DNA from: Sinomonas mesophila
GTDB lineage: Bacteria > Actinomycetota > Actinomycetes > Actinomycetales > Micrococcaceae
Reading direction: 5' to 3'
DNA length: 35,817 bases
NCBI RefSeq assembly: GCF_001999765.1
Contig: NZ_KV908332.1
Location: forward strand, 1 to 35,817
Shown: positions 1 to 35,817 of the stretch, piece by piece
How the letters are laid out: each line of letters starts with the position of its first letter
Position numbering within the stretch: the first letter of the stretch is position 1
Notes under the pieces: model-generated
Told to the model about the DNA's origin: nothing
Databases searched by the model: none
What the model saw: only the letters and a program-made list of their open reading frames with translations
Made by a program: the position numbers and the translations under genes

Positions 1-1
1 G

Positions 2-1234
2 GGCCAGGCCCTCACCGCCGGGAGCTCCTCCTTCACCTACACCAGGGGCGGACGCACCGCCACGGCCACAACGCCGGCGGGGACCACTGCCTACAAGTAC
101 GACGGCGACGGGCGCCGCCTCAGCGCCACCCTCGGCACCGCCAAGACCAGCTTCGAATGGGACCCCTTCTACCGGCTCGCCAACGAGCTCGACACCAGCG
201 GCGCCCTCGTCCGGCACTACACCCACGGCGACCAGCCCCTCACCGCCCACGACGCCGCCGGCGCGGTCGCCTACCTCCACACCGACCGGCTCGGCTCCAT
301 CCGCGCCCTCACCGACGCCACCGGCGCCCTCACCTCGGCCGGGGCCTTCGAACCCTACGGACGACCCCGGGCCACCGGCCCGAACAACCCCAACGCACCA
401 CCCCTGGGCTGGCTCGGCCAATACCAGGACCCCACCGGACTCACCCACCTCCGCGCACGCCAGTACGACCCGACCGCGGGCATGTTCCTCAGCACCGACC
501 CCGCCGCGTCCACCAGCATCTCCGGCGCCTACACCTACGGCACCGCCAACCCGCTCCGCTACCTCGACATCACCGGCCTGTTCTCCTGGGACGAATTCCT
601 CGTCGGCGTCCAAGACGTCAGCGGCATCGTCTCCGACGTCGCCGGCGTCCTCGCCATCGCGGCCGCCGTTACCGGCATCGGCGCCCCCGTCGCAGCCGCA
701 CTCGGCACGATTTCGGTCGTCGCAGGCGCAGTCCACGCCGGCACCAAAGCCATCCAGGCCTACAACACCTGCAACACAGGCAAAGGCTCCTGCGGCGACG
801 CCGTCGCCGAAGCACTCATGTCAGCAGCCGCCGCCGTACCCGGCGGCCGACTCGTCAAGGGCGCAGCCTCCGGCGCAAAGGCGGCCTGGGGAGGTGCTGG
901 GAAGGCCGTGAACACTCTGCCGTCCGCGGCGGCCGAAGGCAGTGGTCGGCTCTTCGTCACGACTGGGCGGGGCACGACCTACGACATCCCTGGGGATTGG
1001 ACACAACGGATGGCCGACAACAACAACGGCCTGGTTTTTCAACGGCCAGGATCATCTGGGAACAGCAACATGATTAGGATCATGGAACCAACATCCCTTT
1101 ACCCGAAGGGCCACGTGAGGGTTTACAACTCCGAGGGGCAGCCCATCACGCCGTTTGGCAAACCGGGATCCCAAGCGGAAACACATATTCCTCAGGATTA
1201 TTCGGGAGGGTGGCCTGCATGGCCAATTCAATAA
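2..1234 (+). CDS. RHS-repeat polymorphic toxin, C-terminal part (5' end outside window)
   Basis: The frame is open from the window edge, so only about the last 410 residues are visible. They contain YD-type repeats (TAYKYDGDGRRL, FEWDPFYRLANELD), then the RHS core signature YLHTDRLGSIRALTD, GLTHLRARQYDPTAGMFLSTDP and YTYGTANPLRYLDITG. In RHS proteins this core closes the shell and precedes a variable toxin tip. The tip begins near base 570 with a Gly/Ala-rich hydrophobic stretch. It ends in a compact polar domain carrying RIMEPTSLYPKGHVRVYN, GKPGSQAETHIP and a terminal GGWPAWP. The conserved-looking His and Arg suggest a small nuclease or RNase fold, but I do not recognise the family with certainty. 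The next gene starts inside the last codons, as expected for a toxin-immunity pair. Known of family: contact-dependent or secreted toxins. Inferred: the tip is the toxic domain. Confidence 0.9.
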   Translation, partial: GQALTAGSSSFTYTRGGRTATATTPAGTTAYKYDGDGRRLSATLGTAKTSFEWDPFYRLANELDTSGALVRHYTHGDQPLTAHDAAGAVAYLHTDRLGSIRALTDATGALTSAGAFEPYGRPRATGPNNPNAPPLGWLGQYQDPTGLTHLRARQYDPTAGMFLSTDPAASTSISGAYTYGTANPLRYLDITGLFSWDEFLVGVQDVSGIVSDVAGVLAIAAAVTGIGAPVAAALGTISVVAGAVHAGTKAIQAYNTCNTGKGSCGDAVAEALMSAAAAVPGGRLVKGAASGAKAAWGGAGKAVNTLPSAAAEGSGRLFVTTGRGTTYDIPGDWTQRMADNNNGLVFQRPGSSGNSNMIRIMEPTSLYPKGHVRVYNSEGQPITPFGKPGSQAETHIPQDYSGGWPAWPIQ

Positions 1235-1626
1235 GGGACTTGGAGCGGTTCGATAATGGCTGGCGACTGCCCGTTGATGGGCTTCTTGTCACGCAAATCC
1301 GTCTAGATCACGGGGTGACCCTCCTCTTGGAGACTTTCCTCATTCGGATTGAGGGGACTTTCCTCGTTTTGGAGGGCGGCGGTTCCGAACAAAAGGTCGA
1401 TCCCGAAGGGCGTCCAGAGCAGTTGATCCCTGCCTTGCGGCTGTTTGAAAAGGAAGCCGTTTCAGGCTCGGCCAACGACGATGGCGGACTCGAGCTCAAC
1501 TTTCACGACGGCACCCGTGTCTTTGTGCCCGCCTCCCAACAATTTGAGCCGTGGGAGTTGGCCGGCCCGGAAGGTCTGATCATAGTGTCGGCACCAGGCG
1601 GAGAGATTTCCATCTGGAGATCCTGA
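1219..1626 (+). CDS. Candidate immunity protein for the RHS toxin (DUF6188-like)
   Basis: This 135-residue soluble protein has no signal peptide or membrane segment. I chose the ATG at 1219 because GGGAGGG at 1204-1210 gives a good ribosome-binding site eight bases away; a GTG at 1210 is possible but overlaps that site. The start lies 16 bases inside the toxin gene, so translation is probably coupled. The sequence is beta-rich and ends WELAGPEGLIIVSAPGGEIS, a tail that resembles the DUF6188 family often found beside polymorphic toxins; that assignment is from memory and unchecked. Position and overlap are the main evidence for an immunity role. GC content is clearly lower than in the housekeeping genes of the window, in keeping with an exchanged cassette. 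Confidence 0.72.
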   Translation: MANSIRDLERFDNGWRLPVDGLLVTQIRLDHGVTLLLETFLIRIEGTFLVLEGGGSEQKVDPEGRPEQLIPALRLFEKEAVSGSANDDGGLELNFHDGTRVFVPASQQFEPWELAGPEGLIIVSAPGGEISIWRS

Positions 1627-1780
1627 TCGCCAGGGGAGGGGCGCCGGCACGGCAGCATACTTCTGCACCGACAGGCTCGGCTCCATCACCGGAGGCCGCT
1701 ATTACTTCGCCCCGGACGGCCGTGGTGCTGCATTCGATGCGGACGGGGTGTTCTCGTACTTCGGGGTTTTCACGCCATGA
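1622..1780 (+). pseudogene. Displaced RHS tip fragment (core remnant plus second toxin tail)
   Basis: An open stretch without its own plausible start reads AAYFCTDRLGSITGG and then YYFAPDGRGAAFDADG, stopping with TGA at 1778. The first part copies the RHS core motif YLHTDRLGSIRA of the upstream gene, and the nucleotides around it are clearly similar to bases 270-310. The second part is a different, aromatic and Gly/Asp-rich tail. This is the expected scar of RHS tip exchange: an older C-terminal toxin cassette left behind downstream of the current one. It begins within the end of the immunity gene and its stop overlaps the next start (ATGA). It is too short to be a functional toxin. Confidence 0.65.
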
Positions 1781-2046
1781 TGGATCTAATCCTGCCTGTC
1801 GGTGACGTACTTTCGAGCGTGGACTACGAGCTGTTGGGTTGGGAGGAGGCCGCCGCGCACATTGATGAGGTCGCCATGGCGGTAACACTGCATTGGCGGA
1901 CGACGTCAACTGCGACGCGGATCCATTGGTCTTCTGACACGAAGAACGAAGGCCTCGTTCAGCCCATAGCAGGACCGAAACGCCGATTGGCAACGATAGA
2001 AACATCGTTACCCGTTACTTTCGTTACCCTGCGATGCCTTCGCTGA
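1777..2046 (+). CDS. Small orphan immunity-like protein, possibly C-terminally damaged
   Basis: An 89-residue reading frame starts ATGATG, with its first ATG overlapping the stop of the RHS tip remnant. That layout matches a toxin-immunity junction, so this is probably the immunity gene of the displaced tip. Visible features are an acidic-amphipathic segment DYELLGWEEAAAHIDEVAMA followed by an LHW...IHWSS strand pattern. The last 20 or so residues (IETSLPVTFVTLRCLR) do not look like a natural continuation, so the 3' part may have been lost or frameshifted. No family is recognised. It could also be a non-functional remnant. Confidence 0.45.
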   Translation: MMDLILPVGDVLSSVDYELLGWEEAAAHIDEVAMAVTLHWRTTSTATRIHWSSDTKNEGLVQPIAGPKRRLATIETSLPVTFVTLRCLR

Positions 2047-2209
2047 GGGCCCCCCTCACGGCTCCTTGCTGACCCGGCGTCCGACTACCCTCGCATCAGG
2101 AACTGGGGGGAATTCCGTGGCGAGAACGCTCCAGGAATCTCCATGGAAATCGACCCACCATCGGCCCGGGTGGGAGTCTGGCAGCTCTAGTTGGTCTTCA
2201 GCCAAGCAG
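2047..2209. other. Intergenic region between the RHS cassette and the IS110 element
   Basis: No convincing complete gene is seen. A short hairpin, TGAGGG-CCC-CCCTCA at 2044-2058, overlaps the end of the preceding frame and could act as a weak terminator. A GTG at 2117 preceded by a G-run opens a short frame (ARTLQESPWKSTHHRP) that stops or runs into the IS. It could be the 5' end of a gene interrupted by the insertion, but this is weak. The outer end of the IS110 element must lie somewhere near 2150-2209. Confidence 0.35.
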
Positions 2210-3454
2210 CTACCTCATTCGGGAGAACTGGTCGGATGTCGTGGCGAAGGCGGTTGCGGGGTCATAGGGAGTGTGGTGCTGCAGGCAGTGATATAGGCAG
2301 CCCAGGAGCTTGTTGAACAGGTTTCGCAGCGACGCCGTGTGACGTTCGCCGCCTTCACGTCGGCGATCGTAGTGGGCGCGCGGCCCTTCGGAACGAAGGG
2401 CCGCGAACGCCCACATGTAGCCGACCGAGGACAGGCGCCGATTCTTGACCGTCCGGGCTGAGACGGTGCGGCTTCGGCCCGAGGCGCGGGTCACAGGTGC
2501 TGCGCCGGCGTAGGCCTTGAGCGCCCTTGCATCGACGAACCGGGACCGGTCGTCGCCGATCTCGGCCAGCACCCGCGCCCCGGACATGACCGACAGGCCC
2601 GGGAAGCTCGTGATGATCTCCGCATCCGGGTGCGATCCGAAGGCAGCTTCGGTGGCGTCGGCGAGGTTGTCGCAGCTCGAGCAGGCGGCATCGAGCTGCT
2701 GCAGCAGCGCCGAGGCCTGGCGCCCCATCGCCTGTTCGACGAGATCTGGCTGGCGCAGCTGATCGGCGCGGAAGATCCCGCGCAGACGCTCGACCTCTTC
2801 ATCGACGGGGCGTCGGAGGCGGCCGGCCTTGACGAGCAGGGTACGCAGCTGGCTTCTGGTCAGCCGGGCGGCGGTGGCCGGCGTCGGGGCCGCCGTGAGG
2901 ACGACGCGGGCATGGGCGGAGTCGAGGCCGAGGTTGCCGGTGCCGTGGAAGGCCAGCAGGGCTGCGGGATAGTACTCGCGCAGATGGGACCGGAGCCGGT
3001 TCACGATCTGGCCTTTGTCCCAGATCGCGTCCTGGTGGGCACGGGCGAGCACGCCGATCGCTCGGGCGAGCTCGCTGTCAACCGGCAGCGGGCGGTGCGC
3101 ACGGCCGTCGGTTCGCAGGATGTTGGCCAGGACCCGCGCGTCGGCGGCGTCCGACTTCGCACGGGAGACGCTGGTGCGGTCCCGATAGCGTGCGGCAGCC
3201 AGCGGGTTGATCGCGTAGACCCTCCGGCCGGCGGCACGCAAGCGGGCTACCAGCAGACCGCGTGGTGTCTCGATGGCCACGGGGATCGGTTCCTCGGGGC
3301 TGTCGCCGTGGCGGGCCAGCAGCTCCAGCAATGCCCGGAAGCCTGCGCTGTCGTCGCTGATCCGCATCTTGGCCAGCTGCTCGCCGTCGTGGCCGACGAG
3401 GGCAATGTCGTGGTGTCCCTCCGCCCAGTCGATACCGCAGAACACTCGGCTCAA
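2210..3454 (-). CDS. IS110-family transposase (RNA-guided DEDD recombinase type)
   Basis: This 414-residue protein matches the usual IS110 length. The N-terminal RuvC-like DEDD domain shows D9 in CGIDWAEGHHD, E62 in VAIETPRG, and D102/D105 in RAKSDAADARVLA. A coiled central region (residues about 150-260) follows. The C-terminal Transposase_20-type domain has SFPGLSVMSGARVLAEIGD and GAAPVTRASGRSR, where family knowledge places the catalytic serine. The start is TTG at 3454, chosen because GAGAGGAGA lies at ideal distance and no better in-frame start exists. All key residues are present and there is no frameshift, so it is probably functional. Known of family: the recombinase acts with a bridge RNA encoded in the element's non-coding end; for the IS110 group that end lies upstream of the gene, here 3455 to about 3680. 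Confidence 0.93.
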   Translation of the reverse strand: MSRVFCGIDWAEGHHDIALVGHDGEQLAKMRISDDSAGFRALLELLARHGDSPEEPIPVAIETPRGLLVARLRAAGRRVYAINPLAAARYRDRTSVSRAKSDAADARVLANILRTDGRAHRPLPVDSELARAIGVLARAHQDAIWDKGQIVNRLRSHLREYYPAALLAFHGTGNLGLDSAHARVVLTAAPTPATAARLTRSQLRTLLVKAGRLRRPVDEEVERLRGIFRADQLRQPDLVEQAMGRQASALLQQLDAACSSCDNLADATEAAFGSHPDAEIITSFPGLSVMSGARVLAEIGDDRSRFVDARALKAYAGAAPVTRASGRSRTVSARTVKNRRLSSVGYMWAFAALRSEGPRAHYDRRREGGERHTASLRNLFNKLLGCLYHCLQHHTPYDPATAFATTSDQFSRMR

Positions 3455-3680
3455 CGTCTTCTCCTCTCACTGTTCGGGCGCCGGCGGCGCCGAGGCAGCT
3501 CCGTGCGGAGCACGCGGCGCTCTAATAGAAGTGCTCCCGGGCACGCCATCTCATGAGCCGTTCGTGTCTCCAGCGACCGCCAGGGACCTCGGTCTGCTGG
3601 AGAGCTCGAAGGCTCGCGAATGCTGAGAGGTCGGCCCCTGGAGGCGGGCTGAGGACATGAATACCGCAACTGTCACCTGA
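3455..3680 (-). ncRNA. Candidate bridge RNA / left-end non-coding region of IS110
   Basis: This stretch lies immediately upstream of the transposase start, where IS110-group elements encode their bridge RNA. It has no plausible gene and contains several short hairpins: GGCGCC-near-GGCGCC around 3478-3492, GCTCC-GTGC-GGAGC at 3498-3511, and GTGC-TCCCGG-GCAC at 3531-3544, with further pairing possible at 3585-3650. Serial stem-loops with internal loops fit the bridge-RNA layout. Guide loops matching donor and target cannot be assigned without the element's ends. The call rests on position and structure only. Confidence 0.33.
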
Positions 3681-3753
3681 CTTGGCGGAGGCCGCGGCCT
3701 TATTGCCGATCATCCCGGGGAAAAGCCAGCGGCCTCCGCCTGGTCACCGTGGA

Positions 3754-3924
3754 GCCGGTCTGACCAGAAGGGATCTCAGTCCCCGGAACGGCGGCAGGCT
3801 TTCCACGGCGCGGCCGGTGGACGCGCGCGCTCCGGCTTCCGCCGACCGCGCCGCGGTGCCGGTCTGACCAGAGGGATCTCAGTCCCGGAAGGGAGGCAGG
3901 CTTTCCACCGCGCGGCCGGTGGAC
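3754..3924 (+). repeat. Two imperfect 67-69 bp direct repeats with internal hairpins
   Basis: Copy 1 is at 3754-3822 and copy 2 at 3858-3924, separated by 35 bases. Both share GCCGGTCTGACCAGA, GGGATCTCAGTCCC, GGCAGGCTTTCCAC and GCGCGGCCGGTGGAC, with a handful of substitutions and single-base indels between them. Each copy can fold: GGGA...TCCC in the first half and CCACCG...CGGTGG in the second. They lie between the IS110 left end and the truncated copper-protein gene, outside any credible reading frame. The nature is unknown: a small structured RNA, a non-autonomous mobile repeat, or a remnant of the IS target are all possible. Confidence 0.75.
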
Positions 3925-3954
3925 CTTGTACACACAAATCCGCCGACTGACCTA

Positions 3955-4191
3955 TTAGAGGGAGGCCAGCAGATCGGCGCAGGCTGCCTCGCAGCGACGG
4001 CAGACTTCGGCGCAGATCCGGCAGTGCTCGTGCATGCCGGCGTGACGTTCGCATTCCTCCGCGCAGGCCTTGCATGCGGCCCGGCAGGCCTCCAGGACGG
4101 CGCGCGTGAGGTTGGCGTCGTACCCGGTGTGACGGGAGAGGATGTTCCCAGTGGTGGTGCAGATGTCGGCGCAGTCGAGATCACGGTCACG
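3955..4191 (-). pseudogene. Four-helix-bundle copper-storage protein (Csp/DUF326-like), 5'-truncated
   Basis: The frame ends with TAA at 3955 and reads DLDCADICTTTGNILSRHT, then AVLEACRAACKACAEECERH, then HEHCRICAEVCRRCEAACAD. The CxxxCxxC spacing along helices, with His residues, is the hallmark of four-helix-bundle copper-binding proteins, which line the bundle core with Cys to hold Cu(I). Only about 78 codons are open. An in-frame TAG at 4192-4194 replaces the expected continuation, and no ATG, GTG or TTG precedes the conserved part. The first two helices (about 60 residues in family members) are missing, and nothing similar is seen in the other frames upstream. The gene is therefore probably a remnant, perhaps cut by the events that brought in the neighbouring IS and repeats. 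Confidence 0.75.
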
Positions 4192-4446
4192 CTAGTCACG
4201 GCCACCCCATGCTGGCCAGAGTCCGCGGGAAAGGCAGACCCCCACGGCCGAGGTAGAGCCAGACGCTGGCCCCAGCATCACCGCGCGCAGACGGCCTTCG
4301 ACCTCCGTCAGGGCAAGCGCATCGTGCTGGAGTTCGGCAACGACACCGCGCGGCATGGCAGCGGTCCTCTCCTACACCTCCTGAGGACGAAAGGGGAAGC
4401 AAAGGCGGATCGCCTCCGTGCTGGGAGGCGCCGGCGCAGCTGACGG
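4192..4446. other. Stretch without a recognisable gene
   Basis: Short frames exist on both strands but none has a ribosome-binding site, family resemblance or codon pattern that would support a gene. On the plus strand a piece reads TAFDLRQGKRIVLEFGND without a credible start, and could be a fragment of a lost gene. The stretch lies between the truncated copper-storage gene and the end of kbl and may be part of the same decayed segment. Confidence 0.4.
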
Positions 4447-5703
4447 CTATCCGCCGCCGCCCTCGCCCACCCGCCCGGCTCCCCATTCCTCCTCGGCGAC
4501 CACAGCGCGCGCCGCGACGAACGCGCGCACGGCGGTTTCGACGTCGTCCGCGCTGTGCGCGGCCGAGAGCTGGACGCGGATGCGGGCCAGCCCCTTCGGC
4601 ACGACGGGGTAGGAGAAGGCCGTGACGTAGACGCCGTGGGCGAGCATCTCGGCCGCGACGCGGCCCGCAAGCGCGGCGTCGCCGAACATGACGGGCACGA
4701 TCGCGTGCTCGCCCGGGAGCAGCTCGAAGCCCTCCTCGGCCATGCGGCGGCGGAAGTGGGCGGCATTGGCGAAGAGCCGCTCGCGCAGCGCGGCGGACTC
4801 GGCGACGAGGTCCAGGGCGCGCAGTGTCGCGGCGACGATCGCCGGGGCCACCGAGTTCGAGAAGAGGTAGGGACGGGCGCGCTGGCGCAGGAGCGCGACG
4901 ATCTCGGCCCGGCCCGAGACGTAGCCGCCGGAGGCCCCACCGAGGGCTTTGCCGAAGGTGCCGGTGTAGATGTCCACCCGGTCCGAGACGCCGGCGTGCT
5001 CGGGGGTCCCGGCACCGGTCGGCCCCATGAAGCCGACGGCGTGCGAGTCGTCGACCATGACCATCGCGCCGTAGCGCTCGGCGAGCCCGCAGATCTCGGC
5101 CAGCGGCGCGAGGTAGCCGTCCATCGAGAACACGCCGTCGGTGACGATGAGAATCCGCCGGGCGCCGGCGCCGTCGTTCATCGCCGCCGCCTCCCGCAGC
5201 CGCTCCTCGAGCTCGCCCATGTCCCGGTTCGCGTACCGGAGGCGGGCGGCCTTGCAGAGCCGGATGCCGTCGATGATCGAGGCGTGGTTGAGCGCGTCGG
5301 AGATGACGGCGTCCTCGGGTCCGAGGAGCGCCTCGAACACGCCGCCGTTGGCGTCGAAGCAGCTGGAGAAGAGGATCGTGTCCTCGGTGCCGAGGAACGC
5401 CGAGACGCGGCGCTCGAGGGCCAAGTGCGCGTCCTGGGTCCCGCAGATGAACCGCACCGAGGCCATGCCGAAGCCGCGCTCGTCGAGGGCCCGCTTCGCG
5501 GCGGCGACGAGCTCGGGATGGTCAGCGAGGCCGAGGTAGTTGTTGGCGCAGAAGTTCAGCACCTCCCCCGCGGGCGCGCCGAGCGGGCCGGCCTGGATGT
5601 GGGCCGACTGCGGCGAGTCGATGTGCCGCTCCTCCTTGAACGTCCCGGCCGCTCGGATGGCCTCGAGCTCCTCGGCCAGCTGCCCCTTCACCCCTGCGAA
5701 CAT
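4447..5703 (-). CDS. kbl: Glycine C-acetyltransferase (2-amino-3-ketobutyrate CoA ligase)
   Basis: The enzyme cleaves 2-amino-3-oxobutyrate with CoA to glycine and acetyl-CoA, the second step of threonine breakdown. The 418 residues match the alpha-oxoamine synthase family (about 400). Visible motifs: [15 protein letters not shown] near residue 50, [42 protein letters not shown] near 216-232, and the PLP-lysine motif [14 protein letters not shown] with K252. The start ATG has a strong AAGGAGGG site. The gene lies 34 bases downstream of tdh and is clearly co-transcribed with it, giving the complete dehydrogenase-ligase pathway. The C-terminal tail is slightly long and glycine-rich (GRVGEGGGG). 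The tdh partner makes 8-amino-7-oxononanoate synthase an unlikely alternative. Confidence 0.96.
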
Positions 5704-5737
5704 GCGCCCTCCTTGACGTTCCTGCCCAAGTCCCTGC

Positions 5738-6784
5738 TCAGACTCCGGACCAGTCCAGCACCACTTTGCCCCCGCGCCCCGAGCGGGCGACGGCGAAGCC
5801 CTCCTCCCAGCGCTTGGCCGGCAGGACGTCGGTCACCACGGCGGCGACGTTGCGCCGGAGCGTGGGATTGCTCTGGAGCATCGCGCTCATGGCGTACCAG
5901 GTCTCGAACATCTCCCGGCCGTAGATGCCCTTGAGCGTGAGCATGTGCGTGACGACCTTGCCCCAGTCGATCTCGACCGGCTGCGCGGGCAGGCCGAGCA
6001 TCGCGATCCGGCCGCCATGGTTCATGTTCTCGATCATCTCCGGCAGCGCCGCGGGGTGGCCGGACATCTCGAAGGCCACGTCGAAGCCCTCGAGCATGCC
6101 GAGCTCGCGCTGGGCCTCGCGGACGGTCATCTTTGAGACGTCGATCGCGAGGTCCACGCCCATGAGCCGGGCCAGCGCGAGCCGCGGCGCCGAGACGTCC
6201 GTGATCGCGATCTTGCGGGCGCCCGCGTGGCGGGCGACCGAGATGGCCATGAGCCCGATCGGGCCCGCGCCCGTGATGAGCACGTCCTCGCCCACGAGCG
6301 GGAAGCTCAGCGCGGTGTGGGTCGCGTTGCCGAACGGGTCGAAGATGGCGCCGAGCTCGGGCGTGATCGACGGGTCCCGGTGCACCCAGGCGTTCGTCTC
6401 GGGGATCACCACGTACTCGGCGAACGCACCGTCGCGCTGGATCCCCACGCTCGAGACGTGGATGCACATCTGGCGCCGCCCGGCGCGGCAGTTGCGGCAG
6501 ATCCCGCACACCACATGCCCCTCGCCGGAGACGCGGTGCCCGACCCGGACCTCGCGCACGTCCTCGCCGACGGCCACGACCTCGCCGTAGAACTCGTGAC
6601 CGGGGACGAACGGCGCCTGCGCCATGGTCTGGGCCGAGGCGTCCCAGTCCTGCAGGTGCAGGTCCGTGCCGCAGATGCCGGTCGCGAGGACGCGGATCTT
6701 CACCTCGTCCGGGCCGGGCTCGGGCTCCGGCCGCTCGACCAACTCGAATCCGGGCTGCGGGCCTGCCTTGTAGAGGGCTCTCAT
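5738..6784 (-). CDS. tdh: L-threonine 3-dehydrogenase
   Basis: This zinc-dependent, NAD-linked dehydrogenase turns L-threonine into 2-amino-3-oxobutyrate, the substrate of the adjacent Kbl. It has 348 residues from the ATG at 6784 ([12 protein letters not shown]), close to the usual 341. A GTG at 6802 would add six residues; family alignment favours the shorter form. Catalytic zinc ligands are visible as C38 in GICGTDLH and H63-E64 in [10 protein letters not shown]. The structural zinc site has four cysteines, CGICRNC at 93-99 and C107. The Rossmann motif is GAGPIGLMA, and [13 protein letters not shown] is typical of Tdh. No strong ribosome-binding site precedes either start. The gene is first in an operon with kbl and divergent from a LysR gene only about 70 bases away. 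Confidence 0.95.
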
Positions 6785-6855
6785 GAGGCCATTCAAGGCC
6801 ACCGGATGACTTAGAACAACACCGGGTATCTCAACAGACGGTTTAGAGTTTGCTT
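6785..6855. promoter_or_regulatory. Divergent tdh / lysR control region
   Basis: This short region must hold both promoters and any LysR operator. TAGAGT at 6844-6849 lies exactly six bases before the lysR ATG at 6856, the spacing of a -10 box for a leaderless transcript. CTCAA near 6830 and TTAGAG at 6843-6848 form an imperfect inverted pair around CAGACGG that could be a LysR-type site. No clear -35 or Shine-Dalgarno is seen for tdh. Confidence 0.45.
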
Positions 6856-7830
6856 ATGGATGTCCGTCAGCTGCAGATCCTCCGCGAACTCGGCGAGCTC
6901 GGGAGCGTCAAGGCGGTCGCCGAGCAGCTCCTCGTGACGCCCTCGGCGGTCTCCCAGCAGCTCGCGCTCCTCACGCGCAGCGCCGGCGTGCCGCTCACGC
7001 GCAAGGAGGGCCGCAGCCTCGTGCTCACCGACGCCGGCCGGGTGCTCGCGGAGGCGGGCGGCGCCGTCGTGCGCGCCATGGCGGACGCGCGGGCGGCGAT
7101 CGGCGCCTACCACGACGACCCGGGCAGGACCGTCTCGGTCTGCGCGTTCCACTCGGCGGGGCAGGCGCTGTTCGGGAGATTGGCGGCGCGGCTCGCGGCG
7201 CGTCACGCGCACGACGGCGATGCCCCCGGCGGCGGCCGGGGGGCCGGCGGCGGTGGCCGACGCGACGGCGGGCCCCGGCTGCGGTTGGCCGACGAGGACG
7301 TGCCCCAGCATGGCTTCCCGGCCCTGACGGCCCGGTACGACGTGGTCCTCGCGCACCGCATGGCGCACAGCGAGGCCTGGCCCGAGGACCGGCTCGTCGT
7401 CGTGCCACTGGCCCAGGAGCCGTTCGACGTGGCCCTGCCCATGGGGCACCCGCTGGCCGCACGCGCCTCCCTCACCCCGGCCGAGGTCGCGGGCGAGGCG
7501 TGGGTTTCGAGCCGCCCCGGCTACTCTCCCGCCGACGTCCTCGCGACGATCGCCGCCGTCGCGAGCAGGGCGCCAGAGGTCGCGCACCGGATCAACGACT
7601 ACGCCTCGGTCGCGGCCGTCGTCGCCGCGGGCGGGGCGATCGGCCTCCTGCCCCGGCACACGGCGTCGGCCCTCGCCCTCTCGCATTCCGTGGTCCTGCG
7701 CCCGCTCGAGGGGATCGCGACGACGCGCCGCATCGACCTGCTCATCCGGCCCGAGAACGCGCGCCGCCGGTCCGTCGAGCTCGTGGTCGAGGCGCTGCGG
7801 GACGTCGTGGCCGAACTCGTTGCCGGATGA
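6856..7830 (+). CDS. LysR-family transcriptional regulator, probable tdh-kbl regulator
   Basis: The protein has 324 residues. The N-terminal winged helix-turn-helix reads MDVRQLQILRELGELGSVKA, AEQLLVTPSAVSQQL and VPLTRKEGRSLVLTDAGRVL (residues 1-65), followed by a LysR substrate-binding domain with DEDVPQHGFPALTARYDVVLAHRM, WVSSRPGYSP and AAGGAIGLLPRHTA. I chose the ATG at 6856 because the preceding TAGAGT fits a leaderless start; a TTG two codons earlier is less likely. Its divergent position close to tdh suggests it controls threonine degradation; the effector is unknown. An odd Gly/Arg-rich low-complexity stretch (about residues 118-140, encoded around 7210-7275) replaces part of the first effector-domain subdomain and may be a small insertion or compensated frameshift. 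Confidence 0.9.
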   Translation: MDVRQLQILRELGELGSVKAVAEQLLVTPSAVSQQLALLTRSAGVPLTRKEGRSLVLTDAGRVLAEAGGAVVRAMADARAAIGAYHDDPGRTVSVCAFHSAGQALFGRLAARLAARHAHDGDAPGGGRGAGGGGRRDGGPRLRLADEDVPQHGFPALTARYDVVLAHRMAHSEAWPEDRLVVVPLAQEPFDVALPMGHPLAARASLTPAEVAGEAWVSSRPGYSPADVLATIAAVASRAPEVAHRINDYASVAAVVAAGGAIGLLPRHTASALALSHSVVLRPLEGIATTRRIDLLIRPENARRRSVELVVEALRDVVAELVAG

Positions 7831-7871
7831 GGCGCGGTTGAGGCACCCGCCGCGGCACCGGGGGCCCGGGG

Positions 7872-8504
7872 TCAGGGCGCGGCGAGCGCCGCCGCGCCGA
7901 ACGAGACCGCGAAGCGCCGGCACCAGACGGACACGGACGTGTACTGGGCGAGGTCGGCCTCGGGCGGGATCGGGTAGTTCTGGTCGCCGTGGTTGGCCTT
8001 GAGCTCGCCCAGGTCGAGGTAGCGGCCGTCGTCGAAGACGTGCCATCCGGGATTGCCCTCGAGGACCGGGGCGTCCGTGAGCCACACGCGCAGGTCCGGC
8101 CCGTCCGAGGTGTCGAGGCTTTCGAAGCGGAGCACGCGGCTGCCGTCCGCGAGCTCGAGGACGCGGACCGTGCCGGAGCTCGCGTGCTCGTGGCTGATGA
8201 TCGCCCCCTGCGCGAGGACGCGGGGCGCGGCCGGGGCGGTGGGCGCCGCCGGCTCGCCGGGAGACTCCGACGGGGCGGAGGACGACGGCGCGGCGCCCGG
8301 CGGCGGGGACGGCGCCGGAGTCTGGGCGCCGGCGTCCTGGGTTGCGGACGGCGCGGCCTCGACCAGGGTCGAGCTCGTGAAGAGCCGCCATGGCTGGAAC
8401 AGGTAGAGTCCCACGCCGATGAGGACCCCGACCGCGATCGCCGCGAGGGCACTGAGGACCGGGTGGGCGCGCACTGCACGGCGCGCTGAGCGCACGAGGG
8501 CCAT
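7872..8504 (-). CDS. Membrane-anchored DM13-domain protein
   Basis: In this 210-residue protein a single hydrophobic segment (about residues 16-37, LSALAAIAVGVLIGVGLYLF) anchors it in the membrane. A Pro/Ala/Ser-rich spacer of about 60 residues follows, then a C-terminal DM13 domain (about 105-205) with HEHASSGTVRVLELADGS, DLRVWLTDAPV, HVFDDGRYLDLGELKANHGDQNY and SVWCRRFAVSFGAA. The lone Cys in VWCRRF is the conserved cysteine that led to the suggestion of a redox role for DM13 domains. The domain should face outside the cell. It is divergent from the amidohydrolase gene and convergent with lysR. Its substrate is unknown. Confidence 0.88.
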   Translation of the reverse strand: MALVRSARRAVRAHPVLSALAAIAVGVLIGVGLYLFQPWRLFTSSTLVEAAPSATQDAGAQTPAPSPPPGAAPSSSAPSESPGEPAAPTAPAAPRVLAQGAIISHEHASSGTVRVLELADGSRVLRFESLDTSDGPDLRVWLTDAPVLEGNPGWHVFDDGRYLDLGELKANHGDQNYPIPPEADLAQYTSVSVWCRRFAVSFGAAALAAP

Positions 8505-8552
8505 GGCTCAAGGATACGTCTGGAGTGCCGGACAGCTGATCAGGCACGGCGT

Positions 8553-8581
8553 TTGCACTCTGTGCCGGTATACCAAATACT
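8553..8581 (+). promoter_or_regulatory. Predicted promoter with GGTATACC palindrome in the spacer
   Basis: TTGCAC at 8553-8558 and AATACT at 8576-8581 are 17 bases apart and oriented toward the amidohydrolase gene. The perfect palindrome GGTATACC at 8567-8574, flanked by CC and AA, lies between them. GTATAC-centred palindromes are common operators of GntR/FadR-type repressors. A protein bound there would block RNA polymerase. No GntR gene is present in the window. Confidence 0.5.
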
Positions 8582-8632
8582 GGGACGGGTGTCGCCGATG
8601 GCACCCTGCCCCGAGACCCGAGGAGCCCGACG

Positions 8633-9967
8633 ATGTGCCTTCACGACCACGAATCCGCCCCTAGCCCCGCAGGCCCGCTGTCTCGCCGCAATATCCTCGC
8701 CGGCGCCGCGGCACTGGCCGGGATCTCGGCCGCGGCCGTCGCGGGGCACCTCGGGGCCGCGGCTCCCGCGCGAGCCGACGGTTCGCCGTCGGGCCCCAGC
8801 TACCCCGGCCGTCCTGGCATGCCAGACGCCCTCATCGTCGAGGGCGCCACGCTGGTGGACCCGGCCACGGGGGGCGCCGTGCCGGACGCCGTCGTCGTGT
8901 TCGACGGCGGGGTGGTCGCCGCAGCCGGTACGCGGGACGAGACTCGGCGGGCCGTCGCGGACGTCGCCGGGCGGGCGCTGCGGATCGACGCGACGGGGCG
9001 CTGGATCGTCCCGGGCCTCGTGGACGTGCACGTGCACGCGAACGCCCTCGCCGACGCGCGGCTCCTCCTCGCGGGGGGCGCGACGAGCGTGCGCAGCGGC
9101 TCGAGCAGCTTCTACCAGGACGTGGCCCTCTCGGCCCTGCCGGAGTGGGCGCCCGGCGCCGCGCCGCGCATGCGGGCCGCCGGCCTTTTCGTCTCGCCGC
9201 AGCTGGGCGACTCGCTGCTCGCGGACCCGGACCTCGCTCCGCTCGCACCCCTCGAGGGAGTGACCGAACCCGCGGACCTCGCCTACCTCACCCGCGTGAA
9301 CCTCTCCCGCGGCGCCGTCGTCATCAAGACCCGCTCCAACCCGCGCGCGGGGCTGCCGGAGCAGGATCCGCGCGAGCTCGTCTACGGGCAGGAGCAGATC
9401 GCCGCCATCGTCTCCGCCGCGCGCGGGGCGGGCGTGCTGTGCCACGCCTACAGCGCCGAGGGCATCGATGGCGCGGTGCGCGCCGGTGTGAAGAGCATCG
9501 AGCACGGCGTCTTCGTCACCGAGGCCACGATCGCCGAGATGGCCCGTCGCGGGACCTACTTCACGCCCACGATGGACGCGATCACCTCGATGGCGTCCTC
9601 GTCCAACCCCGTGCTCGCCGCGCGCGGGGCCGAGTACACGCCGGTGCTCAAGGCCGCGGTCCTCGCCGCCCACGAGGCCGGCGTCCCCGTCGTCGCGGGC
9701 ACGGACTCGTTCGGCACCGACGTCACGCCCATCGGGACCGAGGTGCGGCTCCTCGGCGAGGCGGGCCTCTCCCCGCTCGAGGCGCTGCGGGCGGCGACGA
9801 CCCGCGCGGCGGCCCTGCTGGGGTGGGAGGGCAGGGCCGGGGTGCTCGCGCGCGGCGCGTTCGCGGACGCCGTCGTGCTCGACGCCGACCCGCTCGCCGA
9901 TGCGGGCGCGCTCAAGACGGTGCGGGCCGTCGTCGCGCAGGGCGTCGTGGTGCGCAACGAGCTCTGA
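8633..9967 (+). CDS. Tat-exported amidohydrolase-family protein
   Basis: This 444-residue protein has a twin-arginine signal (SRRNILAGAAALAG at 17-30, cleavage probably after ...APARA near residue 48), so it is folded in the cytoplasm and exported. The mature part is an imidazolonepropionase/prolidase-like metal hydrolase: GLVDVHVHANA (H133, H135), VVIKTRSNPRAG with the usual carbamylated-lysine position, VLCHAYSAEGIDGA, GVKSIEHGVF, and VVAGTDSFGTDVTP near the C-terminus, followed by the LSPLEALRAATTRAAALLGW segment typical of the family. GAGGAG precedes the ATG at good distance. The substrate cannot be inferred; exported members may hydrolyse cyclic amides, peptides or lactones. The promoter upstream carries a GntR-like palindrome, so expression is probably substrate-induced. 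Confidence 0.9.
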   Translation: MCLHDHESAPSPAGPLSRRNILAGAAALAGISAAAVAGHLGAAAPARADGSPSGPSYPGRPGMPDALIVEGATLVDPATGGAVPDAVVVFDGGVVAAAGTRDETRRAVADVAGRALRIDATGRWIVPGLVDVHVHANALADARLLLAGGATSVRSGSSSFYQDVALSALPEWAPGAAPRMRAAGLFVSPQLGDSLLADPDLAPLAPLEGVTEPADLAYLTRVNLSRGAVVIKTRSNPRAGLPEQDPRELVYGQEQIAAIVSAARGAGVLCHAYSAEGIDGAVRAGVKSIEHGVFVTEATIAEMARRGTYFTPTMDAITSMASSSNPVLAARGAEYTPVLKAAVLAAHEAGVPVVAGTDSFGTDVTPIGTEVRLLGEAGLSPLEALRAATTRAAALLGWEGRAGVLARGAFADAVVLDADPLADAGALKTVRAVVAQGVVVRNEL

Positions 9968-10001
9968 CGACGAGCTCTGACCGGGGCGCCAGCCGCCGGA
10001 C

Positions 10002-10023
10002 CCCGGGCGCCGAGGCGCCCGGG
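10002..10023. terminator. GC-rich hairpin between convergent genes
   Basis: CCCGGGCGCC at 10002-10011 pairs with GGCGCCCGGG at 10014-10023. It lies between the amidohydrolase stop and the oppositely oriented DUF5666-like gene. There is no T-tract, which is common for actinobacterial terminators. It could serve both strands. Confidence 0.6.
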
Positions 10024-10034
10024 CTCAGCACGCC

Positions 10035-10066
10035 GTCAGGACTGGGTCGCGTCAGGACTGGGTCGC
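10035..10066 (-). repeat. 16-bp tandem duplication across a stop codon
   Basis: The 16-mer GTCAGGACTGGGTCGC occurs twice in a row (10035-10050 and 10051-10066). The second copy contains the stop codon and last codons of the DUF5666-like gene and the first lies just beyond it. It looks like a recent slippage duplication that leaves the protein end unchanged. Confidence 0.85.
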
Positions 10067-10615
10067 GGAGGGCGAGGGCGACTGGGTCTGGCCGCGGTTC
10101 TTGTGGCCCTTCCCGTGGCCCTGGCCCTGGGCCTTGGCGGGGAACGGGCCCTTCACCACCTGCTGCGCGGTGTCCTCGCTCCCTGAGCGGACGCCCCGGA
10201 CGACGACCTCGTCACCCACGGCGAGGTCGCCCGGGGTCAGCGCCGTGCCCTTCTGGGCGGCGGCGCGGATCCTCGTTTCGGCGTTGAGCGTGTACGAGTG
10301 CTCGTAGCCGTCCTCGCTGCGGACGGTGAGTCTCGTGTCCGTCGCCTCGGTGACCGTGCCGCGCTGGCTCACGATGGTCGCGTAGGTGCCGTCACTCTTC
10401 TTGACGGTCACCTCGCCGTGGAGCCCGCCGCGGAGCAGCCCGTGTTTGAAGCCGTGGCCCCAGGCCTTTGCGGGGGCCGAGACGGAGTCGGTCGGGCTCG
10501 CCGTGGACGTCGGGGTCGCCGAGGCCCAGACGGCCGCGCCGCCCGCGCCAGCGAGGCCGAAGGCGAGTGCGCCGATGACGATGCCGCGCCGGATGCGGCC
10601 TGGTGCAGACTTCAT
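10052..10615 (-). CDS. Secreted or anchored DUF5666-like protein
   Basis: This 187-residue protein starts at the ATG at 10615 (MKSAPGRIRRGIVIGAL); the frame runs further upstream only because it crosses the 21-bp repeat array. The basic N-terminus plus hydrophobic segment (residues about 10-31, ending AVWASA) is a signal peptide or anchor. The core has two small beta motifs, GEVTVKKSDGTYATIVSQRG and RLTVRSEDGYEHSYTLNAET, then DLAVGDEVVVRGVRSGSE. This is the repeated barrel pattern of DUF5666 domains, which are of unknown function. The C-terminus is a charged, low-complexity tail (GQGHGKGHKNRGQ) ending in Ser/Pro. An extracytoplasmic location is inferred. It is divergent from the VOC gene. Confidence 0.75.
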   Translation of the reverse strand: MKSAPGRIRRGIVIGALAFGLAGAGGAAVWASATPTSTASPTDSVSAPAKAWGHGFKHGLLRGGLHGEVTVKKSDGTYATIVSQRGTVTEATDTRLTVRSEDGYEHSYTLNAETRIRAAAQKGTALTPGDLAVGDEVVVRGVRSGSEDTAQQVVKGPFPAKAQGQGHGKGHKNRGQTQSPSPSATQS

Positions 10616-10732
10616 GGCTCCATGATCGTCCTCAGGACGGCTCCGAGCGCCGGTTCTGATCCATTCCACAGCGAATGCATGGCCCCGGCACAGGTTCGCG
10701 GCCGAGGATGCCCGGGCCTCCCCTGGACCCGG

Positions 10733-10837
10733 GGTCACCTCCCAACGTTGCGAGGTCACCTCCCCACGTTGCGAGGTCACCTCCCAACGTTGCGAGGTCA
10801 CCTCCCAACATTGTGAGGTCACGTCTCAGCAATCCGG
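10733..10837 (+). repeat. Array A: five tandem 21-bp units in a divergent intergenic region
   Basis: Units start at 10733, 10754, 10775, 10796 and 10817; the first four are nearly identical and the fifth is degenerate. Each begins GGTCACCTC and has a CAACGTTG-like core, and GGTCACC recurs at the 21-base spacing. The core CAACGTTG is itself a palindrome. The unit is close to the reverse complement of array B's unit (11345-11461), so the two arrays are inverted about the VOC gene. Because 21 is a multiple of three the array stays open in several frames and creates false reading frames. Confidence 0.92.
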
Positions 10838-10906
10838 GGTCAGCGCGCGACGGCGGCCGCGTCTGGGGGTTCCTTCCGATGCCTTCTGGCGGGGGCGCCT
10901 CGTGCG

Positions 10907-10912
10907 TATTCT
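10907..10912 (+). promoter_or_regulatory. -10 box for a leaderless VOC-gene transcript
   Basis: TATTCT lies six bases before the GTG at 10919, so transcription would begin at or next to the start codon. There is no Shine-Dalgarno sequence upstream of this GTG, which supports a leaderless start. Confidence 0.55.
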
Positions 10913-10918
10913 GGCGCA

Positions 10919-11302
10919 GTGAGCCGCTCCGACAGCCCCATGATCCACCTCGAGTCCACTGTCCTCGGGAGCCCCGACCCCCAGGCCGCTGTCCGCTTCT
11001 ATGCCCGCCTCCTCAGCTGGGAGATCCGCAACGACGAGCGCGACTGGTGCACCCTGCGCAATCCCGGAGGCGGTCCCGGCCTGTCCTTCCAGCTCGAGGA
11101 CGACTTCGTGCGACCCGTCTGGCCCGAGCAGCCCGGGCGCCAGCAGATGATGATGCACTTGGACCTGCGCGTCGAGGACCTGCAGAAAGCGGCCGCCCAT
11201 GCCAAGGAGTGCGGCGCCCAGCGGGCCGATCACCAGCCGCAGGACGACGTCGTCGTCTTCCTCGACCCCGACGGGCACCCCTTCTGTCTCTTCGAGAAGT
11301 GA
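10919..11302 (+). CDS. VOC-fold (glyoxalase/bleomycin-resistance-like) protein
   Basis: This 127-residue protein has the paired beta-alpha-beta-beta-beta layout of the vicinal oxygen chelate superfamily: HLESTVLGSPDPQAAVRFYARLLSWEI at the N-terminus and HLDLRVEDLQKAAAHAKECGA, then VVVFLDPDGHPFCLFEK at the C-terminus. Candidate metal ligands are the early His/Glu, H in MMMHLDLRVED and a C-terminal Glu. The substrate is unknown; short single-domain actinobacterial members are often annotated only as VOC family. The start is GTG at 10919 (leaderless promoter) or ATG at 10940, whose product starts directly at the conserved MIHLEST. It stands alone between two inverted arrays of 21-bp repeats. Confidence 0.88.
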   Translation: MSRSDSPMIHLESTVLGSPDPQAAVRFYARLLSWEIRNDERDWCTLRNPGGGPGLSFQLEDDFVRPVWPEQPGRQQMMMHLDLRVEDLQKAAAHAKECGAQRADHQPQDDVVVFLDPDGHPFCLFEK

Positions 11303-11344
11303 TCCGTCAGGCCTGAAGGAGCCCGCAGGCTCGGGTCTCAGGAA

Positions 11345-11461
11345 CGTGACCTCGCAATGTTGAGAGGTGACCCCGCAACGTTGAGAGGTGACCTCGCAAT
11401 GTTGAGAGGTGACCCCTCAACGTTGGGACGTGACCCCGCAAGGTTGAGAGGTGACCCCGCG
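11345..11461 (+). repeat. Array B: five and a half tandem 21-bp units, inverted relative to array A
   Basis: Units start at 11345, 11366, 11387, 11408 and 11429, with a partial unit at 11450-11461. Each reads GGTGACC(T/C)CGCAA(C/T)GTTG followed by AGA or a variant. The array lies between the VOC stop and the gatB stop, a convergent region. Compared with array A it is the opposite strand of the same repeat family, with its own set of substitutions; the last unit runs into a terminator hairpin. No reading frame across it is credible. Confidence 0.92.
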
Positions 11462-11484
11462 TCCTTTGGTGAGGACGCGGGGTC
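11453..11484. terminator. Bidirectional terminator hairpin between the VOC gene and gatB
   Basis: GACCCCGCGTCC at 11453-11464 pairs perfectly with GGACGCGGGGTC at 11473-11484 around the loop TTTGGTGA. It is placed after the stops of two converging genes. The left arm is part of the last array B unit, so the terminator seems built on the repeat. Confidence 0.72.
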
Positions 11485-11515
11485 AGGGGGTCCTGCTGCC
11501 CGGGTCAGGTCCCTG

Positions 11516-13027
11516 CTAGGCGCTGACGCCGAGCCTCTCCAGGATGAGCTCCTTGACCCGGCCGGCGTCGGCCTGGCCGCGCGTGGCCTTCATGACCCCG
11601 CCCACGATCGCGCCGACCGCCTGGACCTTGCCGCCGCGGATCTTGTCCGCGACGTCGGGCTGGGCGGCAAGCGCGGCGTCGATCGCCTCGAGGAGGGGCC
11701 GGTCGTCGGAGACGAGGACGAGGCCGCGGGCCTCCATGACCTGGGTCGGGGTGCCCTCGCCGGCGATCACGCCGTCGAGCACCTGGCCAGCCATCTTGTT
11801 GTTGAGCTTGCCGCCCTCGACGAGGCCGTTGAGCTCGACGATCGCCGCCGGCGTCACGCCGAGCTCCGCGGGGTCGACGTCGGCCGTCTTGGCTCGGCCG
11901 ACGATCTCGCCCATCCACCACTTGCGGGCCGCCTGCGGCGAGGCGCCCGCGGCGACGGTCTCCTCGATCGCCTCGACGACGCCGGCGTTGACGACGTCGC
12001 GGAACTCAGCGTCGGCGTAGCCCCAAGCCTCCTTGAGGCGCTTGCGGCGCTCGGCCGGCGGCTCGGGCAGCGTCGCGCGCAGCTCCTCGACCCACTCGCG
12101 GCTCGGGACGACGGGGACGAGGTCCGGCTCGGGGAAGTAGCGGTAGTCGTCGGCGTCGCTCTTGGGGCGGCCGGCCGTCGTCGTGCGCGTGTCCTCGTGC
12201 CAGTGGCGGGTCTCCTGCGTGACCGTCCCGCCCGAGGCGAGGACGGCGGCGTGACGCTGGATCTCGAAGCGCACGGCGTGCTCGACCGAGCGCAGCGAGT
12301 TGACGTTCTTGGTCTCCGAGCGCGTGCCGAACTTATCGGCGCCCTTGGGCATGAGCGAGACGTTCGCATCGCAGCGGACGTTTCCGCGCTCCATGCGCGC
12401 GTCCGAGACGCCGAGGTTCTTCACGATCTCCCGGACCGCCGAGACGTACGCGCGGGCGAGCTCAGGGGCGCGGGAGCCCGCGCCGACGATCGGCTTCGTG
12501 ACGATCTCGACGAGCGGGACGCCGGCGCGGTTGTAGTCCACGAGCGAGTAGTCGGCGCCCTGGATGCGGCCGGTCGCGCCGCCCATGTGGGTGAGCTTGC
12601 CGGCGTCCTCCTCCATGTGCGCGCGCTCGATCTCGACGCGGAACACGGTGCCGTCCTCGAGCTCGACGTCGAGCCAGCCGTCGTGCGCGATCGGCTCGTC
12701 GTACTGCGACGTCTGGAAGTTCTTCGGCGTGTCCGGGTAGAAGTAGTTCTTCCGCGCGAAGCGGCAGGACTCGGCGATCTCGCAGTTGAGGGCCAGGCCG
12801 ATCTTGATGCTCGACTCGACGGCGGCCCTGTTCACGACAGGCAGGACGCCGGGCATGCCGAGGTCGACCTCGTTGACGTTCGTGTTCGGGTCGTCGCCGA
12901 AGACGTTCGGGGCCGAGGAGAACATCTTGGACTTGGTGTTGAGCTCGACGTGGACCTCGAAGCCGAGGACGGGGTCGAAGCGCTCCATGGCCTCGTCGAA
13001 GGACAGGATCTCGTCAGTGGCTGCCAT
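11516..13027 (-). CDS. gatB: Asp/Glu-tRNA(Asn/Gln) amidotransferase subunit B
   Basis: This 503-residue tRNA-binding and kinase subunit of GatCAB activates mischarged Glu-tRNA(Gln) for amidation. The N-terminal catalytic cradle shows [72 protein letters not shown] and [15 protein letters not shown]. Further on are the [30 protein letters not shown] region, and a C-terminal helical plus YqeY-like tail ([31 protein letters not shown]). The start is ATG at 13027, two bases after the gatA stop; a much longer frame upstream is an artefact of antisense reading over gatA. Actinobacteria generally lack glutaminyl-tRNA synthetase, so this complex is expected to be essential. Confidence 0.98.
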
Positions 13028-13029
13028 CT

Positions 13030-14589
13030 CTACTTCACTCCTTCGGTCGTCGCGGCCGTCGCAGCCGTCAGGGACGGCGCCTTCGCGAGCAGCGGGCCGC
13101 CCCACTGCGCCTCGAGCAGCGACTCGAGCGCCGCGCCGACGCGGTAGAGGCGGGCGTCCTGGCGGGCCGGGGCCAGGAGCTGGATGCCCACGGGCAGGCC
13201 GTCCTCGTCCGCGAGGCCGCCCGGGAGGGACAGGCCCGGGACGCCGGCCAGGTTCGCGGGGATGGTCGCGACGTCGTTGAGGTACATCGCGAGCGGGTCG
13301 TCGAGCTTCTCGCCGAGCCGGAACGCCGTCGTGGGCGCTGTCGGGGAGATGAGCACGTCCGCCTTCGCGAACGCGGCCTCGAAGTCGCGCTGGACGAGCG
13401 TGCGGACCTTCTGCGCCGAGCCGTAGTAGGCGTCGTAGTAGCCGGCCGAGAGGGCGTAGGTGCCGAGGATGATGCGGCGCTTGGCCTCGTCGCCGAACCC
13501 GGCGGCGCGGGTCGCGCCCATGACGCGCTCGATCGTCATCGGGCCGTCCTTGGGCAGGACGCGCAGGCCGTACCGGACGCCGTCGAACTTCGCGAGGTTG
13601 CTCGAGACCTCCGAGGGCATGATGAGGTAGTAGGCCCCGAGGGCGTACTGGAAGTTCGGGCAGGAGACCTCGACGACCGTGGCCCCGGCGCCCTTGAGCA
13701 GCTCGAGCGCCTCGTGGAAGCGGGCCTCGACGCCGGCCTGGTAGCCCTCGCCGCCGAGCTCCTTGACGACGCCGATGCGCAGCCCCGCGACGGACCCCTC
13801 CTTCGCCGCGGCGACCAGCGTGTCGAACGGGTCCGTGAGCGAGGTCGAGTCGAACGGGTCGTACCCGCCCACAAGCTCCTGCAGCAGCGCCGAGTCGAGC
13901 ACCGTGCGGGAGACGGGGCCGATCTGGTCCAGGCTCGAGGCCATGGCGATCGCGCCGTAGCGGGACACCGCGCCGTAGGTGGGCTTGACGCCGACCGTGC
14001 CGGTCACGGCTCCGGGCTGGCGGATCGAGCCGCCCGTGTCGGTGCCCAGCGCGAGCGGTGCCTCGAACGCCGCGACGGCCGCGGCGGAGCCGCCCCCCGA
14101 GCCGCCGGGGATGCGGTCGAGGTCCCACGGGTTGCGGGTCGGGCCGAATGCCGAGTGCTCCGTCGAGGAGCCCATCGCGAACTCGTCGAGGTTGGTCTTG
14201 CCGAGGATCGGCAGCTTCGCGGCGCGGATCTTCTTGATGACCGTCGCGTCGTAGGGGCTCATCCAGCCCTCGAGGATGCGCGAACCCGCCGTCGTCGGCT
14301 GGCCGACCGTGACGATGAGGTCCTTGATCGCGATCGGGACGCCCGCGAGCGGGTGGAGGGCGGCGGCGTCGTCCCCGCCCGCGGCGCGCGCGGCGTCGAC
14401 CTCGCGGGCGACGGCGAGCGCCTCCTCGGTGTTGACGTGCAGGAAGGCGTGGACGCCGCGCTCCCCGCCGTCGACCTCGGCGATCCGGTCAAGGTGGGCG
14501 CGGGTGACCTCCTCGGAGGAGACCTCCTTGGCGGCGAGCTTCTCGGCGAGGGCCGAGGCGCTGGACGTGATGAGTTCGTTGAGGCTCAT
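13030..14589 (-). CDS. gatA: Asp/Glu-tRNA(Asn/Gln) amidotransferase subunit A
   Basis: This 519-residue amidase-signature enzyme releases ammonia from glutamine and feeds it to GatB. The Ser-cisSer-Lys triad is visible: Lys in [12 protein letters not shown], Ser in [14 protein letters not shown], and Ser in [39 protein letters not shown] follows, as in all GatA proteins. Length is slightly above the usual 480-500, mainly in the N-terminal region. It starts ATG at 14589, three bases after the gatC stop, and its stop is two bases before gatB, giving a tight gatC-gatA-gatB operon. Located in the cytoplasm. Confidence 0.98.
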
Positions 14590-14592
14590 GGT

Positions 14593-14889
14593 TTACTCCT
14601 CGTCCAGGATGGCCGGGACCCGGAAGCGGTCCTCGTCGGCGTCGGGGGCGCCGGAGAGCGCCTCGGCGGGGGTCAGGACGTGGCCCACCACGTCCTCGCG
14701 GAAGACGTTGCTCAGCGGGATCGGGTGGCTCGTCGCCGGGACGTCGGGGCCGGCGGCCTCGCTCACGCTCTTGACGGCGTCGACGATGTGGGCCAGTTCG
14801 CCCGCCATCTTGTCGAGTTCCGCCTCGCTCATCTCGATCCGCGCGAGCTGCGCGAGGTGCGCAACGTCGTCGCGAGTGATCTCAGCCAT
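14593..14889 (-). CDS. gatC: Asp/Glu-tRNA(Asn/Gln) amidotransferase subunit C
   Basis: This 98-residue subunit wraps GatA and stabilises the GatA-GatB interface. It shows the family pattern EITRDDVAHLAQLARIEMSE, ELAHIVDAVKSVSE, HPIPLSNVFREDVVGH and the C-terminal RFRVPAILDEE. It is the first gene of the gatCAB operon; the promoter must lie in the roughly 95-base gap before the convergent-side hypothetical gene at 14985-15374, which is transcribed in the same direction from further upstream. Confidence 0.97.
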   Translation of the reverse strand: MAEITRDDVAHLAQLARIEMSEAELDKMAGELAHIVDAVKSVSEAAGPDVPATSHPIPLSNVFREDVVGHVLTPAEALSGAPDADEDRFRVPAILDEE

Positions 14890-14984
14890 GGATCTCCCTG
14901 TGAAGGTGGTGAAGAAGGTTCGCCGTCCAGTCTAGTCGCGGCCCGCGCACGACGGCGCGCTGCCGCGGCTCCCCGGGGAGCCCG

Positions 14985-15374
14985 TCAGCCGCGGGCGAGC
15001 CGGGCGAAGCCGGCGTGGAGGTCGTGGACGGTGACCGTCCCGCCGCCGAGGGCCTCGGCCTTCGCCCTCAGGCGCTCCACGAACTCGTCCCCGGGGCGGC
15101 CGAACAGGTCGATGGACCGGAACCGGATGAGCGGCGCGATGGGCGGGAACTTGGGGCCGGCAACCTGCAGGTGGTACTCGAGCGACTCCACGTCCCGATG
15201 GATGTGCACGACGCTCATCGTGGACCCGTCCTCGGAGAAGAAGACGGAATAGCTGACGATCCGCGGCTCGTTCAGCTCGACGAACGCAGCCAGCTCCGCC
15301 ATGGCGGCCCTCAGCTCCTCGAGCCTGCCGGGCCGGACCTCGGACATGTCCCGGTACACCAAGATGTCGCCCAT
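14985..15374 (-). CDS. Hypothetical protein, ferredoxin-like alpha/beta-barrel type
   Basis: This 129-residue soluble protein starts at the ATG at 15374 (MGDILVYRDMSEVRPGR), preceded by GGGAGGA. The long upstream extension of this frame is antisense to the Fic gene and is not coding. The pattern of strand, helix (LEELRAAMAELAAFVELNEP), strands IVSYSVFFSE and TMSVVHIHRDVESLEYHLQ recalls dimeric alpha/beta-barrel proteins (antibiotic-monooxygenase/EthD-like), but the family is not recognised with confidence. It precedes gatC in the same direction and is divergent from the Fic gene. Confidence 0.72.
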   Translation of the reverse strand: MGDILVYRDMSEVRPGRLEELRAAMAELAAFVELNEPRIVSYSVFFSEDGSTMSVVHIHRDVESLEYHLQVAGPKFPPIAPLIRFRSIDLFGRPGDEFVERLRAKAEALGGGTVTVHDLHAGFARLARG

Positions 15375-15477
15375 GCCGTCCAATTGTCCTCCCACCCCGC
15401 GTTCGGGACGCGCGGTCAAATCCTTGATTCCGATGACACGGGCCGATCCTTGCAGACACAGGGATGCACGGGAGAGG

Positions 15478-16764
15478 ATGTCAAATGACCAACACCGTCG
15501 GTGCAATCCAGGAGCCCACGTGCGGCCCATCGGCTTCCCCAACTTCCCGTTCGATTCGCCACTGACTGGAACCATCGTCGATCTTGAGCGTGTGCGTGGT
15601 GACTTGGGCCTTGGCGACACGCATCCTGCCCTCTTCGAGCAACTCCGGTCCATGGCGCAGCTCATGTCCACCATCACCAGCGCGCGTATTGAAGGCAATC
15701 GAGCGTCGATCGTCCGCGCCGTTGCTGCTGTGGACGCGTCACGACGCCATCCGGCCACACACCACCCCGATGACGTCCAGGACATCGTGCAATTGGACGC
15801 CGCGACCGCGTTCGTGGACCGCACTGTGACCTCTGGGACCCTGCTCACTCACGGCTTCGTCCGGGAACTCCATCGGATGTGTGTCCAGGGGCTCAAGCGC
15901 GAGGGAGACAGGACACCGGGGGCGTATCGAACCAGCAACATCACGATTGGCGGATCACGCCATGTCCCGCCCCCACCGAGCAGCATTCACGGGGACCTGA
16001 GCGAGCTGCTTGGATTCCTCAACAAGGACGTAGCCCACCACATCCAGCTGCTCAAGATCGCCGTCGCACACCACCGATTTGTCTGGATCCACCCCTTTGC
16101 CAACGGCAACGGACGCGTGGGGCGCTTGCTGACCTACGCTGCGATGCGTCGGGAAGGGTACACCGACGACTCAGGGTACCGGTTCCTCAATCCGACCGCG
16201 GTCTTCGGCAACGACCTGGCTCTGTACTACGAACGTCTCGGAGACGCCGACTCCCTCGAACCGGACGCAATCGTCCGCTGGTGTGAGTTCATGCTGTCCG
16301 GCCTCGTCGCAGAACTCGAACGGATGCGCAGTCTGAGCCACCATGATTTTGCGGTGCGCGGCGTGTTCGTCCCGGCCATCCGGCAAGGTCAACGCGGGGC
16401 CTTGTTGGACCAGGCAGACGCACATGCGCTGGCCATGGTTGCTGAGCGGCTCGATGTACGCGCGGCAGACCTTGAGCCGGCGTACCCAGGCAGTCCTGCA
16501 GTCCGCAGCCGAAAGATTCGGAGCTTGCTGGACCGTGGCCTGGTTGAAGCGACGACCCCAAGCGGCCGCATCTATCGCCTTCGTCTGGCGCCGAGCGAGC
16601 TCACGCCTCTCGTCTTCCGGCAGCTTGACGAGATCGGGTTCCTGCCGCGAATCCTCCGGGATGAGCAGCCTCACGCGGAAATGCCCCCGGTTTCGGAAAA
16701 TGCCCCGCGCCGAAGCGCGGGGCAGATTCCGAAACCGGGGGCAGGACCCGCAGGAGGCGGCTGA
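15478..16764 (+). CDS. Fic-domain protein (class II, AMP-transferase type)
   Basis: Fic enzymes transfer AMP from ATP to protein hydroxyls. The catalytic loop HPFANGNGRVGR is at residues 205-216 and matches HPFx(D/A)GNGRxxR. The autoinhibitory motif (S/T)xxxE(G/N) is present before it as SARIEG (68-73), which makes it a class II protein held inactive by its own glutamate. The C-terminal part (about 330-400) looks like a winged helix (VRSRKIRSLLDRGLVEATTPSGRIYRL), as in many Fic/DUF4172-type proteins. The start is uncertain: ATG at 15478 directly abuts GGAGAGG, GTG at 15520 is in frame, and a better-spaced ATG at 15485 is in another frame. The last 28 or so codons lie inside a terminator hairpin, so the natural C-terminus is odd. 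Confidence 0.88.
   Translation: MSNDQHRRCNPGAHVRPIGFPNFPFDSPLTGTIVDLERVRGDLGLGDTHPALFEQLRSMAQLMSTITSARIEGNRASIVRAVAAVDASRRHPATHHPDDVQDIVQLDAATAFVDRTVTSGTLLTHGFVRELHRMCVQGLKREGDRTPGAYRTSNITIGGSRHVPPPPSSIHGDLSELLGFLNKDVAHHIQLLKIAVAHHRFVWIHPFANGNGRVGRLLTYAAMRREGYTDDSGYRFLNPTAVFGNDLALYYERLGDADSLEPDAIVRWCEFMLSGLVAELERMRSLSHHDFAVRGVFVPAIRQGQRGALLDQADAHALAMVAERLDVRAADLEPAYPGSPAVRSRKIRSLLDRGLVEATTPSGRIYRLRLAPSELTPLVFRQLDEIGFLPRILRDEQPHAEMPPVSENAPRRSAGQIPKPGAGPAGGG
16682..16743. terminator. Long bidirectional terminator hairpin overlapping the end of the Fic gene
   Basis: TGCCCCCGGTTTCGGAA at 16682-16698 pairs with TTCCGAAACCGGGGGCA at 16727-16743. Inside, GCCCCGCGC (16702-16710) pairs with GCGCGGGGC (16715-16723) around CGAA. 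The stem is nearly perfect over about 29 bases. It separates the Fic gene from the convergent citrate transporter and is translated as part of Fic. Confidence 0.85.
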
Positions 16765-16774
16765 CGGTCGGCGG

Positions 16775-18211
16775 CTACCCGATCGCGATCGCCCCGAGGA
16801 CGACGCCGACCGCGAGCATGACGAGCGAGATCGCCGCCGTGCGCCACAGGACGAGCTTGTGGTGGTCGCCGAGCTCGACCTTCGCGAGCGAGACGAGCAG
16901 GAGGATCGCCGGGACGAGAGGGCTCTGCAGGTGGAACGGCTGGCCCGTGATCGAGGCGCGGGCCATGTCCGCGGCCGGGATGCCGTAGTGCGCGGCCGTC
17001 TCGGACAGGATCGGCAGGACGCCGAAGTAGAACGCGTCGTTGCTCATGAAGAACGTCATCGGGATGGACAGGACGCCCGTGATGACGGCCATGAACGGGC
17101 CGGCCTCGGCCGGGATGATCGAGACGAGCCAGGCAGACATCTCCTGCACGATGGTCGTGCCGTTGATCTCGCCCGTCAGGACGCCGGTGAGCACGGACGC
17201 GGCCATGACCATGGACACGACGGCGACGATGCTCGGCGCGTGGGCCACGAGCTGCGCGGCCTGGTCCTTCACCCGGGGGAAGTTCACGACCAGGGCGATC
17301 GCGGCGCCGACCATGAAGACGTACGGCAGCGGCAGGACGTCCGCCACGAGCAGGGTCATGATGCTGACGGTGAGTGCGAGGTTGAACCAGAACAGCTTCG
17401 GGCGCAGCGTCGTACGGTTCGGATCGAGGGCGGTTCCGGCCATCGCGGCGTCGCGGGCCTCCTCCTCGGCGGCCACGAGCACGGGCGACTCGAGCAGCGC
17501 GAGCCCGCCGCCCGGCGTCGTGTGCCTGCTGCCCCGCGGGGAGCCGAGGCCGGAGCCGGCGCCGTTCGCGTCCGGGCCCCACAGCTCGGGGTTCTCGACG
17601 GCGAGGCGGCGGCGCTCGCGCAGGCCGAGGCGCCAGGCGAAGAGCATGACGAGCGCGAGACCGGCCAGGAGCGAGGGGATCATCGGGATGAAGACGTCGT
17701 TGACGTCGATCTTGAGCGCGGTCGCGGCGCGGGCGGTCGGGCCGCCCCACGGGAGGATGTTCATCGTGCCGTTCGCGAGGCCGGCGACGCAGGTCAGGAC
17801 GACGGGGCTCAGGCCCAGGCGCAGGTAGATCGGCAGCATCGCCGCGGTCGTGAGGATGAAGGTCGTGGAGCCGTCGCCGTCGAGCGAGACGGCCGCGGCG
17901 AGGATCGCCGTGCCCAGGACGACTTTGGCCGGGTCGTTGCCGAGCTTGCGCAGGATGAACTTCACGAGGGGGTCGAAGAGGCCGACGTCGATCATGAGGC
18001 CGAAGTAGATGATGGCGAACATCAGCAGCGCCGCCGTGGACGTCATGGACTTCATGGACGTCAGGACCATGTCGCCGATCCCGAGCCCCGCACCGGCGAA
18101 CAGGCCGAAGATGGTCGGGACGATGATCAGCGCAAGCACCGGGGTGAGCTTCTTGGTCATGATGAGCACCATGAAGACGGCGATCATCGCGAAGCCGAGC
18201 AGTACCAGCAT
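16775..18211 (-). CDS. CitMHS-family metal-citrate/H+ symporter
   Basis: This 478-residue integral membrane protein has about 12 hydrophobic segments and the CitMHS length. Visible family traits are MLVLLGFAMIAVFMVLIMTKKLTP at the start, LLMFAIIYFGLMIDVGLFDPL, AVSLDGDGSTTFILTTAAMLP, NGTMNILPWGGPTARAATAL, and near the end SIPMTFFMSNDAFYFGVLP and ITGQPFHLQSPLVPAILLLV. These carriers import citrate complexed with Mg2+ or Ca2+ with protons. I chose the ATG at 18211 because GAGAGGAG lies six bases before it; the frame extends further but lacks a site. A Gly/Ser-rich cytoplasmic loop (about 215-265) is longer than average. It is divergent from the CitA/CitB genes, which probably control it. Confidence 0.93.
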   Translation of the reverse strand: MLVLLGFAMIAVFMVLIMTKKLTPVLALIIVPTIFGLFAGAGLGIGDMVLTSMKSMTSTAALLMFAIIYFGLMIDVGLFDPLVKFILRKLGNDPAKVVLGTAILAAAVSLDGDGSTTFILTTAAMLPIYLRLGLSPVVLTCVAGLANGTMNILPWGGPTARAATALKIDVNDVFIPMIPSLLAGLALVMLFAWRLGLRERRRLAVENPELWGPDANGAGSGLGSPRGSRHTTPGGGLALLESPVLVAAEEEARDAAMAGTALDPNRTTLRPKLFWFNLALTVSIMTLLVADVLPLPYVFMVGAAIALVVNFPRVKDQAAQLVAHAPSIVAVVSMVMAASVLTGVLTGEINGTTIVQEMSAWLVSIIPAEAGPFMAVITGVLSIPMTFFMSNDAFYFGVLPILSETAAHYGIPAADMARASITGQPFHLQSPLVPAILLLVSLAKVELGDHHKLVLWRTAAISLVMLAVGVVLGAIAIG

Positions 18212-18365
18212 CGCTGGCTCCTCTCTTGTGAACCGCACCACCTCGGTGTGATGCGCACAACGAAGGTAGCCCCGCGACATGGGTCACACGGGGTTTGCCG
18301 GGATTGGCTCAACTTGTGCTCATTCGACGGGTTCTGCGCATTGTGCTCGCGCTTAGCATGGGCAG
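18212..18365. promoter_or_regulatory. Divergent citrate transporter / citAB control region
   Basis: TTGTGCTC occurs at 18314-18321 and 18341-18348, 27 bases apart, and the reverse motif GCACAA is at 18255-18260. These are candidate binding sites for the CitB-type response regulator. TAGCAT at 18354-18359 is six bases before the kinase ATG at 18366, the spacing of a leaderless transcript; no clear -35 is seen, as expected for an activated promoter. Confidence 0.45.
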
Positions 18366-20225
18366 ATGAGCACGACGGCGTCGCATCCCCGGTGGGCACC
18401 CCGCGGCCTCACGGAGCTGAGGTTCTCGACCCGCACGCTCCTCCTGCAGCTCGGCGCGGTGGCCCTCGCCGTCGTCCTCGCCGCGGCCGCGCACCTGTGG
18501 CTCGCCTATGAGCGGCTGTGGACCGAGGCCGAGCAGAACGCGCTGACCCTCGCCCGGGCCGTCGCGGCCGACCCCGAGCTGCGGCGCGAGACCGCGGTGA
18601 TCGCCGCGGAGGCCGGGACTCCCCCGCCCGCCCAGCTCGCCGCGGGCCCCGTCATGGCCGCCGCCGAGTCGGCGCGGGCGCGCACGGGTGCGCTGTTCGT
18701 CGTCGTGACCGACGAGGAGGGCCTGCGGCTCGCGCACCCCGACCCGGCGCGGCTCGGCGAGCGCGTGAGCACCTCCCCCGCCGTCGCCCTGGCCGGCGGC
18801 GAGGAGACGACCCGCAACACCGGCACGCTGGGCCCGTCCGTGGGCGCGAAGGTCCCCGTCACCGCGCCGGCCGGCTCGGCGCAGGGCGAGGGCACCGTGG
18901 TGGGCGAGGTGAGCGTGGGCTTTGCCCGCTCGAGCATCGCAGAGGGCCTGGGCCCGGACGCGCTCGCGACCGCCGGGACCGCCGCGCTCGCCCTCGCCGG
19001 CGGCGTCGCGGCGTCCCTCGCGCTGCGCCGTCGCCTCGCCCGGCTCACCCTCGGCCTGGAGCCGGAGGAGATCGGCACGCTCGTCCAGGACCAGGAAGCA
19101 GTGCTGCGCGGGATCGACGAGGGCGTGATCGGGATCGGGCGCGACGGCCGGGTCACCGTGGCGAACGACGCCGCGCGGCGGCTCCTCGGCCCCGGAAGCG
19201 GGGACGCCGTGGCCGCCGGGGCGGAGTGGGCCGCGGCCCCCGTCCCCGAGGGGCTGCGCGCGCTCACGGCGCCGGTCCCCGGCAACGGCGGGACGGGCAC
19301 CGACGGCGCGCCCGGACGGCAGCTCGTGGCCGGCGAGCGCGTGCTCGTCGCGAGCGCCCGCCGCGTGGTGCACGGCGACGAGGAGCTCGGCTGGGTCGTC
19401 ATGCTGCGCGACCGCACCGAGCTGCAGGGCCTCACCCGCCAGCTCGACGCCGTCGGCGCCCTCACGGAGGCGCTGCGCGCCCAGCGGCACGAGTTCTCGA
19501 ACCAATTGCACACCGTCGCCGGGCTGCTCGACCTCGGCGAGGCGGAGCAGGCGCGCGCCCACCTTGGCCGGCTCGGCGCGATGGGGCCGCTGAGCTTCCC
19601 GCTCGAGCAGGCCGAGCTGCTCGGCGACCCGAGCCTGCAGGCGTTCCTCGGGGCCAAGGGCATCGAGGCCTCCGAGCGGGGGGTGACCCTGCGGCTCGGC
19701 GACGAGACCCTCGTGCGCGGGCCCGTGGCCGCGGCGCAGGACGTGACCACGGTCCTGGGCAACCTCGTGGACAACGCGGTGCGCGCCGCCGTAGCCGGCT
19801 CGCCGGACGCCTCCGGCGAGCGCTGGGTCGAGGTCGAGCTCCTCGACGACGGCCCGGTGCTGCACGCCGTCGTCGCCGATTCGGGCGACGGGATCGGGGA
19901 CACTCCGCCGGAGAGGCTCTTCGAGCCGGGGTTCACGACGGCGGCCCCCGCGGCGGGTGGGGACGCCCCGGGCGGGGCAGAGCAGCAAGCCGGGGGTCCC
20001 ACCGCGGCGGAGCCGGCGTCCGGGCACGGCCTCGGCCTGCACCTGTCCCGGCAGCTCGCGCGGAGGCACGGCGGGGACGTGTGGGTCATCTCCCCCGGCA
20101 CCACCGGTGGGCCCGGGGCGGTGTTCGGGGCGAAGATCGTGGGCCTGACGCCCGAGGAGAAGGCGGCACGGGACGCGCGGCTCAGGCGCGGACCGGGGCC
20201 TGGCGGACGAGGAGGGGACCGATGA
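18366..20225 (+). CDS. CitA/DcuS-type sensor histidine kinase
   Basis: This 619-residue membrane kinase has the classical order. Transmembrane 1 (about 27-47) is followed by an extracytoplasmic sensor domain (about 50-190, containing RTGALFVVVTDEEGLRLAHPD and RVSTSPAVALAGGEE, typical of PDC citrate/dicarboxylate sensors). Transmembrane 2 (about 197-217) follows. A PAS domain comes next (QEAVLRGIDEGVIGIGRDGRVTVANDAARRLLG). The phosphoacceptor box is LRAQRHEFSNQLHTVAGLLDLG with H375. The HATPase has NLVDNAVRAA, DSGDGI and GHGLGLHLSRQLARRHGG. Its stop overlaps the response-regulator start (ATGA). An Ala/Gly-rich insert splits the ATP lid. With CitMHS next door, citrate or a related tricarboxylate is the likely ligand. 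Confidence 0.93.
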   Translation: MSTTASHPRWAPRGLTELRFSTRTLLLQLGAVALAVVLAAAAHLWLAYERLWTEAEQNALTLARAVAADPELRRETAVIAAEAGTPPPAQLAAGPVMAAAESARARTGALFVVVTDEEGLRLAHPDPARLGERVSTSPAVALAGGEETTRNTGTLGPSVGAKVPVTAPAGSAQGEGTVVGEVSVGFARSSIAEGLGPDALATAGTAALALAGGVAASLALRRRLARLTLGLEPEEIGTLVQDQEAVLRGIDEGVIGIGRDGRVTVANDAARRLLGPGSGDAVAAGAEWAAAPVPEGLRALTAPVPGNGGTGTDGAPGRQLVAGERVLVASARRVVHGDEELGWVVMLRDRTELQGLTRQLDAVGALTEALRAQRHEFSNQLHTVAGLLDLGEAEQARAHLGRLGAMGPLSFPLEQAELLGDPSLQAFLGAKGIEASERGVTLRLGDETLVRGPVAAAQDVTTVLGNLVDNAVRAAVAGSPDASGERWVEVELLDDGPVLHAVVADSGDGIGDTPPERLFEPGFTTAAPAAGGDAPGGAEQQAGGPTAAEPASGHGLGLHLSRQLARRHGGDVWVISPGTTGGPGAVFGAKIVGLTPEEKAARDARLRRGPGPGGRGGDR

Positions 20226-20899
20226 CCGACCTGCGCGTGCTGATTGTGGACGACGACTTCCACGTGGCGCGCCTGCACGCCGCGTGGGTCGATGCCGTGG
20301 CCGGGTTCGCCGCGCTCACGCCCGTGGGCACGGCGGCACTGGCCCTGCAGTCCGTCCATGCGCTGCGCCCCGACCTCGTGCTCCTGGACACCTACCTGCC
20401 GGACGCCACCGGACTCGAGCTCCTGCGGAGCCTCGACACGGACACGCTCATGCTCACGGCCGCCGCGGACCCCGAGTCCGTGCGCACGGCCCTGCGGCGC
20501 GGGGCCCTCGGCTACCTCATCAAGCCCTTCGGTGCCGAGGACCTGGCCACGACCCTGCGCGGCTACTCCCGGTACCGGCGGCTCCTCGCCGGCCCAGCCG
20601 CGCTCGACCAGGCCGGCGTGGACCGCGCCCGGCGGGCCCTGCTCGGCGGTGACGCGGCGTCGCAGGGACCCGGCCGCGCGCGCTCGGCGACGGAGCAGGC
20701 CGTCCTCGAGGCCCTCGCACAGCATCCGGGCGGCGGCAGCGTCCTGCTCTCGGCGGCGGAGGTGGCCAGCGTCGTCGGCGTCTCCCGGGCCACGGCGCAG
20801 CGGTACCTCGCGGCGCTCGCCGAGGACGGCGCCGTCGAGATCCAGCTGCGCTACGGCTCGACCGGGCGGCCGGAGCACCGCTACGGCCTGCCCGGCTGA
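20222..20899 (+). CDS. CitB/DcuR-type response regulator
   Basis: In this 225-residue protein the receiver domain shows the acidic pocket VLIVDDDFH (D10-D12), the phosphoacceptor D56 in LVLLDTYLPD and the conserved K101 in YLIKPFG. The C-terminal winged helix-turn-helix (about 160-215) reads VLLSAAEVASVVGVSRATAQRYLAAL, the DNA-binding form typical of CitB/DcuR regulators, which differs from OmpR or NarL types. The ATG overlaps the kinase stop by four bases, so the pair is translationally coupled. It most likely activates the divergent CitMHS gene; candidate TTGTGC sites are in the shared promoter. Confidence 0.94.
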   Translation: MTDLRVLIVDDDFHVARLHAAWVDAVAGFAALTPVGTAALALQSVHALRPDLVLLDTYLPDATGLELLRSLDTDTLMLTAAADPESVRTALRRGALGYLIKPFGAEDLATTLRGYSRYRRLLAGPAALDQAGVDRARRALLGGDAASQGPGRARSATEQAVLEALAQHPGGGSVLLSAAEVASVVGVSRATAQRYLAALAEDGAVEIQLRYGSTGRPEHRYGLPG

Positions 20900-20959
20900 G
20901 CCTGCCGGCTGCTGCAGGCTGCGGCCGGCCGCTGCCGGCCGCTGCCGGCCGCGGGTTGG
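20900..20959. terminator. GC-rich repetitive convergent region
   Basis: GCCGGCCGCT-type decamers recur three times at about 20923-20953 and fold into GGCCGG/CCGGCC hairpins. The region separates the response regulator from the convergent RidA-like gene and probably ends transcription from both sides. Confidence 0.45.
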
Positions 20960-21349
20960 CTAGACCGACTCGGCGCTCTTGTGCGCGACGAGCTCGATCT
21001 CGACGAGCATCGCCGGGTCGAGGAACGGCTTGACGTGCACGAGCGACAGCGCGGGGCGGATATCCCCGAACACGGCGCCGTGGGCGCGGCCAGCCTCCTC
21101 CCACTGGGCGATGTCGGTCAGGTAGAGCTTGGACTGCACGACGTCGGCGAGCGCGAAGCCGGCGTCCTCGAGGACCCCGCCGAGCTTGGTCAGGATGTAC
21201 TGCGTCTGGGTGAAGACGTCGTCGCCCACGATCCCCTCCGGCCCGGACGCCGCCGTCGCGGAGATGTACAGCGTGTTGTCCACCCGCACGGCCCGCGAGT
21301 AGCCGAGGGTCTGCTCCCAGGGGGAGCCGCTGCTGAACGTTGTGCGCAT
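20960..21349 (-). CDS. RidA/YjgF-family protein, catalytic-Arg variant
   Basis: This 129-residue chorismate-mutase-like trimer subunit starts at the ATG at 21349 (MRTTFSSGSPWEQTLGYSRA) with GGCAGG upstream. Family motifs: ISATAASGPEG, DVFTQTQYILTKLGGVLEDAGFALADVVQSKLYLTDI, HGAVFGDIRPALSLVHVK, and the C-terminal DPAMLVEIELVAH. In true RidA an arginine binds the imine carboxylate in the segment just before this C-terminal strand; here the equivalent VHVKPFLDP has lysine. This suggests a Rid subgroup without the classic 2-iminobutanoate deaminase activity. It follows the GNAT gene in the same direction, about 90 bases away. Confidence 0.9.
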   Translation of the reverse strand: MRTTFSSGSPWEQTLGYSRAVRVDNTLYISATAASGPEGIVGDDVFTQTQYILTKLGGVLEDAGFALADVVQSKLYLTDIAQWEEAGRAHGAVFGDIRPALSLVHVKPFLDPAMLVEIELVAHKSAESV

Positions 21350-21436
21350 GGCCTGCCTTTCGTCACGCGCGCCTCCGTCGGGCGCGCCCACCCTACTGTG
21401 CGTCACGGGCGGGCCGGACGGCGAACTCGGCGCGGT

Positions 21437-21958
21437 TCACAGCCGCTTGAGGTACACGGGCAGCCACACGTCGGTGCCGGGGATGGGCCAGTCGCGCTCG
21501 GGCGCGCGCTCGTACCCGAGGCGGCGGTACAGCGCGTGCGCCGCGTCCCAGTCCGGGCCCGTGGTGAGCACGACGGCGGTCGCGCCCTGCCGCGCGGCCC
21601 GCGCCTCGACGTCGTGCACGAGGGCGGTGGCCGCGCCGGTGCGTTGCGCACCCGGGTCGACGACGAGGAGCCGGAACTCGACCTCGCCCTCCCGTGCCAC
21701 CTGGTCGAAGCCGTCGCCGTGGGCCATGACCGTGACCGAGCCGACGATCCGCCCGCCCCGCTCGGCGACCACGACGGTCCCGCGCGCCGCGCGATAGGCC
21801 ACGTCCGCGATCTGGAGCATGTAGGGGTGCTCGGCCGAGGAGAAGTAGCCCGCGCCGAGGTACGCCTCGACCGAGATGCGCGAGATCTCGGGGTAGTCGG
21901 CGGGGGTCGCGGGGCGGATGGTCAGGGGTGCCGGCTCCGCGCCGCCCCGCTCTGCCAC
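21437..21958 (-). CDS. GNAT-family N-acetyltransferase
   Basis: This is a protein of about 173 residues. The conserved part starts LTIRPATPADYPEISRISVEAY and continues with TVVVAERGGRIVGSVTVM, then EVEFRLLVVDPGAQRTGAATALVHDVEARA, where the acetyl-CoA loop (Q/R)xxGxG/A appears as QRTGAATAL, and ends ALYRRLGYERAPERDW. The start is not certain: GTG at 21958 or 21967, since the conserved segment is preceded directly by a CTG codon; the upstream gene ends at 21973. The acceptor substrate is unknown. It probably belongs to the ligA-led minus-strand group. Confidence 0.87.
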   Translation of the reverse strand: MAERGGAEPAPLTIRPATPADYPEISRISVEAYLGAGYFSSAEHPYMLQIADVAYRAARGTVVVAERGGRIVGSVTVMAHGDGFDQVAREGEVEFRLLVVDPGAQRTGAATALVHDVEARAARQGATAVVLTTGPDWDAAHALYRRLGYERAPERDWPIPGTDVWLPVYLKRL

Positions 21959-21972
21959 CGTCGGCACCCCGC

Positions 21973-25411
<3,439 letters not shown>

Positions 25412-25696
25412 TCAGCTGAGGGAGTTGGAGGTCTGCTCCTGGACCCTGGCGTTCGTGTCCATCGTCTTGGCCGCCTCGCGCAGCTCGTCGATGAGCTTGT
25501 TCAGGGACTTCAGGCCCTCGGCGTGCCAGTTGCTCCTGAACTGCTCGGCGTCCCGGCCGGACCAGTTCTCCGGGATGTTGTTGCTGATCAGGCCGTTGAG
25601 GTTGTTCTTGATGCTCGCGATCTCCTCGGCCTTGGAGTTGAACTGCTTGGCAACGTCGCGCAGCTGCTCGACGTTGGCACCCTGCCTAATGGCCAT
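25412..25696 (-). CDS. WXG100-family secreted protein (EsxA/EsxB-like)
   Basis: This 94-residue protein is a typical ESX substrate hairpin: two amphipathic helices separated by the turn ENWSGRDAEQF with W45-S-G47. There is no signal peptide, as expected for type VII export. The C-terminal YxxxD/E secretion signal of mycobacterial partners is absent (the end is ARVQEQTSNSLS), so export may follow the Firmicute-like route or use a partner. GGAAG precedes the ATG. It is the last gene of the operon, about 118 bases beyond eccC, with a terminator right after it. Only one WXG100 gene is visible, so it may homodimerise. Confidence 0.93.
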   Translation of the reverse strand: MAIRQGANVEQLRDVAKQFNSKAEEIASIKNNLNGLISNNIPENWSGRDAEQFRSNWHAEGLKSLNKLIDELREAAKTMDTNARVQEQTSNSLS

Positions 25697-25814
25697 GGTT
25701 CTTCCTTTCGATACGTCCCCGGCGTGTCCAGGAATCCGTCGCCCGGTCCTCCCAGCGGCCCGGACGCCTGCCTACAAGCTATCGGCCCCGCGTCGGAGGC
25801 GTCGATGGGGACAA

Positions 25815-28800
25815 CTACCCCTGGCCCCCGAGGTCCTCATACGCCGCCTGCACCTTGTACGCCCGCCCGCGGGCGATGTAGTAGCCGCGGCCCGGAACGT
25901 ACTTGGGATTGCGGATCCGCCCGAGCGACGTGTTCAGCAGCGAGTCGCCGTCGTGCTCGGCCGGGTTGAGCAGGAGGCCGCGGCGGCCGTTTTTGAACGG
26001 CTGCGAGAGGCTCCACGCCGAACTCCACGCGGAGGTCTCGGCCTCGCCGACGACCCACAAGCCCTCCCGGTCCATGGCCGTGATGAGCCCCGTCAGGGGG
26101 CTCTCGGCCAGGGACGAGTCGAACTCCGTGATGCCCTCGGCGAAGAGCGCGAACTCGCGCACGCCCACCTCGATCTGGAGCTCCTCCGCGGCCTGCGAGA
26201 CGGCGTCCTCGCCCGTGTAGCTCGCGTCCCACAGGGGCAGCGAGGCGATCGCCGACGTGCGCGCCCCGACGTACACGCGCCGGACGCCGGGCCGCGCCCG
26301 CCGCAGCGCCGCCGCGAGGGCGACGATCGCCGTCGTGCGCCCCGACCCGGGAGGGCCGGTGAGCATGAAAGCGCCCGACGGGTCCGCGAACAGCGGCTCG
26401 AGGCTCGTGTCCTCGATGCCGATCGCGACGCGCCCGCTGTCGAGCGGCAGCCGGTCGCCGGCGACGACGTCGGGCAGGCTCCGGATGCCCGGCGCCTCGG
26501 GCACGCCCTGGCGGCGCATGGCGGCGGCGAGGCGGCCGATCTCGCGCGCCTGGACGGCGACGTTCGCGTTCCCGCCGAGGATTGCGAGCTGCAGCTCGAG
26601 GCCGTCGACGACGCCGCGCCCCGGCGGCGACTGCGGCGTCACGACGTCCTTGGGCTGGTTGAACATCATGTAGTCGTCCTCGCCCGTCATGCGCAGGATG
26701 ATGCGCTTCTGCACCGAGGAGGCGATCGAGGCCGGGATCGAGTTGGTCCGGTCGCCCGTCATGACGAGGTGGACGCCGACGGCGCGCCCGTCAGAGGCCA
26801 GCTGGGTGAGGATGTCGAAGACGTTGCTCTCGGAGGAGTACTCGTAGAGCTCGCGGAAGGCGCCCATGCCGTCGATGAGGACGATGATGCGCGGCTCGTC
26901 CGGGGCGTCCGCGAGCCGGCGGTACTCCCCGACCGTCCCGGCGCGGGCCGCGGCGTACCGGTCGGAGCGCTCGTCGACGATCGCGCCGAGGTGCCGCATG
27001 AGCCGCCCGACGCGCTCGGCGTCGTCGGCGTCGATCACGGCGCCCACGTGCGGCAGGTCCGCGAGCATGTGCAGGCCCTGGGAGCCCGCATCGATGCCGT
27101 AGACCTGCACGGGCCCGCCGCGCACCGTCACGGCCGAGGCGACGGCGATGGTGCGCAGCGCCGCGGACTTGCCCGAGCCGCCCGTTCCGTAGACGGCCAT
27201 GTTCCCGTCGCGGTCCGGCTCGTAGGAGAACGTGGGCTGGGACTGGCGGGCCGGGTTGTCGACGACGCCGAGCAGGAGCCGCTCGTCGGTGCGCGGGTTC
27301 GGGAGCCTCGTGAAGTCGTAGGTCTGCGGGAGCTCCTCGAGCCAGGGCTTGCGCGGCAGGCCGATCTCGAGCCGGTCCGCGGCGGTCGAGATCGTGCGGA
27401 CCATGCGGGCGATGTCGTTGGGCCCCTCCACCTCCAGCTCGGCCCCGGCGGTGGCGGACGCGGGCTGCTCCCACGCGGCGCCCGAGCCGAAGTCCATCTC
27501 CACGATGTCGATCCGCGGCTTGGCCGGCTTGTCCGTGGTCCACCCGGACGCGTACCCGGTCTGGAAGCCCTGGATCCGGCCGGGCCCCGTCTTGGCGGCA
27601 CCGCGGCCCGGGATGGCCGGGTCGAAGTACGCTGCGGTCTTCTCGCCGAGAATGTCCTCGGAGTCGGCCTCGTCCGCCATGCGCAGGGCGATGCGCAGGT
27701 TCGTGTTCGCGCGGAGGTTGTCCTTGATGACGCCGGCGGGCCGCTGGGTCGCGAGGATGAGGTGGAGGCCGAGCGAGCGGCCGCGCGCGGCGACGTCCAC
27801 GACGCCGTCCACGAATTCGGGCACCTCCGTGGCGAGCGCGGCGAACTCGTCGACGACGATGATGAGGTACGGGGGCGTGTCCGGGTCCGCGGCCCGCTCC
27901 ATCGCGAGCAGGTCCTTGGCCTTCTTCCGGTTGAAGAGGTGCTCGCGGTAGTGCAGCTCGGCCCGCAGCGAGGTCAGGGCCCGGCGCACGAGGTGCGGGG
28001 ACAGGTCCGTCACGAGCCCGACGGTGTGGGGCAGGCTCACGCAGTCCGCGAAGGCCGCGCCGCCCTTGTAGTCGACGAACAGGAACGTGACCCGGTCCGG
28101 GCTGTACGCCGACGCCATGCCGAGCACCCAGGACTGGAGGAACTCGGACTTGCCCGCGCCGGTGGTCCCGCCGACGAGGGCGTGGGGGCCCTCGTTCTTG
28201 AGGTCGAGGAAGAACTGCTCGACGCCCTTGGAGCCCACGAGCGCGCGCAGCGTCCCCTTGGCCTTGGGATTGGCGACGGCGCTCGAGCGCACCGAGTTGG
28301 ACTGCTGCCAGCGCTCGGCGACGGTGCCGGCGTCGTCCGCGATCTCCTTGCCGGCGAGAGTCACGTAGCTCACGGCGCGCGGGAGGTCCGAATCGTCGTC
28401 GACGGGTTTGCCGACGTCCACGATCGGGGTGAGCATGCGCCCGAGCTGGACGGCGAGGGCCTCGTCGACGCTCTCGCAGCTCACCGGGTAGGTGTGCCTG
28501 CCGAGGCGCACGTGGCCGCTCGTGGCGCCGTGCTCGCCGTCCGCCACGACGAAGTCGCGGCAGCACTGCGGGAGCTGCTCGACGCTCGCGGCGACCCACA
28601 CGACGTGGATGCCGACGTCGGGCCCGAGCTCGGCGAGGCGGGTGATCCGGCCGCGGTCGACGGGCGCATCGTCCTCGACGATCACGACGACGGTGGGCAC
28701 GATCGGCTCGGTCGCGCCGTCGTGCTCCTCCGCGACGGCGCCGCGGCGGCCGGTCGGCCGCGTCATGCCGCCCGAGGTGCGCACCGCGAGGAGGTCCTCG

Positions 28801-30299
28801 AGGCGCGTGAGCAGGAGCGTCCCGGCGGCCGACCCGGCGGCCAGGTGGTCCCCGGCGAGCGGCGAGTGTGGCGAACCGACGTGTGGGAGCCATTGGAGCC
28901 AGTCCCAGCGGGCCTTGGACTCGTGGGAGGCGAGGGCGGCGATGGCGACCTCGGCCGGCGAGTGCAGGCCCGCGACCTGCAGGACCACGCCGCGGGCGAT
29001 GTCCTCGACGAGGCCGCGCGGTCCCGCAATGCCGAGACCGCCGCACTGGCGCAGGCTCGCCGTGATCGGCACCGCGTCGAGGACCGCGAAGCGCTCGGCG
29101 GCCTCGTGGATGCGGCGTGTGAACTCGGGGAGGGTCTGGCCCTCCTTGGGCGTCGTGACCGTGACCCGGCTCGGAGCGGCGCCGAGGCCAAGTCGCACGG
29201 TGAGGAACTCGCGGTGCTCCGGGGCATGTGTCCACAGGAGCGGCCCCAGCCGGTAGATCGATTCGACGGTCTCCGCGACCGAGGGGGCCTCCTGGAGCCG
29301 CACGGCACGCTCGACCGTCTGCAGCTCGGTGATCTGCCGGCCGAACTCGGCGAGGCGCCCCTCGAACAGGGCGCTCTCCTCGCGCAGTTCCTGCTTCGCG
29401 TGGCGCCGGAACTCGAGCCACATGCCGATCGAGAAGAGCGGCATCATGGCCATGAAGATGACCGAGAGCAGGTTCTGCAGGACCACGAGCATCACGGCGC
29501 CCATGGCCATCGGCAGGATCACCATGGCGATCGGGAACGGCTGGTTCTTGGGCCGCTGCGGACCCTCGGGGACCTCGCGCTCCTGGGCGGGGAACCGCGG
29601 CACGACGCGCGGGGAGCGGTTGAACGGCACGAGCGGCGAGGTCTGGGCCCGGGCTGTTCCATGGCCGAGCCCGCTGCCCAGTCGAACAACGGAGATGGTC
29701 GTCTCGCCGATCGTGACCGCGTCCGAGGACGCGAGCACCGCGCGGGAGACGGTGTGCCCGTCCATGACGAGCCCGTTGGAGGAGTTGAGGTCGACGATCT
29801 CGATCGTCTCCCCCACGGTGATGCGCGCGTGCCGCTTCGAGGCGAGCGGGTCGGTGAGCGCGACGTCGGCGCCCGCCCCGCGGCCGATGAGGCTCGCCCC
29901 TGCCGGGAGCGAGAACTCGGCCCCGGCATCGGGACCGGAGACCACGCGCAGGGTCGCCGCGGCGGGCCCGCGGTCGACCGCCCCCAAGCTGCCCGGCCCG
30001 CCTGCGCGCGGGTCGACGCGCGAGACCGAGACGGTCGAGCCCTGCCGGAGTCCGGACTCGAGCAGGTTGCCCGCGGGGTCGAGGACCCTGCCGGTCATGC
30101 CCCCGGCGAGGACGGACTCCTCGACGCGCAGGGTGAGGCCATCGAGCGCGGTGGGCGCGGGGTCGGCACCCTCGGTGCGTGCCGGGTCGGCGAGGTAGAG
30201 CTCGCGGGCCACGTCGGCCACGGTCGCCAGGCCGTCCACGGTCACGGCGAGGTCCGCTGCCGGCGACGGGTCGCGCCGCAGCGTGAGTCTGATCCGCAC
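25815..30299 (-). CDS. eccC: EccC/EssC-type FtsK-SpoIIIE secretion ATPase with N-terminal FHA domain
   Basis: This 1494-residue protein is the motor of the type VII secretion system. Order: an N-terminal beta-rich domain (1-95), FHA domain (about 117-207: SLIGRGAGADVALTD, SKRHARI, NSSNGLVMDG), two adjacent transmembrane helices (about 257-296), then three FtsK-type ATPase modules. Walker A motifs: GGTTGAGKSEF (residue about 709, with Walker B LIIVVDEFAALA), GTGGSGKSAAL (about 1035), and GPPGSGRTTAI (about 1314), where the P-loop lysine is arginine and the module is probably inactive. FHA before the membrane segment is the EssC/YukB layout of Firmicutes rather than mycobacterial EccCa/Cb. The GTG at 30299 overlaps the upstream stop (TAGTG); a longer frame exists but runs antisense-style through the neighbouring gene. 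Confidence 0.95.
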   Translation of the reverse strand: MRIRLTLRRDPSPAADLAVTVDGLATVADVARELYLADPARTEGADPAPTALDGLTLRVEESVLAGGMTGRVLDPAGNLLESGLRQGSTVSVSRVDPRAGGPGSLGAVDRGPAAATLRVVSGPDAGAEFSLPAGASLIGRGAGADVALTDPLASKRHARITVGETIEIVDLNSSNGLVMDGHTVSRAVLASSDAVTIGETTISVVRLGSGLGHGTARAQTSPLVPFNRSPRVVPRFPAQEREVPEGPQRPKNQPFPIAMVILPMAMGAVMLVVLQNLLSVIFMAMMPLFSIGMWLEFRRHAKQELREESALFEGRLAEFGRQITELQTVERAVRLQEAPSVAETVESIYRLGPLLWTHAPEHREFLTVRLGLGAAPSRVTVTTPKEGQTLPEFTRRIHEAAERFAVLDAVPITASLRQCGGLGIAGPRGLVEDIARGVVLQVAGLHSPAEVAIAALASHESKARWDWLQWLPHVGSPHSPLAGDHLAAGSAAGTLLLTRLEDLLAVRTSGGMTRPTGRRGAVAEEHDGATEPIVPTVVVIVEDDAPVDRGRITRLAELGPDVGIHVVWVAASVEQLPQCCRDFVVADGEHGATSGHVRLGRHTYPVSCESVDEALAVQLGRMLTPIVDVGKPVDDDSDLPRAVSYVTLAGKEIADDAGTVAERWQQSNSVRSSAVANPKAKGTLRALVGSKGVEQFFLDLKNEGPHALVGGTTGAGKSEFLQSWVLGMASAYSPDRVTFLFVDYKGGAAFADCVSLPHTVGLVTDLSPHLVRRALTSLRAELHYREHLFNRKKAKDLLAMERAADPDTPPYLIIVVDEFAALATEVPEFVDGVVDVAARGRSLGLHLILATQRPAGVIKDNLRANTNLRIALRMADEADSEDILGEKTAAYFDPAIPGRGAAKTGPGRIQGFQTGYASGWTTDKPAKPRIDIVEMDFGSGAAWEQPASATAGAELEVEGPNDIARMVRTISTAADRLEIGLPRKPWLEELPQTYDFTRLPNPRTDERLLLGVVDNPARQSQPTFSYEPDRDGNMAVYGTGGSGKSAALRTIAVASAVTVRGGPVQVYGIDAGSQGLHMLADLPHVGAVIDADDAERVGRLMRHLGAIVDERSDRYAAARAGTVGEYRRLADAPDEPRIIVLIDGMGAFRELYEYSSESNVFDILTQLASDGRAVGVHLVMTGDRTNSIPASIASSVQKRIILRMTGEDDYMMFNQPKDVVTPQSPPGRGVVDGLELQLAILGGNANVAVQAREIGRLAAAMRRQGVPEAPGIRSLPDVVAGDRLPLDSGRVAIGIEDTSLEPLFADPSGAFMLTGPPGSGRTTAIVALAAALRRARPGVRRVYVGARTSAIASLPLWDASYTGEDAVSQAAEELQIEVGVREFALFAEGITEFDSSLAESPLTGLITAMDREGLWVVGEAETSAWSSAWSLSQPFKNGRRGLLLNPAEHDGDSLLNTSLGRIRNPKYVPGRGYYIARGRAYKVQAAYEDLGGQG

Positions 30300-31087
30300 T
30301 AGTCCCCCTCGGGTCCGGAGAGCAGCTGCGCGTCGAGCAGCGCCAGGTCGTCGGCCGTGACGAGATGGGAGCTCACGGCGTGCTCCACGAGCCGCGCCCG
30401 GCGGTTGGTCGCGAGCTTGCCGCCGCCGGCGCGCAGCCCGGCGACGCCCACACGGTCGAGCTTGTCGCACACGTTGTCGAGCTTGCGGTTGAACTTGGTC
30501 AGGGCCCAGCCAAGGCGCTTGGCGGCCGCCGCGGAGGTCGGGATGGCGCTCAGGCCCGTCCCGTCGCGGCGCAGCATGGGCTCGGCGAGGGCGACGATGA
30601 GGGCCTTCTGCGAGTCTGTGAACGTGATCGGGCCGATCGTCGTCTCGCCGACGTCGCCGGTAGTGTCTGCGCTTTCCATCACCATGCTCTGCCGGAACGC
30701 GGGGGTGCGCACGTGCACGGCGAACTCATAGGTCGTGGAGCCCGCGGTGAAGATGACGTTCGTGTGGCCGAACACGAGTGGGATGCGCGCGCCCGGGACG
30801 ACCCAGGCCTGGAGCCCGCCGCTCAGGTCGGCGACCGTCGCGGAGAGCAGGGATCCCACGTTGCTGAGCCACCAGATCCCGTCGATGCGGGAGATCTCGA
30901 GGAAGCGCCGGTGCAGGTACGGGTTGTCGTCGACCTCGAGGTCGCCCTCCCGGCCGATGCTGAACACCTCCGCCGGGTCTGGCCGGTAGAGCTCGCCGCA
31001 GAAGTCCACGACGAGATCTCCCGCCCTGCCCCCCGCTGCGTCCGTGGCCGCGCCCGGCGGCGCGTAGCCCGTGCTGTCCGTTGTCAT
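30299..31087 (-). CDS. FHA-domain protein with C-terminal helical DNA-binding-like part
   Basis: This is a 262-residue soluble protein. An FHA-like domain spans about residues 28-125 (VFSIGREGDLEVDDNPYLHRRFLEI, WWLSNVGSLLSATVAD, RIPLVFGHTNVIFTAG); the phosphothreonine loop is less canonical than in the other FHA genes here. The C-terminal half (about 150-255) is helical, TDSQKALIVALAEPMLRRDG then SAAAAKRLGWALTKFNRKLDNVCDKLDRVGV, and looks like a winged-helix module. Its stop overlaps the eccC start, and it lies downstream of the kinase gene. Its place in the operon suggests an adaptor between the kinase and EccC. The combination of FHA and helix-turn-helix could also mean a regulator. Confidence 0.85.
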   Translation of the reverse strand: MTTDSTGYAPPGAATDAAGGRAGDLVVDFCGELYRPDPAEVFSIGREGDLEVDDNPYLHRRFLEISRIDGIWWLSNVGSLLSATVADLSGGLQAWVVPGARIPLVFGHTNVIFTAGSTTYEFAVHVRTPAFRQSMVMESADTTGDVGETTIGPITFTDSQKALIVALAEPMLRRDGTGLSAIPTSAAAAKRLGWALTKFNRKLDNVCDKLDRVGVAGLRAGGGKLATNRRARLVEHAVSSHLVTADDLALLDAQLLSGPEGD

Positions 31088-31136
31088 GCCTTGCCCCTCC
31101 CGCTTGGCGTGTCCGTCAGTTCTCTCGTGGCCCCCG

Positions 31137-32822
31137 TCACGCCGGGAAGCACGCGCTCGGCGCCGTCTCGTCCATCGCCCCAGCGGCGCCGTCGCTGCGC
31201 CGGACGACGACGCGCACGCACGTCGCGCCCGAGGCCTGCTTCGGCACGAGCACCTCGGTCGCCGTGACGGCCCGGGGCGGCTCCTGCCCCGTGAGCTTGA
31301 GGACCGTGACCATGTAGGAGTCCCCCGGCCTGGGCTGCGGGTTGGTCCACGTGAACTTCACGTTCGCCCCGGCGTCGGTGCCCGCGAGGTGCTCCACGGC
31401 CGGGACCGTGCCCGAGTCAAGGGCATCGACCGGGGGCGCGCTGTGCGTCGTCTGGTTCGGGGTGGGCCGGTCCGCGAGGCTCGGGGCCACGAGCACCCCC
31501 GCGACCACGGCGGCCACGAGGACTGCTCCGGCGGCGATCGAGGCGACGAGCGTCCGACGGCGCCGCGCGCCTGGGTGCCCCTCCTCGGGGTCGCCGTGTT
31601 CGCCGTCGTCCTGCCCGTCCCACTGCCCCTGGCCGGCCTGCCCGCGCAGGACGGTCGCGTCGCCGCGCAGGACTGTCGAGTCCGCTGTGTCAGTGGGCGC
31701 GTTGCCCTGGCCCCGCACAACGGTCGAGCCGGCGGTGTCGGCGGGTGCGGGGGCGTACGGGGCCCGCAGGGGCGCACTCGTCGAGGCGAGTGCCCCCGTC
31801 GTCGCGCCCGCCGCGGCCCCCGGGCGGGTCGGCGCCGGCGGGGCGGGCGCGGGACGCGGTGACCGCGGCGTCCCTTCGGGGTTGATCGAGACGACCCCGC
31901 GCACGCGGGTCTCCTCGAAGCCCGCGTCCGGGTCGTCGTCGTCCACGACCTCCTCGAGCACCTCGAACGGCGTCACCGACAGGCTCAGCTCGCTCTGGAT
32001 CCGCTGGAGCGCGAGGGCGAACGTGTGGGCCGAGGAGTAGCGGCTCTCGGGCGCCTTGGACATCGCGGTCGAGAGCACAAGCTCGAGCGATTCGGGCACG
32101 TCGGGGCGGCCGATCGGCGGCACGGGCGCCGAGTGGATGCGCTGGATGAGCGAGCGCTGCGAGTTGTCCCCTCCCGGGAGGACGAACGGCGAGCGTCCGG
32201 CGAGGAGCGTGTAGAGCGTCGCGCCGAGCGCCCACACGTCCAGCCGCACGCCGTCGACCGCACCGCTGCGGAAGGACTCGGGCGGGGACCACGGGATCGA
32301 CATGCCCATGTCGCTGTCCCCGCCGCCCTCGACCGTGCCGGCGATGCCGAAGTCGGCCAGCGCGGGCCGGTTGTAGTCGGTCACGAGGATGTTCGCCGGC
32401 TTGATGTCGCGGTGCGCGATCCCGGCCCGGTGCGCCGTCTCGACCGCGGAGGAGACCTGGATCCCGATCGCGAGGACCTCGTCGACGCTCAGGCGCTCGC
32501 GCCGGTAGCGGATGTCGAGGCTCGGGCGCGAGCAGTACTCCATGGCCAGGTACGAGTGCCCGTCGTCGGTGATCTCCGCCTGGTAGATCGTGACGATGTA
32601 CGGGTGGGACGAGAGCTGGGCCATGAGGTTGGCCTCCGTCTCGAACTGGCGGCGCGCGCTCTCGGTGCGCAGGCCCGAGACGAGGACCTTGACGGCGACC
32701 TTGCGGCGAGGGCGGTCCTGCTCGTAGAGGAAGACGTCCGAGAAGCCGCCCGAGCCGAGCAGGCCCAGGTAGCGGAAGCCGGGAAGCTCGGGGGGCGGCG
32801 CGGGCGGGCGCTTCGAGCTCAC
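31137..32822 (-). CDS. Transmembrane Ser/Thr protein kinase (PknB-like)
   Basis: In this 561-residue protein the kinase domain spans 15-280: GSGGFSDVFL (23-32), K45 in VAVKVL, HRDIKPANIL with D139, DFGIAG at 157-162, and PWSPPESF in place of the usual APE segment. The Pro/Ala/Thr-rich juxtamembrane part (about 290-420) holds repeated TRVRG, STVVRG, STVLRG and ATVLRG motifs. One transmembrane helix (424-446) leads to an outside domain of about 115 residues resembling a fibronectin III fold (VKFTWTNPQPRPGDSYMVTV). The GTG at 32822 overlaps the upstream stop (GTGA). With the PP2C and FHA genes it probably controls the secretion motor; the Thr-rich linker may be an autophosphorylated docking site. 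Confidence 0.95.
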   Translation of the reverse strand: MSSKRPPAPPPELPGFRYLGLLGSGGFSDVFLYEQDRPRRKVAVKVLVSGLRTESARRQFETEANLMAQLSSHPYIVTIYQAEITDDGHSYLAMEYCSRPSLDIRYRRERLSVDEVLAIGIQVSSAVETAHRAGIAHRDIKPANILVTDYNRPALADFGIAGTVEGGGDSDMGMSIPWSPPESFRSGAVDGVRLDVWALGATLYTLLAGRSPFVLPGGDNSQRSLIQRIHSAPVPPIGRPDVPESLELVLSTAMSKAPESRYSSAHTFALALQRIQSELSLSVTPFEVLEEVVDDDDPDAGFEETRVRGVVSINPEGTPRSPRPAPAPPAPTRPGAAAGATTGALASTSAPLRAPYAPAPADTAGSTVVRGQGNAPTDTADSTVLRGDATVLRGQAGQGQWDGQDDGEHGDPEEGHPGARRRRTLVASIAAGAVLVAAVVAGVLVAPSLADRPTPNQTTHSAPPVDALDSGTVPAVEHLAGTDAGANVKFTWTNPQPRPGDSYMVTVLKLTGQEPPRAVTATEVLVPKQASGATCVRVVVRRSDGAAGAMDETAPSACFPA

Positions 32823-34486
32823 GGCACCGCCTCGAAGGTCAGGGTCACGCCGTCCCCGAGGTCCGCGACGTCGCCGTCGAGCACGATCGACATCTCGCCC
32901 TGCGCGAGCCTGCGCGGCGACTGGCCGGGCCGCTCGAGCACGGTCCCGTTGGTCGCCTTGAGATCGCGGAGCATGACGTGCCAGCCCTCGAGGCGCACCT
33001 CGAGGTGGTTGCGCGAGATGTCGCCGGACGGGCTCGCGACCGTCACGAGGCGCGGCATGCCGCCGCTCGCGACCCGCGAGACGGAGGGCTGGCGCCCGAC
33101 GACGAGCGGCTCCTCGAGCTCGATGACCTCGCCGCTCGAGAACCGGACCCGGCCCAGGGCGGGGCGCGGGAGCTGCTCGGGCTCGCCCGTGATGGGCTCG
33201 CCGCAGGCGGGGCACTGGGCGTAGGACGGCGGGTTGGCGTGGCCGCGCGGGCAGCGGCGGCCCAGCACGAGAGGCCCCTCGCGGCGGTCCGCCGGCGACG
33301 GCGGGGCGCCGCGGCGGTCTGCGCCGGCGTCGTCGCCGGCGGGCGGCGGCACGGTCAGGCCGAGGTCTCCCGTGGCGCCGCGGTCCGCGGGCTGGTCCTC
33401 AAGGCCGTCGAGGTCGCTGCGCATGACGGTCTCGCCGTCGTGGTCGCCGAAGAGCTCGGACGTGATGGAGCGGTCCTCGGGGCCCCGTTCGGGCGCCTGC
33501 GGGCTCTCCCGGTCCCGGCCGGGGCCGGCCGGCTCCGGGGCCGGCCCGGCCCACGGGAGGGAGTCGATGAGGAGGCTCGGCGGCGTCCATGCGAGAGCCG
33601 GGGATGCCGGCGGGGCCGCTGCCGGCTGGGCCAGCGGCTCCGTCGTCCGCGGCGGCGGGAGCGGGTCGGTCGTCTGCTCGGGCCCGGGCCCGTCGTGCTC
33701 CTCGGCCTCGCTCTCGCGCACGGCCGCGTCCTCGACCGAGCGCACGACCGTGCTGCCCCACAGCTGGTCGTAGGAGGACGTCGTCGTCGTGGGGTGGTCC
33801 TCGGCCGGCGCTGCCGCAGGAGCAGCCTCGGCGGGGGGCTCGGCGGCAGGAAGCGGGGCCTCGTCGGCCGGGAGCTGGGTGTCCGTGGGCGGAAGGATCG
33901 TCGCGTCGAGGCTGCCCTGCTCTCCAGCGGCCGGCTCCCCCGCAGCGGACTCCCTGGCCGGGGCAGCCGCGGGGGCCTCCGTCTGGGCAGGGGCAGCCGT
34001 CGGCGCGGGTGCAGCCGCGGTCGCCGGTTCAGCCGCCGGCATCGGCGCTGCCCCGTTCCCGGAATGCACGCGCACGGACGCGGCACCCACGGCGCCGCCT
34101 TCGAGCGGGAGCGAGGGGCCGCCGTCGTCCTCGCCCACGAGCTCGACCGCCGTCCAGCCGTCGACCCCGCGCTCAAGCCACGTGCCGACGTCGGCGCCGC
34201 TCACGCGCTCGCGGCCCGCCGGCGTCGTGACCGCCGCGTCCACGGCCCCGCGCACGAGCAGGCGCAGCCGCTCGCGGTGCTCGGCGATGCCGAAGGCGGG
34301 GAGCCGGGCGAACCCGAACTCGGCCGTGAGGGCATCGAGGACTCCGTAGAGGTCAGTGCCGTCGCCCAGGAGGGCCCACAGGCGGGGGACGAGGGGGCGG
34401 CCGTGCTCGACGGGCAGGAGCACCGCGAGGTGCCCCCGCGCGACGAGCGTCCATCGGGTGCCCGGGCAGTACTCACGCGTCGCCAT
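32819..34486 (-). CDS. Zinc-ribbon and FHA-domain protein of the secretion operon
   Basis: This is a 555-residue protein. An N-terminal globular part (about 1-130) reads MATREYCPGTRWTLVARGHL and LWALLGDGTDLYGVLDALTAEFG and is not recognised. A long Ala/Pro-rich disordered linker follows, carrying DATILPPTDT (T196), GSTVVRS (T246) and GETVMRS (T353). Near residue 412 a four-Cys zinc ribbon (CPRGH...CPACG) precedes a C-terminal FHA domain (about 455-550) with LVVGRQPSVSR, GDISRNHLEVRLEGW and DLKATNGTVL. GGAGGA precedes the ATG at 34486, which lies 14 bases inside the phosphatase gene. The linker threonines resemble those in the kinase and are likely phosphorylated by it; the FHA domain would read such marks. 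Confidence 0.88.
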   Translation of the reverse strand: MATREYCPGTRWTLVARGHLAVLLPVEHGRPLVPRLWALLGDGTDLYGVLDALTAEFGFARLPAFGIAEHRERLRLLVRGAVDAAVTTPAGRERVSGADVGTWLERGVDGWTAVELVGEDDGGPSLPLEGGAVGAASVRVHSGNGAAPMPAAEPATAAAPAPTAAPAQTEAPAAAPARESAAGEPAAGEQGSLDATILPPTDTQLPADEAPLPAAEPPAEAAPAAAPAEDHPTTTTSSYDQLWGSTVVRSVEDAAVRESEAEEHDGPGPEQTTDPLPPPRTTEPLAQPAAAPPASPALAWTPPSLLIDSLPWAGPAPEPAGPGRDRESPQAPERGPEDRSITSELFGDHDGETVMRSDLDGLEDQPADRGATGDLGLTVPPPAGDDAGADRRGAPPSPADRREGPLVLGRRCPRGHANPPSYAQCPACGEPITGEPEQLPRPALGRVRFSSGEVIELEEPLVVGRQPSVSRVASGGMPRLVTVASPSGDISRNHLEVRLEGWHVMLRDLKATNGTVLERPGQSPRRLAQGEMSIVLDGDVADLGDGVTLTFEAVP

Positions 34487-35414
34487 CGTCGTCCTCCTCC
34501 CCCTGTCCGCTGTCCTGGCCGCGCGCGCCGCCGCCGGTCGTGCCGTCACCCTCCGCACCCTTGGCCCCCACCACTGGCACGGGGCCCGTATCGCGGTCGA
34601 GTGTGTCCCCATCCGGGCTGAGCCGCGGCGCGGTCTCGGGCAGGCCGAGCGCATCGGCGGCGTCGCGCACGTCGACGACGACGACCGTGACGTTGTCCCG
34701 CCCGCCCTTGCGGATCGCGGCGTCCACGAGTGCGTCCACGGCGTCCTGCGGATGCTCGTGCGAGGCGAGGATGCTGTGGATCTCCGTATCGCGCAGCTCG
34801 CTCGTGAGCCCGTCTGAGCACACGAGGAGCCGGTCGCCGTCCTCGACGGGCAGGAGCCAGAAGTCCGCCTCGGCGTCCTCGCCGGTGCCGAGGGCGCGGG
34901 TGACGACGTGCCGGCGGGGGTGCACGAGCGCCTCCTCGGGCGTGATCTCCCCCGCCTCGATGAGCTCGCGGACCTCGGAGTGGTCCACGCTGATCTGCAC
35001 GAGGCCGCCGCTGCTGCTGAGCCGGTACGTGCGCGAGTCGCCGACATTGGCCACGAGCCAGTAGGGCACCGAGGAGATCTCGATGAGCACGGCCCCGGAC
35101 AGTGTCGTCCCTGCCCGCGCGCCCGTGGCCTGGCGGATGCGCCAGTCGGCCCGCTCGATGACCTGCTGGATCTGCCGAGCCGTGGCCCGGTGCGTGCCGT
35201 GCGCCAGGACGGGGGCCTCGCGCAGGGTCTGGATGCACAGCTGGCTCGCGACCTCGCCGGCCTCGTGCCCGCCCATCCCGTCGGCGACCATGAAGACCGG
35301 GTCCTGGGCGAGGAACGCGTCCTCGTTGAGCTCGCGCCGCAGGCCCCGGTCGGTGCCGAAGCCGACCGTGAGGGTCAGGCGCGGCTCGAGGTCGGCGAAG
35401 TGGGTGTCTGTCAC
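34473..35414 (-). CDS. PP2C-family Ser/Thr protein phosphatase
   Basis: This is a 313-residue protein. PPM metal-binding motifs are all present: VGFGTDRGLRRELNEDAF (D32), FMVADGMGGHEAGE (D45, G46), YWLVANVGDSRTYRL, DRLLVCSDGLTSEL and GGRDNVTVVVVD. There is no transmembrane helix; an acidic Gly-rich tail follows the catalytic domain (about 15-260). It should reverse phosphorylation by the kinase two genes downstream. The GTG at 35414 overlaps the stop of the upstream FHA gene, and its own 3' end overlaps the next gene by 14 bases, so the operon is tightly coupled. Confidence 0.96.
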   Translation of the reverse strand: MTDTHFADLEPRLTLTVGFGTDRGLRRELNEDAFLAQDPVFMVADGMGGHEAGEVASQLCIQTLREAPVLAHGTHRATARQIQQVIERADWRIRQATGARAGTTLSGAVLIEISSVPYWLVANVGDSRTYRLSSSGGLVQISVDHSEVRELIEAGEITPEEALVHPRRHVVTRALGTGEDAEADFWLLPVEDGDRLLVCSDGLTSELRDTEIHSILASHEHPQDAVDALVDAAIRKGGRDNVTVVVVDVRDAADALGLPETAPRLSPDGDTLDRDTGPVPVVGAKGAEGDGTTGGGARGQDSGQGEEDDDGDA

Positions 35415-35815
35415 GCGCGGCCCCTGCCGATCGAGAAGAAGTGGTCTCCGAAGTGCACGACGTCCCCGGCGTCGACCTCGACGGGCTCGCCGGCCGGCGC
35501 GGGAGAGGCGGCGCCGTCGGCCCGGACGACACGCGTGCCGTTGGTGGACTTGCGGTCCTGGACCCAGACGCGCCCGTGCTCGCTCCAGACGGCGAGGTGC
35601 GTCTTGGACACGCTCTTGCCCGGGTCCTCGACGGCGAGCAGCTGCTGGACGGTCTCGTCCTCGTACGCGGCCGGGTTGCGGCCCACGAGCACGGGGCCGC
35701 GCAGCGCGATGCTGCGCCCGTCGCTGAAGCTCAGCACGACGTCCCCAGCCGCCCCGGGCGGGGCGGCGCGGCCGCCGGCGAGGTGGGTCGAGCCGAGGTC
35801 ATCGTCAGGGTGGGC
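35411..35815 (-). CDS. FHA-domain protein, C-terminal part (5' end outside window)
   Basis: The frame is open to the window edge, so only the last 134 residues are visible. They contain DDDLGSTHLAGG followed by an FHA domain: SIALRGPVLVGRNPAAYE, KSVSKTHLAVWSEHGRVWV, DRKSTNGTRVV and GDVVHFGDHFFSIG. Arg in VGRN, Ser in VSKTH and Asn in STNGT are the phosphothreonine-binding residues. The stop overlaps the phosphatase start. The upstream remainder probably holds another domain, for example an RDD-type membrane module as in related loci; this is a guess. Confidence 0.87.
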   Translation of the reverse strand, partial: AHPDDDLGSTHLAGGRAAPPGAAGDVVLSFSDGRSIALRGPVLVGRNPAAYEDETVQQLLAVEDPGKSVSKTHLAVWSEHGRVWVQDRKSTNGTRVVRADGAASPAPAGEPVEVDAGDVVHFGDHFFSIGRGRA

Positions 35816-35817
35816 GG

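Follow-up and report, generated by a model that had tools for sequence, protein, structure and literature searches.

The DNA studied here encodes a real and conserved type VII secretion system (T7SS) of the EssC type, embedded in a PFNA-type phosphorylation cluster of Sinomonas mesophila. The stretch that was analysed (35,817 nucleotides, referred to as the window) forms the first 35.8 kb of a 97-kb contig in a near-complete genome of 4.0 Mb. We put at roughly 0.5 the probability that the system is a T7SS subtype absent from the available text of the 2024 survey of such systems (PMC11217815), housed in a PFNA-type envelope-signalling cluster, in which kinase–FHA assembly and docking at a short adaptor motif, S1, would lead to export of a WXG100 protein. 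Sequence comparison establishes the gene content and order, the intact catalytic and binding residues of most homologues, the separate clade of the EccC motor and the tie between S1 and that motor. Coupling of circuit and motor is likely, and phospho-gated export is plausible and may be approachable through S1.

The seven co-directional genes reported in the earlier note are all present where it placed them and in that order, and Pfam and NCBIfam models back the FHA, PP2C, kinase, FtsK/SpoIIIE plus FHA, and WXG100 assignments (Table 1). They make up most of a ten-gene run, which extends upstream of the window into genes for a transglutaminase, a DUF58 protein and MoxR; ligA is the downstream neighbour of the locus. 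The first gene, described earlier simply as FHA, does carry an FHA domain at its C-terminus, but it is interrupted at the window end by a 10-N scaffold gap (positions 35818–35827). Past the gap the same strand codes for a zinc ribbon (a weak match) and an RDD domain, so the whole gene reads as one for a membrane-anchored FHA protein (RDD-FHA). A sigma-70 promoter scan of the locus gave no match, and terminator-like sites were found on the opposite strand only.

Table 1. Genes and sequence features of the locus, in contig coordinates (identical to window positions up to 35,817).
Feature	Position	Strand	Remarks
MoxR gene	41648-40677		same direction as the run
DUF58 gene	40663-39332		same direction as the run
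Transglutaminase gene	39335-36768		same direction as the run, upstream of RDD-FHA
Zinc-ribbon/RDD/FHA membrane protein, C-terminal FHA part	35411..35815	-	gene start at contig position 36771
PP2C-type Ser/Thr phosphatase	34473..35414	-	usual acidic motifs present
Adaptor	32819..34486	-	N-terminal domain of unassigned fold; linker long and variable
Adaptor, C-terminal portion			zinc-ribbon-like CxxC pairs, then FHA with canonical phosphothreonine residues
S1 motif, motor-linked, in adaptor linker	33716..33772	-	YDQLWGSTVVRSVEDAAVR
S3 island, second with Thr in adaptor linker	33416..33445	-	DHDGETVMRS
Transmembrane Ser/Thr kinase	31137..32822	-	three TVxR repeats in linker from kinase domain to membrane
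FHA4, FHA-fold protein	30299..31087	-	degenerate phosphothreonine pocket; C-terminal helical region with winged-helix-like pattern
FHA4 Thr150 codon	30638-30640	-	invariant, inside variable linker
EccC, EssC-like T7SS motor ATPase	25815..30299	-	
Ubiquitin-like domain (predicted)	30015..30299	-	fused at motor N-terminus
Motor FHA domain	29673..29969	-	canonical phosphothreonine residues
WXG100 protein	25412..25696	-	likely T7SS substrate or partner

Comparison of gene order across genomes, a check that had been proposed for the locus, bore the arrangement out. A search of 100 genomes of the family matched the motor in 20, that of S. mesophila included, at about 60% identity or more and near full length, one match (L061) being split over two overlapping frames. 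The order DUF58, transglutaminase, RDD-FHA, PP2C, adaptor, kinase, FHA4 and EccC is kept in all 19 other Micrococcaceae loci, and MoxR is present in 15 of them, the remaining four stretches stopping short of it. Because of this synteny, chance neighbourhood is an unreasonable explanation and was dropped. FHA4 is 68–84% identical to the window copy in 18 homologues; that of Sinomonas sp. R1AF57 (82%) represents the closest named relative among the matches listed. When named genomes were scanned with FHA4, at least 578 stretches were confirmed, and among the best 80 of these, 76 are titled Arthrobacter, Paenarthrobacter, Pseudarthrobacter or Sinomonas, and 64 have EccC directly after FHA4.

Across the order, FHA4 was matched in 104 of 248 genomes (43 of 86 genera, weak matches included) and strongly in 97, the seven genomes with matches of E 1e-11 or weaker being excluded from the latter count. 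The recurring core in 40 loci from 15 family codes is PP2C, adaptor, kinase and FHA4. The EccC subfamily is present in 60 of the 97 genomes and absent from 37, presence meaning at least 1000 bits or two long pieces, and a genome with a broken copy (G298) scoring as lacking. EccC lies less than 6 kb from FHA4 in 40 of the 60, at 6–20 kb in nine, and farther away or on another contig in 11; a further 12 genomes of the order have EccC without FHA4. At one Micrococcaceae locus (L123) the motor is gone and the other genes are in place, with ligA adjoining. PP2C, adaptor, kinase and FHA4 are a more widespread phosphorylation module, of which the motor is an optional partner. Since 37 of the 97 FHA4 genomes lack the motor, the circuit is not reserved for the T7SS, and the proposal of a phosphorylation circuit wired to it survives in a reduced form, carried by the motor-linked S1 and by the conservation of key residues.

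The window's motor is an EccC/EssC-type FtsK/SpoIIIE ATPase with tandem ATPase domains (Pfam FtsK_SpoIIIE, 170 bits); the best curated model, TIGR03928, scores 557 bits, under its cut-off of 778. In an EccC tree made by a quick method, the subfamily forms a clade of 31 rows with support of 100, apart from the motor of locus L175, which sits on a long branch and is called T7SSd-like from its gene content. The phosphothreonine pocket of the motor FHA domain is canonical in nearly all homologues: in an alignment of 42 rows (the window sequence plus 41 of 44 homologues prepared), its G, R, S, H, N and G are found in 41, 40, 40, 41, 40 and 41 rows, respectively. Ahead of the FHA domain, the AlphaFold2 model has a topology that fits the b-b-a-b-b-b arrangement of the ubiquitin-like (YukD) fold, and the best PDB profile match is a redesigned ubiquitin (E 0.0012). 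When 33 motor N-terminal domains were scanned, two matched UBX (best E 0.0027) and one YukD (E 0.014), the window's own matching none. A fused ubiquitin-like domain is predicted at this end of the motor, as are FHA folds in the cluster. Lists from Foldseek and VIA for the N-terminus of the motor are taken up by FHA matches and bear on the FHA part only.

In the phosphorylation module, the kinases carry HRDxKPxN in 129 and DFG in 130 of 131 sequences, the PP2C proteins a DGMGG-type motif in 131, SDGL in 124 and the third motif pattern in 105 of 132, and the adaptor FHA domains the phosphothreonine pattern (G-R, S, H, N-G) in 121 of 131. FHA4 departs from this, its key pocket Ser (located by spacing to the conserved His) being replaced by Pro in 43 of 48 sequences, and it was dropped as a phosphothreonine reader. 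The many readers proposed earlier hold for EccC and the adaptor, with intact FHA domains, but the apparent loss in FHA4 leaves three likely readers, not four, and the seven protein kinases of the genome leave room for more than one writer. With a winged-helix-like pattern predicted for the C-terminal half of FHA4, the protein is read as an effector akin to EmbR rather than a reader. Thr150 of FHA4 is kept in 48 of 48 sequences, within a linker that is variable and modelled with low confidence. A Pfam match of FHA4 to RuBisCO (P0005) is noise, superseded by the fold result, and whole-protein Pfam scans give no family for the adaptor N-terminal domain.

Short TVxR motifs are enriched in two proteins of the module. 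They occur in the adaptors of 18 of the 19 Micrococcaceae loci (mean 1.16 versus 0.07 in shuffles) and in the kinases of 12 (mean 1.0 versus 0.12), and elsewhere in the same loci in four RDD-FHA proteins and in no PP2C, FHA4 or EccC protein. The enrichment is weaker outside Micrococcaceae (11 of 29 kinases, 10 of 28 adaptors). Plain TVxR was rejected as a marker of the motor, given its presence in the kinases of 49 of 63 motor-bearing versus 15 of 16 motor-less named loci, counts that include three pairs of duplicate adaptor loci.

The long linker of the adaptor is poorly alignable save for three islands, S1 (YDxLWxxTVxRxxEDAAVR), S2 (LIDSVPW) and S3 (DHDGxTVMRS). Among 98 Micrococcaceae loci, counted after three pairs of adaptor sequences identical between the sets were taken out, S1 is found in 79 of 80 motor-bearing and in none of 18 motor-less loci. 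S2 is found in 77 and 14 of these, and S3 in all 80 and all 18, so that S3, kept with and without the motor, was rejected as a marker. The sole motor-bearing miss for S1 (L225) is an 8-kb fragment, and a named motor locus with no adaptor in its stretch (L234) is uncounted. As S1 was defined from L040–L057 and L122–L161, the best 80 named loci are a partly independent test; two loci that look mis-binned (L198, titled Sporosarcina, and L263, titled Acidobacteria) are retained in the counts. In other families, with motor presence set per locus, the match is looser, S1 occurring in seven of 10 motor-bearing versus two of 18 motor-less loci. Two of the three motor-bearing misses there (L143, L160) carry variants of S1 recognisable by eye, and one of the two motor-less carriers (L131) has a motor about 12 kb away; the motor is absent from the genome of L141.

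On the Micrococcaceae tree, which includes three pairs of duplicate adaptor loci, S1 changes state three times, each time alongside the motor. Across the order, scoring per cluster gave eight independent supported pairs, of which about five changed in step and none in the opposite sense (median p 0.06). Scoring by adjacency or by genome gave six or seven pairs, 4.5 and 4.1 of them in step, with a median p of 0.125; over the three scorings, 4.1–5.2 pairs are in step and 0–0.1 opposite. The pair test left out three loci with no adaptor match (L127, L133, L140), and the tree, pair and kinase-motif analyses searched the matched adaptor part plus 30–60 residues. That S1 is kept with the motor and lost without it supports a link between circuit and motor, and on a plain reading of these sequences S1 is probably the place where the adaptor meets the motor. 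This tie is the best sign of coupling between module and motor, which it suggests on the strength of three evolutionary changes in Micrococcaceae. The motif offers a concrete handle on the possible threonine-phosphorylation gating of T7SS motors raised in the available survey text (PMC11217815), and Arthrobacter-type hosts would be practical for testing such gating.

Many related loci involve a further gene, for a giant protein of about 1,800–2,300 residues when full-length, with an N-terminal anchor, Ig-like Big_9 repeats and FN3 domains. It was matched in 157 of the 248 genomes of the order, 14 of them in family code f4, and accompanies FHA4 in 88 of 97 genomes. Most of the 22 loci showing the gene have it immediately upstream of MoxR or immediately after FHA4; in S. 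mesophila none is beside the locus, and the gene stands alone on contig C8. Four f4 loci (L172, L173, L174, L189) have kinase, giant protein, MoxR, DUF58 and transglutaminase in order, with giant protein and MoxR within one open frame in L172. In one f4 genome (G118; L173, L277) the run continues with PP2C, then a frame of 204 residues and then an FHA protein, giving the eight-gene order published for PFNA (pkb2, fn3, MoxR, duf58, tgm, prpC, hypothetical, fha; PMC8430577). From this gene order we read the f4 genomes as bifidobacterial.

The likeness of the window's wider cluster to the PFNA operon lies in homologous genes for the kinase, giant Ig/FN3 protein, MoxR, DUF58, transglutaminase, PP2C and FHA proteins. 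The window locus differs from the PFNA core order (kinase, FN3, MoxR, DUF58, transglutaminase), and has the core genes except that for the giant protein; the f4 runs, in turn, have another order, and genes for FHA4, the adaptor, the motor or WXG100 were not seen in them. These homologies make the cluster a relative of the bifidobacterial PFNA operon. It speaks against the published confinement of PFNA to bifidobacteria, orthologues being stated, in the available part of the source, as not found in other organisms (PMC6803598). The PFNA review text contains neither 'type VII' nor 'WXG', and the cluster joins PFNA and T7SS work that have so far stood apart in the literature searched. A review, in its available part, describes PFNA as partly resembling the mycobacterial moxR operon (PMC12067865).

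In type VI secretion, a threonine-phosphorylation pathway allows a Ser/Thr kinase to influence the secretion machine. In Mycobacterium tuberculosis, phosphorylation of the T7SS substrate CFP10 by PknA is reported, in the portion of the source available, to affect ESAT6 secretion (PMC10653824). Both share with the window a Ser/Thr kinase acting on a secretion machine or substrate, but neither combines a motor bearing FHA with a dedicated linker motif; in the window the link itself is one that we infer. The earlier note proposed phospho-control and drew the type VI parallel; both were already published for other T7SS types in the 2024 survey, which named T7SSc-j and proposed control by threonine phosphorylation (PMC11217815, available text). 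The general idea is therefore known; what appears new, in the literature searched, is the subtype, its link to PFNA and the motif tied to the motor. The available survey text makes no mention of Arthrobacter, Cellulomonas, MoxR, DUF58 or transglutaminase, and a search of the literature on T7SS with MoxR/DUF58/transglutaminase, Micrococcales, or FHA, kinase and phosphatase found no description of the cluster by title or abstract.

Among the known types, T7SSe, described there for Bacillota only, shares a kinase, PP2C, separate FHA protein and FHA-bearing ATPase, and has as its own TseB, TseJ with DUF6382, TseH, TseI, TseK and a second WXG100 protein (PMC11217815, available text). T7SSb (EssC/EssB/EsaA/EsaB) is approached through the EssC-like motor and its best curated model, but the first N-terminal domain, FHA1 in T7SSb, is predicted to be ubiquitin-like in the window. 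Neither YukC/EssB nor a separate YukD/EsaB was matched in any of eight genomes, with positive controls (Bacillus subtilis for YukC/EssB), and membership of T7SSb was dropped on these grounds. A search for EccB of T7SSa likewise matched none of the eight, its controls also being without a match.

T7SSd, the sole new actinobacterial type according to the available survey text (PMC11217815), has to be weighed more closely. Described from Olsenella and Bifidobacterium, it shares with the window a WXG100 protein, a membrane kinase and an FHA-bearing EssC-like ATPase with intact phosphothreonine residues, and a giant Ig-like protein occurs in loci related to the window's. That the locus is simply T7SSd is nevertheless very improbable: its EccC shares 28% identity with the T7SSd-like motor and lies outside that branch of the tree (L175 standing in for TsdC by gene content), and on this account membership was dropped. 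The window system also has additional PP2C, adaptor, FHA4, MoxR, DUF58 and transglutaminase genes. A giant-protein model scores 0.4 bits on the TsdI-like protein of L175, which is no detectable homology, and a kinase model gives 326–407 bits on the four PFNA-type f4 kinases versus 106 on the T7SSd-like kinase.

Two other explanations accept the locus as distinct and differ over phosphorylation. The module may serve the MoxR–DUF58–transglutaminase and giant Ig/FN3 surface system, with the motor as a passenger in the same operon, perhaps under the same envelope signal but outside phospho-control. The many FHA4 genomes without the motor, the frequent company of the giant protein, the PFNA runs of bifidobacterial type with kinase, phosphatase and FHA genes and no motor, and the published phosphorylation of MoxR by Pkb2 (PMC8430577, available text) all fit this; against it, the motor FHA domain is canonical in 40–41 of 42 homologues and the adaptor motif is kept in Micrococcaceae only where the motor is, and we consider a passenger motor unlikely. 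Alternatively, S1 and the EccC N-terminus may be joined in a constitutive scaffold that needs no phosphorylation, as in T7SSb, where, according to the available survey text, the FHA domains of EssC lack phosphothreonine residues and bind the pseudokinase EssB (PMC11217815). Conservation of S1 spans 19 residues and goes far beyond the Thr, so the motif may bind even when unphosphorylated; the Thr is missing in a few motor-bearing loci (L054, L160). Yet Thr occupies position 8 in 57 of 60 distinct segments, the FHA pocket is canonical, and the adjoining kinase and phosphatase look active from their motifs; a scaffold of this sort seems improbable. The reading preferred here, a phospho-assembled subtype, has a more specific form, held only tentatively and with the odds somewhat against it: a new actinobacterial T7SS subtype whose ubiquitin-like plus FHA motor docks by phosphothreonine onto the 19-residue adaptor motif, its host cluster being the older, widespread form of PFNA. 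If so, PFNA would be an offshoot, without the motor, of a system for envelope signalling and secretion, and not a bifidobacterial host-immunity invention.

Under phospho-assembly, the membrane kinase would sense an envelope signal via its outer domain and phosphorylate linker threonines, both in its own juxtamembrane segment and in the adaptor, presumably including S1. The FHA domains of the adaptor, RDD membrane protein and motor would then bind the phosphorylated sites, gathering motor, adaptor and kinase at the membrane, with S1 as the docking site bound by the FHA domain of EccC. Assembly would gate and start export of the WXG100 protein, perhaps also of larger proteins carrying WXG100 domains; PP2C would reset the system.

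The WXG100 protein of the window matches both models (Pfam E 3e-10; TIGR03930 at 47.2 bits, above the cut-off of 44.85), and its export may be under kinase control. Its place beside the motor, as claimed earlier, holds in the window but is not general: of 105 distinct motor loci (109 minus a repeat of the window and three duplicates), 42 have a WXG100 gene in the 2.6 kb downstream of EccC, and in seven of the other 63 the downstream sequence is shorter than 400 bases. Each of 11 Micrococcaceae genomes tested, two motor-less ones among them, gave one WXG100 match or more. The genome of S. mesophila has four, one of which forms the N-terminal part of an open frame of 379 residues on contig C8.

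In the two genomes of the genus that were examined, that of S. mesophila and that of its congener G061, the WXG100 gene is duplicated, with a near-identical second copy close to a malic-enzyme gene (see table). At the DNA level the copies of S. mesophila are 99.3% identical across 287 bases and those of the congener 98.4% identical across 382 bases, whereas WXG100 proteins compared between the two genomes share only ~66% identity. Since the copies are so alike within each genome and the proteins so different between genomes, their sequences suggest that the gene pair is subject to concerted evolution.

Locations of the WXG100 gene copies, the WXG100-domain protein gene and its neighbour, and the giant Ig/FN3 protein gene
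Feature	Location	Strand	Genome or contig
WXG100 gene, operon copy	window 25412-25696	-	contig C16
WXG100 gene, second copy	G000:C6:248190-248432 (L270:9173-9556)		own contig C6
WXG100 gene copies, congener	L040, L271		G061, contigs C4 and C6
Protein with N-terminal WXG100 domain, 379-residue open frame	L272:11001-12137	-	own contig C8
222-residue gene, next after the above	L272:10332-10997	-	own contig C8
Giant Ig/FN3 protein	about 171403-177570 (L170)		own contig C8

The WXG100-domain protein encoded on contig C8 is similar to the operon's WXG100 (KQGANPEQLRALGKQF), and the 222-residue product of the adjacent gene has no Pfam match; the two are candidates for a T7SS substrate and its partner. 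The giant Ig/FN3 protein is encoded some 12 kb away from this WXG100-domain protein; its gene is solitary, with neither MoxR nor transglutaminase beside it in the fetched 40 kb.

Two further loci, L058 and L059, encode motors belonging to the clade of the window's EccC; these adjoin an RDD/FHA-type gene and also have a WXG100-like gene beside them, divergent and weakly matching, and the fetched stretches contain no kinase module. Where WXG100 is absent, a small proline-rich frame with one hydrophobic, C-terminal helix follows the motor at several of the loci inspected (L042, L223, L218, L221 and further loci of Arthrobacter type).

The RDD-FHA gene is interrupted precisely at the window's end by a 10-N scaffold gap (C16:35818-35827). 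Arthrobacter-like copies of the cluster in records named Sporosarcina and Acidobacteria (L198 and L263) probably reflect contamination or mis-binning.

Two observations concern family f4, bifidobacterial in our reading. In genome G241 (L172), matches to the giant Ig/FN3 protein and to MoxR fall within a single open frame, possibly a fusion of the two. In genome G228, a T7SSd-like cluster (L175) and a PFNA-type cluster (L174) lie about 25 kb apart, and the N-terminus of the T7SSd-like motor, judged by eye, also appears ubiquitin-like.
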